Of a stretch of DNA of 64,000 bases, positions 1-64,000 are shown in pieces. The position numbers and the translations under genes were made by a program. Under the pieces are notes generated by a model. That model did not search any database. It worked only from the letters and a program-made list of their open reading frames with translations, and was not told where the DNA came from. The stretch comes from Lysobacter sp. KIS68-7 (lineage in GTDB: Bacteria > Pseudomonadota > Gammaproteobacteria > Xanthomonadales > Xanthomonadaceae), in NCBI RefSeq assembly GCF_021284745.1, contig NZ_CP089925.1, positions 1,240,001 to 1,304,000 on the forward strand, written 5' to 3'. Position 1 is the stretch's first letter, and every line of letters starts with the position of its first letter.

Positions 1-669
1 CTCCGCGCCGGCATCATTGCGCGTAATTTCCGTAACGCCATGCCCCGCGTAAAGAACGCGAGCAGCCTCGACGATAGTGGGCGTCGGTTGGTACCTACCT
101 GACTCCCACCATGAGGCTGAGATTGTCAGTCCCGACGTTTCCCCTAGACCTAGTAGGAGCGCTTCGCGGAGCGTTGAGCCCGAGCAGCCAATCGGCGGCA
201 ATACCCCGTCCGCTACTCCCGCATGTGCCAGCCGTGCTATGCCATTCGCCTCCGTCGCCACAACGACAGGAACAATAGGAAGATCTAGGCTCGAGCTGTG
301 GAAGTACTTAAGGTCCAGCGCGTAATCCCACACCTGGTCGACTGCGGCTCGCGAGAATCGAACTGCACCTACCTTGAATTCGATCACGAACAATGCGTGG
401 TCTAGTACGACCACTGTGTCGATTCGCCGGCCCAAGCGGGGGACATCGAACTCAAGGTAGATAGAGCCTCGACCTGAGAACTCCACCAGCTCTCGTTGCA
501 ATACCGATATCTGACCAACCCAAGCGCCGCGATCTAGTGGAGTGATATCTGCCCACGAGCGCACGACGAGGCCACCGAGAATCGCTTCCGGATCTGCGCG
601 AAGAAAGTCTTCGACGGGCGCGCCATAGGCCCATCTAATTGGACGCTCAACCGCGTCTTCCCCGTACAT
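1..669 (-). CDS. DUF2075-family protein with N-terminal PD-(D/E)XK-like domain, partial
   Basis: The gene leaves the window on the left, so only the first 223 residues are visible. The reading frame is open from an ATG at 669, and an in-frame stop lies 27 bases upstream, which fixes the start. Residues 80-100 read as a PD-(D/E)XK-like core, with D84 in RRIDTVVVLD and E97/K99 in VIEFK. Near the end, YQPTPTIVEAARVLY followed by TEITRNDAGAE matches the run-in to the DUF2075 (Schlafen-group-3-like) helicase domain, whose Walker motifs would lie outside the window. Known family members pair this nuclease-like fold with a P-loop helicase; a nucleic-acid role is inferred. It follows a NERD gene on the same strand after 94 bases. 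Base composition is lower in G/C than the genes to the right. Confidence 0.75.
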   Translation of the reverse strand, partial: MYGEDAVERPIRWAYGAPVEDFLRADPEAILGGLVVRSWADITPLDRGAWVGQISVLQRELVEFSGRGSIYLEFDVPRLGRRIDTVVVLDHALFVIEFKVGAVRFSRAAVDQVWDYALDLKYFHSSSLDLPIVPVVVATEANGIARLAHAGVADGVLPPIGCSGSTLREALLLGLGETSGLTISASWWESGRYQPTPTIVEAARVLYAGHGVTEITRNDAGAE

Positions 670-763
670 GCGAGATTTCCCAGGCCCCTGCCTAGAGAAA
701 TCTTACTCCACGATGGAACTATTCCTATTGGCTCCCTGACGCCATCGCAAGCGCACAGGCTGA

Positions 764-1579
764 TTACTTTTGGTCACCAGTCGGATATCGGATCAGCAAC
801 GCCTGGGCGATAAGGCCCGCCAATTCAGTACTGATCGCGCGTTGGCCCCGCTCATCGGCCATGAACGATGCGCCCCTTCCAGAGGGATTGAAGACACGCA
901 CGTTCTCCCTTGTGTTCCGCCCTGTGATGTCAATCCACCAGCCTGGTAGCGCTAGGGCGGGCTCAACAGGTACCGCGGTATTCAAGGTTTTCTGTAAATA
1001 GTTACGCAACCACTGAGCCTGGCGAGAGGCTTGCTCCAGTGGCGCCTTAGAAACGCAATGAGGAAATCGCAGGGATTCGCCGTCAAACTTCAACTTATGA
1101 CTATCGTTCGTCGACTTAGCTGGTTTACGAACCGACTTGGTCTCAACCATATAGACGGCACGCGGCCCAATTACCACGTGATCCAGGTTGAAGCCTTCAG
1201 CCGGAACGTCGTGAAGCACCGAGCAGCCGGAGGCGACAAGTCGGTTCAATTCTTGTGCGGTAAACAACTCAGCTTTGAGCCCTTCGCGTGCGCGCCGCCT
1301 AAGCGTTCCGTGGCGAATAATGTATGCAACTGCGCCTCCAAAAAAAGCGAGAAAATACGGACCCAGCCAAAACAGCAGAACAAGTGCTGACTGAAGGTTG
1401 TCCGTGTGATCTTCTATCCGCTTTCGTAATTGCTCGCCGGCGCCAAAGATCGCTTTTCCTTCCAGGGGAGACCGCCGCCCGTCGCGTTCTTGCCACTTCC
1501 GATGCAGCCAAAGAAAGGCAATGGCGAGAGCGGTAGGCACAAAGACGGACGCAATCACAAGAAGGGTAGAAGGCGACAT
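764..1579 (-). CDS. NERD-domain membrane-anchored protein
   Basis: A protein of 271 residues. Residues 4-26 and about 64-90 are hydrophobic and look like two membrane segments, with a charged stretch between them. Residues 98-235 form a NERD (nuclease-related) domain: D133 in NLDHVVIGPR and E146/K148 in YMVETKS fit the D...ExK catalytic core of the PD-(D/E)XK fold. The cytoplasmic nuclease-like domain would therefore be tethered to the inner membrane. The natural substrate of NERD proteins is not established. Third codon positions are noticeably A/T-richer than in the genes beyond 1.7 kb, which suggests acquisition by transfer. The DUF2075 gene follows downstream on the same strand. Confidence 0.8.
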   Translation of the reverse strand: MSPSTLLVIASVFVPTALAIAFLWLHRKWQERDGRRSPLEGKAIFGAGEQLRKRIEDHTDNLQSALVLLFWLGPYFLAFFGGAVAYIIRHGTLRRRAREGLKAELFTAQELNRLVASGCSVLHDVPAEGFNLDHVVIGPRAVYMVETKSVRKPAKSTNDSHKLKFDGESLRFPHCVSKAPLEQASRQAQWLRNYLQKTLNTAVPVEPALALPGWWIDITGRNTRENVRVFNPSGRGASFMADERGQRAISTELAGLIAQALLIRYPTGDQK

Positions 1580-1723
1580 TCTTCAAAGGCTCCGTGTTTG
1601 CGTATGACAGCAAGATTCGCAGGATTGAACACATTTACGTGAGAACCAAGAAAAAGTCCCGGGTGAATCCCGCTATCCTCGGCCGATGGCGTCGAAGGGC
1701 ATCGCCACCTGCGGTGGTGCGCG

Positions 1724-2116
1724 CTAGAACACTTCCCACCACGCCGGCACCGGAATGAACGGCATGTACTCCTTCCATCCGAACAGGAAGGAGAACGCCA
1801 CATGGATCGCCGGCGACGAGAGGAAGGCCAGCACCAGGTACTTCACCAACTCGCGGCCCGTGAGTCGGAACGCCAGCGGCGGCAGCACCAGCGTCGCGAG
1901 CGCCGGCACCGTGTAATAGATCCACCACGGCAGGCCGGCGTTATTGCCGTACTTGGCGAACACCATCCCACCGACGACCACGATGGAGGCCACGCCCGCG
2001 ATCGCCGCCGCGCGCGGGCGCACGCTGCGATGCCGGGTGACGAGGTGCAGGATCGCGACGAAGGCGATCAGCGAGACGGCGACAAAACTCCAGAAGCGCA
2101 CGGCATCCGACGACAC
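1724..2116 (-). CDS. small membrane protein of unknown function
   Basis: About 130 residues with three to four hydrophobic segments (FWSFVAVSLIAFVAIL, AGVASIVVVGGMVFA, YYTVPALATLVLPPL and a C-terminal one). I place the start at a GTG at 2116 because a purine-rich ribosome site, AGGGGGAAGGG, lies about five bases upstream; an ATG at 2149 in the same frame is the alternative. No family was recognised. The product would be an integral inner-membrane protein. The gene stands alone between the low-GC block and the reductase gene, transcribed in the same direction as both. A short inverted repeat (CACC..GGTG near 1708-1719) lies just past the stop. Confidence 0.6.
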   Translation of the reverse strand: MSSDAVRFWSFVAVSLIAFVAILHLVTRHRSVRPRAAAIAGVASIVVVGGMVFAKYGNNAGLPWWIYYTVPALATLVLPPLAFRLTGRELVKYLVLAFLSSPAIHVAFSFLFGWKEYMPFIPVPAWWEVF

Positions 2117-2165
2117 GGCGACCCTTCCCCCTGAGGCAGACGCCAGCATACCGGGATGGCCTGCA

Positions 2166-3269
2166 TCAACGCGCAAACACCCCGCGGTCGCGCCGCGGCT
2201 CGCAGCGCAGGTACTGATTCGGCGGGCGCACGCTCGCGCCCAACGTCGCCGCTGCATGCCACGGCCAGCGCGGATCCCACAACACACCGCGCGCGATCGC
2301 AATCAGGTCTGCATCGCCATGCTGCACGATCGCTTCCGCGTGCTCGGGTTCGGTGATCAGCCCGACCGCGACCACGGGAATGTCCACGGCCTGCTTCACA
2401 GCGCGGGCAAGCGGCACTTGGTAACCGGGGCCGAGCGGGATGCGTTGTTGCGGATGCACGCCGCCGCTCGACACATGGATGGCATCGCAACCGCGCGCCT
2501 GCAACGCCTTCGCATATTCGATGGTCTGCGCGATGTCCCAGCCGCCGTCCATCCAGTCGGTGCCGGAGACGCGCACGCTCACGGCGCGCTCGCGCGGGAA
2601 GGCCTCGCGCACCGCTTCGAACACTTCCAGCGGGAAGCGCATGCGGTTTTCCAGGCTGCCGCCGTAGCGGTCGCCACGCTGGTTGGAGAGGGGTGACAGG
2701 AACTGGTGCAGCAGGTAGCCGTGCGCGCTATGGATCTGCACGGCGTTGATGCCCAGGCGCGCGGCGCGTTGCGCGGCGGCGGCAAAGGCGTCGCGCACGC
2801 GGTGCAGGCCGTCCTGGTCGAGCGCGTGCGGGGGATGTTCGCCATCGTGTTGCGGGACGGCGGAGGGCGCTTGGGTCTGCCAACCGCGCGCATCGTCGGG
2901 CGGCAGTTGCGCGCCGCCGTCCCAAGGCACTTCACACGAGGCCTTGCGTCCTGCGTGCGCGAGTTGAATCGCGATCGGCATGTCGGACCAGCGGCGGATC
3001 GCGGCGAGCGTCGGGCGCATCGCGGCCTCGGTGTCGTCGTCCCACAGGCCGAGGTCGGCATGCGTGATGCGTCCTTCGGGGAGCACGGCCGTGGCTTCGA
3101 TCGTCAGCAGCGCGGCGCAGCTCATTGCGAGCTGGCCGAGGTGGATCGTGTGCCAGTCGTTCATGCGCCCGCCCTCGCAGGCGTACTGGCACATGGGCGC
3201 GATGACGATGCGGTTGGCGAGCGTGAGGTTCCGGATCGCAAGCGGTTCGAAAAGCATCGGGCGCGACAT
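2166..3269 (-). CDS. NADH:flavin oxidoreductase, old yellow enzyme (YqjM/XenA-like)
   Basis: An FMN-dependent ene-reductase of 367 residues that would reduce activated C=C bonds with NAD(P)H in the cytoplasm. The TIM-barrel signature is complete: C27 and Y29 in IAPMCQYA are the cysteine and tyrosine typical of the YqjM/XenA class, H180 and H183 in QIHSAHGY are the substrate-anchoring pair, and SNQRGDRYGGSLENR is the conserved loop. The ATG at 3269 is chosen because AGGA lies about eight bases upstream and the family normally begins close to MLFEPL; longer in-frame extensions look unlike the family. The physiological substrate cannot be told from the sequence, and the gene is not in an obvious operon. 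Confidence 0.9.
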   Translation of the reverse strand: MSRPMLFEPLAIRNLTLANRIVIAPMCQYACEGGRMNDWHTIHLGQLAMSCAALLTIEATAVLPEGRITHADLGLWDDDTEAAMRPTLAAIRRWSDMPIAIQLAHAGRKASCEVPWDGGAQLPPDDARGWQTQAPSAVPQHDGEHPPHALDQDGLHRVRDAFAAAAQRAARLGINAVQIHSAHGYLLHQFLSPLSNQRGDRYGGSLENRMRFPLEVFEAVREAFPRERAVSVRVSGTDWMDGGWDIAQTIEYAKALQARGCDAIHVSSGGVHPQQRIPLGPGYQVPLARAVKQAVDIPVVAVGLITEPEHAEAIVQHGDADLIAIARGVLWDPRWPWHAAATLGASVRPPNQYLRCEPRRDRGVFAR

Positions 3270-3392
3270 GGGGCGTCCTGGGTTCGGGGGCATGCGCACC
3301 TTAATACGCGCGCGTGGGCGCTGCGTTGAACCACGCGCGCGCAGGATGCCATTGACCTTGTGGGGCCGATCTCGCTGCGCCGGAGGTGCGTC

Positions 3393-4430
3393 ATGCGCGC
3401 GAACTCTTCCATTCGAACGTTGCTTGCGCTGGCACTTTGGGTCGCGATGGGCGCGCACGCGCAAACCGCGCCGCAGATCGTCTGGTCCGCGCCGAATCCC
3501 AATCTGCTTGCCAACTCCATCCAAGGCGTCGCGTGGGCGCCGGCCAATGGCCGCGTCTCCGTCGGCTCGACGGATCGATGGGTGCGCTCGCGTAACTCGG
3601 CCAACGGCGCGCTGCTCTTCTCCGTCCTGCAACCGCATCGCTCCGGCTCCGCCGACCAGGTGTTCTATTCCACCGACAGCACCCTGCTCGGCGTACACAA
3701 CAGCGATCGCGGCGGCGCGTTCCGCATCCATCGCGCGTCCGATGGCGTGTTCCTCGGCACGCTGGTCATCACCATCCAGCCCAATGGCGTAGTCACGTTC
3801 ACCCCCGATGCACAACTGACGGCGGCGACGGGCGACACCACCGACGCGCGTTTCCGCATCGCCGACTTCTCTGTCGTGCGCTTGGTCGGCAGCGGCTATC
3901 CCAAGATCGCCACCAACTGGGTGTTCTCACCGGATCGCACGCTGCAGGCCTCCGCGTCGCAAGGCACCATTACGATCCAGCGACGCAGCGATGGGGCCAC
4001 CGTGCGCCTGCTCACCGCGGGGGCATCGCGTGGTACGACGCCGATGGCGTTCTCACCGGATAGCACGCAGCTGGCGGCCTGGGCCTCCACGCCAGATGAA
4101 ACCGATCTGTTCCGCATCTCCGACGGCGCGCTGGTGATGCGCTTCCCCGATGCGACGAACAACGCGGGCGTGGTCGCGCTGCGCTTCTCGCCTGGCGGCA
4201 CGCGCCTGGTCACAACGGGTTACACGCCCTTCGTGGCGAACGACGGCACGCTGAACCAGCGCGGGGCGATCCGCTTCTTCCGCGTGGCCGACGGCGCGCT
4301 GCGGCACAACTTCGACGCAGGCACCGGCATCGGCGTGACATCGCCCGTGGCGTGGTCGCCGAACTTCACGCGGTTCGTGTATGGCACCTACGAAGGAGCG
4401 GCCGTGGTCGCGGTCGTGCCGTCGCCCTGA
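3393..4430 (+). CDS. secreted WD40-like beta-propeller protein
   Basis: A protein of 345 residues. Residues 1-23 form a Sec signal peptide (hydrophobic LLALALWVAMG, cleavage near AHA-QT). The rest is built from repeated blade-like segments carrying FSPD or WSPN motifs (VFSPDRTLQASAS, AFSPDSTQLAAWAS, RFSPGGTRLVTT, AWSPNFTRFVY), typical of WD40/YVTN propellers. A role in protein binding or scaffolding in the periplasm or outside the cell is inferred; no catalytic residues stand out. The start follows a good ribosome site, GGAGG. It lies 83 bases upstream of the phosphoesterase gene on the same strand and could be co-transcribed with it. Confidence 0.75.
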   Translation: MRANSSIRTLLALALWVAMGAHAQTAPQIVWSAPNPNLLANSIQGVAWAPANGRVSVGSTDRWVRSRNSANGALLFSVLQPHRSGSADQVFYSTDSTLLGVHNSDRGGAFRIHRASDGVFLGTLVITIQPNGVVTFTPDAQLTAATGDTTDARFRIADFSVVRLVGSGYPKIATNWVFSPDRTLQASASQGTITIQRRSDGATVRLLTAGASRGTTPMAFSPDSTQLAAWASTPDETDLFRISDGALVMRFPDATNNAGVVALRFSPGGTRLVTTGYTPFVANDGTLNQRGAIRFFRVADGALRHNFDAGTGIGVTSPVAWSPNFTRFVYGTYEGAAVVAVVPSP

Positions 4431-4513
4431 CACCCATCCCCTAAACGGTGCATGTCCTTTCGCGCTGCATCACGCGTTGGAATTTGCATGCACTTTGGAC
4501 CGGGGTTGGAATC

Positions 4514-6025
4514 ATGAAAGCGATGTTGTCGCTCGCCGTGGCCGCGGCGATCGCCTGTGGCGCTGCCTCTGCCGCGCAAAAGACGCTGCAGCTTCCTGAA
4601 GACTCTGCCGTCTCCGGCAATCTCAACGGCACGTCCCCCACGCGCGTCTGCCGCACAGGCGCGCGCTGGATCCGCCTCGGTTTCGAATCGCTGGCGTTAC
4701 AGGGCAACGATTCACTCGAGCTCACCAGTTCGCAGAACGAGCGGCAGGTGCTCAAGGGCGATCGCTGGAAGGACCGCAGTTTCTACACGCGCGCACTCCG
4801 CGGCAGCTGTGTCTCGATTACCACGCACTTCTCCAACCCCGGAAGCGGCTACGCCTTGTCCGGCTACCAGGCGGGCATGCAATCGCTGGCCGACACCACG
4901 TCGATCGCTGCAGGCGCCGGCGATCTGTGCGCGGGCACCGGCAGTGGCTGCAAGGCGAGCTCCGATGTCGTCATCGCGATCAACCCGAATGTCGCGCTCG
5001 CCTTCGGCGACAACGCCTACGAGAACGGCTCCCTCAACGACTACAACACCCGCTACGACCCCAACTGGGGCCGCTTCAAGGCGATCACGCAGCCGGTCCC
5101 GGGCAACCACGAATACAACACGGCGAACGCCACCGGTTACTTCGACTACTTCAATGGCGTCGGCAACCAATCCGGCCCCGCGGGCAATCGCGGCGAAGGC
5201 TGGTACAGCTACGACCTGGGCGATTGGCACTTCATCGCGTTGAACAGCCGCAACGGCGGCACGATCTCCACGGCGCAACTCGATTGGCTGGATGCCGACC
5301 TGCGCGCGAACACCAAGCCCTGCACGGCGGCCTATTGGCACCACCCCTTCATCAGTCGCGGCAACTACACCGGCTACATCGCGCTGAAGGCGTTCTGGGA
5401 TCGCCTGTATGCCTCGCGCGTGGACCTGGTGTTCACCGGGCACGACCACAACTACCAGCGCTGGACGCCGATGGATGGCAACAAGGTCGCGCAAGCCGAC
5501 GGCGTGCGGCAGGTGATCGTCGGCACGGGCGGCAACACGACGTACCCGGTCAACGGCACGCATGCGCTGCTCGAAGTGAAGCAAAGCAGCACGCGCGGCG
5601 TGATCGCACTGACCCTGGGTGCCACCGGTTACATCGCGGAATTCGAACCCGTTGCAGGCGGCACCTGGACCGATTCCTTCGAAGGCACCTGCCACCGCAG
5701 CCAGGGCGTGGTGGGCGACTACTTCCTGTCCGCCTCGGCCACCATCTCGATCACGCGCGGCGGTGCGAGTGGCGGCAAGATCATCACCCTCCGCAGCTAC
5801 GGGGAATTCAATGCGCCGGTGGCGATGTCGGTCACCGGGCTCCCCACGGGCGTCACCGCCACCTGGACGGGCAATCCGTCCACCCCGCCCGCCGACGGCA
5901 ATTCCGGCCCGCGCGTCAGCCTGCGCGCCTCCAGCAGCGCTACTCCCGGTAGCTACCCGGTGACCGTGAACGGAACGAATGGCCCATTCACGCGTAGCGT
6001 GACGTTTACCCTGACAGTGAGATGA
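4514..6025 (+). CDS. secreted metallophosphoesterase (purple acid phosphatase-like) with C-terminal Ig-like domain
   Basis: A protein of 503 residues with a signal peptide (residues 1-20, cleavage after ASA). A beta-sandwich-like N-terminal part is followed by a calcineurin-type phosphoesterase domain. Metal-binding motifs are seen in order: AGDLCAG, AFGDNAYENGS (GDN), VPGNHEY (GNHE), YWHHPF and TGHDHNYQRW (GHDH). These are the dinuclear metal ligands of the family. The last ~100 residues (FLSASATISITRGG to the end) resemble an immunoglobulin-like repeat used for surface or substrate binding. It probably hydrolyses phosphate esters outside the cytoplasm. The start is set by GGGGTTGGA just upstream. 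A hairpin follows the stop. Confidence 0.85.
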   Translation: MKAMLSLAVAAAIACGAASAAQKTLQLPEDSAVSGNLNGTSPTRVCRTGARWIRLGFESLALQGNDSLELTSSQNERQVLKGDRWKDRSFYTRALRGSCVSITTHFSNPGSGYALSGYQAGMQSLADTTSIAAGAGDLCAGTGSGCKASSDVVIAINPNVALAFGDNAYENGSLNDYNTRYDPNWGRFKAITQPVPGNHEYNTANATGYFDYFNGVGNQSGPAGNRGEGWYSYDLGDWHFIALNSRNGGTISTAQLDWLDADLRANTKPCTAAYWHHPFISRGNYTGYIALKAFWDRLYASRVDLVFTGHDHNYQRWTPMDGNKVAQADGVRQVIVGTGGNTTYPVNGTHALLEVKQSSTRGVIALTLGATGYIAEFEPVAGGTWTDSFEGTCHRSQGVVGDYFLSASATISITRGGASGGKIITLRSYGEFNAPVAMSVTGLPTGVTATWTGNPSTPPADGNSGPRVSLRASSSATPGSYPVTVNGTNGPFTRSVTFTLTVR

Positions 6026-6030
6026 ACACC

Positions 6031-6050
6031 TGGCCGCTGGGGAGCGGCCA
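6031..6050 (+). terminator. GC-rich hairpin after the phosphoesterase gene
   Basis: A perfect 8-base-pair stem, TGGCCGCT/AGCGGCCA, with a GGGG loop begins five bases after the stop codon. No T-run follows, so it is either a U-tract-less terminator or an RNA-stabilising structure. Confidence 0.5.
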
Positions 6051-6081
6051 TCTCAAACCCGCTTCACGCATCGGGGTATCT

Positions 6082-6099
6082 AGTGGGAAACCACCCACT
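6082..6099. promoter_or_regulatory. inverted repeat upstream of the flippase-like gene
   Basis: AGTGGG and CCCACT separated by six bases, 35 bases before the next start codon. It could be an operator or a leader hairpin; nothing further supports either. Confidence 0.25.
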
Positions 6100-6133
6100 G
6101 GAGTGACGATTTCGATATGGGGGAGTCGATTTC

Positions 6134-7384
6134 ATGTCCATCAGGACGATGGCTGCGCACGGCGTGATCCGCCAATCCTTGCTCCACGGCGCGTGGCCGT
6201 GGATCCGGATGGGCGCGCAGACGGCCACGGTGGTCGTGCTCGCCCTGGCGATGGATGCGCCGGACTTCGGGCGCTACGCAACGGCGCTCGCCATCGCGTC
6301 CTGCATCGCGCCCTTGCTGGTCGTGGGGCCGGCGTTCGTCTACCTCGACAGCCATGCCGCCTTCGGTTCCACCCGCGAGCAGATCGCGACGGTGTGGACG
6401 CGCGCCTTGCTGGTGCTCGGGTGCGTGGCCGCCGCCGGGCTGGTGGCGTGCATGGCCTTGCTGGCGGGCGAATGGACGCAATGGGGGTTGTGGTTCCTCG
6501 TCGGGCTCAGCGACATCGTGCTGATGGGGTTCGTCGAGATGCGCGCGCGGCGCCACCAGGCGGCGGCGGAGTTCAACTCGATGGGGGCCTGGCAGGCGGC
6601 GCCGTACATCGTGCGGCTCGGGTTGGCGGCGCTGTTCGTGCGCGCCGGCGTCCAGCTGCCATTGGCGACGTGGGTGTGGTTGGCCTTCGGCGTGACCTTC
6701 GTCCTCGCGCTCGGCGCGAACCGGGTCAAGCGCCAGGATGCGCCGCGCGGACTGGATTCGCTGGTGCGCCTGGTGCGCGTGGGTTTCCGCTACGGCAGCT
6801 ACGGCGTCGCGAAGCATGTGATCGCCGATGGCGACAAGCCCTTCGTTGCGGGCATCGTCGCGCCCGTTGCCAGCGGTGCCTTGTTCCTCGCGCAGCGCGT
6901 GGTCGACCTGGTCTCCTTCCCGCTGCAGGTCGCCATCGCCAATGCCTTGCCGCGTTTGCTCGAGGCCCGTCCGGAGATGCGAGCGGGGGCGTGGCGCCGC
7001 GCCTTGTTGTGGCCTGCGTTGTATGCGGTGATGGCGAGTGCGTTATTGCTGGGCGTGTCGGAAGTGCTGCGCGGCCTGGGGCCGGATTACACGATCGCGG
7101 TGATGGCCGTCGCGTGGTTGTGGTGGTTGCCGATCCTCGGGTTTATCCGCGGCACGTTGGGCAACGCGGCGGTGTTGTCGGGGCGCAGCGATGCCTACGT
7201 GCGTGCGCTTTCGTTGGGCGCGGGGATGCGCATCCTCGGTGCGATCTGCCTGCTTGGCCTGTTCGGGTGGGAAGGCGCGCTGGCGAGCCTGCTGCTCGCC
7301 GAATGCGTGGTGATCGTGTATCTGCTCGCCGCCTCGCGCAGGCCGCGGCAAGTGGTGGCGACGGAGCCAGGCGCCCATCGATGA
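6134..7384 (+). CDS. flippase-like polytopic membrane protein (oligosaccharide flippase family)
   Basis: A protein of 416 residues with about twelve hydrophobic segments and short charged loops, as in the Wzx/MATE-like polysaccharide flippases that move lipid-linked sugars across the inner membrane. Landmarks include GVIRQSLLHGAWPWIRMG at the N-terminus and YGVAKHVIADGDKPFVAG in the middle, where the family has its second bundle. No glycosyltransferase or polymerase genes are nearby, so the substrate is unknown and the family assignment rests on the membrane pattern. The ATG follows a GGGGGAG site. Alternative: a general polysaccharide-biosynthesis membrane protein of another clade. Confidence 0.65.
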   Translation: MSIRTMAAHGVIRQSLLHGAWPWIRMGAQTATVVVLALAMDAPDFGRYATALAIASCIAPLLVVGPAFVYLDSHAAFGSTREQIATVWTRALLVLGCVAAAGLVACMALLAGEWTQWGLWFLVGLSDIVLMGFVEMRARRHQAAAEFNSMGAWQAAPYIVRLGLAALFVRAGVQLPLATWVWLAFGVTFVLALGANRVKRQDAPRGLDSLVRLVRVGFRYGSYGVAKHVIADGDKPFVAGIVAPVASGALFLAQRVVDLVSFPLQVAIANALPRLLEARPEMRAGAWRRALLWPALYAVMASALLLGVSEVLRGLGPDYTIAVMAVAWLWWLPILGFIRGTLGNAAVLSGRSDAYVRALSLGAGMRILGAICLLGLFGWEGALASLLLAECVVIVYLLAASRRPRQVVATEPGAHR

Positions 7385-7443
7385 ATGCGGTGCGCGATTC
7401 GGGTTAGAGTCCGGCGCACTCACCATCGACGCAAGAGGACGCC

Positions 7444-8559
7444 GTGGCATCTGCAACGCAGGATCTCGACCTGTTCGTCCGTGACGCATTGGCGAAAGGC
7501 GCATCGAAGGAACAGATCGCCGCGACGTTGGGCGGGGCAGGGTGGTCGACGGAGCAAGTGACGCGGGCCTTGTCCGCGTTCTCGGACGTGCCCTTCGTCG
7601 TTCCGGTGCCCAAGCCGCGTGCCACGATGTCGGCGCGCGAAGCCTTCTTCTATCTGCTGATGTTCGCCGCGTTGTATATGGCGGCGTTCCATCTGTGCGA
7701 TCTGGTGTTCGATTTGCTGGATGGTGCGGACAGCGCCGCGGATGCGTTGGCCGGCAGGAGTCGCGCGGACATTCGCTGGTCGATGGCAACGTTGCTCATC
7801 GCGTTTCCCGTGTTCCTGTGGATGTCGCGCCTGGTCGGGCGCAACGTCGCGCGCGATCCGCTCCAGCGCTTGTCGCCGGTGCGCCGTTGGCTCACCTATC
7901 TCACGCTCTTCCTTGCGGCGCTCGCGCTGATCATCGATGCGATCACGCTGGTGTCGCGCTTCTTCGGCGGCGACCTGCGGTGGGTGTTCCTCCTGAAGGT
8001 GCTCACGGTGGCGGCCGTGGCCGGCGCGATCTTCGGCCATTACCTGCGCGACCTGCGCCGGGGCGAGGAACCAGCAGGGTCTGCGTCCGCCGACCGGTTC
8101 GGCGGATTGCTCGCGGCAGCCAGCACGCTCGCCGTCCTCGGCGCGGTCGTGTGGGGGGTGGTCGTCACCGGCTCGCCGTCGGAAATGCGGCAGATCCGCA
8201 TCGACGCACACCGCGTCAAGGACATCGACGAGATCGTCGACGCCGTTCGAGACCACGCGAAGGAAGCAGGCAGCCTCCCGACCTCCCTCGATCCCATCGC
8301 GGCGGAGCCGGGCAGTCGATTGGCACTGCGCGATCCGGAAACCGCCGCACCGTATGAATACGTGCGCGTGGACGACACGCATTTCCGCGTGTGCGCCCGA
8401 TTTGCCACCGACACCGCGCATGCGAGGCCCGAGGGTTACCCGGCGGAACTGACGCCATGGAACCACGGCGCCGGCCAGCACTGCTTCACGCGCAGTTGGA
8501 AGCCGAAGGAATCGATCAACGAAGAAGCGGCAAGCGGGGTCGAGAGCGCGGGTCCCTGA
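7444..8559 (+). CDS. membrane protein with DUF5671-type domain
   Basis: A protein of 371 residues that starts with GTG behind AAGAGGA. Residues 1-48 form a small soluble helical region, similar to the short UBA-like helices that often precede DUF5671. Residues ~60-245 contain five or six membrane helices (REAFFYLLMFAALYMAAFHL, MATLLIAFPVFLWM, YLTLFLAALALIIDAITL, then further C-terminal ones). The last 120 residues are soluble and probably periplasmic, with YEYVRVDDTHFRVCARF. The function is unknown. A TAGAGT element, plausible as a -10 box, lies about 35 bases upstream. Convergent with the next gene. Confidence 0.7.
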   Translation: MASATQDLDLFVRDALAKGASKEQIAATLGGAGWSTEQVTRALSAFSDVPFVVPVPKPRATMSAREAFFYLLMFAALYMAAFHLCDLVFDLLDGADSAADALAGRSRADIRWSMATLLIAFPVFLWMSRLVGRNVARDPLQRLSPVRRWLTYLTLFLAALALIIDAITLVSRFFGGDLRWVFLLKVLTVAAVAGAIFGHYLRDLRRGEEPAGSASADRFGGLLAAASTLAVLGAVVWGVVVTGSPSEMRQIRIDAHRVKDIDEIVDAVRDHAKEAGSLPTSLDPIAAEPGSRLALRDPETAAPYEYVRVDDTHFRVCARFATDTAHARPEGYPAELTPWNHGAGQHCFTRSWKPKESINEEAASGVESAGP

Positions 8560-8568
8560 TCGATTGAC

Positions 8569-8594
8569 GCGAGGCGCACCTCACCGCGCCTCGC
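8569..8594. terminator. bidirectional hairpin between convergent genes
   Basis: A perfect 9-base-pair stem, GCGAGGCGC/GCGCCTCGC, with an eight-base loop. It overlaps the stop codon of the minus-strand gene and sits just after the plus-strand stop, as expected for a shared terminator. There is no T-run. Confidence 0.5.
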
Positions 8595-8844
8595 TGATCG
8601 CCTCGATCTTCCCGTCCCGCATCTCGATGCGGATGGTCTTGCCGTCGCGGTACCACTCCCAGGTCTCGCTCAACATCGCGCCGAAGCGGTTCTCGTTCTG
8701 CACGACGTTGTCCGGCTTGCCGAGCAACTGGCGCGCCTTGCCCGAGGGATCGCCGTCGACCAGCACATGCGGCCCGATGGCCAGCGTGTCGGCGAAGGCG
8801 GGGTGGGCGAGCAGCAGCAACATCGGCAGCAGGGCGCGTTTCAT
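8581..8844 (-). CDS. small exported protein, DUF2845-like
   Basis: A protein of 87 residues with a clear signal peptide (residues 1-18, ending in AFA). The mature part contains KARQLLGKPDNVV and the ENRFG...ETWEWYRDGKTIRIEMRDGKI pattern characteristic of the small periplasmic DUF2845 proteins common in Xanthomonadaceae. Its role is unknown. The ATG is the only sensible start for the signal peptide. It is convergent with the DUF5671 gene and divergent from the DUF4242 gene. Confidence 0.75.
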   Translation of the reverse strand: MKRALLPMLLLLAHPAFADTLAIGPHVLVDGDPSGKARQLLGKPDNVVQNENRFGAMLSETWEWYRDGKTIRIEMRDGKIEAISEAR

Positions 8845-8994
8845 GGAACGACTCCGGGTGGGGGTGGTCCCATCCTGTCGAACCGATCCACGCCGATTGC
8901 CTATTTATTGGCATGCGATGGACGGCGGGCCGGACGCAGCGGCGATTCCCGTTGTGTCCGGCACATGGGTCCCTCAAGACCGAAGGTGAGTCCA

Positions 8995-9273
8995 ATGCCC
9001 AAGTTCGTCATCGAACGCGAGGTTCCCGGTGCCGGCCAACTGACGTCGGCCGAACTGCAGAGCATCGCCAAGCGTTCCAATGGTGTGTTGCGCCAGCTCG
9101 GCCCCGAGATCCAGTGGGTCGAGAGCTATGTCACCGGCAATCACCTGCATTGCGTCTACGTGGCGCCGGACGAAGAGATGGTGCGCGAGCACGGCCGCCT
9201 CGGCGGCTTCCCGGTGACGCGCGTGTTCCAGGTGGCCCACGTCATCGACCCGACGACGGCCGAGACCCTCTGA
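8995..9273 (+). CDS. DUF4242 domain protein
   Basis: A protein of 92 residues beginning MPKFVIEREVPGAGQL, the typical opening of DUF4242 (SCO4226-like) proteins, with WVESYVTGNHLHCVYVAPDE as the central strand pair. Structurally studied relatives form ferredoxin-like dimers, and one binds nickel, but no enzymatic activity can be assigned here. It is cytoplasmic, with no signal peptide. The start follows GAAGGTGAG. It is followed after 34 bases by a membrane-anchored protein of unknown function. Confidence 0.8.
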   Translation: MPKFVIEREVPGAGQLTSAELQSIAKRSNGVLRQLGPEIQWVESYVTGNHLHCVYVAPDEEMVREHGRLGGFPVTRVFQVAHVIDPTTAETL

Positions 9274-9307
9274 TCCCGGCCCAACGCCACGCCGAGGGGG
9301 CGATCCC

Positions 9308-9895
9308 ATGACCGCAATGGTGTGGGATTTCACCATCCAGACGCTGTCGGGGATCGTCGGGGTGTTCGTGGGCGTGTGGCTTGCGCTGGTGTTCGAGCGG
9401 CGCAAGCGCGTCCAGGACGCGGCCGAGGAAGAAGCGCGGGTGATGGGCGAGTTCGATCGCGTCTTCGACTCCATTGTCAGCAGCGTGATCAAGAACACCG
9501 CGGAAGCGAAGCGCCTGTTGCGCCTGCTCGGCACGCCGCGCTGCCCGGCGATGCTGCATGCCGACTTGGAAACGGCGGTGTGGTACGCGAGCCATGGGCA
9601 GTTCACGCAGTTGTGCCGCAACGTGGATGAGCGCGTGATCTTTGCGCAGTTCTTCGATGACGTGCGACGGCTGCAGGCCTTCCTCGACTTCCGCACCAAC
9701 CTGCAGGTGTCCTTGCTCGAGCAGCGGCGGGACAAGGACGAATTCGACGTGCAGGTGTTGACGACGGATGTGGACAAGCACCTGGCGTCGCTGGCGGAGG
9801 ATCTGCGATTCTGCGGCGTGCTGCTGGTGACGGATCATGGGAAGCCGGTGCACAAACGCTTGATGGGGATCCAGACGGAGGCGGCGCCGACATGA
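9308..9895 (+). CDS. membrane-anchored protein of unknown function
   Basis: A protein of 195 residues with a single N-terminal membrane segment (residues 10-29, TLSGIVGVFVGVWLALVF), then a stop-transfer cluster, ERRKR, and a mostly helical charged domain. The topology suggests a cytoplasmic domain tethered to the inner membrane. No family was recognised. Its stop overlaps the ATG of the next gene in ATGA, so the two are translationally coupled and probably act together. Confidence 0.6.
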   Translation: MTAMVWDFTIQTLSGIVGVFVGVWLALVFERRKRVQDAAEEEARVMGEFDRVFDSIVSSVIKNTAEAKRLLRLLGTPRCPAMLHADLETAVWYASHGQFTQLCRNVDERVIFAQFFDDVRRLQAFLDFRTNLQVSLLEQRRDKDEFDVQVLTTDVDKHLASLAEDLRFCGVLLVTDHGKPVHKRLMGIQTEAAPT

Positions 9896-11085
9896 AGCAT
9901 CGGGGGAGGGGGATCGTTGCGCTGGTGTTATGCGCGGCGAGTGCGGTGGCGTGTGCGGATGCACCGACGGATGCGGAGGTCGCGCAATTCCGCGCGCGCC
10001 TCGAAAGCACTTCGTCCTATCGCCTGCCTGCCGTGGACAAGCAACCCGCCGTGGCGATCAATGGGCCGTTCCTGTGCGTGACGGACGGCGACCACTCGGA
10101 TTTTGGCGACGCGGAGAGCAGGGGGCCGTTCCAGTACGCCTGCAAGCCTGACGAACCGACGTTTGCGTCCTATCGCGACACGCTGGTCGCTACCTTTCGC
10201 CACAGCACGCCGCTGATGCGCCGGCTGCTACTGAGCCCGAAGCTCAAGCGACTCGAAATCCTGGTCGGCAGTCCCGTCAACGGCATGTCCCTGGGCGTGA
10301 AGGATGCCGATGGCAAGGATGTCTATCTGGTGGCGGCGAACGTGGCGGCCTTCGGCGTCGATGCGAAGCACGGTTACGAGACCTACCAGGCGTATTACGA
10401 AAGTTTCCAGACGCTTGCCGGCGGCGGCGAGCATCGCAACAAGACATTGATTGCGCAGCATCGCTACGCGCCCATGCCGAAGGGGCCGGAAGTGCACGTG
10501 ACGCTGCGGCCAGGCGCGGATGAAAGCCTGCGCGGGCCGGTCGGGGTATTGCTGAAGATCCTGCACCACGAGCTGGGGCATTTCCTGCAGTCGTATGCGA
10601 CGCCTGCTGCGATTGGGCTGCCGGGTGCGGGGGAAGACGACGATACCTGGCGCGATCCCTCGATTCCCGCGCTTATCTTCGACGCCGCGCCGAAGAACGG
10701 CCACAACGGCGACTTCGCGTTCGCTTCTTCGCGCGTGGAGGCTGCGCGCACCCGCACGTGCTTCGGACGCGAGCCGGTGTGTGGGACGCAACGCCACGCG
10801 GCGGGCGATCCGGGATTCGCCGCAGACCTGCAAGCCTTGTATGGTGGCACCGGGGTGCTCGATTCCGTCGCGTCGTGGAAACCCGACGAGGCGTTCTGCG
10901 AATGGCAGGCGTTCCTCGCGCTGGAGCCGGAGATGCAGTCCATCGTGATTGAGCCGGCGCCGGGGGTGGCGCATGCATCGATCGATGTCATTGCAGAGAT
11001 GCGATCGTTCAAGAAGCGCAAGCAGGTGCTGGCATTCCTGGAGGAGCGGGGGAAGGTGTTGGAGGCGGCGTTGGCGGCGCCCTGA
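9892..11085 (+). CDS. exported HExxH protein, putative zinc metallopeptidase
   Basis: A protein of 397 residues with an N-terminal signal sequence (RGIVALVLCAASAVACADA; the cysteine before ADA could also make it a lipoprotein). The only catalytic motif seen is HHELGHF, giving H226-E227-L-G-H230, the classic zincin zinc site. The third metal ligand cannot be assigned with confidence. Six or more cysteines in the mature part (for example around TCFGREPVCG) suggest disulfides, which fits a periplasmic or secreted location. It is coupled to the upstream membrane protein through ATGA. Family and substrate are unknown. Confidence 0.6.
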   Translation: MKHRGRGIVALVLCAASAVACADAPTDAEVAQFRARLESTSSYRLPAVDKQPAVAINGPFLCVTDGDHSDFGDAESRGPFQYACKPDEPTFASYRDTLVATFRHSTPLMRRLLLSPKLKRLEILVGSPVNGMSLGVKDADGKDVYLVAANVAAFGVDAKHGYETYQAYYESFQTLAGGGEHRNKTLIAQHRYAPMPKGPEVHVTLRPGADESLRGPVGVLLKILHHELGHFLQSYATPAAIGLPGAGEDDDTWRDPSIPALIFDAAPKNGHNGDFAFASSRVEAARTRTCFGREPVCGTQRHAAGDPGFAADLQALYGGTGVLDSVASWKPDEAFCEWQAFLALEPEMQSIVIEPAPGVAHASIDVIAEMRSFKKRKQVLAFLEERGKVLEAALAAP

Positions 11086-11142
11086 GCCGTTGTCCTATTC
11101 GCGAAGAGAAACGGCGCGCATCGATCCCACCGTATTGATCGG

Positions 11143-11162
11143 CTGTGAACCCTGTTTCACAG
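11143..11162. promoter_or_regulatory. probable operator of the toxin-antitoxin pair
   Basis: A perfect 7-base inverted repeat, CTGTGAA/TTCACAG, with a six-base spacer, just upstream of the toxin ATG. A second repeat, GGTGTA/TACACC (11165-11181), overlaps the start codon. Autoregulation by the antitoxin is inferred from the known behaviour of such systems. Confidence 0.5.
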
Positions 11163-11169
11163 TCGGTGT

Positions 11170-11469
11170 ATGCTCTACACCATCAGGACAACGCCGACCT
11201 TTGCGGCTTGGTTCGCCAGGTTGCGGGATCGAGCCGCGAAGCGGCAGATCGAAGCACGCGTCGATCGGTTGGCCCACGGCAACGCTGGACAGCACCGCGT
11301 GCTGACGGGCGGAATCGCGGAGCTCAAGCTGGATCTTGGGCCTGGCTACCGGTTGTATTACACGTATCGAAACGGACACGTCATCCTATTGCTTTGCGGA
11401 GGCAACAAGGCATCGCAGCAGCAGGACATCCGCCGGGCGCGCGGGTTGGCGGCAGGACTGGAAGAATGA
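11170..11469 (+). CDS. RelE/HigB-superfamily toxin (HI1419-like addiction module killer)
   Basis: A protein of 99 residues of the Gp49/HI1419 type. MLYTIRTTPTFAAWFARLRD, RIEARVDRLAHGN-like spacing, and LKLDLGPGYRLYYTYR followed by VILLLCGGNKASQQQDI are the family hallmarks. Relatives are ribosome-dependent mRNA interferases that are neutralised by the downstream partner. The gene order (toxin first) is usual for this subfamily. No convincing ribosome site precedes the ATG, and palindromes overlap it, so translation may be weak or leaderless. The antitoxin start overlaps the stop (ATGA). Confidence 0.85.
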   Translation: MLYTIRTTPTFAAWFARLRDRAAKRQIEARVDRLAHGNAGQHRVLTGGIAELKLDLGPGYRLYYTYRNGHVILLLCGGNKASQQQDIRRARGLAAGLEE

Positions 11470-11876
11470 GCATGGCAACCAAAACGCTACCTTGGGATAC
11501 CGCGAGCCACCTTGTTTCGGAGGAGGATCGCCTCGGCTATCTCCTCGCGTGCCTGGAAGAAGCGCCCGAAGACGCTGCATTCTTTGCGCACGCCGTCGGC
11601 ACTGTCGCGCGCTCGCGAAACATGAGCCAGTTGGCGCGCGACACGGGGCTGACGCGGGAAGGCCTGTACAAAGCATTGTCGGAGTTCGGCAATCCGAGCT
11701 TCGCCACTGTCTGGAAGGTCCTCCAGGCCCTCGGTTATCGACTGACTGTCGAGGCGATGGAGTCGCCAGTTGTAGTACAGCGAGTTGTTCGCAAAGCTCC
11801 TGTCCGTCCGGTTGCCAGCCTCGCCGCCAAGCGCGCCCCGCGCCCCGCGACCAAAACTTCGAAGCGAAAGAAATGA
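11466..11876 (+). CDS. helix-turn-helix antitoxin (HI1420-like), with basic C-terminal tail
   Basis: A protein of 136 residues. The core (WDTASHLVSEEDRLGYL, then the helix-turn-helix MSQLARDTGLTREGLYKALS and GNPSFATVWKVLQALGYRL) matches the HI1420-type addiction module antidote. This class binds its own promoter and its toxin. Family members usually end soon after the helix-turn-helix; here about 35 extra residues rich in K, R, P and A (APVRPVASLAAKRAPRP) follow, which could add non-specific DNA binding. It is coupled to the toxin by ATGA, and its own stop overlaps the ltaE start in another ATGA. Confidence 0.85.
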   Translation: MSMATKTLPWDTASHLVSEEDRLGYLLACLEEAPEDAAFFAHAVGTVARSRNMSQLARDTGLTREGLYKALSEFGNPSFATVWKVLQALGYRLTVEAMESPVVVQRVVRKAPVRPVASLAAKRAPRPATKTSKRKK

Positions 11877-12889
11877 CCACCCCCATCGACCTCCGCAGCG
11901 ACACCGTCACCCGTCCCACCCCCGCCATGCGCGAGGCGATGCTGCGCGCCGACGTCGGCGACGACGTGTACGGCGAAGACCCCACCGTCAACGCATTGCA
12001 GGAACGCCTCGCCTCCGACCTCGGTTTCGAAGCGGGCCTGTTCGCGCCCAGCGGCACGCAGGCCAACCTCGTCGGCCTGCTCGCGCATTGCCAGCGCGGC
12101 GACGAATACATCGTCGGCATGGACGCGCACACCTACAAGTTCGAAGGCGGCGGCGCCGCGGTGTTCGGTTCGATCCAGCCGCAGCCGCTGCCGCAGAACG
12201 ACGACGGCACGATGTCGCTCGCGGCGATCGAAGGCGCGATCAAGCCGGTCGATCCGCATTTCGCGCGGACCAAGATCCTGTGCCTGGAAGACACCTGGAA
12301 TGGTCGGGCGTTGCCGCATAGCTATTTGCGCGACGCGCGTGCCTTGTGTGATCGCCGCGGTCTTGGCCTGCATCTCGATGGCGCGCGCCTCTTCAACGCG
12401 GCCGTCGCCGATGGCGTTCCGGCGCGCGAAATCACGAAGCATTTCGACAGCGTGTCCGTCTGTTTGTCGAAGGGCCTCGGTGCGCCGGTCGGCTCGGTCT
12501 TGCTGGGTTCGAAGGCGTTGATCGACAGTGCGCGTCGCTGGCGCAAGGTCGCCGGCGGCGGCATGCGCCAGGCGGGCCTGCTGGCCGCCGCGTGCATCTA
12601 CGCGCTCGACCATCACGTCGAGCGCCTTGCCGACGATCACCGCCGCGCCGCGCAACTCGCAGAGGGTCTCAAGGGCCTCGAACACGTCCGAGTCGCCGCG
12701 CACCACACCAACATGGTGTTCATCGACGTACCGGCCGAACGCCTTGAAGCCTTCCGCAAACACATGGACGCCGCCAAGGTCCGCATGTCGATCGGCTACA
12801 TGCCGCGCATCCGCATGGTGACGCACCTGGATATCGACGACGCGGCGATCGCGCGCACCATCGAGGTGTTCCGCGCGTTCAAGGGTTAA
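11873..12889 (+). CDS. ltaE: low-specificity L-threonine aldolase
   Basis: A protein of 338 residues, the normal size. A PLP enzyme that cleaves L-threonine and L-allo-threonine to glycine and acetaldehyde in the cytoplasm. Evidence is the N-terminal IDLRSDTVTRPTPAMREAM and GDDVYGEDPTVN, the cofactor loop APSGTQANL, GLHLDGARLFNA, and the PLP lysine K200 in VCLSKGLGAPVGS. The ATG is overlapped by the antitoxin stop, so translation is likely coupled to the toxin-antitoxin genes, which is unusual for a housekeeping enzyme. The 3' end overlaps the convergent DNA glycosylase gene by four bases. Confidence 0.95.
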   Translation: MTTPIDLRSDTVTRPTPAMREAMLRADVGDDVYGEDPTVNALQERLASDLGFEAGLFAPSGTQANLVGLLAHCQRGDEYIVGMDAHTYKFEGGGAAVFGSIQPQPLPQNDDGTMSLAAIEGAIKPVDPHFARTKILCLEDTWNGRALPHSYLRDARALCDRRGLGLHLDGARLFNAAVADGVPAREITKHFDSVSVCLSKGLGAPVGSVLLGSKALIDSARRWRKVAGGGMRQAGLLAAACIYALDHHVERLADDHRRAAQLAEGLKGLEHVRVAAHHTNMVFIDVPAERLEAFRKHMDAAKVRMSIGYMPRIRMVTHLDIDDAAIARTIEVFRAFKG

Positions 12890-13491
12890 ACCTGCACTGC
12901 CTTCACCCGCGCCGGCGACACATGCACGTTGCCCGGAACGACGAACCGCCACAAGTGTTCGGTTCCCACGCGAATGCCGACACGCGGCGTCGCGATCGGA
13001 TGCAGCGGCGGATGCATCCCGTCATCGACGATGCGCGGCCCATCGCCTTTCACCAGATCGGCGCCATCGAGCGCCCCCGCAATCCCCAGCGCCTGCGTCA
13101 AACGCGCAGGCCCGCTGCACAACAAGCGCTCGGACACACCGCCGCGCGCGTCATGCATCTCCGGTAATCCCGCGATCGGCTCCAACGCGCGAATCAACAC
13201 ACCCGCACCCGGCGTCTTCTCCCACGCCACGGCATTCGCACACCAATGCATGCCGTAAGTGAAGTACACATACAGATGCCCCGGCTCGCCGAACATCGTG
13301 GCGTTGCGCGGCGTCTTGCCGCGATAGGTGTGCGCCGCAGGATCGATGCCCGCCAGGTAGGCCTCGACTTCGACGATGCGTCCCGCGCGCCCGTCGGGCA
13401 TCGCGAGCACCTTGTTCAGCAGGTCCCGCGCAACGAGCGTGGTCTCGCGACGATAAAACGCGCGGGGCAGTCGGGTGCGACGCGTCGGCAT
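12886..13491 (-). CDS. mpg: 3-methyladenine (alkyladenine) DNA glycosylase
   Basis: A protein of 201 residues of the AAG/MPG family, which excises alkylated purines at the start of base-excision repair. Family landmarks are FYRRETTLVARDLLNKVLAM, the catalytic region RIVEVEAYLAGIDPAAHTYRG with the active glutamate in EVEAY, NATMFGEPGHLYVYFTYGMHWCAN, and GPARLTQALGI. The start is the first Met ahead of the conserved segment. It is convergent with ltaE and divergent from the lipoprotein gene. Confidence 0.93.
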   Translation of the reverse strand: MPTRRTRLPRAFYRRETTLVARDLLNKVLAMPDGRAGRIVEVEAYLAGIDPAAHTYRGKTPRNATMFGEPGHLYVYFTYGMHWCANAVAWEKTPGAGVLIRALEPIAGLPEMHDARGGVSERLLCSGPARLTQALGIAGALDGADLVKGDGPRIVDDGMHPPLHPIATPRVGIRVGTEHLWRFVVPGNVHVSPARVKAVQV

Positions 13492-13510
13492 GCTGCTGAG
13501 TCTAGCGCCC

Positions 13511-13527
13511 GCCGACCGACGGTCGGC
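13511..13527. promoter_or_regulatory. inverted repeat in a divergent intergenic region
   Basis: A perfect 7-base repeat, GCCGACC/GGTCGGC, with a three-base spacer, between the divergent glycosylase and lipoprotein genes. It is a candidate operator, with no further support. Confidence 0.3.
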
Positions 13528-13589
13528 CGACGCCCGCGGCCACCGGCGTTCACCCTTTCGCCCACCCTTGGGGCCAAGAGGATTCCGTC

Positions 13590-14882
13590 ATGACACGCCA
13601 GCATCTTGCGGCCGCCCTGGCGGCCGCGCTCGTCACCACACTCGCCGGGTGCAACAAGCCGGCACCTTCTGCGGAAACCCCAGCCGGCGCATCCACCGCC
13701 GCCCCGGCCCCCGCCGCCACCGCCGCCGCCGCGCCCGCCTCCACCAGCGGTGAAGCGGCCGCCAAGCCCGCCCCGACCGATTTCGACCAACTCGCCAAGC
13801 GCGTCGTCGCCAACGCCAGCGTGAAGGAAGGCGAGGTGGTGTTGATCAACGGCCGCCCGCAGGACGCCGAATTGCTAGAAGACCTCGCCGTCGCCGTGCG
13901 CAGCGTCGGTGCGTTCCCGATGATCCTGCACAGCAGCGATCGTCTCTCCAAGCGCATGTTCTTCGACGTGCCGGAAAAATACGATACGCAGGCCGACGCG
14001 CTCGACGCCAAACTCGCCAGCATCGTCAACGTGGTCATCTCGCTGGGCAACGGCATGAGCGAGAACCTGTTCGAAGGCGCCGATCCGAAGCGCATGGCCG
14101 CGCGCGGCAAGGCGAACGAAGGCCTCGCGCAGCTGTACCTGAAGAACAACGTGCGCAACATCGAGCTCGGGAACAACCTGTATCCCACGCCCTGGCGCGC
14201 CGCACGCTTCGGCATGACCGAAGACGAATTGGCGAAGACTTTCTGGGACGGCGTGAACATCGATTACGCCGACCTGCAGAAGCGCGGCGGCGAAGTGAAG
14301 GCCGCGCTCGCCGCAGGCGATGAAGTGAAGCTCACGCATCCGAACGGCACCGACCTGACGGTGAAGATCAAGGGCCGTCCGATCCTGGTGAGCGACGGCA
14401 TCATCTCCGCCGAAGACATGAAGGCCGGCGGCGCCGCGAACGCGGCCTACCTGCCTGCGGGCGAGGTCTACACGACGCCGGTGGCGGGCACCGCGAACGG
14501 CAAGCTGGTGAACTCCAAGTCGTTCTATCGCGGCAAGGAAATCGACAACCTCACGCTGACCTTCAAGGACGGCAAGATGACCTCGATGACCGGCGACGGC
14601 CCGGGCTTCGCGGACATGAAGGCCGAATACGACGCGGTCAGCGATCCGCGCAAGGACGAGTTCTCCTTCGTCGACCTCGGCATCAATCCCAGCGTGAAGC
14701 TGCCGGCCAGCAGCGCGGTCGGCAACTGGGTGCCCGCCGGCACGATCAGCGTCGGCACGGGGGGCAATACCTGGGCGGGCGGCAACAACAACGTGCCGTA
14801 CGGCCAGACGGTTTCGCTGCCGGGCGCCACCGTGACATTGGATGGCAAGCCGATCATCGAAGGCGGCACGCTGAAGCTCTGA
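13590..14882 (+). CDS. lipoprotein with M29-like (thermophilic metallopeptidase) fold
   Basis: A protein of 430 residues. A lipobox, TTLAGC (C21), is followed by a ~45-residue Ala/Pro linker and then a domain resembling M29 aminopeptidases: DFDQLAKRVVANASVKEGEVVLI, an AMP-S-like N-terminal half, then LPAGEVYTTPV where M29 enzymes have a metal-binding glutamate. The downstream histidine and the H-x-D pair normal in active M29 enzymes are not apparent; the corresponding area reads SVGTGGNTWAGGNNN. It is therefore either a divergent peptidase or a non-catalytic relative held at the outer membrane. The linker suggests the domain stands off the membrane. Confidence 0.7.
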   Translation: MTRQHLAAALAAALVTTLAGCNKPAPSAETPAGASTAAPAPAATAAAAPASTSGEAAAKPAPTDFDQLAKRVVANASVKEGEVVLINGRPQDAELLEDLAVAVRSVGAFPMILHSSDRLSKRMFFDVPEKYDTQADALDAKLASIVNVVISLGNGMSENLFEGADPKRMAARGKANEGLAQLYLKNNVRNIELGNNLYPTPWRAARFGMTEDELAKTFWDGVNIDYADLQKRGGEVKAALAAGDEVKLTHPNGTDLTVKIKGRPILVSDGIISAEDMKAGGAANAAYLPAGEVYTTPVAGTANGKLVNSKSFYRGKEIDNLTLTFKDGKMTSMTGDGPGFADMKAEYDAVSDPRKDEFSFVDLGINPSVKLPASSAVGNWVPAGTISVGTGGNTWAGGNNNVPYGQTVSLPGATVTLDGKPIIEGGTLKL

Positions 14883-14898
14883 GTTCGGCTTCGGGCGC

Positions 14899-14931
14899 TA
14901 GACTCGGCGGGTCCTCCACGAAGGGCCCGCC
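14899..14931 (+). promoter_or_regulatory. TAGACT box and hairpin covering the start region of the NYN-like gene
   Basis: TAGACT (14899-14904) resembles a -10 element. A 9-base-pair hairpin with an eight-base loop (14906-14931, GGCGGGTCC against GGGCCCGCC) ends directly before the ATG and includes the only ribosome-site-like run, AAGGG. If the hairpin is transcribed it would hide that site. Confidence 0.35.
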
Positions 14932-15564
14932 ATGCCGCGCCAGTACCTGCTCGTCGATTTCGAGAACGTGCAGCCCGCCAGCCTCGGTGCGCTGAAGCCG
15001 GGCGAGTGGGAGGTGCGCGTGTTCCATGGGCAGCACCAGACCAAAGTCGATGTCGTGCTGGCCAGGGAGCTGCAGCCCTTCGGCGTCCATGGCGATTACA
15101 TCCCGATCGTCGGCAACGGCAAGGATGCGCTCGACTTCCATATCGCTTACTACATCGGCAAGTTTTCCACCGAGCACCCGGATGCGCGCTTCGTCATCGT
15201 CTCGCGCGATACGGGGTTCGACCCGCTGATCAAGCACCTGGAAACCAAGGGCATCGCGTGCAAGCGCGTGACGACCATCCCCGCGAAAGCGACCAAGGCG
15301 GCGGCGAAAGCGACGAAGCCCGCCGTCAAGGCGCCTGCCAAGCGCGCTGCAAAGAAGGTGGCCACGCCGCCCCGCTTCCAGGAAGTCGTCGAGCGGCTGG
15401 AAAAGATGAAGAAAGCGCGACCCGGGACAGTGAAGACCTTGCGTTCTTCGCTCGCCAGCTTCAAGCAGCCCTTCGCCGAGGGCGAGATCGACGCGATGCT
15501 GGAGGCCCTGCAACGCGCCGGCACCTTGAAGGTCGAAGGCAAGAAGATCACCTACGCCGCCTGA
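14932..15564 (+). CDS. PIN/NYN-like nuclease-domain protein with lysine-alanine linker
   Basis: A protein of 210 residues. Residues 1-110 resemble the NYN/PIN_7 fold: YLLVDFENVQ (first acidic residue), GNGKDALDFHIAYYIG (second acidic pair) and FVIVSRDTGFDPLI (third). This is the spacing expected of metal-dependent RNases, though activity is inferred. Residues 112-142 are a histone-H1-like K/A-rich linker (KATKAAAKATKPAVKAP), suggesting nucleic-acid binding. The C-terminal ~65 residues form a small helical domain seen in related Xanthomonadaceae proteins. The start is fixed by the conserved MPRQYLLVDFEN opening. Confidence 0.8.
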   Translation: MPRQYLLVDFENVQPASLGALKPGEWEVRVFHGQHQTKVDVVLARELQPFGVHGDYIPIVGNGKDALDFHIAYYIGKFSTEHPDARFVIVSRDTGFDPLIKHLETKGIACKRVTTIPAKATKAAAKATKPAVKAPAKRAAKKVATPPRFQEVVERLEKMKKARPGTVKTLRSSLASFKQPFAEGEIDAMLEALQRAGTLKVEGKKITYAA

Positions 15565-15607
15565 GCCTTTCGACGGCTTCACACCCCCAGCGCTAGGGTC
15601 GCCCGCC

Positions 15608-15934
15608 ATGGCCGACGAACAGTACGACGACCGCCGCAAATACCCGCGCCAGCAAGTGGTGCGCGCGATCCTGGTGCGTCCCAACGGGCACAAGCTCGAC
15701 GCGCAACTGCTCGACCTCTCGCTCGGCGGCGCGCGCGTGACCTTGCCGCAGCATTGGTCGCCGGAGAACGGTGCGGCGCTGCGCCTTTACTTCGAGAACG
15801 AAGACAAGCACGAGTCGATCACTCTGCGCGGGCACGTCACGCGCGTGGGCCTGGACGACCTCGGCGTGGAATTCGATCCGGCGCAGGAAGCCGACATCAA
15901 GGACCTGTTCGCTTCGCTGGGGCCGCGACAATGA
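15608..15934 (+). CDS. PilZ-domain protein
   Basis: A protein of 108 residues, essentially one PilZ domain. The c-di-GMP-binding signature is present: DDRRKYPRQQV supplies the RxxxR-type motif and LLDLSLGGARV the D/NxSxxG motif. It would act as a cytoplasmic c-di-GMP receptor or adaptor. It overlaps the next gene by ATGA. A GGDEF gene and an EAL gene, which would make and degrade the ligand, lie within 13 kb. Confidence 0.9.
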   Translation: MADEQYDDRRKYPRQQVVRAILVRPNGHKLDAQLLDLSLGGARVTLPQHWSPENGAALRLYFENEDKHESITLRGHVTRVGLDDLGVEFDPAQEADIKDLFASLGPRQ

Positions 15935-16380
15935 AGCGCGTGCTGCTCCTTGCAACGGTGCTCGCGCTGGGCGTTGCGCAGGCCTCGCCCGCGGCGCTCA
16001 TCGGCACATGGACGGGCACGTCGACCTGCACGCCGGGCGCCCGCGCCGCCTGCAAGAACGAAGTCGTCGTCTACCGCTTCGTGCGCCACGATGCGCAACA
16101 CGCGTACCTGTACGCCGACAAGATCATCGCCGGCAAGCGCGAACCGATGGGCGCGCTCGACATGCAACTCGCCAACGGCGACCGCAGTGCGTCGAAACAT
16201 TTCACGCACGGCAACACCTCGGGCACCTGGGCCTACACGATGGTCAGCGATACGGCGCTGTCGGGCACGCTGCGCGTGGATCCGGACAACGCCGTCGTGC
16301 GCAACGTGCAGGCGCATCGCGTCGACGACAAAGACGTGCCAGCCGCGCCCCCGATCGGCGACTACGGCACGCCCGACTGA
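15931..16380 (+). CDS. small exported protein of unknown function
   Basis: A protein of 149 residues with a signal peptide (residues 1-19, ending QASPA). The mature part begins LIGTWTGTSTCTPG, with two cysteines likely bridged, and resembles small lipocalin-like or beta-barrel periplasmic proteins, but no family is certain. It is coupled to the PilZ gene through ATGA, so its output is linked to that gene; whether they share a function is open. Confidence 0.65.
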   Translation: MKRVLLLATVLALGVAQASPAALIGTWTGTSTCTPGARAACKNEVVVYRFVRHDAQHAYLYADKIIAGKREPMGALDMQLANGDRSASKHFTHGNTSGTWAYTMVSDTALSGTLRVDPDNAVVRNVQAHRVDDKDVPAAPPIGDYGTPD

Positions 16381-16502
16381 ACGCGCGCAGTCAGCGACCT
16401 GAATCATCCCGTTCCGCATGGATGAGCCAAGGCGCGTGAATTGACGAACGAGTAACGAAACGCGGCGCACCCTCCGGGCTCTTTCCAGAGAGAGGTGGTG
16501 GC

Positions 16503-16934
16503 ATGACTCGCAAGACCCTGTTTTTTGCACTCCTGGCAATGACCAGCGGCGTCGCCTTCGCTCACGGCCCGGGCCAGGATCGATGGAAGTCCATGGACAC
16601 CGACGGCAACGGCTCGGTCAGCAGCGCCGAACACGCCGCCGCTGCGACGAAGCGCTTCAACGACATGGATGCCGACCACGATGGCTTCGTGACCGCCGCC
16701 GAGATGGATGCGTCCCGCACCAAGATGGGCGGCGAGCACATGGACAAGATGTCCTCCGCCGACATGATCAAGGAGATGGACACCGATGGCGACGGCAAGC
16801 TCTCCGCCGCCGAGCATGACGCCAGTGCGGCGAGCATGTTCACGGCGATGGACAGCAACAAGGACGGCAGCGTGTCCAAGGACGAGATGAACGCCGCGAA
16901 GGCCAAGGTGCAGGTCGCCAAGGACCATCACTGA
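16503..16934 (+). CDS. exported EF-hand calcium-binding protein
   Basis: A protein of 143 residues. A signal peptide (residues 1-20, ending AFA) is followed by repeated EF-hand loops: DTDGNGSVSSAEH, DADHDGFVTAAEM, DTDGDGKLSAAEH and DSNKDGSVSKDEM, each with the D-x-D/N-x-D/S-G spacing that binds Ca2+. Four loops fit into about 115 residues, so nearly the whole mature protein is calcium-binding. It is probably a periplasmic buffer or sensor. A GAGAGAGG ribosome site precedes the ATG. A second EF-hand gene lies 3 kb downstream. Confidence 0.85.
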   Translation: MTRKTLFFALLAMTSGVAFAHGPGQDRWKSMDTDGNGSVSSAEHAAAATKRFNDMDADHDGFVTAAEMDASRTKMGGEHMDKMSSADMIKEMDTDGDGKLSAAEHDASAASMFTAMDSNKDGSVSKDEMNAAKAKVQVAKDHH

Positions 16935-17010
16935 CCTGATCTGACCTGACTGGATCAAGCCAGCCGACCCGACCCACTCCCGAAACGGCGGCTGAAGCAA
17001 ACGATGGGCC

Positions 17011-17042
17011 TGCGCCGTTCCGCCTCGATGCGGAACGGCGCA
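17011..17042 (+). terminator. 13-base-pair perfect hairpin between the EF-hand and histidine kinase genes
   Basis: A perfect 13-base-pair stem (17011-17023 with 17030-17042, core GCGCCGTTCCGC) with a six-base loop, CTCGAT. No T-run follows, so it may be a non-canonical terminator for the EF-hand gene or a leader structure for the kinase gene that starts 26 bases later. Confidence 0.5.
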
Positions 17043-17067
17043 CGGCTTCGTGTGAAGGGAGATTAAC

Positions 17068-19020
17068 GTGGGCGATGGTCCAATGCGGGGCAGGGGGAAC
17101 GCCATGCCGCACCAGACATCCACGACCGGTCCGGCCGACGCGCGCGACTGGAAGCACGACGACGCCATCTATCGCCGCCTCGTCGGCGCAGTGCCCGATT
17201 ACGCCATCTTCCTGCTCGATCCCGAGGGCTATGTGCGCAGCTGGAACGCCGGCGCGCAACAGATCAAGGGATACGACGAAAACGAGATCATCGGTCGCCA
17301 CTTCTCGGCCTTCTATCCGCCCGAGCAGATCGAACGGCGCTGGCCCGACCACGAACTGAAGATGGCCCGCGAAACCGGGCGCTTCGAAGACGAAGGCTGG
17401 CGCGTCCGCAAGGACGGCACGCGGTTCTGGGCGAACGTGGTCATCACCCGCCTGCTCGACGACGACGGGCAGCTGCTCGGCTTCTCCAAGATCACCCGCG
17501 ACCTCACCACGCGCCGCGAGCAGGAAGTCGCGTTGCGCTGGAGCGAGGAACGCTTCCGCCTGCTGGTGGAAGGCGTGCGCGACTACGCGATCTTCATGCT
17601 CGATCCTACCGGCCACGTGGCCAGCTGGAACATCGGCGCGCAACAGGCCAAGGGTTACACCCCGGAAGAAATCATCGGCCAGCACTTCTCGGTGTTCTAC
17701 CCGCCGGAGGTAGTTGCCAGCGGCTGGCCCGAACGCGAGTTGGAAATCGCACTGGCCGAAGGCCGTTGCGAAGACGAGAACTGGCGCGTGCGCAAGGACG
17801 GCACGCGCTTCTGGGCCAGCGTCGTGATCACCGCGCTGTACGACGCGTCAGGCAAGCACATCGGCTTCGCCAAGGTCACGCGCGATCTCACCGACAAGCG
17901 CCGCGTGCTGGCGTTGGAAGACGAAGGCCGTCGCGTCACGACCTTCCTGGCGATGCTGGGGCACGAGCTGCGCAATCCCCTTGCGCCGATCTCCAACGCC
18001 GTTTCGATCATGCAGCTGGAGCCACTCGAATCCGAGCGCCTGCGTATGTGCCGCGACGTGATCGCGCGCCAGGTGCAACAGATGACGCGCCTGGTGGACG
18101 ACCTGCTCGACGTCGGTCGCATCACGGCGGGGAAGATCCACCTCGACATGCAACCGGTCGAACTCGGTGACGTGTTGCGCGAAGCCATCGAAACCAGCGA
18201 GCCCTTCGCGCGCAGCCGTGCGCAGGCGCTCACGCTCGATGCTTCCGCGGCGCCGGCCTGGGTCGCGGGCGATCGCACGCGCCTGTTGCAGATCGCCAGC
18301 AACCTGATCGGCAACGCCACCAAGTTCACCCAGCGCAACGGAACGATTGCGGCAACGCTGCGCTGCAGCGGGCCCTACGTGGAATTCAGCGTGCTGGACA
18401 ACGGGCCGGGCATCGCGCCGCATCGCTTGCGCGATGTCTTCCGCCTGTTCGTGCAGGGCGACCAGGATGCCGCGCGCTCGCAGGGCGGGCTCGGACTGGG
18501 CCTGAGCCTGGTGCAGCAGTTGGTGACCTTGCACGGTGGCGAGGTCAGTGCGTACAGCGCAGGCCTGGGCAAGGGCGCGGAATTCATCGTGCGCCTGCCC
18601 TTGGTCAAGGCGCCGACCGCGAGCGTGACGGCGACTGTGGATGCTGCGGCCGCACGGGCGCGCAGCGTGCTGGTGGTCGATGACAACCGCGATGCGGCCA
18701 TCACGTTGGCGGCGCTGCTGCAGCAGATGGGGTACCGCACGCAAACCGCGCATGACGCGCATGCCGCGCTCGAAGCGATGCGCGCGCAACGCCCGGACCT
18801 GGCGATCCTCGACATCGGCCTGCCGCAGATCGACGGCATGGCGCTCGCGCACCTGATCCACGCGGAATTCGGGGAATCGTTGCCGCTGATGGCGCTGACG
18901 GGTTACGGGCAGGAGTCCGATCGCGATGCCGCTTTCCACGCCGGCTTCAGCGAATACCTGACCAAGCCGCTCGCACCGGAATCCTTGTCCGACGCGCTCG
19001 TGCGCATCTTCCCGGATTGA
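17068..19020 (+). CDS. PAS-PAS hybrid sensor histidine kinase with receiver domain
   Basis: A protein of 650 residues with no obvious membrane segment, so probably a soluble sensor. Order: PAS 1 (residues ~33-150), PAS 2 (~158-280), HisKA with the phospho-acceptor histidine in FLAMLGHELRNPLAP, HATPase (GNATKFT, DNGPGIAP, GGLGLGLSLV), then a C-terminal receiver (VLVVDDNRDA, phospho-acceptor D in AILDIGLPQIDG, LTGYGQ, TKPL). The two PAS domains are strikingly alike (both carry WRVRKDGTRFWA and HFS.FYPPE), which points to an internal duplication. I use the GTG at 17068 because AAGGGAGA lies just ahead; an ATG at 17104 is the alternative. Confidence 0.9.
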   Translation: MGDGPMRGRGNAMPHQTSTTGPADARDWKHDDAIYRRLVGAVPDYAIFLLDPEGYVRSWNAGAQQIKGYDENEIIGRHFSAFYPPEQIERRWPDHELKMARETGRFEDEGWRVRKDGTRFWANVVITRLLDDDGQLLGFSKITRDLTTRREQEVALRWSEERFRLLVEGVRDYAIFMLDPTGHVASWNIGAQQAKGYTPEEIIGQHFSVFYPPEVVASGWPERELEIALAEGRCEDENWRVRKDGTRFWASVVITALYDASGKHIGFAKVTRDLTDKRRVLALEDEGRRVTTFLAMLGHELRNPLAPISNAVSIMQLEPLESERLRMCRDVIARQVQQMTRLVDDLLDVGRITAGKIHLDMQPVELGDVLREAIETSEPFARSRAQALTLDASAAPAWVAGDRTRLLQIASNLIGNATKFTQRNGTIAATLRCSGPYVEFSVLDNGPGIAPHRLRDVFRLFVQGDQDAARSQGGLGLGLSLVQQLVTLHGGEVSAYSAGLGKGAEFIVRLPLVKAPTASVTATVDAAAARARSVLVVDDNRDAAITLAALLQQMGYRTQTAHDAHAALEAMRAQRPDLAILDIGLPQIDGMALAHLIHAEFGESLPLMALTGYGQESDRDAAFHAGFSEYLTKPLAPESLSDALVRIFPD

Positions 19021-19029
19021 TCGAAGGCC

Positions 19030-19578
19030 TCAGCGCCGCGTGACGAATTCGCGCCGCACCCACTGGTCGATCATCCGCTTCTCGTAGCGCAGCGTGTCCG
19101 ACGAGGGCAGCGGCGGCGGGCTCATCAGGTACGCGAGGTCGGCAAGCTTGCGATCGCCTTCGGCGACCACGTTGCCGTTCGCATCCAGGTGGCGGAAGCG
19201 CAGTTGGATGCGCGGCGGGTAGGTATCGCGCAGGATGCGCAGGTCGCTCGTCGCGCCGTAACTCCACTCGTATTGCCCCGCGCGCTGGATGTCGAGGATC
19301 TGCACGTCGACCTTGTCGCCTGCGGGGACCGCGCGTGCGGTGCTCGCGGCCATGTAGTCGGCGAGCTTCACCACCCAATCGCCTTCGGAGGCGAGTCTGG
19401 GGTTAGTGCTGTAGCGGATCTCGGTGAATTGCGCCGGGTCGGTCCAGGAGACGGTGACGGGGGTGCCTTCGCCGACGGCGTGGGGCAGGGCAGGATCGGT
19501 GACCCGCGTGATCCCGCCCGTGGCACAGGCGGTCAGCACCCCGGCCAGGGCCAGGCTGAGGAGGCGATGGGACTTCAT
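19030..19578 (-). CDS. DUF3016-family lipoprotein
   Basis: A protein of 182 residues. A signal peptide with lipobox LTAC (C18) is followed by VTVSWTDPAQFTEIRYS and the DTYPPRIQLRFR motif typical of DUF3016, a family found mainly in Xanthomonadaceae and some other gammaproteobacteria. Predicted to be anchored in the outer membrane facing the periplasm; the role is unknown. It is convergent with the kinase gene (gap nine bases) and divergent from the second EF-hand gene. Confidence 0.8.
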   Translation of the reverse strand: MKSHRLLSLALAGVLTACATGGITRVTDPALPHAVGEGTPVTVSWTDPAQFTEIRYSTNPRLASEGDWVVKLADYMAASTARAVPAGDKVDVQILDIQRAGQYEWSYGATSDLRILRDTYPPRIQLRFRHLDANGNVVAEGDRKLADLAYLMSPPPLPSSDTLRYEKRMIDQWVRREFVTRR

Positions 19579-19739
19579 GGCGGGACTCCGGAAACGCGGG
19601 GGACGCATACAAGAGTGTGTGTCCGGGCGGGCCGGGGTTCAACGCGCCCCGGCCGTCCTTATTGCCGGGTTCAGCGTCTTGACGGCCGCTTGATGAACAC
19701 GGGTCCAGCCTGCCGCGATTCCCCCGACCGGAGTGCGTC

Positions 19740-20219
19740 ATGAACACCGCTGCGATCCGCGTTTTCGGCATGGCCCTGGCCCTGGGTTCCCTGCTCATCG
19801 GGACCTGCGCCGCGCACGGGCAATACAACCCGACCACCACCACGCCGCGCACCAACAACCCCGTGCCTGCGTCCGTGCGCTTGCCGCAGAGCGCCGAGCA
19901 GCGCCTGGCGGCGATGGACAAGGACGGCAACGGCACGATCAGCGAAGACGAATACGAAGACGCCATGCGCAACGTCTTCCGCGACCTCGATGCCGACCAC
20001 AACAATCGCGTCAGCGCCGACGAACTCTCCAGCGCGAGCGCGCCGCAGCAACAAGGCATGCTCTCCCCGGCCGATCGCATCCGTCGCATCGACATGAACA
20101 ACGACGGCGAACTCACCGAGGAAGAACTCAATCGCGGCGCGGAGAAGGCCTTCCACATCCTGGACACCAACGGCGACGACGCCCTGGACCTGGGCGAGCT
20201 GAAATCCGGCGGCGGTTGA
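19740..20219 (+). CDS. exported EF-hand calcium-binding protein
   Basis: A protein of 159 residues. Signal peptide residues 1-26 (ending CAAHG). EF-hand loops are seen at DKDGNGTISEDEY, DADHNNRVSADEL, DMNNDGELTEEEL and DTNGDDALDLGEL. It resembles the protein at 16503-16934 in design, but the sequences outside the loops differ, so this is a related family member, not a recent copy. Probably periplasmic. It ends 55 bases before the diguanylate cyclase gene. Confidence 0.85.
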   Translation: MNTAAIRVFGMALALGSLLIGTCAAHGQYNPTTTTPRTNNPVPASVRLPQSAEQRLAAMDKDGNGTISEDEYEDAMRNVFRDLDADHNNRVSADELSSASAPQQQGMLSPADRIRRIDMNNDGELTEEELNRGAEKAFHILDTNGDDALDLGELKSGGG

Positions 20220-20240
20220 TCCACGCGCCTCCGGCCCGGC

Positions 20241-20272
20241 TAGACTGCCCCCCAGCGATCCCTGGGGGGAGG
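20241..20272 (+). promoter_or_regulatory. TAGACT box and hairpin at the ribosome site of the diguanylate cyclase gene
   Basis: TAGACT (20241-20246) resembles a -10 box, with TTGATC 19 bases upstream as a possible -35. A perfect 8-base-pair stem, CCCCCCAG/CTGGGGGG (20248-20269, six-base loop), runs into the ribosome site GGAGG (20268-20272). If transcription starts upstream of the stem, pairing would mask part of that site. Confidence 0.4.
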
Positions 20273-20274
20273 CG

Positions 20275-21381
20275 ATGGCCGGTCCGGAGGGCGACACCTA
20301 CAGCGAGCACCCGGGCCCGGCGGACGACGTCGTGGCCGAAGGGGGCTTCCGCGCCCGGCTCACCGAGCTGTTGGCCGAAGTCTCGCGCGAGGCGCTGGAA
20401 GGCGAAGACCTCGAAGCCGTGCTGCGCCACATCGTCGATTGCCTCGTGCGCAACCTGCCCGTGGGCATCGCCAGCATCATCCTCCTCGACGACGAAGGCA
20501 CCACCTTCATCCAGGAGGTGTGGGCCGGCGAACTTGCGCTGTCCTCGACCGACCTCGCGCCGAACTGGCCGGTGACCATCGGTGCGGCCGGGCGCTGCGC
20601 GCGCACCGGGCAGGCGCAACTGATCACCGACGTCGCCACGGATCCGGACTACGTGCCGGGCAACCCGGCCGTGCTGTCGGAATACCTGGTGCCGATCCGC
20701 CATCGTGCGCGCCTGCATGGCGTGCTCAACATCGAAACCACGCGCGCGGATTTCTTCGATGCGCAGGCGCGCAGCGTGTTCGACGCGATCGCGGTGCAGG
20801 TCGCCGGCGCGATCCATCTCTCCCGCGTGGTGGCCGAACTCGAAACGGCCAATCGCAAGCTCGAACTGCTGTCGATGATGGACGGCCTGACCGGCATTGC
20901 GAACCGCCGCTGCTTCGACCAGCGCCTGGCGGCCGAGTGGGAATGGCTGCAGGGCGAAGGCCGCGAGCTGGCGCTGGTGCTCGTCGACGCCGATGCGTTC
21001 AAGCCGCTCAACGATGCGCACGGACACTTGTACGGCGATGAATGCCTGCGCGAACTCGCGCGCATCTGCACGCGCTTTGCCGACGGGCCCGATGATCTCG
21101 TCGCGCGCTTCGGTGGCGAGGAGCTCGTGTTGCTGTTGCCGGGACGCGACCTCACGGCCGCTTCCACGCTGGCCGAATGGATCCGGCGCGAAGTGGAAGC
21201 CGTGGCGATGCCGCATACCAATTCGCAGGTGGCGCCCTACGTGACCGTGAGTGCCGGGGTGAGCGCCGTGCGCCCCACCAAGGCCGTTTCGCCCGAGCAC
21301 TTGATCGATGCCGCCGACCGCGCGCTGTATGCGGCCAAGGCGCAGGGCCGCAATCGCGTGGTGGTGCGTTCGGTCGTGTGA
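20275..21381 (+). CDS. GAF-GGDEF diguanylate cyclase
   Basis: A protein of 368 residues, cytoplasmic. A GAF domain spans about residues 20-185 ([41 protein letters not shown]). A GGDEF domain spans residues 200-365: [30 protein letters not shown] and [13 protein letters not shown], which is a GGEEL active site. It should convert two GTP to c-di-GMP in response to a ligand bound by GAF. A product-inhibition RxxD is not evident ahead of the signature. The start follows a GGGGGGAGG site. Confidence 0.92.
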
Positions 21382-21485
21382 TTGCCCCGAATGCGGGACG
21401 GTGATTCCGCGTTATCCAGTCTTATCGCTGTCGCCATCTGCCTCTAGCCTTGGTCGTCCCCGTTCTCCCCCAAACGAGGTCGACC

Positions 21486-21587
21486 ATGCGCTCGAATCGA
21501 CGCCGCGGTGTCATCGCCGCTCTTTCCCGTTTCCTCCGCCAGATGTTCGCCCCTCGTGCCGCCAGGAGTGTCGGCGAGCTGGGATGA
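21486..21587 (+). CDS. candidate 33-residue cationic small protein
   Basis: A short open frame, [20 protein letters not shown] to the end GELG, with a GAGGTCG ribosome-like site at the proper distance. It is arginine-rich with an amphipathic middle. It lies in the 238-base gap between the cyclase and the ABC transporter genes. There is no family match to rely on, so it may be spurious. Confidence 0.3.
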
Positions 21588-21619
21588 ACGATGCCGGGCG
21601 AGTTCTGTACGATCCGCGG

Positions 21620-22545
<926 letters not shown>

Positions 22546-22549
<4 letters not shown>

Positions 22550-23313
22550 TCGTGAATACCCATGCGATCAAGGCCATCTACAGGTTCGAGATGGCGCGCA
22601 CATTCCGCACGACGCTGGAAAGCATCCTGTCGCCGGTGCTGTCGACGTCGCTGTACTTCATCGTCTTCGGCGCGGCGATCGGCTCGCGCATGGGCGACGT
22701 GGGTGGCGTGAGCTACGGGGCCTTCATCATCCCCGGGCTGATCATGCTGTCCTTGCTCAACGAGAGCATTTCCAACGCGTCCTTCGGCATCTACCTGCCA
22801 AAGTGGTCGGGCACGATCTTCGAACTGCTGTCGGCGCCGGTGTCCTACCTGGAGGCGGTGATCGGCTACGTCGGTGCGGCGGCGACCAAGTCGCTGATGC
22901 TCGGCGTGCTGATCCTGGTCACGGCGCGGGCCTTCGTGCCCTACGAAATCCAGCATCCGTTCTGGATGCTGTGCTTCCTGTTCCTCACGGCGATCACCTT
23001 CAGCCTGTTCGGTTTCATCATCGGCATCTGGGCGGACAGCTTCCAGCGCCTGCAGGTGATCCCGTTGCTGATCATCACGCCGCTCACCTTCCTCGGCGGC
23101 GCGTTCTATTCGATCGACATGCTGCCCGAGCCGTGGCGTACGTTCACGCTGGTCAATCCGGTGGTGTATCTCATCAGCGGGATGCGCTGGAGTTTCTACG
23201 GCATCTCGGACGTCAACGTGGGATTGAGCGCCGCTGCAATCGTCGGCTTCCTGATCCTGTGCCTGCTGACCGTGTGGTGGATCTTCCGAACGGGCTACAA
23301 GCTCAAGGCGTGA
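22546..23313 (+). CDS. ABC-2 type transporter permease
   Basis: A protein of 255 residues with six membrane segments; [29 protein letters not shown] and the later [19 protein letters not shown] are signatures of ABC2_membrane permeases (YadH-like). With the preceding ATPase it forms an inner-membrane exporter. Translation is coupled through ATGA. The 3' end overlaps the convergent HNH gene by eleven bases. Confidence 0.92.
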
Positions 23314-23656
23314 AGCGGAGCAGGGTCGCCGTGAACCAGCGCGCTGCCGCGACTTCCCGTTGGACGTGCTCGCGGTAGAGGTCGGCGGGGAGCGGTTGCT
23401 CCATTTCGTGGCGCGCGATGTTGCAGTGACGACACGCGGCGACGATGTTGCGACGTTCCTCGCCGCCGTCGCGACGCGCCACCATGTGCTCCGCGGTGCA
23501 CTGGAAATGGCCGCAGTCTTCCAGACGCAGGCCGTGTTGTTCGGCGAAGCCGGCGGGGTTCTTCGACCACATCGGCGCGTTGCAGTAGTGGCAGCGGTGT
23601 TGCTGGCGACGCGCCGCGACCTTTCGAAAGCGCCGGAGCTTGTGGTTGTTGGCCAT
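23303..23656 (-). CDS. HNH endonuclease-like protein
   Basis: A protein of 117 residues. A zinc-binding HNH pattern is seen: CHYCNAPM (first CxxC), then [18 protein letters not shown] containing the catalytic-type histidine, then [14 protein letters not shown] (second CxxC). It would be a small metal-dependent DNA endonuclease, but the cellular role is not known; such proteins are common as lone genes in this family of bacteria. It is last of four genes on the minus strand (DUF4031, DUF3297, YciI, HNH), 12 bases after YciI. Confidence 0.85.
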
Positions 23657-23668
23657 GGCTGCCGTCGA

Positions 23669-24043
23669 TCAGGCGCCCACGCGCTTGCGCACGATGTCGA
23701 TGTCGCGCACGGGGCGCACTTCGATGCAGCCCGTCTGCGCCCAGGGGAATTCGGCGGCGATGCGCACGGCTTCCTCGATGTCGTCGGCTTCGATCAGGTT
23801 GAAGCCGCCAAGCAATTCCTTCGTCTCCGCGAACGGACCATCGATCACGCTGGTCTTGCCGTTGCGGATGCGCACGGCGCGCGCCGTCGACGGCGCTTCC
23901 AGTTGCTGGAAACCGAGCAGCGTGCCGTCGCGCTGCAGTTCGTCGGCGTGTTCCAGGCACGACTTCATCATCGTGTCGTAACGGCCGGGCGGCAGCGCGT
24001 CCATCAATTCGGTGTCGGTGTAGACCAGCAGCAGGAACTGCAT
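23669..24043 (-). CDS. YciI-family (DGPF domain) protein
   Basis: A protein of 124 residues. MQFLLLVYTDTELMDALP at the start, the DGPFAETKELLGGFNLIEADD motif in the middle, and the C-terminal GCIEVRPVRDID are characteristic of the DGPF/YCII family. These cytoplasmic dimeric alpha/beta proteins often accompany ECF sigma factors or act as small enzymes; the reaction is unknown. It lies 22 bases after the DUF3297 gene in the same minus-strand run. Confidence 0.88.
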   Translation of the reverse strand: MQFLLLVYTDTELMDALPPGRYDTMMKSCLEHADELQRDGTLLGFQQLEAPSTARAVRIRNGKTSVIDGPFAETKELLGGFNLIEADDIEEAVRIAAEFPWAQTGCIEVRPVRDIDIVRKRVGA

Positions 24044-24065
24044 CGGCGGACTCCGTGGCGTGCGA

Positions 24066-24320
24066 TCAGTCTTGCTGTTCGGTCGGCGAAAGGAACCAGG
24101 CTTCCACCTTGCCCTTCACCTTCATCGTCATCGGCTGGCCGTGGCGGTCCAGCGACTTGCCCACCGGCAGGCGCACCCAGCCTTCGCTGATGCAGTATTC
24201 CTCGACGTTGTGACGCTCCACGCCGTTGAACTTGATGCCGATGCCGCGCTCGAGCGCGGAGGCGTCATGGAACTTGCTGCGCGGGTCGTTGGAGAGGTGG
24301 TCGGGGGGCGTGTCGGTCAT
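24066..24320 (-). CDS. DUF3297 protein
   Basis: A protein of 84 residues, MTDTPPDHLSNDPRSKFHDA followed by GIGIKFNGVERHNVEEYCISEGWVR, the standard DUF3297 sequence. The family is widespread in proteobacteria; no function is established. Soluble and cytoplasmic. It sits between DUF4031 and YciI genes with gaps of 32 and 22 bases. Confidence 0.88.
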   Translation of the reverse strand: MTDTPPDHLSNDPRSKFHDASALERGIGIKFNGVERHNVEEYCISEGWVRLPVGKSLDRHGQPMTMKVKGKVEAWFLSPTEQQD

Positions 24321-24352
24321 GGCGGGCGGTGCTTGGTTGGAAAGCCCGCATT

Positions 24353-24637
24353 CTACGGCGCCTCGCCGCGCCCTTGCGCCTTGGCCCGCGCGATCACGCG
24401 GTGGACCAGCTCGCGGTCCGCATGGCGGGAGATTGCGACGACCCCGAGGACGATCGCGCGTTCACGCATCTCGGCATCCACGTCGTAGTGGGCCCCGCTG
24501 GTCTTGTCCTGGAAGGCGCGGCGCGGCATGCCCAGCGCCTGCGCCATCGCATGGAGCTCGTCCAGGGTGTCGGCCATCAGGTGCGCCCAGCGGCGGCCGC
24601 GCCAGAGGGTCACCGCGTTGTCGACGTAGACCGTCAT
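24353..24637 (-). CDS. DUF4031 protein
   Basis: A protein of 94 residues, MTVYVDNAVTLWRGRRWAHL with FQDKTSGAHYDVDAEMRERAI, matching DUF4031. The function is unknown; relatives are short cytoplasmic proteins. I start at the ATG just before the conserved TVYVDNA; an upstream in-frame Met would add 19 residues unlike the family. It is first of the minus-strand run, with 59 bases separating it from the divergent ABC exporter gene. Confidence 0.85.
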   Translation of the reverse strand: MTVYVDNAVTLWRGRRWAHLMADTLDELHAMAQALGMPRRAFQDKTSGAHYDVDAEMRERAIVLGVVAISRHADRELVHRVIARAKAQGRGEAP

Positions 24638-24696
24638 GCGGCGCAGGATGGCCGCCGGCATTGCATCTTGTCCACCGCGCCGCCACATCCCCACCC

Positions 24697-26598
24697 ATGC
24701 AGAGCCCCGACGAAACGCCGACCCCGCCGCCCATCGCCTCGGACGACATCGCGGCCGCCCCCGATGAAGTCGCCGGCAGCGCGCCCGTCGCGCGGGCGCA
24801 GGGCGCGCGCGGCGATTGGCAGGTGTTGTCCACGCTGCTGCCGTTCCTGAAGCCCTTCACGGCGCGCATCGCCTTCGCGCTCGCCCTGGTGCTGGCCGGC
24901 AAGCTGGCCAACCTGGTGGTGCCGATGGTGCTCAAGCAGCTCGTCGACGGGCTGAACATGCCGAAGAGCTTGCTCGTGCTGCCCGTGGGCCTGTTGCTCG
25001 CCTACGGCGCCTCGCGCGTGTCGGTCACGCTGTTCACCGAATTGCGCCAGGTCGTGTTCGCGCGCGTGATGGCGCGTGTGTCACGGCGCGTGACGCTGCA
25101 GGTGTTCCGCCACCTGCACGCGTTGTCCCTGCGCTTCCACCTGGCGCGCCGCACCGGCGGCGTGGCGCGCGACGTCGAACGCGGCGGCACCGCCATCTCC
25201 GACCTGCTCGACTGGACGCTGTACACGATCGTCCCGACGATCGTGGAGATCGCGATGGTCACGGCGGTGCTTGCGTACTACTACGACTGGGGCTTCGTCG
25301 GCATCACGTTCGTCACGCTCATCGCATATGTCGCCTTCACCGTCTCGATCACCGAATGGCGCACGCGCTACTACCGCGCCGCGGTGGAAGCGGACACCAA
25401 GGCGAACGAGCGGGCCGTGGACTCGCTGCTCAACTACGAGACCGTGAAGTACTTCGGCAACGAGGAGCACGAAGCGCGCCGCTACGACGAAAACCTGCAG
25501 CGCCTGGAAAACGCGTCGGTGATGAGCCGCAAGACGCTCGCGGTGCTCAACCTCGGGCAGACCGCGATCGTCGCGCTGGGCGTGTCCGCGATGATGTGGC
25601 GCGCGGCGGCGGGCGTGGTGGCGGGCCACATGACCGTCGGCGACCTGGTGCTGGTCAATGCCTACCTGCTGCAGCTCTCCGCACCGCTGAACATGCTCGG
25701 CATGATGTATCGCGAAGTGAAGCAGGCGATGACCAACCTCGAGCGCCTGTTCGGCCTGCTCGACGAGCGCCAGGACGTGCAGGATCGCGCGGACGCCGTG
25801 CCGCTGCATGCCACGCAACCGAGCGTGCGTTTCGAACGCGTGCGCTTCGCCTACGACCCGCGCCGCCAGATCCTGCGCGACGTGGATTTCAGCATCGCGC
25901 CGGGCGCGACCGTCGCGGTGGTGGGGCACTCGGGGTCCGGCAAGTCAACGCTCGCGCGCCTGCTCTATCGCTTCTACGACGTCGACGGCGGCCGCATCGC
26001 CATCACCGACGCGGCGGGCGTGGACCGCGACATCCGCGACTACACGCAGCATTCGGTGCGTGCGGCCATCGCCATCGTTCCGCAGGACACGGTGCTGTTC
26101 AACGACACGATCTACTACAACATCGAGTACGGCCGGCCGGGTGCGACGCGCGAGGAAGTCGAACATGCCGCGCGCGCGGCGCACATCCACGAGTTGATCT
26201 CCGGACTGCCGGACGGTTACGACACCGAAGTGGGCGAGCGCGGCCTGAAGCTTTCCGGTGGCGAAAAGCAACGCGTGGCCATCGCGCGTGCGCTGCTGAA
26301 GAATCCTGCGATCCTGATCTTCGACGAAGCGACCTCGGCGCTCGATTCGCGTTCGGAAAAGGCGATCCAATCCGAGCTGGATCGCATCGCCCTCGGTCGC
26401 ACGACGCTCACCATCGCCCATCGCCTGTCCACGGTGATGGATGCCGACGAGATCCTGGTGATGGATGCAGGTCGCATCGTCGAGCGCGGCACGCATCCCG
26501 ACCTGATCGCACGGCAGGGCCATTACGCGCAGATGTGGAAGCTGCAGCAGCAGGAGCGCCAGGCCGAAGCGCTCGAGCACGGCGAGGCGAGCGCCTGA
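24697..26598 (+). CDS. ATM1/HMT1-type ABC exporter (fused permease-ATPase)
   Basis: A protein of 633 residues. Residues ~45-350 form a six-helix exporter domain, with the family motif NYETVKYFGNEEHEARRYDE. The ATPase domain has Walker A VGHSGSGKSTL, signature LSGGEKQRVAIARAL, Walker B ILIFDEATSALD and switch TIAHRLST. Relatives (ATM1, ABCB7 and bacterial homologues) export glutathione-linked sulfur or metal conjugates; this substrate is inferred from family resemblance. The N-terminal ~40 residues are Pro/Ala-rich and variable. The ATG overlaps no other gene; the stop overlaps the next start in TGATG. Confidence 0.92.
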   Translation: MQSPDETPTPPPIASDDIAAAPDEVAGSAPVARAQGARGDWQVLSTLLPFLKPFTARIAFALALVLAGKLANLVVPMVLKQLVDGLNMPKSLLVLPVGLLLAYGASRVSVTLFTELRQVVFARVMARVSRRVTLQVFRHLHALSLRFHLARRTGGVARDVERGGTAISDLLDWTLYTIVPTIVEIAMVTAVLAYYYDWGFVGITFVTLIAYVAFTVSITEWRTRYYRAAVEADTKANERAVDSLLNYETVKYFGNEEHEARRYDENLQRLENASVMSRKTLAVLNLGQTAIVALGVSAMMWRAAAGVVAGHMTVGDLVLVNAYLLQLSAPLNMLGMMYREVKQAMTNLERLFGLLDERQDVQDRADAVPLHATQPSVRFERVRFAYDPRRQILRDVDFSIAPGATVAVVGHSGSGKSTLARLLYRFYDVDGGRIAITDAAGVDRDIRDYTQHSVRAAIAIVPQDTVLFNDTIYYNIEYGRPGATREEVEHAARAAHIHELISGLPDGYDTEVGERGLKLSGGEKQRVAIARALLKNPAILIFDEATSALDSRSEKAIQSELDRIALGRTTLTIAHRLSTVMDADEILVMDAGRIVERGTHPDLIARQGHYAQMWKLQQQERQAEALEHGEASA

Positions 26599-27416
26599 TG
26601 TGCCTGATCGCCGTCGCGTACAAGGTGCATCCGCGCTGGCGGCTCGCGGTGATCGCCAACCGCGACGAATTCCATGGCCGGCCCGCGGCGCCGGCCGCGC
26701 AGGATCCGACGCATGCGGACGTCTTCGGTGGACGCGACCTGGAGCAGGGCGGCAGTTGGTTGCTCGTCTCCACGCGCAAGCGTTTCACCGCGGTGACCAA
26801 CGTGCGCGCGGGGACGAATCCCGAAGCGTCGCCGCGTTCGCGTGGTGGCTTGGTGCGCGGGTTTGCGACGGGCGAGGGCAGTGCAGCGGATTACATCGCA
26901 GCGCTCGCACCCGATGCTGCGCAATTCGGTCGCTTCAACCTGTTGTGCTGGGACGGCGAGGCCTTGCACTTCGGCACCAATCATCCGCACTTCGATCGCA
27001 AGCCTGTCGATGCAGGCGTGCATGCGATGTCCAACGGTGCCTTCGATGCGCCATGGCCGAAGAGCGGACGCGCAACGCGCGCGCTCGAAGCGTGGCTCGC
27101 GTCTCCCGCGAGCGAAGGCGAGATCGAAACGGGCGTGTTGGCATCTTTGTTCGACGCACTCGCCGACACCACGCCCGCGCCCGATGCGCGTTTGCCGGAC
27201 ACGGGCGTGGGCCTGGAACTGGAACGCATGTTGTCGCCACCGTTCGTGCGCGGCGCGCGTTATGGCACGCGTTGCAGCACCATCGTGCTTGCCGATGCGC
27301 ACGGATTCATCTTCGCTGAACGCCGCTTCGGGCCGGACGCGCTACAGCAAGGCGACACATTCGCGCAACTGCCTTTCGCTGGAACACCGCGTGTGAACGG
27401 TGCAACACCCCGATGA
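26598..27416 (+). CDS. NRDE-family (TANGO2-like) protein
   Basis: A protein of 272 residues with the defining start MCLIAVAYKVHPRWRLAVIA followed by NRDEFHGRP, plus GGRDLEQGGSWLLVS, FTAVTNVR and RSRGGLVRGF. The N-terminal cysteine (C2) and NRDE are reminiscent of N-terminal nucleophile hydrolases, but no activity is proven; TANGO2 homologues have been linked to heme or lipid handling. The start overlaps the ABC exporter stop by one base, so the two are co-translated. Confidence 0.9.
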   Translation: MCLIAVAYKVHPRWRLAVIANRDEFHGRPAAPAAQDPTHADVFGGRDLEQGGSWLLVSTRKRFTAVTNVRAGTNPEASPRSRGGLVRGFATGEGSAADYIAALAPDAAQFGRFNLLCWDGEALHFGTNHPHFDRKPVDAGVHAMSNGAFDAPWPKSGRATRALEAWLASPASEGEIETGVLASLFDALADTTPAPDARLPDTGVGLELERMLSPPFVRGARYGTRCSTIVLADAHGFIFAERRFGPDALQQGDTFAQLPFAGTPRVNGATPR

Positions 27417-27489
27417 CCTTCGGCACAGTTTGAGCGGGGTGGTGCTGCATAGAATGCGCGCCGCAACCCACCCCCACGAGTCAAACATC

Positions 27490-27780
27490 ATGAAGCGTCA
27501 GTTCCTCGCCCTTGCCGCCCTCTCCGCGATCGCCTTCGGCGCGAACGCCCAGCAGGCCGACGGTAACATCATGGGTATCGCCAAGGCCGGCGACAGCATC
27601 GAAATCAAGGCGCCGGAAACTGGCGTGCATCGCGAAATCACCGTTGAAACCGACGGCAAGTACCAGTTCCGCCGCGTGCCGCTGGGCACCTACGTGGTGA
27701 CGGTGAAGCACGCCGACGGCCAGACCGAACAGCCGAAGCAGGTCCGCGTCGTCGTCGGCGCCACCGCGCGCGTGCAGTAA
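27490..27780 (+). CDS. small exported carboxypeptidase-regulatory-like domain protein (copy 1)
   Basis: A protein of 96 residues. A signal peptide (1-20, ending ANA) is followed by one beta-sandwich domain, with GNIMGIAKAGDSIEIKAPET, REITVETDGKYQFRRVPLGTY and VTVKHADGQTEQPKQVRV. This is the domain normally found at the N-terminus of Oar-like TonB receptors, here with no barrel attached. A TAGAAT box lies 35 bases upstream. A terminator follows, then a homologous gene, so this is a tandem pair. The role is unknown. Confidence 0.75.
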   Translation: MKRQFLALAALSAIAFGANAQQADGNIMGIAKAGDSIEIKAPETGVHREITVETDGKYQFRRVPLGTYVVTVKHADGQTEQPKQVRVVVGATARVQ

Positions 27781-27804
27781 GCGACAGCGCTGTTCAGTTT
27801 CAGG

Positions 27805-27837
27805 AGGGCGCCTCGCAAGGGGCGCCCTTCGCTTTTT
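27805..27837 (+). terminator. rho-independent terminator
   Basis: Stem AGGGCGCC/GGCGCCCT (8 base pairs, eight-base loop), followed after four bases by TTTTT. It ends the transcript of the first small domain gene. Confidence 0.85.
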
Positions 27838-27893
27838 GCACACCAAGCGGGCGTAGAATTTTTGGCACGTCCCCCACGTGAGGGAGGTGTCCC

Positions 27894-28196
27894 ATGGCCA
27901 CGCAAGGCACGCGTTTCGCGTTCGCCCTCATGCTCGCCGGACTGATCGCCCCAGGTGCGCTGGCCCAGTACTCGGGCGGCGGCATCATGGGCGATGGCAA
28001 GGCGGGCGACACGGTCAGCATCGAAGCGCCCGCAACGGGCGTCAAACGCGAAACCACGCTGAAGGAAGACGGGAAGTACAACTTCTCGAGGATTCCCGTG
28101 GGCGTCTACATCGTGCGCGTCACGCATGCCGACGGCACGAAGGACAACCCGAAGCAGATCACCGTGCAGCTCGGCACCACGGCGCGGGTGAAGTAA
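27894..28196 (+). CDS. small exported carboxypeptidase-regulatory-like domain protein (copy 2)
   Basis: A protein of 100 residues with a signal peptide (ending ALA-QYSGG) and the same single domain as the preceding gene: GGGIMGDGKAGDTVSIEAPA, TGVKRETTLKEDGKYNFSRI, YIVRVTHADGTKDNPKQITV. The two mature proteins share most of these positions, including the terminal TARV, so they are paralogues from a tandem duplication. GGGAGGTG gives a strong ribosome site and TAGAAT (27854) a possible -10 box. No catalytic residues are seen. Confidence 0.75.
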   Translation: MATQGTRFAFALMLAGLIAPGALAQYSGGGIMGDGKAGDTVSIEAPATGVKRETTLKEDGKYNFSRIPVGVYIVRVTHADGTKDNPKQITVQLGTTARVK

Positions 28197-28271
28197 CGGC
28201 CGGTTCGCAAGGCGATCCACGTTCCTTTCCGGGAGCGTCGTTCCACCATGTCTTCTGAGGGGGAGACAGGC

Positions 28272-29477
28272 ATGAGCAGCATCATCCGAGAATTGTTCCC
28301 GGGCGAAGTCCTGTATCGCCAGGGCGATCCGTCCGACTGCGCGTGGCTCGTCGAACGCGGCTCGATCGAACTGAGTTCCGAACAGGGCCGACGCACCATC
28401 CACCATGGCGTGCTGGGCCCCGGCGAATTGATCGGCGAACTCGGCATGCTCGATGGACAGCCGCGCAGCGCCACCGCCACCGCGCGTGGCGATACGCAAC
28501 TGCTCGCCATCGACCACGACCAGTTCCTGGAACGCCTGGAAAGCGGCGACCCCATCGTGCATACGCTCGTGCTGAGCCTGTTGCGCCGTACGCGCAGCAT
28601 CCTTGCCGCGTTGCCTGCGGAAGTGCAGTTGCCCGCGGAAGACCTGGCCACCGAATCGCACGAAGAGCGCGCAGGCCTGGACAAGATCCGCCTGGAAGCA
28701 CGGCTGCGCGACGCGCTGGACAACCGCACGCTGGAAGTGCGCTACCAACCCATCCACGACATCGTCGAAGGCACGGTGCGCGGCTATGAGGCGCTCGTGC
28801 GCTGGCAGTTGCCGGATCGCGGCGCGGTCTCGCCCGCGGAGTTCATCAAGCTCGCCGAAGAGACCTCGCTGATCGTGCCGGTCGGCGAATACGTGCTCGA
28901 TCGTGTGATCGAAGTACTCGTCGCGTTGCGCGACGCCGGAGTGTCGCCGCTGCCGAGCATCGCGGTGAATCTTTCGGCGCGGCAGTTGGTGGAACCGGGC
29001 ATGGCGCGCCAGATCGTCGCGCGCATCGAACAGGCGAAGCTGCCGCCGGGCACGCTCAAGCTCGAAGTCACCGAAAGCCGGATGCTCGACTACGCGCCGG
29101 TCGCGGCGGTGATGCAGCATTGCCGCGCGCACGGGATTCCCTTCGCGCTGGATGATTTTGGCACCGGGTATTCCAACCTCACGCACCTGCACAAGCTCGA
29201 CTTCGAGTTCGTGAAGGTGGACCAGGCCTTCGCGCGGCACATGTTCGATTCAGAGCGCGCGATGGCGATCGTGCGGGCGATCGTGGCGATGGCGCACGGC
29301 ATCGGCGCGTCGGTGGTGTGCGAAGGCGTGGAGACGATCGAGCAACTCCAGGCGCTGCGCGGGATGGGCGTGCGGTATGCGCAGGGGTACCTGATCGGCC
29401 AGGCGCAACCTGAGGCGGCGGTGCTCTCGGGAGATGCTGCGAAGGGCCTGTCGCCCACGCACCCGGCGATCGCCTGA
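28272..29477 (+). CDS. cNMP-binding/EAL domain c-di-GMP phosphodiesterase
   Basis: A protein of 401 residues, cytoplasmic. Residues 1-115 form a cyclic-nucleotide-binding domain (FPGEVLYRQGDPSDCAWLV, GELIGELGMLDGQPRSATA). Residues ~135-385 form an EAL domain with the full catalytic set: YEALVRW, AVNLSARQL, LEVTESRML, LDDFGTGYSNL, FVKVDQAF, CEGVET and YAQGY. It should hydrolyse c-di-GMP to pGpG, perhaps under cAMP or cGMP control. I prefer the ATG at 28272 behind GGGGGAGA; an ATG at 28248 in frame would add eight residues. Confidence 0.92.
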   Translation: MSSIIRELFPGEVLYRQGDPSDCAWLVERGSIELSSEQGRRTIHHGVLGPGELIGELGMLDGQPRSATATARGDTQLLAIDHDQFLERLESGDPIVHTLVLSLLRRTRSILAALPAEVQLPAEDLATESHEERAGLDKIRLEARLRDALDNRTLEVRYQPIHDIVEGTVRGYEALVRWQLPDRGAVSPAEFIKLAEETSLIVPVGEYVLDRVIEVLVALRDAGVSPLPSIAVNLSARQLVEPGMARQIVARIEQAKLPPGTLKLEVTESRMLDYAPVAAVMQHCRAHGIPFALDDFGTGYSNLTHLHKLDFEFVKVDQAFARHMFDSERAMAIVRAIVAMAHGIGASVVCEGVETIEQLQALRGMGVRYAQGYLIGQAQPEAAVLSGDAAKGLSPTHPAIA

Positions 29478-29511
29478 GCCTCGATCACGCAGACTGCGAT
29501 AGCGTCGCGGC

Positions 29512-31587
29512 ATGCGTGTCTTCCTGATCCTCGCATTGACCCCGGCCGCGGCCTTCGCGCAGACGGCCACGCCCACGATCCTGGATCGGGTGCAGGTCAC
29601 GGCGACGCGATTGGCGGAGCCCGCGCGTGACGTGCCCGCGTCGGTCAGCGTCATCGAACGCGGCGACGGCCGCACGGACGCGCTCGGCGCGACGCTGTCC
29701 GAGCGGCTCGCCACGGTGCCCGGGCTGCTCGCGCGCGACCGTCACAACTATGCGCAGGACGAGCAGATTTCGATCCGCGGCTTCGGCACGCGCGCCAGTT
29801 TCGGCATTCGCGGTCTGCGCCTGTATCTGGATGGCGTGCCGGCGACCATGCCGGACGGGCAGGGGCAGGTGTCGCACATGCCTTTGCAGTTCGCGCGTCG
29901 CATCGAGGTGTTGCGTGGGCCGTTCTCGGTGTCCTACGGCAATGCGTCGGGTGGCGTGGTGCAGGTGTTCACCGACGATCCGGCGTCGCCGGGAAGTGCG
30001 CGCGTCACGGGCGCGATGGGTGCGGATGCGTCGCGGCGCGTGTCGATCGAAGGCAACGACCAGCGCGGTGCATTCGGTTGGCTCGTCGGGGCTCAGCATT
30101 TCGCGACCGACGGGTTTCGCGATCACTCGGCAGCGGAACGCACACTGCTGCACGGCAAGTTGGTGTTCGATGGGGACGCCACGCACGCGTCGCTCGTCCT
30201 CGACACCTTGGACGCGCCACACGCGCAGGACCCGCTCGGCTTGGATCGCGCGCAGTTCGAACGTGATCCGACGCAGGCCTCGCCGAATGCGCTGTTGTTC
30301 AACACGCGCAAGTCAGTCGAACAGCGCCAGGTCGGCACCGTGATCGAACACGGCGGCCTGCGCGCGATGGCCTACGCCGGCCGTCGCGACATCGAACAGT
30401 TCCTCGCCGTGCCGGTGTCCACGCAAGGCAATCCGCTGAGCAGCGGCGGCGTGGTGGACCTGCATGCGCCGTATTCGGGCGTCGACGTGCGCTGGAGCGA
30501 TGGCGCGCCGGGCGCGACCTTCGCCTGGGTCGCGGGGCTCGCCTACGACCAGCAACGGCAGGACCGTCTCGGCTACGAGAATTTCGTCGGCGACACCCTC
30601 GGCGTGCGCGGCGCAATGCGCGCCGACCAGACCGATCGCGTCGATGCCCTCGATCCCTACCTGCAAGCCACGTGGCGACCGAGCGATGCGTGGTCGCTCA
30701 CGGCCGGCGTGCGCCACAGCCGTGTGCGCTTCCGCTCCGATGATGCCTACATTACCGACGCCAACCCCGACGACAGCGGCCGCGTGACCTACACCGCCAC
30801 TTCGCCCGTGTTCGGAATCCGCTGGCGCGCGAACGATGCCATCGATATCTATGCCGCCTACGGCGAAGGCTTCGAAACGCCCACCTTCAACGAACTCCAG
30901 TACCGCAGCGACGGCGGAAGCGGGCTCAACTTCGCGTTGCAGGCCGCGCAAACGCGCAGCATGGAAGCGGGGTTGAAATTCGCGCGCGGCGGCATGCGCA
31001 CGGAGTTCACGCTGTTCCAGGCATCGACCGACGACGAGCTCACCGTCAACACGAGCGCGGGTGGTCGCACGACGTATCAGAACGCCGGCCGTGCCGAGCG
31101 CACGGGTCTGGAACTCTCCGGCGACGTGCCGCTGGGCGGCGCGTGGCAGGCGGAGTTCGCGCTGACTTGGCTGGATGCGCGCTTCACCGATGGCTTCCTC
31201 GCGTGCGCCTCCACGCCTTGCACGACGCCGGATGTGCCGGTGCCTGCCAATTCGCGAATCCCTGGTTTGCCCCGCGGCGCCGTGCAAATCGCAGTGAAGT
31301 GGGGCGGCGATGTCGGCTGGCATGCGCGCATCGAAGGCGCCTATGTTGGTGCCGTCCGCGTCAACAACTTCGATGACGAAAGCGCGCCGCCTTATGCGGT
31401 GTTCGGTGCAAGCGCGGGCTATGGCTTCGCGGCAGGCGACGGCGACGGACGCGTGTTCCTCGCCGTGGACAACCTGGGGGATCGCATGTATGCGGGTTCG
31501 GTGATCGTCAATGAAGCGAACCGGCGTTATTACGAACCTGCGCCGGGGCGGGGCGCGACGATCGGGTTCGAATGGCGGTGGCATTGA
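29512..31587 (+). CDS. TonB-dependent outer-membrane receptor, PqqU/YncD-like
   Basis: A protein of 691 residues with a signal peptide (ending AFA), a plug domain (residues ~25-150) and a 22-strand barrel ending in an aromatic-rich IGFEWRWH. The plug segment YAQDEQISIRGFGTRASFG with LYLDGVPATMPDGQGQ closely recalls E. coli YncD, now PqqU, the receptor for the cofactor PQQ; this is from memory of the family. It therefore probably imports PQQ or a similar small compound. A PQQ-type dehydrogenase homologue lies 8 kb downstream. No Fur box was recognised upstream. Confidence 0.85.
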   Translation: MRVFLILALTPAAAFAQTATPTILDRVQVTATRLAEPARDVPASVSVIERGDGRTDALGATLSERLATVPGLLARDRHNYAQDEQISIRGFGTRASFGIRGLRLYLDGVPATMPDGQGQVSHMPLQFARRIEVLRGPFSVSYGNASGGVVQVFTDDPASPGSARVTGAMGADASRRVSIEGNDQRGAFGWLVGAQHFATDGFRDHSAAERTLLHGKLVFDGDATHASLVLDTLDAPHAQDPLGLDRAQFERDPTQASPNALLFNTRKSVEQRQVGTVIEHGGLRAMAYAGRRDIEQFLAVPVSTQGNPLSSGGVVDLHAPYSGVDVRWSDGAPGATFAWVAGLAYDQQRQDRLGYENFVGDTLGVRGAMRADQTDRVDALDPYLQATWRPSDAWSLTAGVRHSRVRFRSDDAYITDANPDDSGRVTYTATSPVFGIRWRANDAIDIYAAYGEGFETPTFNELQYRSDGGSGLNFALQAAQTRSMEAGLKFARGGMRTEFTLFQASTDDELTVNTSAGGRTTYQNAGRAERTGLELSGDVPLGGAWQAEFALTWLDARFTDGFLACASTPCTTPDVPVPANSRIPGLPRGAVQIAVKWGGDVGWHARIEGAYVGAVRVNNFDDESAPPYAVFGASAGYGFAAGDGDGRVFLAVDNLGDRMYAGSVIVNEANRRYYEPAPGRGATIGFEWRWH

Positions 31588-31601
31588 GCGAAACGAGATT
31601 T

Positions 31602-31615
31602 TTCGTCGCGACGAA
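31602..31615. promoter_or_regulatory. 14-base perfect palindrome before the RHS gene
   Basis: TTCGTCGCGACGAA reads identically on both strands, 14 bases after the TonB receptor stop and 75 bases before the RHS start. It is a candidate operator or part of a weak terminator preceded by T-rich sequence. Confidence 0.3.
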
Positions 31616-31690
31616 TCGAACCGGCTGATCTCCAAGCGGGGGTGACATTGCGGACGCTCCCGTCCTTCGAATGAAGGAACGTTTCGGCGC

Positions 31691-34600
31691 ATGCGAGTTG
31701 CAGGATGGATCGTGATGGGGTGGCTGGCGTGCGCAGGGTCGGCACACGCGCTGCAGTCAGAGCAGGAGTGCAACGTCAACTCCGAAGGGCATACGGTCTG
31801 TTCGCCAACGAGCACGCCTCCGCCGCCCGTGCCGGAGCCGACGGAAGGCGGGTGGAAGCCTTATCCGATCCACGGGATCGGTCCGCCCGAGTGGGTCGCT
31901 CGCCACGTCTATGAGCTCTACAACCGGCAGACGGGGTTTCCATCGCCGACGGTCGCCGACATCGGCGGCAACGGCACGGAAGGCAACGCCGACGACAGAC
32001 GTTCCTGCGACGGCACAGTCGGCAACCCCATCGTGCCCGCCACGGGCAACAAGCTCGAATCGGAAGTTGAGTTCACCAGCTCGGGTGAAATGCCGCTCTA
32101 CCTGGAACGCACCTGGAATCACCACGGCGGACCGGGGCTGATCTTCGGCACCAAGTGGAGCAGCAACTTCGACCTGAGGCTGGAGGTTGCCACCGACGGG
32201 CAATCCATCACCGCAGCGCGACCAAACGGCGCACGCATTCGCTATGTCCATCGCACCTCGCCATCGGCTGCGTGGTGGGAGGATCGCCCCGAAGGACGCG
32301 GCCGGATCGTCGCCGACGGTGCAGGCGGCCATGTGCTGTATGCGCCCGACAACACCATCGAACGCTACGGCACGCATGGCCGCATCACGAGCCAGCGTAA
32401 TCCGCGCGGCGTCGGCATCGCATTCCAGTACCGCATCCATGCCACACATGGGGCACCGTTGCTGGAACAAGCCACGCACACCTCGGGTCGCACGATCCGT
32501 TTCACATGGACCGACACGCCAATCGGCCCGCAGATGACGCGCGTCGTCGACCCCGCCGGCAACGCCTACGCGTACGCCTACGACGCATACCAACGGCTGC
32601 AGACCGTCAGCCAGCCGGGGACCCCCGGCACCACGATCACATACCACTACCCCACGCGCGACCGCGTCCTGCTCGGCAAGAGCCTGAACGGCGTACGCCA
32701 TTCGACCTTCGCCTACGACGCCAACGGCCGCGCCACGCTCACCGAACATGCGGGTGGCGCAGATCGCCACACGTTCGCCTATACCGACAACGCCGATGGC
32801 ACGCTGATCGTCGAACACCTCAATCCGCTTGGCAAGCGCACGACCTCACGATATCGCGATGGCAAGCTGCTGTCCGCCACGGGGCATGCGTCGGCCTCCT
32901 GTCCGGCGGCATATCGCGAAGTCACTTACGACGCGAACGGATTCACGGACATCGCGTCCGACTTCGCCGGCAACCTAACGGACTACGATCACTCCCCTTC
33001 GGGCCTGCTGCTGCGCAAAGTTGAGGGCGTCGGAACGCCCGAACAACGCACCACCACTTACGCGTGGGACGCGAATGGACGCACGACGAGGCAGACGCTG
33101 GAAGGTGTTTCGCGTGTCGATTACACATATCGAAGCGATGGCCTTCTGTCGCGCGTGACGGTGACGAACCTGACAGCGCAAGGCCGCACCGGCGAATCGC
33201 GCAGCACCGACTATCGTTACACCTTCCACGCCAACGACATGCTGGCGACGATCACCGAGGATGGCCCGGTGGCGGGCGACGGCGATGCCATCGTCAACAC
33301 GCTGGACGCGTTCGGAAATCTCACGCGTCGCGCGAACTCGCTTGGGCACGCGACCACGTGGGCACTCCACACGATGGCGGGCCAGGCCGGTCGGGAGACG
33401 GATGCCAACGGCGTGGTGACGGAACGGACGCACGATGCTCGCGGTCGCGTGCTGACCGAAACGCGTCGCATCGATGGTGTAGCACATACGGCCTCGTTCA
33501 CTTACGACGGTCGCGGAAACCTGGTATCCAGCGTCGCGCCGGACGGCGTGCGAACCTCCTATTCGTACGATGGTGTGAGCCGCCTGGTCGAGGTGTCGCG
33601 CAACGCCTCCTCCGGCTCCACTGGCGCACCTGCTCCGATGTCGTTGGCCCTGCAAGCCGACCCTCCTCCAGAAGAAGAGGACATCGCGCACTTCAGTGCC
33701 ATCGCGCCGATGGCGTGCCACGACTGCGACTACGAAGAAAAACCCGGCGTGCCCGCGACGAAGGGCGTGATCGACAACATCACGATGTCGGCGGGTGAGG
33801 CGACCTTGCGCGGATGGGCGTGCTCGGGCGGCTGGAACAACCCGGTCGATGTCCACGTGTACGTCGGCGGTCCGGCGGGCGTCGGCCTCTTCGTGGTCGG
33901 CACCAAGGCCAACCAGTACAGCGAGCCCGCTATCGGCGCGCAGTGCGGATTGACCACCAGCTTCCACCGCTACGCAATTCCTCTCACGGAGAGCTTCCGC
34001 AGGGCGCACCCGGGCAAGGCGCTGTATGTGTACGGCATCTCGCCGCTGGGCGCACCCAATCCCATGCTGACGAACTCGGGCACCGTCACCGTGCCCGCCG
34101 TGATCGAAGACGCAACGTTCGTCGCCCAGCAAATTCCGACCGCAATTGAGGCAGGTGGCCGCTACACGGTGCGCGTGCAGATGCGCAACACCGGCAACAC
34201 CGTGTGGACCGCGGCGAAGAACTACCGGCTCGGCGCGCAGGATCCGAACGACAACACGCGCTGGGGCGTGCATCGCGCCTACCTTTCCGCGGACGTGCAT
34301 CCGGGGGGAACGGCGACCTTCGACTTCACGATCACGGCACCCGCCGCGACGGGTGCACAGGCCTTCCGCTGGCGCATGGTGCGCGAAAGCGTCGCGTGGT
34401 TCGGGGCGCAGACGCCGACTGTTTCACCCACCATCCATCCGTTCCCGCGCGACTTCCAGCGATTCACTTACAACGCCAACAGCCAGGTGACGTTGGTCGA
34501 AACCGGCCGCGTTGCGCTGGGCGCCACGACGGTGACGCGACGCAGCCGCGTCGAGTACGACGAACTGGGGCGCGTGCGGGTGGTGCGGGGCAATGCCGGC

Positions 34601-36625
34601 CAGCACGTCACCACGACCTACGACGCCAACGACAATCCGATCGCGACTACCGATGCGCTGAACCGCACGACGACCTACCGCTACGACGCGTTGGAGCGCC
34701 TTGTGGAGACGGTCGACCCAGCGGGCGGCCGCACGCAAGTCGCGTACGACGCCGGTGACCGAGTCGTGCGCGTTGTCGATCCGCGCCAACTTGCGACGCG
34801 TTATGACATCGACGGATTCGGCGACGTGTGGGCGCAGCACAGCCCGGACAGCGGCACAACCCAGTTCCAATACGACGTCGCCGGCCAACGCACCCGCATG
34901 ACGCGTGCGGACGGCAGTCACCTGGATTACGAATACGACGTGCTTGGCCGCCCGAGGAACGTCGGCGACGGCGTGCAGTGGCGGCGCTACTGGTACGACT
35001 TCTGCACGCTGGGGGTCGGTCGCCTGTGCCAGGCCGGCGTGCTCACGCCGCAGGCGACGCGCAGCGTCTCGGTCTACACCTACGACGCGCACGGCGGCAT
35101 CCGCTCGCGCCGCGACTCGGTCCATGGCGTGAACGACTGGACGTGGTACGACCGCGATGGCATGGGGCGCCTGACGCGCATCACGCACCCGAATGGCGTC
35201 AAGGTTGGCTACGCGTGGTCGGGCGGCGCCGTGACGGCCATGACCGCCGACCTCGGAGCGGGCTCGATTCCCGTCGCCTCGGGGATCGCCTATGCCCCGT
35301 TCGGCGAAGTCGATGCATGGACATACGGCAATGGCCTGCAGCGCCGGTACGATCGCGACATCGATGGGCGCGTCATCGCCATCAGCGCGCATGACGTGAG
35401 CGTCGTCCGCCAAAGCCTCACCTACCAGCACGACATCGCAGACCGCATTACGCGGATCACGAACGGAATCGATGCGGCGCGGACCCAAAGCTACGCCTAC
35501 GACGCGCTGGACCGCCTCACGCGGGCCAACAGCGAGTCCTTCGCATATGACGCCACCGGCAACCGCACTGCGCGCGACCTGGCGGCCGTGCGGACCACGT
35601 ATGCGACCGATCCTGGTAGCAATCGCTTGCTTTCGACGGCTGGTGGAGAGACCGCATCGTTCACGCATAACGCCAACGGCGACGTGACAGCGTGGTCCTT
35701 GGCGGGAGCGACGCACAGCGTTGTTTACGACGCGCTCAACCGGGTCACGAAGCACACGCGCGGCGGCGTGACGACGGATTACGAGATCGACGCGTTCGAT
35801 CAGCGCGTTGGCAAATCGTCACCGAACGCCGGGCAACGTCGGTTCATCAGCGATGGCCATCGACTGCTGTCGGAAGTGGGCAGTGATGGGAAGTGGAGCA
35901 ACTATCTGTGGCTGGGCAACGAGCTGGTCGGGACGGTGCGCAACGGCGCATTGAATGCCGTGCACAACGACCACCTAGGGCGCCCCGAGGTCGTGACGAA
36001 TGCGTCGCGACAGACGGTCTGGCGGGTCGCAAACGACGCGTTCGGACGCGGAGCGACGCTCGTTGATTCGATTGGCGGTCTCAACATAGGGTTCCCGGGG
36101 CAGTTCTACGACGTTGAATCGGGGAGTTGGTGGAATGGGTACCGCATCTATCTCGATGGGAGGTATTTGCAGACTGATCCGATTGGATTGGTGGGCGGCA
36201 TCAACACTTACGCCTATGTAGGGGCGAATCCAACGCAATATGTCGATCCAGACGGCCTAAGAGGGCTGGTGGTTAGGCCAACCGCGCCGGTTCGAACTGC
36301 GCAAAATCCGAATCAACTTCGATTGCCTTTGTCGCACGCGCCCGGCGCGCAGCCCGCAACGCGATTGTATTTCTCCAACTACAACCGGTTCCAACGCCCC
36401 ATGGAGTACGCCGAATCCATGAAGAGGCAAGCGTGGGACGCACCTATCGGGAAAATGATCTGGCCCGCTTGGGGGCACGAAGATGCCAGAAAATCTTGCG
36501 ATGTAATGGTCTGCGGCCCGAACGTAAATCCCATGGCATTTTCATCCTGCAAGGACCCGCAAACCATCTTTAAGCAACAAGCGTCCAGTCCGGAAAGCTC
36601 CGTACAGAACTGTGCATGCCTATAA
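31691..36625 (+). CDS. Sec-exported RHS-repeat protein with variable C-terminal tip
   Basis: A protein of 1644 residues. Residues 1-21 are a Sec signal peptide. A DUF6531-like region ([28 protein letters not shown]) leads into YD/RHS repeats such as [12 protein letters not shown] and [15 protein letters not shown]. Residues ~640-920 are an unusual insertion: a Cys-containing beta domain, then an NBR1-type Ig-like domain ([20 protein letters not shown]). Repeats resume to the RHS core ([40 protein letters not shown]). The last ~119 residues (from about 36266) form a tip unlike known toxins I can name, with cysteines in [14 protein letters not shown] and NCACL. Codon composition falls in the tip. 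A polymorphic toxin is inferred. Confidence 0.85.
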
Positions 36626-36634
36626 GGGGGCGTC

Positions 36635-36823
36635 ATGCAGCATTGGATCATCGCCGTAATTGCACCGTTAACTGAACTGAATCCGATAGCCTATGTCACC
36701 GATGTCGAGTACCGCCGCAAAGCAACTTCAAGGCTCGGTAGGCGCGCGCGACGCATTTTCATCTATCAGATCTTGCTGGCGAGTATCTCGACGATCGCCG
36801 TTGTTACCTTTGGTCGCGGATGA
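36635..36823 (+). CDS. 62-residue membrane protein, candidate immunity protein of the RHS toxin
   Basis: An ATG follows nine bases after the RHS stop behind a GGGGG ribosome site. The product is 62 residues: a hydrophobic start, MQHWIIAVIAPLTEL, a basic middle (RRKATSRLGRRARR) and a membrane helix, IFIYQILLASISTIAVVTF. The A/T-richer composition matches the RHS tip. Position and composition are what immunity genes of RHS toxins show, but no family match supports it, and known immunity proteins are often larger. Confidence 0.55.
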   Translation: MQHWIIAVIAPLTELNPIAYVTDVEYRRKATSRLGRRARRIFIYQILLASISTIAVVTFGRG

Positions 36824-36981
36824 GTGAGTGACGCGTTCAGATGTCTCCTTGGTGACTACGTCCCGCGAGTTGCCAAGGACGCTAGATAGCGAACTTTCGC
36901 ACCTGCCGAACCGAATCTCGCTACAACATGCACGCAAGAACGCTTGCCATCATGGCGGCCCGATTGGAGACGGACTTCGAC

Positions 36982-37839
36982 ATGCGTTCTGTACTTGTAT
37001 CCGCACTTTTATTCTTCTCAGTCCCCGCGACGGCAACGTCCACCAAGCCAGGCGAAATCGAACAACTCATGACGCTCCGCGTCGATGGCGAAATCGAGGT
37101 GGACAAGACCGGGCGTGTCTCCTCGTATCAAGCGGAGACCCCGCTGCCTGAAGAGTTCGCCGCCATCGTCGACAAGGCGGTTGCCGGTTGGACCTTCCAC
37201 CCGCCGGTATTGAACGGCAAGCCCGCGACTGCCCGCGCAAAGGTGCGCATCACACTGGCCAGTCGCCAGGAGCAGGACCAACACCATGTCTGGGTCGACG
37301 ACGTCAGCTTCCCGGCGCAAAAAGTGTCCGAACGGGAAGGGCGGGTCTCGGTCGAGGTGCCTGCTTCGAACTACCGCGTAGTGGAGTCTGCGCCGAAGCC
37401 ACGCTATCCCACCTTCGCCGTTGGCGCGCTGGTTTCCCTCGACGCGCGCGTCGATTCTTCCGGTCGCGTCATCGATGCCGCAGCGACGCAATGCCGCGTG
37501 CATGCGATCCAGGCCGACATGCCCGTTTCGCGTGCCTGCAAGACACTCGAGCGCGAGGCAATCCGGGCCGCAAAGCAGTGGACCCTAGCTTACGAAGGTC
37601 GCGATGGCGGGACGGCGGACCTTCGGCACGTCAGCATCAACCTCCAGTACGCCGTCCCCCACCTTGATGTCAGTAGCGACCACGCACCTGGCGTGTGGCG
37701 GCCGGAATCCCGGACGGCCTACCGTGACTCGCCGTGGCAGTCCGAGAATCGAATCGGCGTTGCCGACGTCCACTCCCATGGCCTCCCGCGCGCACCCGTC
37801 CTGGACCTCCGCACAGGCATCATCGAAGAGGCGCTCTGA
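36982..37839 (+). CDS. exported protein resembling TonB C-terminal/energy-transducer family
   Basis: A protein of 285 residues if it starts at the ATG at 36982, which gives a clean signal peptide (MRSVLVSALLFFSVPATATS). The sequence GEIEVDKTGRVSSYQAETPL and later PRYPTFAVGALVSLDARVDS with GRVIDAA has the beta-alpha-beta pattern of TonB_C-like domains, possibly two copies. There is no proline-rich spanning segment and no N-terminal anchor, so it is not a normal TonB. Periplasmic. An upstream ATG at 36928 would add 18 residues and spoil the signal peptide. The function is unknown. Confidence 0.65.
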   Translation: MRSVLVSALLFFSVPATATSTKPGEIEQLMTLRVDGEIEVDKTGRVSSYQAETPLPEEFAAIVDKAVAGWTFHPPVLNGKPATARAKVRITLASRQEQDQHHVWVDDVSFPAQKVSEREGRVSVEVPASNYRVVESAPKPRYPTFAVGALVSLDARVDSSGRVIDAAATQCRVHAIQADMPVSRACKTLEREAIRAAKQWTLAYEGRDGGTADLRHVSINLQYAVPHLDVSSDHAPGVWRPESRTAYRDSPWQSENRIGVADVHSHGLPRAPVLDLRTGIIEEAL

Positions 37840-37867
37840 CAACGCTGGCCCAGAGGCATCATCGTCA

Positions 37868-37890
37868 GCGCCCTTCGCTCAGAAGGGCGC
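37868..37890. terminator. bidirectional hairpin between convergent genes
   Basis: A perfect 9-base-pair stem, GCGCCCTTC/GAAGGGCGC, with a five-base loop, between the TonB_C-like gene and rtcB, which point at each other. There is no T-run. Confidence 0.55.
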
Positions 37891-37895
37891 GCCCA

Positions 37896-39110
37896 TTACC
37901 CCTTCACACACACCACCTGCCGCAAGGTGTGTACGACTTCCACCAGATCAGCTTGCGCCGCCATCACCGCCTCGATCGGCTTGTACGCCGCCGGTGATTC
38001 ATCGATCACCCCCGCATCCTTGCGGCATTCCACGTGCGCCGTCGCTTCCCGGTGCTCCTTCAACGTGATCGTGTTGCGCGCCTGCGTGCGGCTCATCACG
38101 CGCCCCGCACCATGGCTGCAACTGTGGAAGCTGTCCGCGTTGCCCAGCCCGCGCACGATGTAGCTGCGTGTGCCCATGCTGCCCGGGATGATGCCGAGCT
38201 CACCCGCGCGCGCGCTTACCGCGCCCTTGCGCGTGACCAGCAACGACTCGCCCGCGTGCGTTTCGCGCTGCACGTAGTTGTGGTGGCAGTTCACGGCTTC
38301 CTTCTCAAGCTGGAACTTCGGCAGCGTCTGCTGCAGCTCGTGCAGCACGCGCGCGAGCATGGTCTCGCGGTTGGTGCGCGCGTAGTCCTGCGCCCAGCCC
38401 ACGGCTTCCACGTAGTCGTCGAACAAGGGCTCGCCTTCCAGGAAGAACGCGAGGTCCTTGTCCGGCAGGTGGAAGCCCAGCACGCGACGCTCCAGTTCCT
38501 TGCGCGCGCGTTCGATGAAGTAGGTGCCGATCAGGTTGCCGGTGCCGCGCGAACCCGAATGCAACATCACCCACACGCGGTCGTCCTCGTCCAGGCACAA
38601 CTCGATGAAATGGTTGCCGCCGCCGAGCGTGCCGTTCTGCTTCTCGACCTTGTCCGGACGGATGCGCGGGTGCTTGTCGCGGATGCGGGCAAGGCGCTGT
38701 TCGAGCTGCGCATCGGCCAGGCGCGTGGAGACGCTGTCCGGGATGCGCTGGTGCTCGCCATGCGGGCCGTTGCCCACGGGCACGCTGCGCTCGATGCCGC
38801 TGCGCAGACCTGCGAGGTTGTCCGGCAAGTCGTCGGCGCGCAGCGTGGTGCGCACCGCCGCCATGCCGCATCCGATGTCCACGCCGACCGCCGCCGGGAT
38901 GATCGCGCCGCGCGTGGGCACGACCGAACCCACCGTCGCACCGATACCCAGGTGCACGTCCGGCATCACCGCCACCCACGGGCCCACGAACGGAAGCGAG
39001 GCGATGTTGCGCAATTGCGCCTGCGCCTGGGATTCGAGGGGCACGCCGCGCACCCAGCCCTTGATCGGCGTGGCGCCTTCGGCGTGGAGGAATTCGAAGT
39101 TGTTGCTCAT
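37896..39110 (-). CDS. rtcB: RNA-splicing ligase RtcB
   Basis: A protein of 404 residues, like the E. coli enzyme (408). It joins RNA 2',3'-cyclic phosphate or 3'-phosphate ends to 5'-OH ends with GTP and Mn2+. Motifs: MPDVHLGIGATVGSV, VGVDIGCGMAAV (metal-binding Asp and Cys), KQNGTLGGGNHFIEL, HSGSRGTGN, EAVNCHHNYV, GSMGTRSYI and the guanylylated histidine in SCSHGAGR. No rtcA or rtcR gene is next to it, so regulation is not the classic operon. A terminator-like hairpin lies just upstream of its start on the same strand. Confidence 0.95.
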   Translation of the reverse strand: MSNNFEFLHAEGATPIKGWVRGVPLESQAQAQLRNIASLPFVGPWVAVMPDVHLGIGATVGSVVPTRGAIIPAAVGVDIGCGMAAVRTTLRADDLPDNLAGLRSGIERSVPVGNGPHGEHQRIPDSVSTRLADAQLEQRLARIRDKHPRIRPDKVEKQNGTLGGGNHFIELCLDEDDRVWVMLHSGSRGTGNLIGTYFIERARKELERRVLGFHLPDKDLAFFLEGEPLFDDYVEAVGWAQDYARTNRETMLARVLHELQQTLPKFQLEKEAVNCHHNYVQRETHAGESLLVTRKGAVSARAGELGIIPGSMGTRSYIVRGLGNADSFHSCSHGAGRVMSRTQARNTITLKEHREATAHVECRKDAGVIDESPAAYKPIEAVMAAQADLVEVVHTLRQVVCVKG

Positions 39111-39147
39111 GGTGTTGTCTCGCTGCTCGATTGTCGCTCCGGAGCGC

Positions 39148-39186
39148 GCAAACAAAAACGCCTCCGGAATGGATCCCGGAGGCGTT
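39148..39186 (-). terminator. strong rho-independent terminator read on the minus strand
   Basis: A perfect 11-base-pair stem (39157-39167 with 39176-39186, AACGCCTCCGG/CCGGAGGCGTT), followed on the minus strand by TTTTTGTTT. It would stop transcription coming from above 39190 before it reaches rtcB, yet no confident minus-strand gene lies there. Confidence 0.75.
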
Positions 39187-39197
39187 GGTTCGCTCAT

Positions 39198-39222
39198 CCG
39201 GAAGTCGGTGGCCGACTTCCGG
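39198..39222. promoter_or_regulatory. second strong hairpin beside the rtcB-upstream terminator
   Basis: A perfect 11-base-pair stem, CCGGAAGTCGG/CCGACTTCCGG, with a three-base loop, eleven bases from the terminator stem. Together the two could form the 3' part of a structured RNA or a leader attenuator. Confidence 0.45.
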
Positions 39223-39233
39223 TGAAGGGAAGG

Positions 39234-39428
39234 TCAGCCGTGTGGCGCGCCGGTGCGGGGCGCCGGATACGCGCGCAGGTGCCGCCGCGCGATGCGCAGG
39301 GCAGGTTTGCGTGCGATGTCGATGGCGCGTGGCATGCGGGCGGGCCGAAGGCGGATGTGGCGAAGGGCGCGCACGTTAACGCTGCGTTCTGCAATGTGCA
39401 AGCGATATCGACGAGCGGTGCGTTGCAC
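39234..39428 (-). CDS. doubtful 64-residue arginine-rich open frame
   Basis: A GTG-started frame ending directly before the twin hairpins: MQRTARRYRLHIAERSVNVR, then RLRPARMPRAIDIARKPAL and YPAPRTGAPHG. Third positions in its second half are G/C-rich, as in coding DNA here, and the terminator would fit its end. There is no ribosome site, and no family was recognised. This 400-base gap (39111-39510) otherwise holds only the hairpins. Confidence 0.2.
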   Translation of the reverse strand: MQRTARRYRLHIAERSVNVRALRHIRLRPARMPRAIDIARKPALRIARRHLRAYPAPRTGAPHG

Positions 39429-39510
39429 GCGATCGTCGGCGTCGCATCTTGCTCACGCAAGCGGTCGCACGCTCGTGCAACGCCGAGCATCCCGTCCATG
39501 GAGCGGAACG

Positions 39511-40833
39511 ATGCGAACAAGTTCGAGCACTTCGACCCTCGCGATGCTGGTCGCCGCGACCTTCGCCAGCGCCTGCGCACCGCGCGCCGAGTTGTCGACC
39601 GCGCAGACCAGCGGACCAAACCCCACGTTGCCCGCACCGGACAAGGCCCTCGTGCCGACGGTGAAGATCGCGCCCGTGGTCGGTTGGAAAGCGGGCGAAA
39701 TGCCCACGCCCATGCAAGGCCTGCGCGTGCAGCCCTTCGCCACCGGGCTCACGCATCCGCGCTGGTTGTACGTGCTGCCCAACGGCGACGTCCTCGTGGC
39801 CGAAACCAATCGCCCGCCGACGGAAGATCCGCAGGACAACCCGGTCCGCAACGCCTTCATAAACCACGCCTTCAAGGAAGCCGGCGCGGACGTCGAAAGC
39901 CCCAATCGCATTTCGCTCCTGCGCGACGAGGATGGCGACGGCATCGCGGAGACGAAATCCACCTTCCTGGGGAACCTGTTCTCGCCCTTCGGCATGGCCC
40001 TAGTCGGCGATCGCTTCTTCGTGGCGAACGCCGATGCGCTCGTCTGGGTGCCTTACAAGCAGGGCGAAACGCGGATCGACGCGACACCCACCAAGCTCAC
40101 CGACCTGCCGGGCGCACCGCGCAACCACCACTGGACCAAGAGTTTGGTGGCGAACGCGGACGGCTCGAAGTTCTACGTAGGCGTGGGCTCCAACAGCAAC
40201 GCCGCCGACCACGGGATGGACATCGAAGCCAACCGCGCTGCGATCCTGGAAGTCGATGCGACCACCGGCGCCTCGCATGTCTACGCCAGCGGCCTGCGCA
40301 ATCCCGTCGGAATCGCGTGGGCGCCGGGCACGCAAACCCTGTACGCCGTCGTCAACGAGCGCGATGAACTGGGCAACGATCTCGTGCCCGATTACCTGAC
40401 GTCGGTGAAGCCGGGCGCGTTCTACGGATGGCCGTGGAGTTACTACGGCGCGCACGTCGACACGCGCGTCAAACCCGCGCGCCCCGACATGGTCGCGAAG
40501 GCCATCGCGCCGGACTACGCGCTCGGCCCGCATGTCGCTTCGCTGGGATTGGCATTCGCGTCGGGCGACAAACTGCCGGCCGCACTGCGCGACGGCGCCT
40601 TCATCGGCCTGCACGGTTCGTGGAATCGCAATCCGCCGTCGGGCTACAAAGTCGTGTTCGTCCCGTTCGCGGGCGGCAAGCCTTCCGGCAAGGAAGTCGA
40701 CGTGCTCACCGGTTTCCTGGACGCGCAAGGCAATGCGCACGGGCGGCCCGTGGGCGTGGCGATGGCGAAGGATGGCGCGCTCTTGGTCGCCGACGATGTC
40801 GGCAACGTGGTGTGGCGGGTGTCGCCGCTTTAG
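39511..40833 (+). CDS. PQQ-type sugar (sorbosone-like) dehydrogenase, exported
   Basis: A protein of 440 residues. An N-terminal signal with lipobox-like ASAC suggests a lipoprotein. It is a six-bladed propeller of the soluble glucose/sorbosone dehydrogenase family: LTHPRWLYVLPNGDVLVAET, LRDEDGDGIAE (a calcium-type acidic loop), GAPRNHHWTKSLV, YASGLRNPVGIAWAPG, NERDELGNDLVPDYL and PGAFYGWPWSYYG. Members oxidise sugars in the periplasm with PQQ and Ca2+. The start follows GGAG. It ends flush against the convergent next gene with no bases between. Confidence 0.88.
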   Translation: MRTSSSTSTLAMLVAATFASACAPRAELSTAQTSGPNPTLPAPDKALVPTVKIAPVVGWKAGEMPTPMQGLRVQPFATGLTHPRWLYVLPNGDVLVAETNRPPTEDPQDNPVRNAFINHAFKEAGADVESPNRISLLRDEDGDGIAETKSTFLGNLFSPFGMALVGDRFFVANADALVWVPYKQGETRIDATPTKLTDLPGAPRNHHWTKSLVANADGSKFYVGVGSNSNAADHGMDIEANRAAILEVDATTGASHVYASGLRNPVGIAWAPGTQTLYAVVNERDELGNDLVPDYLTSVKPGAFYGWPWSYYGAHVDTRVKPARPDMVAKAIAPDYALGPHVASLGLAFASGDKLPAALRDGAFIGLHGSWNRNPPSGYKVVFVPFAGGKPSGKEVDVLTGFLDAQGNAHGRPVGVAMAKDGALLVADDVGNVVWRVSPL

Positions 40834-41091
40834 TCAGGCAATGACTTGCGGTGTCGCTTCGAAGCGTCGCGCGTAATCGCGTTCCTTCGCGACGCGTTCC
40901 ACTTCGGAATGCGCAAGGCCCGGTGCGGCGTACACCGCGTACGCGATCGCGCCGTCGCGCTGCCCGACATGGTGCAACGAATAACGCGGGGTGCCGCCGC
41001 CGGTGCTCGGGGGGTAGTGCTTCGGAGGCGAGGTGCCATCCATGTCCAGTTCGCTGTTATCCACCGCGCCACCGACAAAGAGGGCTCGCAT
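40834..41091 (-). CDS. conserved protein of unknown function
   Basis: A protein of 85 residues, MRALFVGGAVDNSELDMDG with HYPPSTGGGTPRYSLHHVG and ERDYARRFEATPQ. I know similar small soluble proteins in Xanthomonadaceae but no named family. The ATG at 41091 has a GGGAGA ribosome site, which is preferred over a Met 14 codons upstream. It is convergent with the dehydrogenase gene. Confidence 0.6.
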   Translation of the reverse strand: MRALFVGGAVDNSELDMDGTSPPKHYPPSTGGGTPRYSLHHVGQRDGAIAYAVYAAPGLAHSEVERVAKERDYARRFEATPQVIA

Positions 41092-41154
41092 GCGCTTCTC
41101 CCGATGAAATGATCCTGAAACATCCTCGGCCAAGCGGCGTTGCGAACATGTCGA

Positions 41155-41185
41155 ACCGGCGGTAAGCGCGAGGCTCGCCGCCGGT
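41155..41185 (-). terminator. branched hairpin between two minus-strand genes
   Basis: An outer 8-base-pair stem, ACCGGCGG/CCGCCGGT, encloses a smaller GCGA/TCGC stem. It lies after the stop of the DUF6249-like gene on the minus strand and probably ends its transcript. No T-run is visible. Confidence 0.45.
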
Positions 41186-41204
41186 CCGGGGGTGCGTCAG
41201 GCGA

Positions 41205-41540
41205 TCAGGCGACCGCGCCCATGCGGCGGCTGATGAAGTAGTAGGCGAGGTTGCCCAGGCCCGTGACGCCGGCGAGCACCGCGATTACGCCCGGGGTGAG
41301 TTGCTGCCAACCGGCCGCTTCGATCATCCCGAAGCCGGCGCCCACGGCCAGCAGGGTGATGCCCCAGCGCAGCGAACTGTGCCGCTGGCGCAGGTCCTCG
41401 CCCGCCATGATCGAACGGACGAGCTCTTCGGAGCCGTTGGCGCCGATCAGCGCGCGGCGGGTGCGTGCATCGACCACGACCTTGATGACGTAGGCGATGC
41501 AGACGAAGAAGGTGATGGGGATCAGCAGTTCGAAGTTCAT
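41205..41540 (-). CDS. DUF6249-like small membrane protein
   Basis: A protein of 111 residues with three hydrophobic helices: MNFELLIPITFFVCIAYVIK, then WGITLLAVGAGFGMIEAA and LTPGVIAVLAGVTGLGNLAYYF. RTRRALIGANGSEELVRSIM between the first two is typical of DUF6249-like proteins. CGGAG precedes the ATG. It is divergent from the ECF sigma factor gene, so the 144-base gap between them may hold both promoters. Confidence 0.7.
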   Translation of the reverse strand: MNFELLIPITFFVCIAYVIKVVVDARTRRALIGANGSEELVRSIMAGEDLRQRHSSLRWGITLLAVGAGFGMIEAAGWQQLTPGVIAVLAGVTGLGNLAYYFISRRMGAVA

Positions 41541-41684
41541 GATGGTGCTCCGGGGTGGCTCGTTCGGTGGTCGGCGGTGTGCCGCGTTCGGTGGAGTTGA
41601 TACGGGGTCCGCGGGGCCGGTTGCACCCGGGCCCGACGAAAGGCCGTTGCAACCGATCGCGCCCGGGGCGTATCCAGAACCCAC

Positions 41685-42332
41685 ATGGATGGAGGAGGCC
41701 CCCTGCTGGAGACCCTGCCCGCGACCGCAATGCCGGGAGCCGACGCGCCCGACCGCACGGCCGAGCGTGCGGCCGACCGCGCGCTGGCGCAGGCCGTCCT
41801 CGCCAACGCCCCCGGAGCCTTCGAGCGCCTGGTGAAGCAGTACCAGGGCCTGTGCTTCCACATCATCCAGCGCATGGTCCGGCAGCCCGACGACACCCGG
41901 GAGCTCTGCCAGGACACATTCCTGCGCGTGCACCGCTACCTGCACCAGTACCGCGGCGAGAGTTCGCTGCAGGCCTGGATCGGCCAGGTGGCCTATTCGG
42001 TCGCCAAGCGGCACCTGGAGCGCAAGCGCATCCCGGTGCAGGAGGCCGCCGACCCGGAGGAACACCAGGCGCTGCTGGACAACGTGGGCGATGGCTTCGA
42101 CCTGGAGCGGGCCAATGTGGACGAGGAGTCTTCGCGCCTGCTGCACGCCGCCATCGAGACGCTGCCGCCGATGCAGCGCACCTTGCTCACGCTGTATCAC
42201 CTGGACGAGTTGCCGATCGGCGAGATCGCCGCGATGACCGGCCTCGCCGAGGGCACCATCAAAAGTCATCTGTTCCGCAGCCGCCAGCGCCTCCGCCAGG
42301 TGCTGGAGGCGAAGATGGGAGTAGTCGCATGA
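41685..42332 (+). CDS. ECF-type RNA polymerase sigma factor
   Basis: A protein of 215 residues. Region 2 is seen at AFERLVKQYQGLCFHIIQRM with DDTRELCQDTFLRVHRYL, and region 4 at LPPMQRTLLTLYHLDELPIG followed by AAMTGLAEGTIKSHLFRSRQ, a helix-turn-helix. It would direct RNA polymerase to a stress- or envelope-related regulon. The next gene overlaps its stop by ATGA, as anti-sigma genes do. An extended N-terminus of about 30 residues (start at 41685) is less certain. Confidence 0.9.
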   Translation: MDGGGPLLETLPATAMPGADAPDRTAERAADRALAQAVLANAPGAFERLVKQYQGLCFHIIQRMVRQPDDTRELCQDTFLRVHRYLHQYRGESSLQAWIGQVAYSVAKRHLERKRIPVQEAADPEEHQALLDNVGDGFDLERANVDEESSRLLHAAIETLPPMQRTLLTLYHLDELPIGEIAAMTGLAEGTIKSHLFRSRQRLRQVLEAKMGVVA

Positions 42333-42787
42333 ACAAGCACGAATCCGAAATCGACGAACGCGAGTGGCTGGCGCAGGAGCGCGCGCGGCTCGAGGCACGC
42401 ATGGGCGGCGTCAGCGACGATCCGCTTGTCGCCCGCTATCGCAAGGTCTCGCAGGCGCTGCGCGCGCCGCTGCCCGATGCGTTGCCCGAGGATTTCGCGG
42501 CCAGCATGGCGCGCATGGCGCAGGCCGGCGTGGCGGCGCCGAAGCTTGCCGAACCCGACTCCCCGTTCGAACGCGACCTCACGCGCCTCCTCGTCGGTGT
42601 GCTGGGCGTGGGCGCAGCGGTGGTCGTTGCCGTCTACGGCAAGGCATGGCTGGCGCCGACGATGGAACTGCTGCGCCTGGATTCCTCGGTCGCCGTGAAC
42701 TGGGTGCTGGCGCTGGGCGCCTGTGTCGGCGCGACTTGGCTGACCGAGCAGTTGCGTCGCCACAAGCAGGGCACGCACGCCGCGTAA
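42329..42787 (+). CDS. single-gene partner of the sigma factor, putative anti-sigma membrane protein
   Basis: A protein of 152 residues. A charged cytoplasmic N-terminal half (MNKHESEIDEREWLAQERAR, LARYRKVSQALRAPLP-like spacing) is followed by two membrane helices (LLVGVLGVGAAVVVAVYG and AVNWVLALGACVGATWL). There is no HxxxCxxC zinc anti-sigma motif. Translation is coupled to the sigma factor by ATGA, so an anti-sigma or sensing role is inferred from position and topology only. Confidence 0.7.
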   Translation: MNKHESEIDEREWLAQERARLEARMGGVSDDPLVARYRKVSQALRAPLPDALPEDFAASMARMAQAGVAAPKLAEPDSPFERDLTRLLVGVLGVGAAVVVAVYGKAWLAPTMELLRLDSSVAVNWVLALGACVGATWLTEQLRRHKQGTHAA

Positions 42788-42796
42788 ACTGCGCGG

Positions 42797-43834
42797 ATGC
42801 GAAAGACCCCCGGATCGCGCGACGCCGACGCCGCGCTCGATGTCCTGTTCCATCCCTTCGACACGGGCGCGCTCGCGTGGCCGCGCGCGGGCGGTGCCTT
42901 GTTCCTGCGCGCCCGCGACGGTTGGCCCCTGCATGCGGCGCCGCGCGCGGGACTGGTGTGCGAGCAGACCTGGAAGCCCGAGTTCGATGCGCTTTCGCGC
43001 TCGGGCCTGGACGTGAGTGAAGAGGCAGGCGGCACCTTCCCGCTCGTGCTCGTACTGCCGCCGCGGCAGCGCGACGAGGCGCGTGGCCTGTTCGCGCGTG
43101 CGCTCGATTGCGCGGGCGAGACGGGCGTCGTGGTCGCCTGCATGCACAACGATGAAGGCGCGAAGACGGGGCAAACGGATCTTGCGAAAGTCGCGGGCCC
43201 GCTCGGCGTGTTGTCCAAGCACCATTGCCGCGTGTTCTGGACCACCACGCGCGACGACGCCGACGACGCTTTGCGCGCCCAATGGCGCACGCTCGATGCG
43301 CCGCGCGTCGTCGCAGGAGGACTCACCAGTCGTCCCGGCGTCTTCGCCTGGGACCGCGTGGACCCGGCCTCCGCGCTCCTTGCGCAGCACTTGCCGCGCG
43401 ACCTGGCAGGCGATGGGGCGGACCTCGGTGCCGGCACCGGTTATCTCGCGCGCGAAGTGCTCGCGCATTCGCCGAGCGTGCGTGCGCTCGATCTGTATGA
43501 AGCCGAATCGCGCGCATTGGCGCTGGCGAAGGTGAACCTCGCGGCGCATGCCAACGTCGGCTTCCACTGGCACGACGTGACGGCAGGCCTGCAACGCCAC
43601 TACGACTTCATCGTCATGAATCCGCCGTTCCATGCACTGGGCCGCGGCGATCGCCCGGATATCGGGCAGCGCTTCATCGAGGTCGCCGCGCAAGCCCTGG
43701 CGCCGCGCGGACGGCTGTACCTCGTGGCCAATCGCCATCTGCCTTACGAGTCGATGCTCGGTGCGCACTTCGGGCACGTGCGCGCGCTGGCCGACAGCGG
43801 CGCCTTCAAGGTGATCGAGGCGGTGCGCAAGTGA
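42797..43834 (+). CDS. rsmC: 16S rRNA (guanine-N2-)-methyltransferase, RsmC-like
   Basis: A protein of 345 residues, built of two methyltransferase-like halves as in RsmC. The C-terminal half has the SAM loop DLGAGTGYLAREVL, an acidic LYEAESRAL, and the catalytic motif FIVMNPPFHALGRGD (NPPF). RsmC methylates G1207 of 16S rRNA; the exact target here is inferred from family. It ends in ATGA overlap with the pseudouridine synthase gene, so two ribosomal RNA modifiers form one unit. Confidence 0.88.
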   Translation: MRKTPGSRDADAALDVLFHPFDTGALAWPRAGGALFLRARDGWPLHAAPRAGLVCEQTWKPEFDALSRSGLDVSEEAGGTFPLVLVLPPRQRDEARGLFARALDCAGETGVVVACMHNDEGAKTGQTDLAKVAGPLGVLSKHHCRVFWTTTRDDADDALRAQWRTLDAPRVVAGGLTSRPGVFAWDRVDPASALLAQHLPRDLAGDGADLGAGTGYLAREVLAHSPSVRALDLYEAESRALALAKVNLAAHANVGFHWHDVTAGLQRHYDFIVMNPPFHALGRGDRPDIGQRFIEVAAQALAPRGRLYLVANRHLPYESMLGAHFGHVRALADSGAFKVIEAVRK

Positions 43835-44529
43835 AGCTGGTCAAGCACATCGCGAACCTCGGCTACGGCAGTCGCAAGGAAGTCACGTGGATGTTTCGCG
43901 AGGGACGCGTCACCGATCCAGATGGTGAAGTGCTGTACGCCGATGACCAGGTGTCGCACGAAGCGATCCGCATCGACGGCGAGCCGCTCGATCCGCCGTC
44001 GGGCCTGTTGCTGATGCTGCACAAGCCCGTCGGCTACACCTGTTCGACGAAGGATCCTGGCCGCATCGTGTACGACCTGCTCCCGCCGCGCTTCCGCTTG
44101 CGCTCGCCGTTGCTGTCGACGGTGGGGCGATTGGATCGCGACACCAGTGGTTTGCTGCTCCTGACCGACGACGGCGCCTTGCTCCACCGCATCGTGTCGC
44201 CGAAGTCGCACTTGTCCAAGCGCTACGACGCCACCTTGGCGCATGACCTGCGCGGCAACGAAGCGGAAGTGTTCGCCAGCGGCACGCTGATGCTGGAATC
44301 CGAAGACACGCCGCTGAAACCGGCGACGCTGGAAGTACGCGATGCGCGCCACGCCAGCCTCGTGCTGACCGAAGGCCGTTACCACCAGGCGCGACGCATG
44401 TTCGCGGCGGTGGGCAATCATGTCGATGCGCTGCATCGCAGCGCGATCGGTGGGATCGACCTCGGCGACTTGCCCCCGGGCGAATGGCGCGCGCTGGGCG
44501 AAGCAGATCGCGCGCGGCTATTCGCCTAG
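43831..44529 (+). CDS. rsuA: 16S rRNA pseudouridine synthase, RsuA family
   Basis: A protein of 232 residues. An S4 RNA-binding domain (residues 1-55, NLGYGSRKEVTWMFREGRV) precedes the synthase domain with LHKPVGYTC, the catalytic aspartate motif GRLDRDTSGLLLL, and the C-terminal EGRYHQARRMFAAVGNHV. RsuA makes pseudouridine 516 in 16S rRNA. Coupled to rsmC through ATGA. The 3' end overlaps the convergent DUF1415 gene by twelve bases. Confidence 0.92.
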   Translation: MKLVKHIANLGYGSRKEVTWMFREGRVTDPDGEVLYADDQVSHEAIRIDGEPLDPPSGLLLMLHKPVGYTCSTKDPGRIVYDLLPPRFRLRSPLLSTVGRLDRDTSGLLLLTDDGALLHRIVSPKSHLSKRYDATLAHDLRGNEAEVFASGTLMLESEDTPLKPATLEVRDARHASLVLTEGRYHQARRMFAAVGNHVDALHRSAIGGIDLGDLPPGEWRALGEADRARLFA

Positions 44530-45057
44530 CAGTTTGCGCCAGCCTTCCACGCCGAGCTTGCGCAGCGTTTCGACGTTGCGCTCCACGATCACGTCCGGAT
44601 CCGGGAACGCCGCCACCGCCTTCGACACGCTGTCCTCGCGCAACAGGTGCAGCGTGGGCCAGGGCGCGCGGTTGGTGTAGTTCTCCACGTCGTCCGGGTC
44701 GCTCTCCGCGAACTGGTACTGCGGATGGAAGCTCGCGACCTGCAGCACGCCGTCCAGGTCCATCGCTTCCACGAGCCCGTCGGCGTCTTCGAGGAAGTCG
44801 TTGTAATCGAGGAAGTCCTGCAGCACCTGCGGATGCACGATGAGCGTGGTGTCGATCTCCGCCGGGTCGGTATCGCGCAGGCGCGCCAATTCCTCGCCGA
44901 GTTCTTCGAGCAACTGCTGGGGCAAGGTCGCATCGCTGAGCACGAAGCGCACCTGGTCCTTCACGTACACCGCCTTCGCGAACGGGCACAGGTTCAGTCC
45001 GATCACCGCGCGTTCCAGCCAGCGGCGCGTGTCTTCGATGGGGTCGGTTTCGCTCAT
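44518..45057 (-). CDS. DUF1415 protein
   Basis: A protein of 179 residues. The family signature is clear: WLERAVIGLNLCPFAKAVYV, TTLIVHPQVLQDFLDYNDFL, FHPQYQFAESDPDDVENYTN and RAPWPTLHLLRE. DUF1415 is widespread in gammaproteobacteria with no proven function. Cytoplasmic. The ATG is the first Met ahead of the conserved part. It is divergent from the DMT transporter gene by 47 bases. Confidence 0.9.
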   Translation of the reverse strand: MSETDPIEDTRRWLERAVIGLNLCPFAKAVYVKDQVRFVLSDATLPQQLLEELGEELARLRDTDPAEIDTTLIVHPQVLQDFLDYNDFLEDADGLVEAMDLDGVLQVASFHPQYQFAESDPDDVENYTNRAPWPTLHLLREDSVSKAVAAFPDPDVIVERNVETLRKLGVEGWRKLLGE

Positions 45058-45104
45058 GGCGCGCAGGGTAGCGCGATGCGCGGGGATGCCCCAAGCTTCC
45101 GCGC

Positions 45105-46001
45105 ATGGACTCCCCCGCCCAAACCCACGATCGCCGTCGCCTCCACGCGATCTTCCTGATGCTCGCCGCCGTGATGTGCTTCGCGCTGATGGATTCGGTG
45201 CTGAAGACGCTGTCGGCGCACTATCCGCCTTTCCAGGTGGCGACTTTGCGCGGCGCTTCCTCGCTGCCGATCGTCCTCGCATGGGCCCTGGCCACAGGCG
45301 GCATCAAGCCGCTCGTGCAGGTCCGCTGGGGCCTGCACCTGTTCCGCGGCCTGCTCGGCATCCTGATGATGGTGAGCTTCATCTACGCGCTGCGCACGCT
45401 GCCGCTGTCGACGACGTATTCGATCTTCTTCGTCGCGCCCCTGCTGATCACCGCGATGTCGGTGCCCTTCCTCGGCGAGAAGGTCGGCCCGCGCCGCTGG
45501 ATCGCGATCGGCATCGGCCTGCTCGGTGTGCTCGTCGTGTTGCGCCCGACGGGCGAGGGCGTGCTGACCCTCGCGGGACTCGCCGTGCTCGTTTCCGCGC
45601 TGGCCTACGCGATCTCCGCGATCACCGTGCGCCTGCTCGCGAAGACCGATTCGGTGCAGGCGATGATGGTCTGGTTGCTGCTGCTGATGGCGGTGGGTGC
45701 GGGCATCCTCGCGTATCCGGAATGGAAGCCCATCGACGCGGCGCACCTGCCCTTGATCGCAGGTCTCGGTGTCGCGGGTGCGTTGGGGCAATACGCGATC
45801 ACGCTGGCGTTCAAGTGGGGCGAGGCGTCGCTGATCGCGCCGCTGGAATACACCGCGCTCGTGTGGGGCGTGTGCCTGGACCTCGCCATCTGGGGCGTGC
45901 TGCCCGACAAGGTCACGTGGATCGGCGCGGCGATCATCGTGACGAGCGGCCTGTACCTGCTGCGTCGCGAGAAGGTGCACGCCGAGGCCGAACATCCCTG
46001 A
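45105..46001 (+). CDS. DMT-superfamily (EamA) transporter
   Basis: A protein of 298 residues with ten membrane helices arranged as two EamA repeats: residues 12-145 begin LHAIFLMLAAVMCFALMDSV, and the second starts near LAGLAVLVSALAYAISAITV with PLEYTALVWGVCLDLAIWG. Such proteins export metabolites, often amino acids or drugs; the substrate is unknown. A strong bidirectional terminator follows. Confidence 0.88.
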   Translation: MDSPAQTHDRRRLHAIFLMLAAVMCFALMDSVLKTLSAHYPPFQVATLRGASSLPIVLAWALATGGIKPLVQVRWGLHLFRGLLGILMMVSFIYALRTLPLSTTYSIFFVAPLLITAMSVPFLGEKVGPRRWIAIGIGLLGVLVVLRPTGEGVLTLAGLAVLVSALAYAISAITVRLLAKTDSVQAMMVWLLLLMAVGAGILAYPEWKPIDAAHLPLIAGLGVAGALGQYAITLAFKWGEASLIAPLEYTALVWGVCLDLAIWGVLPDKVTWIGAAIIVTSGLYLLRREKVHAEAEHP

Positions 46002-46002
46002 A

Positions 46003-46030
46003 AAAAGGAAACGGGCCCGAAGGCCCGTTT
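46003..46030. terminator. bidirectional rho-independent terminator
   Basis: A 9-base-pair stem, AAACGGGCC/GGCCCGTTT, with a CGAA tetraloop. On the minus strand it is followed by TTCCTTTTTT, so it terminates the OmpW gene well; on the plus strand TTTCGTT makes it a weaker terminator for the DMT gene. Confidence 0.85.
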
Positions 46031-46047
46031 CGTTCACGTCGCTCCGA

Positions 46048-46689
46048 TCAGAAGCGCGTACCGATGCCCACGCCCACGACCCACGGATCGAGGCGCAGCG
46101 ACTCACCGGTCCTGTTGCCGTTGAGACTCACGTCCGAATCGCCGTACATGTAGCGCGCATCGGCGCGCGCGAACCAGCGATCGGTGACGTTGAAGTCCAC
46201 GCCCGCGCTCGCGATCGCGCCCTTCGGCGTGCTGAAGCCGACGTGCTGGCCGCCCGCGACGGTGGGATCGAAGGACTCGCTGTCGATGTTCGCCTGGTAA
46301 TAGCCCAGGCCCACGTAGGGGCGGATCGGCTGCGCGGCCTGGCCGAAGTGGTACTGGCCGCTCACGGCGATCGGCTGCTGTTTCAACCTGCCGCGCGTGC
46401 CGTTCGACAGGTTCACGTCCTGCTCGAACTTGTCGGCGCCCCACAGTTCCACCGCGATGTTGTCGGTGGCGAACCAGCTGCCCGACACCGTGGCCGCGCC
46501 GCTGCCGTCGAGATCCGCTTCGCTGCCGGCGACGTTGCCCGGATTCGTCTTGGGGATCTGGTGCGCGTAGCCGATCGTCGCGTTCCAGCGATGCGGCGTG
46601 GCGTTGGAAGAGGTGTTGTCCTGCGCAAAGGCGACAGGCGTGGCGGCCGCGGCCGCAAGGATCAGGGCAATCGAAAGGGTGTTGCGCAT
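46048..46689 (-). CDS. OmpW-family outer-membrane protein
   Basis: A protein of 213 residues. A signal peptide (1-22, ending AFA) precedes an eight-strand barrel with alternating strands (ATVSGSWFATDNIAVELWGA, PIAVSGQYHFG, RPYVGLGYYQAN) and a terminal phenylalanine in GIGTRF, the outer-membrane insertion signal. OmpW proteins form narrow channels for hydrophobic solutes. GAGGAGAG precedes the ATG. Ends on a strong terminator. Confidence 0.9.
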   Translation of the reverse strand: MRNTLSIALILAAAAATPVAFAQDNTSSNATPHRWNATIGYAHQIPKTNPGNVAGSEADLDGSGAATVSGSWFATDNIAVELWGADKFEQDVNLSNGTRGRLKQQPIAVSGQYHFGQAAQPIRPYVGLGYYQANIDSESFDPTVAGGQHVGFSTPKGAIASAGVDFNVTDRWFARADARYMYGDSDVSLNGNRTGESLRLDPWVVGVGIGTRF

Positions 46690-46869
46690 GTGTTGCTCTC
46701 CTCGTTGTGTTCTTGGCCCCGGGGAGATGGGGCGGCGCCATCCTCCACGGAGGCGCATGAACCGCAACGGGTATGGCAACCACGCGCTGCGTCATCGAAG
46801 GCGAATATTCACCGCAGGCTAATCTCGATGACGCAGCGTTCAGCGACGTCGCTCAGCGCGACGCCGCGT

Positions 46870-47130
46870 TCACGCTTCTTTGGAGGGGTGTGCAACGACC
46901 ACGATGGTGTCGAACGTGACATAGCGGAAGTTCGACGGGGCCTGCTTCGCAGCGGAAGGAACGGCCGGCGTCACCGGCGCCGAATGCGTCGCAGGGGCTT
47001 TGTGGCATTCGTTGATCGAGGCTTGCTTTTGCTGCGGCACGGATACGGCACCGACGCCGCCGACGGCCAGCAGGCTCAACGCCATCGCACCACGCCACAG
47101 CACATGTTGTACGGAGTACGGGGAGTACAT
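46870..47130 (-). CDS. small membrane-anchored protein of unknown function
   Basis: A protein of 86 residues with one hydrophobic helix (GAMALSLLAVGGVGAVSVP), a Pro/Ala-rich region and the end FRYVTFDTIVVVAHPSKEA. The VVVVAHP-type end resembles other small Xanthomonadaceae exported proteins I cannot name. The ATG at 47130 is preferred over one 12 codons upstream, based on length before the helix. 180 bases with no gene separate it from the OmpW gene. Confidence 0.5.
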   Translation of the reverse strand: MYSPYSVQHVLWRGAMALSLLAVGGVGAVSVPQQKQASINECHKAPATHSAPVTPAVPSAAKQAPSNFRYVTFDTIVVVAHPSKEA

Positions 47131-47212
47131 GACCTGGACCTCGTGTGGTTCGGGGGGACCACGCAATGGAAGATGCGCCTTGTTCGCGAATGGTTGCAGT
47201 CGATGAAGTCAC

Positions 47213-47228
47213 CATGACGTCAGTCATG
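47213..47228. promoter_or_regulatory. inverted repeat in divergent intergenic region
   Basis: CATGAC/GTCATG with GTCA between, containing the 8-base palindrome TGACGTCA. It sits between the divergent small membrane protein and DUF2884 genes, so it is a candidate operator. Confidence 0.3.
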
Positions 47229-47307
47229 CCATCGACCGGCACGTGCGAATTCAGGCACGCGCGTTGCATGATCCGGCCATACCGAAAGGACGATGAGGGG
47301 CAGGACG

Positions 47308-48078
47308 ATGCGTGGCATGAAGCTTGCGGTTTCGACGGGTCTTGCGGCCGCTGCGTTGTGCGGTGCGGCAAGCGCGAAGGACCTGGAGTGCGACGTCAAC
47401 AGCGACTACGACCTCAGCCTGACGTCGAAGTCGGTCATCCTCACCCGCCCGGCCGAGAAGACCGGGACCCCGCGCGCCATCGTCATGCGCGACGGCCGCA
47501 TGTTCGTCGACGACGCCTGGGTGAAGCTGACGCCCGAGGACAGCAAGCGCATTGCCGAGTACGAAAAGACCGTCCGCGCTGCAATGCCGCTGGCCCAGCA
47601 GATCGGCCGCGACGCGGCGGATATCGCCTTCACCGCGCTCGGTGAAGTCGCCGCCGGCCTCAGCGCGCACCCGGACACCACCCAGGCCCACCTCGACAAG
47701 GCGCGCAAGGAACTCGACGCACGCCTCGCACATGCGATCACGCCAAATCGTTTCAGCGGCAACGATCTTGGCAAGGGCATTGCCCACGCCATCTCCGAAG
47801 TCCTGCCGGTGGTGATCGGGGACATCGTGGGCGGCGCGGTGTCGGCCGCCTTCAGCGGCGACACGGCGCGCCTGGAGCGCATGAACAACCTCGACAAGGA
47901 GATCGAGCGCCGCGTGCAGCCGCGCGCGGACCAGCTGGAAGTGCGCGCCGAATCGCTCTGCCGCCAGATGGAATCGCTGGACACGCTCGACAACGGCCTC
48001 GTGTATCGACTGCCCGACGGCCGCCGCCTGGATCTCATCGACGCCACGGTCCGCCCGCGCCAGATCACCACGCGCTGA
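47308..48078 (+). CDS. YggN-like (DUF2884) exported protein
   Basis: A protein of about 256 residues. A signal peptide (MKLAVSTGLAAAALCGAASA) precedes DLECDVNSDYDLSLTSKSVI and MRDGRMFVDDAWVKLTPEDS, the DUF2884 signature. The middle, VLPVVIGDIVGGAVSAAFSG, is glycine-rich. The periplasmic role is unknown. I start at 47308 behind GAGGGGCAGGA; ATGs at 47293 and 47317 are in the same frame. A terminator follows. Confidence 0.8.
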   Translation: MRGMKLAVSTGLAAAALCGAASAKDLECDVNSDYDLSLTSKSVILTRPAEKTGTPRAIVMRDGRMFVDDAWVKLTPEDSKRIAEYEKTVRAAMPLAQQIGRDAADIAFTALGEVAAGLSAHPDTTQAHLDKARKELDARLAHAITPNRFSGNDLGKGIAHAISEVLPVVIGDIVGGAVSAAFSGDTARLERMNNLDKEIERRVQPRADQLEVRAESLCRQMESLDTLDNGLVYRLPDGRRLDLIDATVRPRQITTR

Positions 48079-48126
48079 CCTGCTCCCCACTCTGGCGCCG
48101 GCCTGCCGCCGTCGCCATTCCCCCAC

Positions 48127-48155
48127 CGCCCGCGCCCCCACGCGGGCGTTTTTTT
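48127..48155 (+). terminator. rho-independent terminator
   Basis: An 8-base-pair stem, CGCCCGCG/CGCGGGCG, with a six-base loop, directly followed by TTTTTTT. It separates the DUF2884 gene from the dehydrogenase operon. Confidence 0.9.
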
Positions 48156-48195
48156 GCACAATAGACGGCCAACCCCATCTGCACGGAAGTCCCCC

Positions 48196-49593
48196 ATGGC
48201 CGGTCCCCAGGAAGCGCGCGTTCCCGACATCGGTGGTTATGACGATGTCCCGGTGATCGAATTGCTGGTGGCCGTGGGTGATCGCGTGAAGCAGGACCAG
48301 GGGCTGGTCACGCTGGAATCGGACAAGGCGACGATGGAAGTGCCCGCGCCGTTCGCAGGCACGATCAAGGAATTGAAGGTGAAGATCGGCGACAAGTTGT
48401 CGGAAGGCAGCATTGTTGCGTTGATCGAAGCCGAAGGCGAAGCGGCGGCTGCGAAGCCTGCAACGGAAGCGAAGCCTGCCGCGGAAGCAAAGCCTGCCGC
48501 TGAAGCGAAGCCTGCTGCGCCCGCACCGGAACAGAAGGCCGCGCCCGCGCCGGCACCCGCCGCGCCGACGACGCAGGCCGCAACGCTCGACAGCAAGCCC
48601 GGCATCGATGCAGAAGCGCTGCCGCCGCGCACGCCGCCCGTCGCGTTCGACGCCGACGCGCTGATGCCCGGCAAGGTGCCCTACGCCAGCCCCGCCGTGC
48701 GCCTGTTCGCGCGCGAGCTTGGCGTGGACCTGATGCAAGTGCAGGGCAGCGGCCGCAACAACCGCATCGAAAAGGACGACGTGCAGCAGTTCGTGAAGCG
48801 CGCGCTGTCCGGTGGCGTGCCTGCCGCCGCGGGCGCCGCGCCTGCCGGAGGTGGCCTGCACCTGCTGCCGTGGCCGACGATCGACTTCTCCAAGTTCGGC
48901 GAAGTCGAACACAAGGCGCTCACGCGCATCCAGAAGATTTCCGGCGCGAACCTCGCGCGCAACTGGGCGATGATCCCGCACGTCACGCAGCACGACGATG
49001 CCGACATCACGGAGCTCGAAGCGCTGCGCGTGCAGCTCAACAAGGAAAACGAGAAGAGCGGCCTGAAGCTGACGATGCTCGCCTTCCTGATGAAGGCGTC
49101 GGTCGTCGCGCTGCAGAAGTACCCGAACTTCAATGCCTCGCTCGATGCGAGCGGCGAGAACCTCACGCTCAAGAAGTACTTCCACATCGGCTTCGCCGCC
49201 GACACGCCGAACGGCCTGGTCGTGCCGGTGGTGCGCGATGTCGACAAGAAGGGCGTGTTCCAGATCGCGAAGGAAACCTCCGAACTCGCCGCGAAGGCGC
49301 GCGACGGCAAGCTCTCGCCGGCGGACATGAGCGGCGGCTGCTTCTCGATCAGCTCGCTCGGCGGCATCGGCGGCACGAAGTTCACGCCGATCGTCAATGC
49401 GCCCGAGGTTGCGATCCTCGGTGTGTCGAAGTCGGCGATGCGCCCGGTGTGGGCCGGCAAGCAGTTCGAACCGCGCCTGGTCCTCCCGCTCTCGCTGAGC
49501 TACGACCACCGCGTGATCGACGGCGCCGCCGCCGCGCGCTTCACCGCGTTCCTCGCGCAACTGCTCGGCGACATGCGCCGGGCGATGCTGTAA
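48196..49593 (+). CDS. aceF: dihydrolipoyllysine-residue acetyltransferase (pyruvate dehydrogenase E2)
   Basis: A protein of 465 residues. One lipoyl domain (residues 1-80; lipoylated lysine in [10 protein letters not shown]) is followed by a flexible Ala/Pro linker with repeated EAKPA units, a peripheral-subunit-binding domain (YASPAVRLFARELGVDLMQV) and a catalytic domain (residues ~230-465, LSLSYDHRVIDGAAAARFTA with the active His and Asp). It transfers acetyl groups to CoA in the cytoplasm. No E1 gene (aceE) is visible. The E3 gene follows 12 bases after the stop. Confidence 0.95.
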   Translation: MAGPQEARVPDIGGYDDVPVIELLVAVGDRVKQDQGLVTLESDKATMEVPAPFAGTIKELKVKIGDKLSEGSIVALIEAEGEAAAAKPATEAKPAAEAKPAAEAKPAAPAPEQKAAPAPAPAAPTTQAATLDSKPGIDAEALPPRTPPVAFDADALMPGKVPYASPAVRLFARELGVDLMQVQGSGRNNRIEKDDVQQFVKRALSGGVPAAAGAAPAGGGLHLLPWPTIDFSKFGEVEHKALTRIQKISGANLARNWAMIPHVTQHDDADITELEALRVQLNKENEKSGLKLTMLAFLMKASVVALQKYPNFNASLDASGENLTLKKYFHIGFAADTPNGLVVPVVRDVDKKGVFQIAKETSELAAKARDGKLSPADMSGGCFSISSLGGIGGTKFTPIVNAPEVAILGVSKSAMRPVWAGKQFEPRLVLPLSLSYDHRVIDGAAAARFTAFLAQLLGDMRRAML

Positions 49594-49605
49594 GGGGGCG
49601 CGGAC

Positions 49606-51423
49606 ATGGCACGCACTGAAGTCAAAGTCCCCGACATCGGCGGTTACGACGACGTCCCGGTGATCGAGTTGCTCGTCGCCGTCGGCGACGTGGTGAAGCA
49701 GGACCAGGGACTGGTCACGCTCGAATCGGACAAGGCGACGATGGAAGTCCCCTCGTCGGTCGCGGGCAAGATCGTCGAATTGAAGGTGAAGATCGGCGAC
49801 AAGTTGTCGGAAGGCAGCGTCGTGGCGATCGTCGAAGCCGAAGGTGCAACGGACGCGAAGCCTGCCGCCGCTGCGCCTGCAAAGGCCGAAGCGCCCAAGC
49901 CGGCCGCGCCTGCACCCGCCGCGCCCGCGCATCCCGCCCCCGTCACGCCTTCCCCCGCCGAACCCGTGCAGGCCGGCCCCGCGCCCGCCGCCGCCACCGG
50001 ACGCAAGGCCGACGTCGAATGCGAGATCGTCGTCATCGGATCCGGCCCCGGCGGTTACAACGCCGCGTTCCGCGCCGCCGACCTCAACATGGACACGGTG
50101 ATCGTCGAACGCTACGCCACGCTCGGCGGCGTGTGCCTCAACGTCGGCTGCATTCCGTCGAAGGCGCTGCTGCACGCCGCGGCCGTCGTCGACGAAGCCG
50201 CGCACGCGAAGGATTTCGGCATCACCTTCGGTGCGCCGAAGATCGATCTCGACATGCTGCGCAAGTACAAGGACAAGGTGGTCGGCACGCTCACGAAGGG
50301 CCTGGCCGGCATGGGCAAGCAGCGCAAGGTGCGCACGGTGCAGGGCACGGCGAAGTTCGTGTCGCCCAACGAGCTCGAGATCGCGGGCGAGGGCGGTGCG
50401 ACGCAGTTGCTGAAATTCAAGTTCTGCATCATCGCCGCGGGTTCGCAGCCGGTGAAGCTGCCGTCCTTCGACTGGAAGGACAAGCGCGTCATGGATTCCA
50501 CCGATGCGCTGGAGCTCGCCGAGATCCCGAAGACGCTGCTCGTCGTGGGCGGCGGCATCATCGGCCTGGAAATGGCCACGGTGTTCCGCGCGCTCGGCAG
50601 TGAAGTCACCGTCGTCGAACTGCTGGACCAGCTGATGCCGGGCGCCGACCTCGACCTGGTCAAGCCACTCGCCGCGCGTTTGAAGAAGCAGGGCGTTTCG
50701 GTGCACCTGAAGACGAAGGTCACCGCGAGCGAAGCGAAGAAGGACGGGATCTCCGTCACCTTCGAAGGCGAGAGCATTCCGGAGCGCAAGAGTTACGACC
50801 GCGTGCTCGTTGCCGTGGGCCGCAGCGCGAACGGCAACAAGCTCGATGCCGCGAAGGCCGGCGTCAACGTCACCGAACGCGGCTTCATCCCCGTCGACAA
50901 GCAGATGCGCACCAACGTGCCGCACATCTTCGCGATCGGCGATCTCGTCGGTAACCCGATGCTCGCGCACAAGGCCTCGCACGAAGGACGGCTTGCGGCG
51001 GAAGTCGCCAGCGGCATGAAGCGCGAGTGGGTCGCGCGCGTGATTCCGTCGGTGGCCTACACCGATCCGGAGATCGCGTGGGTCGGCGTGACCGAGAGCG
51101 AAGCCGCGGCGAAGGGCTTGCACGTCGGCGTGGGCAAGTTCCCGTGGGCCGCGAGCGGCCGCGCGATCGGCATCGATCGCACCGAAGGCTTCACCAAGCT
51201 CGTGTTCGACGAAGCCACGCATCGCGTCATCGGCGGCGGCATCGTCGGCGTGCACGCAGGCGATCTCATCAGTGAGATCGCGCTCGCGATCGAGATGGGC
51301 GCCGAAGCCGGCGACATCGGCGCGACGATCCATCCGCATCCGACGTTGAGCGAGTCGGTCGGCATGGCCGCCGAAGTCTACGAAGGCACCGTCACTGATC
51401 TTTACGTGCCGAAGAAGAAGTAG
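49606..51423 (+). CDS. lpdA: dihydrolipoyl dehydrogenase with N-terminal lipoyl domain (E3)
   Basis: A protein of 605 residues. A lipoyl domain (residues 1-80) very like that of AceF and an Ala/Pro linker precede a normal E3 flavoprotein: FAD site [18 protein letters not shown], redox disulfide [18 protein letters not shown] site [17 protein letters not shown] and the C-terminal active histidine in [11 protein letters not shown]. It reoxidises lipoyl groups with NAD+. Lipoyl-bearing E3 subunits are known in Xanthomonas and Neisseria-type complexes. Co-transcribed with aceF. Confidence 0.95.
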
Positions 51424-51440
51424 TCGCTTGTGCAAAAGGC

Positions 51441-51471
51441 GAAGCCCCGACGCGACTGGCGCCGGGGCTTC
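51441..51471 (+). terminator. hairpin after lpdA
   Basis: A 9-base-pair stem, GAAGCCCCG/CGGGGCTTC, with a 13-base loop, eighteen bases after the stop. There is no T-run. The rest of the 280-base gap up to atpI (51424-51702) shows no gene and should hold the atp promoter, which I could not pin down. Confidence 0.5.
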
Positions 51472-51702
51472 AGGAGCCGCCGCGAGGACCGACGAGGAAG
51501 TAGCGGCGGGCTCGCGATCAAAGACCCGGGCGCCCGCGCAAAAGTTTCCGGTGGCGCCCCGACCTCCTCATTCATCGGCCTAAACCACTGATTTCCCGTG
51601 GTTCCGGCGGTTGCCCGTCGGGGAGGCGGCCCGCTATACTTTCGCGGCTTCGCAGGGCGGTTTTGTCCTGCAGCCCCTGCCAACTCCCCCGGATCCACGC
51701 GC

Positions 51703-53254
<1,552 letters not shown>

Positions 53255-53260
53255 TCCGTC

Positions 53261-53318
53261 GCGCGGGCCTCGCGGCCCGCGCCGACGCGCAAAGGGTGTC
53301 GCGGCATCGTGCCGCGAC
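53261..53318 (+). promoter_or_regulatory. two intercistronic hairpins between atpE and atpF
   Basis: Hairpin one: GCGCGGGCC/GGCCCGCGC, 9 base pairs with loop TCGC (53261-53282). Hairpin two: GTCGCGGCA/TGCCGCGAC, 9 base pairs with loop TCG (53298-53318). Neither has a T-run. They could block 3' degradation and raise the relative amount of atpE mRNA. Confidence 0.6.
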
Positions 53319-53342
53319 GCCGAACGATTCGCAGGGCACGAA

Positions 53343-53816
53343 ATGAATCCGACCTACATCACCTTTATTGGCCAGATGCTGTCGTTCGCGATCCTCATCT
53401 GGTTCACGGTCAAGTTCATCTGGCCGCCGATGATGAAAGCGATCGAGGAACGCCAGCAGAAGATCGCTGAAGGCCTCGCCGCTGCCGATCGCAGCCAGAA
53501 GGACCTCGCCCAGGCGCAGGACAAGGTCAACGACGCGCTGAAGGAAGCGCGCTCGAAGGCCAACGAGATCATCGAGCAGGCCCACACCCGCGCGAACCAG
53601 ATCATCGACCAGGCGAAGAACGACGCCGTCGCCGAAGCCAACCGCCAGAAGGCGCTGGCTGAAGCCGAAATCGCCGCGGCCGCCAACCGTGCGAAGGAAG
53701 AGCTGCGCAAGCAGGTGTCCTCGCTCGCCGTCACCGGCGCGGAGAAGCTGCTCAAGCGCGAGATCGACGCCAACGCCCACAAGGCGCTGATCGACGACCT
53801 GGCCGCGCAGCTCTGA
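53343..53816 (+). CDS. atpF: ATP synthase Fo subunit b
   Basis: A protein of 157 residues. One N-terminal membrane helix ([20 protein letters not shown]) is followed by a long charged helix ([20 protein letters not shown] onward) that dimerises as the peripheral stalk. Length and layout are normal. Stop is 10 bases from atpH. Confidence 0.95.
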
Positions 53817-53826
53817 GGACGCATCG

Positions 53827-54363
53827 ATGAGCCAGGCCCTGACCCTCGCCCGCCCCTATGCCCGCGCCGCGTTCTCGCTGGCGCGCGACGCTGGTGCGCT
53901 CGCCGGTTGGTCCGACGCGCTCGGCTTCGCCGCGCGCGTTTCGGCCGATCCGCAGGTCGCCGCGGTGCTCGGCCATCCGGCGCTGACGACGAACGACGCC
54001 GTCACGCTGCTGGCCCCGCCGTCGGCATCGATCGACACCGAAGCGTTCGCACGCTTCATCGGCCTGCTCGCCGACAACCGCCGCCTGCCGCTGCTGCCGG
54101 AAATCGCCGGCCTGTTCGACGAGCTGCGCTTCGAAGCCGAACGCGTCGTCAAGGCGCGCGTCACCTCCGCCACGGCGCTGCCGGCGAGCGAACTCGACAC
54201 CATCAAGGCCGCGCTGCGCAAGCGCTTCGGCCGCGAAGTGGAAGTCGAGACCGCCGTCGACGAGAACCTGATCGGCGGCGCGGTGATCGACGCCGGCGAC
54301 GTGGTCATCGACGGCTCGCTCCGCGGCAAGCTCGGTCGCCTCCAGGCCGCGCTGTCCAACTAA
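53827..54363 (+). CDS. atpH: ATP synthase F1 subunit delta
   Basis: A protein of 178 residues: LTLARPYARAAFSLARDAGA at the start and VDENLIGGAVIDAGDVVIDG with SLRGKLGRLQAAL at the end match the OSCP/delta family, which links the stalk to the alpha3beta3 head. Normal length. Confidence 0.95.
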   Translation: MSQALTLARPYARAAFSLARDAGALAGWSDALGFAARVSADPQVAAVLGHPALTTNDAVTLLAPPSASIDTEAFARFIGLLADNRRLPLLPEIAGLFDELRFEAERVVKARVTSATALPASELDTIKAALRKRFGREVEVETAVDENLIGGAVIDAGDVVIDGSLRGKLGRLQAALSN

Positions 54364-54414
54364 GTATTCATCTGCAAACGCCGGCGGCGACGTCGGCAAC
54401 CTCGGGAAAAAGAC

Positions 54415-55965
<1,551 letters not shown>

Positions 55966-55994
55966 TCGAACGGCATTAGGCAGGAGAGCAGTCG

Positions 55995-56858
55995 ATGGCA
56001 GGCGGTCGCGAAATCAAAACCAAGATCAAGAGCGTGCAGAACACCCGCAAGGTGACGCGCGCGCTCGAGATGGTCTCGGCCTCGAAGATCCGCAAGGCGC
56101 AGGAGCGCATGAAGGCTTCGCGCCCGTATGCGCGTGCGATGAAGCAGGTCATCGGCCACCTCGCGCAGGCGAACTCCGAGTACCGCCACCCGTACCTGGT
56201 GGAACGCGCGAACGTGAAGCGCGTGGGTTACGTCGTGGTCTCGTCGGATCGTGGCCTGGCCGGCGGCCTGAACAACAACCTGTTCCGCAAGCTGCTGGGC
56301 GAGTTCCGCCAGTGGCAGCAGCAGGGCGTCGAGGTCGACGTGGTGACCATCGGCCAGAAGGCGTCGGTGTTCTTCCGTCGCATCAAGGTCGGCATGCTCG
56401 CTTCGGTCACGCACCTGGGCGACGTGCCGCACGTGGAACAGCTGGTGGGCGTCATCAAGGTGATGCTCGACCACTACTCCAACGGTTCGGTCGACAAGGT
56501 GTTCCTCGCCTACAACGACTTCGTCAACACGATGACGCAGAAGGCGACGTTCGACCAGTTGCTGCCGCTGCCGGCGTCGGAGACGCAGGTCGCCAAGCAC
56601 GACTGGGACTACCTGTACGAACCGGACGCCGAGGCCGTGCTGGAGCACGTGCTGACGCGCTACATCGAATCGCTGGTGTACCAGGCGGTCATGGAAAACG
56701 TGGCCTCCGAACATGCCGCGCGCATGGTGGCGATGAAGGCCGCGTCCGACAACGCCACCAAGCTGATCGGCACGCTGAACCTCGTCTACAACAAGGCGCG
56801 CCAGGCGGCGATCACGCAAGAAATCTCCGAAATCGTGGGCGGTGCTGCCGCGGTGTAA
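55995..56858 (+). CDS. atpG: ATP synthase F1 subunit gamma
   Basis: A protein of 287 residues. The start [20 protein letters not shown] and the end [20 protein letters not shown] with [12 protein letters not shown] are the conserved coiled-coil parts of the rotor shaft. AGGAGAG precedes the ATG. Confidence 0.96.
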
Positions 56859-58313
<1,455 letters not shown>

Positions 58314-58325
58314 GGAGTTCCTGGC

Positions 58326-58751
58326 ATGGCATCCACCATCCGCTGCGACATCGTCAGCGCCGAAGCGGAAATCTTCCGCGGCGAAGCCGAACTGATCGTC
58401 GCCACCGGTGAGCTGGGCGAGCTCGGCATCGCGCCGAAGCACGCCCCGCTGATCACGCGTCTGAAGCCGGGCAAGGTCGTCGTGACCCTGCCGGGCGGTG
58501 AAAAGCTCGACTTCGCCATTTCCGGCGGCATCCTCGAAGTGCAGCCGCAGGTCGTCACCGTCCTCGCCGACACCGCGGTGCGCGCGCAGGACATCGACGA
58601 AGCTGCGGTCCGCGCCGCGAAGGAAGAGGCCGAGCGCATCCTGTCCCGCCGCGGCGAAGCGATGGAAATCGCCGAAGCCCAGGCCAAGCTCGCCGAAGTC
58701 ACGGCGCAGCTGCAGGCGCTGGAACGCCTCCGCAAGAACCTCAAGCACTGA
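58326..58751 (+). CDS. atpC: ATP synthase F1 subunit epsilon
   Basis: A protein of 141 residues. A beta-barrel N-terminal domain ([39 protein letters not shown]) and a two-helix C-terminal domain ([20 protein letters not shown]) that can inhibit hydrolysis. Last gene of the operon; a terminator follows. Confidence 0.95.
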
Positions 58752-58774
58752 GGTTCGCGCCAAGCGAAACGAAG

Positions 58775-58800
58775 AACGCCGGCCTCGCGCCGGCGTTTTT
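58775..58800 (+). terminator. rho-independent terminator of the atp operon
   Basis: A 9-base-pair stem, AACGCCGGC/GCCGGCGTT, with a five-base loop, running into TTTTT. Confidence 0.9.
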
Positions 58801-58814
58801 CATTTCCGGTTTGC

Positions 58815-59198
58815 TTACTTCCGATAGACCCAGTGCCGCGAGAGCAGGAAGCCCACCACGCCGAGCACGAATTCCACGCCGCCCTTCGCCAGCCAGGCCC
58901 ACTTCAGCCCGAAGTGCGCGTCGATGGCGCCCATCGACAGCGTGCTGACCGTCGTGGTGCACACCCACATGGAGATGAAACGCACCAGCTGCGTCCGCCC
59001 CACGGCCGTATGGTCCGCGGCGAAGGTGAACTTGCCATTGAGCCAGTAGCCAAGCAACGCCCCAGCGACGCGCCCGAGGATGTTGGCCAGCTCGATGATC
59101 ATCCCCCAGTGGCTGAGGAGGACCATGACGGCCCAGTCGACCAGCCATTGCACGCCGCCGATGATCAGATAGCCGCGTGCGTGTCGACCTAGCGTCAT
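58815..59198 (-). CDS. GtrA-family membrane protein
   Basis: A protein of 127 residues with four membrane helices (YLIIGGVQWLVDWAVMVLL, ILGRVAGALLGYWLNGKFTF, ISMWVCTTTVSTLSMGAI, GVEFVLGVVGFLLSRHWVY). The GYWLNGKFTF and LLSRHWVYR motifs are typical of GtrA/PF04138 proteins, proposed to flip lipid-linked sugars. An upstream in-frame ATG at 59228 would add ten residues. It is convergent with the atp operon and divergent from glmU. Confidence 0.88.
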   Translation of the reverse strand: MTLGRHARGYLIIGGVQWLVDWAVMVLLSHWGMIIELANILGRVAGALLGYWLNGKFTFAADHTAVGRTQLVRFISMWVCTTTVSTLSMGAIDAHFGLKWAWLAKGGVEFVLGVVGFLLSRHWVYRK

Positions 59199-59246
59199 CC
59201 GGGAGCCGTGAGGGAGGGGGCGACGCATCCTAACAGCGGGCGCCGT

Positions 59247-59252
59247 TAGAAT
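59247..59252 (+). promoter_or_regulatory. TAGAAT, likely -10 box of glmU
   Basis: TAGAAT lies 31 bases before the glmU ATG. The same hexamer precedes the small genes at 27490 (27450) and 27894 (27854), so it appears to be a recurring -10 form here. No clear -35 box is visible. Confidence 0.4.
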
Positions 59253-59282
59253 CCCCGAACCAACGCCCTTGCACCGGTTCCC

Positions 59283-60650
59283 ATGTCCGCACCCCTGCAC
59301 GTCGTCATCCTCGCTGCCGGCGAAGGCAAGCGCATGCGCTCCGCGTTGCCCAAGGTGCTGCACCGCATCGCGGGCCGCCCGATGCTGGCGCAGGTCATCG
59401 CCTCGGCACGCGCGCTGTCGCCCGAGGGCATCCACATCGTGTTCGGCCATGGCGGCGAACAGGTCCGCGCGGCCTTCGCCGACCAGCCCGACCTCGACTG
59501 GTCGGAGCAGGCGCAGCAGCTCGGCACCGCCCATGCCGTGCAGCAGGCCATGCCCAACGTCCCCGATGGCGCGCACGTGCTCGTGCTGTATGGCGACGTC
59601 CCGCTGATCACGCCGACCACGCTGCGACGCCTGCTCGATGCTCCCGGCCGCCTGGCCGTGCTCGCCGCCGAACTGCCGGACCCCACCGGCTACGGCCGCA
59701 TCCTGCGCGACGCCGAAGGCCGCGTGGCCGCGATCGTCGAACATAAGGACGCCACCAACGACGAACGCCAGATCCGCCTGGTCAACACCGGCGTGATCGC
59801 GGTGGAAGCCACGGCGCTGAAGCGTTGGCTGCAACGCGTGTCGAACGACAACGCACAAGGCGAGTACTACCTCACCGATGTCTTCCGCGAAGCCGCATCG
59901 GAATTCAGCGCCGCCGAAATCGTGGTGGCCGCCGATCCCATCGAAACCGAAGGCGCGAACGATCCCTGGCAGCTCGCACAACTCGAACGCGCCTTCCAGC
60001 TGCGCACGGTGCGCGCGTTGTGCGCCGAAGGCGTGCGCTTCGCCGATCCGGCGCGCGTGGATTTCCGCGGCGAGATGACGGTGGGGCGCGATGTCGAAAT
60101 CGACGTCGACGTGATCTTCGAAGGCCACGTGACGCTGGGCGATGGCGTGCGCATCGGGCCGTTCTGCCGATTGAAGAACGTCACGCTCGCCGCGGGCACC
60201 GAAGTGCGCGCGCATTGCGACCTGGAAGGCGCGCGCACCGAAGGCGCCGTGCTCATCGGCCCGTTCGCACGCCTGCGCCCGGGCACCGTGCTCGCCGACG
60301 GCGTGCACGTGGGCAACTTCGTGGAAACCAAGAACGCGAAGCTCGGTGTCGGCAGCAAGGCCAACCACCTCACTTACCTCGGCGACGCGGTGATCGGCGC
60401 ATCGGTGAACATCGGCGCCGGCACCATCACCTGCAACTACGACGGCGTGAACAAGTCGACGACCACGATCGGCGACGGCGCGTTCATCGGCTCCAACAGT
60501 GCACTCGTTGCGCCGGTGACCATCGGCAAGGACGCGACGATCGGCGCGGGTTCGGTGATCGGCAAGGACGCGCCGGACGGCAAGCTCACGCTCACGCGCG
60601 CCAAGCAGACCACGTTGGATGGCTGGCAGCGCCCGGTGAAGAAGAAGTAG
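59283..60650 (+). CDS. glmU: bifunctional UDP-N-acetylglucosamine pyrophosphorylase / glucosamine-1-phosphate acetyltransferase
   Basis: A protein of 455 residues, normal length. The uridyltransferase domain has [38 protein letters not shown] and the following sugar site. The left-handed beta-helix acetyltransferase domain carries hexapeptide repeats, [20 protein letters not shown] and the acetyl-CoA loop near [13 protein letters not shown]. It makes UDP-GlcNAc for peptidoglycan and lipopolysaccharide. Confidence 0.97.
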
Positions 60651-60653
60651 AAC

Positions 60654-62015
60654 CTACTCCGGCAGCGTCATCGCCACGCACAAGCCGCCGTCCTGGCGGT
60701 TGAGCAGCGCGATGCGTCCGCCGTGCGCCTCGGCGATCTCGCGCGCGAGCGCCAGGCCCAGGCCCGTGCCGTGGCGCTTCGTGGAATAGAACGGCAGCAG
60801 CGCATTGGCCAGCACCGCATCGTTCATGCCGGTGCCGCGGTCGAGCACTTCGATGCGCCACAGGCCGGGCAGGCGCTTCAGCGCGAGCGTGACGTCGCCC
60901 GGGGGCGAGCCCGATTCGTGCGCGTTCTTCAACAGGTTCAGCAGGCACTGTTCCAACTGCGCCTGGTCGAAGCGACCGATGCCCGGATCCGCCGCGCCGT
61001 CGTAGTGGAACTCCACCTGCGAGCGCAGCTGCGACACGAAGCGCTGCCAGTCGACCGCTTCCACGCGCGGCGCGGGCATCTTGGCGAAGCGCGCGTAATC
61101 GCGGATGAAGCCTTCCAGGTGCCGTGCGCGGTCCTCGATGGTCGCCAACGCATTCGGCAAGCGCTCGTATTGCCCGCGCTTGATCAGTTCGCCACCCGAG
61201 TGCGCGAGCGACGCGATCGGCGCCAGCGAGTTGTTGAGCTCGTGGCTGATCACGCGGATCACCTTCTTCCACGTCTGCACTTCCTGGCGGCGCAGTTCCG
61301 CGGTGAGCTGGCGCAGCAGGATCAGCTCGTGCTTGCGGAGGTTGAGTCGGAAGGTGCGGCGCGAGAGGTGGTAGATCTCTTCGTGGTCGTCTTCGCCCAC
61401 GGTGAACATGCCATCGCCCCCGCGTTGCAGGGCTTCGCGCAGCCCGGCGGGGGAACGATCGAGGATGGCATCGAAGGCCTGGCCTTCCAGGCGCCTGCCT
61501 TCGCCCAACAGCTTGCGCGCGGAGAGATTGCCGTGCACGACGCGCCCGTGCGGATCCACCAGCAGCATCGCCACCGGCGTGTGCTGCACCATCGTGTCGA
61601 GCAGCAGCTCGCGCTGCACGAGCGCGATGCGCTGGTCGCGCAAGGCATCGCCCAGCGCGTTGTGCGCGTTGACGAGTTCGGCGAGTTCGCCGCCGCCCTC
61701 CCACGACAGGCCGAAGCCGAAATCGCCGTCGCGATAGCTCGTCACCGAACCTGCGAGCGCGCGGAACAACGAACGCATCGGCGCGAACGCATGGCGCACG
61801 TGGAAGACCAGCACCGGCAACAGCAACAAGGGCGCGATCACGATCGCCCACCACGGCTCGGGCAGGACCGTGGTGAGGAGCAATGCGATCGCCGCACTGG
61901 CGAGCATGTACGCGGCCGTGAGCACGGTGAAACTGGCGCTCAACGGTGCGTGGCGCCACCACGGCGCCGGCACTTGGCGCCGGCCGTCCGCGCGTTCGGG
62001 CGCTTGCTCAGTCAC
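60654..62015 (-). CDS. membrane sensor histidine kinase (NtrY-like)
   Basis: A protein of 453 residues with a GTG start. Two membrane helices (AAYMLASAAIALLLTTVLPE and WAIVIAPLLLLPVLVFHV) with almost no periplasmic part, a HAMP-like linker, a PAS domain (TPVAMLLVDPHGRVVHGNLS), the H-box VIRVISHELNNSLAPI, and the ATPase motifs NLLKNAHESG and HGTGLGLALAREI. The sequence before the H box suits NtrY-type kinases. The start overlaps the end of the regulator gene by eight bases, so they form one two-component unit. Confidence 0.9.
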   Translation of the reverse strand: MTEQAPERADGRRQVPAPWWRHAPLSASFTVLTAAYMLASAAIALLLTTVLPEPWWAIVIAPLLLLPVLVFHVRHAFAPMRSLFRALAGSVTSYRDGDFGFGLSWEGGGELAELVNAHNALGDALRDQRIALVQRELLLDTMVQHTPVAMLLVDPHGRVVHGNLSARKLLGEGRRLEGQAFDAILDRSPAGLREALQRGGDGMFTVGEDDHEEIYHLSRRTFRLNLRKHELILLRQLTAELRRQEVQTWKKVIRVISHELNNSLAPIASLAHSGGELIKRGQYERLPNALATIEDRARHLEGFIRDYARFAKMPAPRVEAVDWQRFVSQLRSQVEFHYDGAADPGIGRFDQAQLEQCLLNLLKNAHESGSPPGDVTLALKRLPGLWRIEVLDRGTGMNDAVLANALLPFYSTKRHGTGLGLALAREIAEAHGGRIALLNRQDGGLCVAMTLPE

Positions 62016-63348
62016 GCTTGATCCCCAGGCGTTCGAGGCGGCGATACAGCGCCTGGCGCGACAGGCCGAGGTCGCTGGCCGCTTGCGCGAGCACGCCGCC
62101 CGCGCGTTCCAGCGCCTGCTCGATGGCGGCGCGATCGGGTTCGTCCGCGCCGTTGGTGGCAGGCGCGAGCGGCGCGACGGCGAGGCCGAGATCGTTGGGT
62201 GTGATCTCCTCGTCGCGCGCCAGCAGGCCCGCGCGCTGCAGCGTGTTGCGCAACTCGCGCACGTTGCCGGGCCATGCATGCGCGAGCAGTGCGCGTTCGG
62301 CCGCTTCGCCGAGCCGCTTGCCCGGCGGGAGGAAGTGGCGCGCGAGCGGCAGGATGTCGTCGGGACGCTGCGCGAGCGGCAACAACTTCAGCTCGATCGC
62401 ATTGAGGCGATAAAACAGGTCTTCGCGGAACTGGCCGTTGGCGATCGCCGTGGGCAGGTCCGCGTTGGTCGCACTGATCACGCGCACCTGCACCGTGCGT
62501 TCGCGATTGCTGCCCAGGCGCTGGAAGCGACCGGTTTCGAGCACGCGCAGCAACTTCACCTGGCCTGCGAGCGGCAGCGTGCCGATTTCGTCGAGGAACA
62601 GCGTGCCGCCGTCGGCGGCTTCGAACTTGCCCTCGCGCGCCTTGTTCGCGCCCGTGTACGCACCGGCGTCTGCGCCGAAGAGTTCGGCCTCGATCAGTTC
62701 ACCCGGCAATGCGCCGCAATTCACCGCGACGAAGGGGCCGTTCCGCACGTTCGAGTTCGCGTGGATGATCTCCGCGTACTTTTCCTTGCCGGTGCCGTTG
62801 GGGCCGCTGACGAGCACGGGCAGCTCCGAGCGCGCGACCTGGCAGGCGAGGGTGAGCGTGGCTTCGCTCGCCGCATCGGCAAACACCAATCCCTTGAGAT
62901 CGTATTCGCGCAGCAGTGCATCGCGGCGACGACGTTCACCGCTGCGATGGCGTTGCAGTTCGCTGCGCGCCTGCGCGAGTTCGAGCAGGTTGTTCACCGT
63001 CGCCAGCAGCTTGCGGTCGTCCCAGGGCTTGGCGAGGTAATCGGCGGCGCCGGCTTTCACCAGGTCCACGGCCGATTCCAGGTGCGTCCACGCGGTGAGC
63101 AGGATCACCGGAAGGTCGGGATGTCGTTCGCGGATGGCGCCGAACAGCGCGACGCCTTCTTCGCCGGACGTGGTGTCGGCGTGGAAGTTCATGTCCTGCA
63201 CCACGAGGTCGACGGATTCTCGCGCGAGCAGGGCGAGCCCGTCCTCCGGCGTGTGCACCGCACGCGTCTCGAAGTCGTGCAGGGAGAACAGCGTTTCCAG
63301 CGCCGTGGCGACCGCGGGGTTGTCGTCGATGACAAGGATCGTGGGCAT
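62008..63348 (-). CDS. sigma-54-dependent response regulator (NtrC family)
   Basis: A protein of 446 residues. Receiver (VIDDNPAVATALETL, phospho-acceptor D in VVQDMNFHAD), AAA+ domain (Walker A GPNGTGKEKYAE, variant of GETGTGKE; sigma-54 contact loop GAYTGANKAREGKFE; Walker B GGTLFLDEIGTLPL; arginine finger in FREDLFYRLNAI) and a C-terminal Fis-type helix-turn-helix (LSRQALYRRLERLGIK). The loop reads GAYTGA rather than GAFTGA. It activates sigma-54 promoters when phosphorylated by the overlapping kinase. Targets are unknown, though the neighbouring permease gene is a possible one. Confidence 0.93.
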   Translation of the reverse strand: MPTILVIDDNPAVATALETLFSLHDFETRAVHTPEDGLALLARESVDLVVQDMNFHADTTSGEEGVALFGAIRERHPDLPVILLTAWTHLESAVDLVKAGAADYLAKPWDDRKLLATVNNLLELAQARSELQRHRSGERRRRDALLREYDLKGLVFADAASEATLTLACQVARSELPVLVSGPNGTGKEKYAEIIHANSNVRNGPFVAVNCGALPGELIEAELFGADAGAYTGANKAREGKFEAADGGTLFLDEIGTLPLAGQVKLLRVLETGRFQRLGSNRERTVQVRVISATNADLPTAIANGQFREDLFYRLNAIELKLLPLAQRPDDILPLARHFLPPGKRLGEAAERALLAHAWPGNVRELRNTLQRAGLLARDEEITPNDLGLAVAPLAPATNGADEPDRAAIEQALERAGGVLAQAASDLGLSRQALYRRLERLGIKRD

Positions 63349-63370
63349 ATGGTGGCCAAGCGTACCGAAA

Positions 63371-63405
63371 GAAAAGGGGCTGCACCGCTTCGGCGGCGCA
63401 GCCCC
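63371..63405 (-). terminator. rho-independent terminator of the permease gene
   Basis: A stem, GGGGCTGC/GCAGCCCC (63376-63383 with 63398-63405), enclosing a smaller CCGC/GCGG stem, followed on the minus strand by TTTTCTTTC. It separates the permease transcript from the regulator gene. Confidence 0.85.
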
Positions 63406-63431
63406 CGGGGTCCCGTCCCGTGGGGGGAACG

Positions 63432-64000
63432 TCAGACCGAGCGCGTTGCGACCGCCGGCGGCACCGCCGCTGCGCGGCGGGCCGGACCGAACACCGAGAC
63501 CTGGCCCAGCATCCACAGCACCACCGCACCGATCGGCAGGTAGAGCAGCGGCAGGCGCGGCAGTTCGTAGCGTTCCATCAGGAGCTGGTTGATGCCGAAG
63601 GCCAGGATCATGCCGACGACGATGCCGAGCGTGGCGAGCAGGAAGTTCTCGGTCTGGAAGTAGCGCAGGATCTGGCCCTTCGTCGCACCGAGCGCACGCC
63701 GCACGCCGATCTGGCGCGTGCGCTGCTGCACCCAGAAGCTCGCCAGGCCCACGATGCCGAGCGCCGTGACGATCAGCAGCGCCACGCACACCGAGACCAT
63801 CAGCCACGCCATCGAACGGTCGTCGCGGAAGTAATCGCGGCGCATGTCTTCGACGGTCGCCTTCTCGAGCAGGATGCGGTTGGACGCATTGTGGTTGAAC
63901 GCCTTCTCCGCGGCGGCGATCACTTCCGCGCGACGCGACGGGTCGGTGACGCGGATCAGGTAGTTGCCGCCGACCGTGAAGGGCACGCGGATCGGCAGGA
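63432..64000 (-). CDS. FtsX/MacB-type ABC transporter permease, C-terminal part
   Basis: The gene continues beyond the right edge; about 189 C-terminal residues are visible. It shows the end of a periplasmic domain (YLIRVTDPSRRAEVIAAAEK) and three membrane helices with the FtsX motif RTRQIGVRRALGATKGQILR YF after the first helix (split here for length) and NFLLATLGIVVGMILAFGIN. Such permeases work with a MacB-type ATPase and a membrane-fusion partner in efflux or lipoprotein trafficking. The regulator-kinase pair downstream may control it. Confidence 0.88.
   Translation of the reverse strand, partial: LPIRVPFTVGGNYLIRVTDPSRRAEVIAAAEKAFNHNASNRILLEKATVEDMRRDYFRDDRSMAWLMVSVCVALLIVTALGIVGLASFWVQQRTRQIGVRRALGATKGQILRYFQTENFLLATLGIVVGMILAFGINQLLMERYELPRLPLLYLPIGAVVLWMLGQVSVFGPARRAAAVPPAVATRSV

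Follow-up and report, generated by a model that had tools for sequence, protein, structure and literature searches.

The window, by which we mean the whole 64,000-nucleotide stretch analysed here, spans 1240001-1304000 on the one 3.25-Mb contig of Lysobacter sp. KIS68-7, with the DNA to its left also readable. As a preliminary description of the sequence had it, the window begins with two minus-strand reading frames, one at 1-669 (223 aa visible, open to the left) and one at 764-1579 (271 aa), the latter lying upstream of the former on the same strand at a distance of 94 bp. Extension to the left gives the first gene a complete span of -1352 to 669 (L002:12648-14669) and a product of 673 aa, the first 223 of the 673 codons falling within the window. 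The first and second kilobases have a GC content of 0.577 and 0.574, respectively, vs. ~0.66-0.69 across most of the window; the GC profile marks positions 1-1680 as the right part of a low-GC cargo block, which as a whole runs from about -2.1 kb to 1.68 kb (~4 kb). The low-GC character attributed to the pair is thus borne out up to its right border, but the accompanying statement that the pair differs from everything beyond 1.7 kb overlooks a dip at 36-37 kb (GC 0.555). That dip is the C-terminal tip of an RHS/YD-repeat protein encoded at 31691-36625, and it resembles an exchangeable polymorphic-toxin end directed against competitors.

The product of the gene at 1-669 is a PDC-S41-type protein, in which an N-terminal PD-(D/E)XK nuclease is fused to a Schlafen-group-3 helicase. 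The PADLOC profile for PDC-S41 (PDLC05014) matches it with 866.1 bits over residues 13-667 (model positions 4-654 of 657), covering 97% of the 673-aa protein, and the start of a DUF2075 helicase that had been read from the visible part proved correct, the complete gene carrying the Pfam domain SLFN-g3_helicase (PF09848, formerly DUF2075) with 252.5 bits at residues 247-637. The nuclease triads proposed for the two proteins are both present and conserved far beyond chance. In PDC-S41 the catalytic codons lie at 418-420 (D84), 379-381 (E97) and 373-375 (K99), and of 103 aligned relatives the 101 without a gap there all keep D84, E97, K99 and Y116, together with the Walker A glycines. The Walker A motif itself (GVPGAGKT, from residue 252) is encoded beyond the left end of the window and, like the DEAQ motif at 348, is intact and conserved. 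Downstream of ExK, the nuclease displays a Q112-x-x-x-Y116 motif; QxxxY in this position is a RecB/Cas4-type signature among PD-(D/E)XK families. The NERD profile scores 13.4 bits against this N-terminus, below the Pfam cut-off of 22.1. For either window protein, a sequence search found no solved relatives. An AlphaFold2 model of the PDC-S41 homologue at locus L023 (48 sequences, pLDDT 86) predicts a nuclease core with the order alpha-beta-beta-beta-alpha-beta followed by the helicase, strand 2 of the core carrying D86 and strand 3 carrying E99/K101; the helicase part of the model matches UvrD best (Z 17.7), with human SLFN11 at Z 16.8. In PADLOC, PDC-S41 has the status of a phage-defence candidate only, and the open-access literature yielded no functional description, which is weak evidence that there is none.

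The gene at 764-1579 encodes the protein for which a membrane-tethered nuclease core had been suggested, and the sequence agrees, with a NERD nuclease-like domain (Pfam PF08378, 56.9 bits vs. a cut-off of 22.1) predicted behind transmembrane helices. Its catalytic codons are at 1181-1183 (D133), 1142-1144 (E146) and 1136-1138 (K148), with the three residues kept in 48, 47 and 46 of 48 homologues, respectively. A model built from five sequences (overall pLDDT a modest 69, ~80-90 in the core) places the domain among PD-(D/E)XK nucleases, with structural matches to NucS/EndoMS, Upx and Can2 (Z 8 each) and McrC (Z 7). By hydropathy count, 29 of 49 proteins have three N-terminal transmembrane segments, a subgroup that we defined in this analysis and that does not include the window protein, which has two predicted segments. 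Compared with its relatives, e.g. the copy in genome G405, it has an internal deletion of 27 residues between the second and third segments that takes in most of the third, and its topology is therefore doubtful. With the strongly positive stretch after the first segment inside and two segments in all, the nuclease would come to lie outside the cytoplasm. Given such a topology, we surmise that the window allele may be altered, impaired or inactive.

To the left of the block lie ordinary genes with a GC content of about 0.67, and in the 54 kb read there we found no tRNA, mobile element or large island. The preliminary description had suggested that the pair may be the edge of a defence island, a view that we abandon: all genes of the left flank are high in GC, and the cargo forms a single compact block of ~4 kb. 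It had also held that left-hand genes of ordinary kind and the same composition would speak against its reading; ordinary they are, but their composition differs from that of the low-GC pair. On the right, the block is followed by a small membrane-protein gene (1724-2134, minus strand, part of the reading frame 1724-2302) and then by an old-yellow-enzyme gene, an order common to congeners; on the left, a DUF gene and a small conserved gene are likewise found in congeners that carry other low-GC cargo. The right-flank membrane-protein gene adjoins other cargo in genomes G467 and G492 and lies near the pair in G405. In the same slot, G492 has a GmrSD protein (GmrSD_N 109.9 bits, GmrSD_C 61.7 bits) and G467 a DUF3427+NOV_C protein, while in G440 a McrC fragment (McrBC 27.3 bits, above cut-off) sits between a tex-like gene and the DUF gene that forms the left flank of the window slot. 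G405 has the pair itself in identical gene order within a partly rearranged neighbourhood. Since the cargo varies between congeners while the flanks persist, we regard the locus as a defence slot and the pair as its cargo, not as the edge of a large island; whole restriction cargos are swapped at a single short locus. These alternative restriction cargos and the PDC-S41 match bear out the defence context that had been assumed from the two domains.

Several further features of this region deserve mention. In G405, whose pair is the nearest to that of the window, the PDC-S41 gene (L140, G405:C1:1575232-1577210) breaks near residue 340 into two frames that overlap, reflecting either a pseudogene or a sequencing error. 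A motif of 18 bp on the left border of the cargo was considered as an integration-site repeat and rejected, since three congeners have a single copy of it in each genome; rather than an att site, it is more likely to be conserved DNA upstream of the small gene next to it. In the window genome and in G492, one and the same intergenic region left of the slot contains tandem arrays that have a period of 21/42 bp and partly palindromic units. Repeats, counting a weaker stretch in G467 and one diverged copy elsewhere in the genome, lie at window positions -2103 to -1835 (L002:11898-12166), L266:8528-9062, L265 about 3090-3360 and G000:C1:2366771-2366988. The unit sequences differ between species, with RNA folding z-scores of -3 to -5, and the stretch at the same position in G467, though repetitive, was too weak to be called by the repeat finder.

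The preliminary reading was to be given up if no recurring neighbourhood turned up in other genomes. Such a neighbourhood exists: a survey found PDC-S41 and this NERD family adjacent in 8 loci and in four relative orientations, with the NERD gene first at L002 (the window) and L140 (G405), second at L020, L023 and L225 (G425, where the pair spans a contig break), convergent at L018 and L022, and divergent at L145 (G171); L023 is from Lysobacter antarcticus and L020 from Lysobacter sp. A03. Spacing within pairs ranges from a 4-bp overlap (L020, L023) to 340 bp. Paired state changes five times on the NERD tree, each change being forced by well supported branches, and five times on the PDC-S41 tree, at least four of them forced. 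Among 297 family genomes, PDC-S41 occurs in 18, NERD in 45 and both in 6, and in 5 of these 6 the two genes are adjacent, which random placement would produce with a probability of about 1e-8 or less; co-occurrence per genome is weakly enriched (6 seen vs. 2.7 expected, P 0.04). An obligate two-gene system should show co-occurrence in nearly all genomes, but the shares are 6/18 and 6/45, with NERD of this family undetected in 12 of the 18 PDC-S41 genomes and PDC-S41 not found in 39 of the 45 NERD genomes. Because adjacency recurs and yet most PDC-S41 genomes are without NERD, the pairing is recurrent but facultative. Other NERD-domain proteins lie near PDC-S41 at L033, L034 and L066. Both component families are already catalogued, PDC-S41 in PADLOC and NERD in Pfam; for the neighbourhood of the two, we found no earlier description in the open-access literature, which is weak evidence of novelty.

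Beyond the pair, one scan returned 378 PDC-S41 relatives from many phyla, and the distribution is patchy (18/297 family genomes, 10/369 class genomes), with PD-T4-2 and NERD+UvrD defence genes among the neighbours elsewhere. Viral and plasmid spread were both considered and set aside, IMG/VR holding one PDC-S41 relative and no NERD among its viral sequences, and plasmids accounting for four distant PDC-S41 records. A second neighbour is a protein of ~120 aa (examples at L028:9426-9800, L239:8495-8860, L011:3600-3965, L049:7888-8238 and others), whose family lies next to PDC-S41 at 11 distinct loci, some of them in Bacteroidota, Chlorobiota and Riflebacteria. Of five members compared with Pfam, four have no match and the fifth has one below the threshold. 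The family was found in 15 of the 297 family genomes, 9 of them without PDC-S41; in all six genomes with both, the ~120-aa gene is beside PDC-S41, with a NERD gene intervening in two, and it comes after the NERD gene at L020 and L023. Sharing of genomes exceeds expectation (6 seen vs. 0.9 expected, P 7e-5), and the family is absent from all loci that have NERD only and was not found in the window genome. As with the NERD neighbourhood, the open-access literature gave no earlier description of this companion, again weak evidence. Recurring irrespective of orientation, the membrane NERD and the ~120-aa protein provide PDC-S41 with concrete candidate partners. We can only speculate, and with some doubt, that PDC-S41 is the central element of a modular defence system in which interchangeable neighbours, either an entry-site membrane NERD or the ~120-aa protein, tune where or when it fires.

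The reading that we prefer, with middling confidence, is that PDC-S41 is a self-sufficient nuclease-helicase effector residing in a defence slot, with NERD as an optional membrane nuclease. We surmise the substrate, the trigger, the membrane role and the additive action of the two nucleases as follows. The pair would be cargo directed against invaders, housed in a defence slot on a Lysobacteraceae chromosome. The SF1-type (Schlafen-group-3) helicase of PDC-S41 may load on foreign or replicating nucleic acid and translocate with ATP, feeding the N-terminal PD-(D/E)XK nuclease, which with its RecB/Cas4-like D...ExK...QxxxY residues would nick or degrade DNA, most likely acting by itself, as Nhi does (see below). 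The NERD protein would be a second nuclease, anchored in the inner membrane. Intact relatives are expected to have their catalytic domain in the cytoplasm by virtue of three transmembrane helices, and there, by analogy with SNIPE, it could cleave DNA as it comes in across the membrane. NERD would be an optional add-on that joins various defence genes and has come to lie beside PDC-S41 repeatedly.

The strongest rival, still short of an even chance, is that PDC-S41 and NERD are functionally unlinked, being independent defence genes that meet in the same few hotspots. An icmF gene is nearby in 5 of the 8 pairs, and this hotspot is also used by PDC-S41 and by NERD separately; icmF or aceE is also close to at least 7 of the 27 further NERD loci in the family. 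Neighbourhoods of icmF and aceE were seen at L018, L020, L022, L023 and L058, and at L027, L028, L239 and L241-L243; these flanks seem to act as hotspots where defence genes of Lysobacteraceae repeatedly insert. Moreover, about half of the 27 family loci with NERD and without PDC-S41 have a defence neighbour (a proportion that has no matched control). Among the 104 proteins within two genes on either side, there are 5 of type IIG restriction-modification and 4 of PDC-S36, as well as a type IV restriction endonuclease, Thoeris ThsB, a type II methylase and an OLD-like ATPase. The PDC-S36-type genes occur within two genes of the membrane NERD at L209, L212, L216 and L231, in lineages without PDC-S41, and represent a candidate second association. 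Part of the adjacency of PDC-S41 and NERD may stem from shared hotspots. Against a purely positional explanation, immediate adjacency is tighter than sharing a hotspot requires, the window/G405 and G171 pairs are away from icmF, and pairing in 3 of 4 lineages has P 0.004 at an assumed 10% adjacency of defence-locus residents.

Of the two-component nuclease system that the preliminary description raised as a possibility, we consider the obligate form improbable, in which PDC-S41 needs the membrane NERD or the reverse, e.g. as a membrane recruiter. Repeated pairing in four orientations and the overlapping genes at L020 and L023 could be taken that way, but the single-gene occurrences counted above, the presence of PDC-S41 in many phyla without NERD, and a window NERD that is structurally altered next to an intact PDC-S41 all speak against it. 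More improbable still is a DNA-repair or housekeeping nuclease-helicase beside an unrelated membrane protein, with no part in defence, for while an SF1 helicase with a RecB-like nuclease and UvrD as top structural match fits repair enzymes too, the patchy distribution, the low GC of a cargo whose slot holds other restriction genes in congeners, and the defence genes next to PDC-S41 elsewhere argue against it.

A self-sufficient PDC-S41 effector with an optional membrane NERD can be compared with several known systems. The nuclease-helicase immunity protein Nhi of Staphylococcus both unwinds DNA and nicks it, in a manner dependent on the SSB of the phage (PMC12904381). Nhi, like PDC-S41, joins nuclease and helicase in one protein and may work similarly, but the match between them (18.1 bits) is limited to the Walker A region of PDC-S41, residues 243-268. 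With Schlafen group 3 (SLFN11, SLFN14), PDC-S41 shares the PF09848 helicase and a structural match of Z about 16-17; its N-terminus, in contrast, has a PD-(D/E)XK fold, and at E up to 1 Pfam reports SLFN-g3_helicase only and no Schlafen core (AlbA/SLFN) domain. By profile, then, PDC-S41 is a member of neither the Nhi nor the Schlafen-core family. As for the membrane partner, PglW of type 2 BREX, matched with 11.6 bits, has a NERD-REase domain inside a defence protein (PMC12839542), but the window site is without a kinase and without BREX genes. SNIPE is a membrane-anchored nuclease that cuts incoming phage DNA (PMC12904381), and the NERD protein, being likewise a nuclease held at the membrane, might act in a comparable way; SNIPE carries DUF4041, for which neither window protein has a Pfam match, whereas the window nuclease is of NERD type. 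The closest counterpart is PDC-S41 of PADLOC, which has the same nuclease-helicase layout and matches the window protein over its full length; the PADLOC model comprises a single gene, whereas at the window a membrane NERD gene adjoins it.
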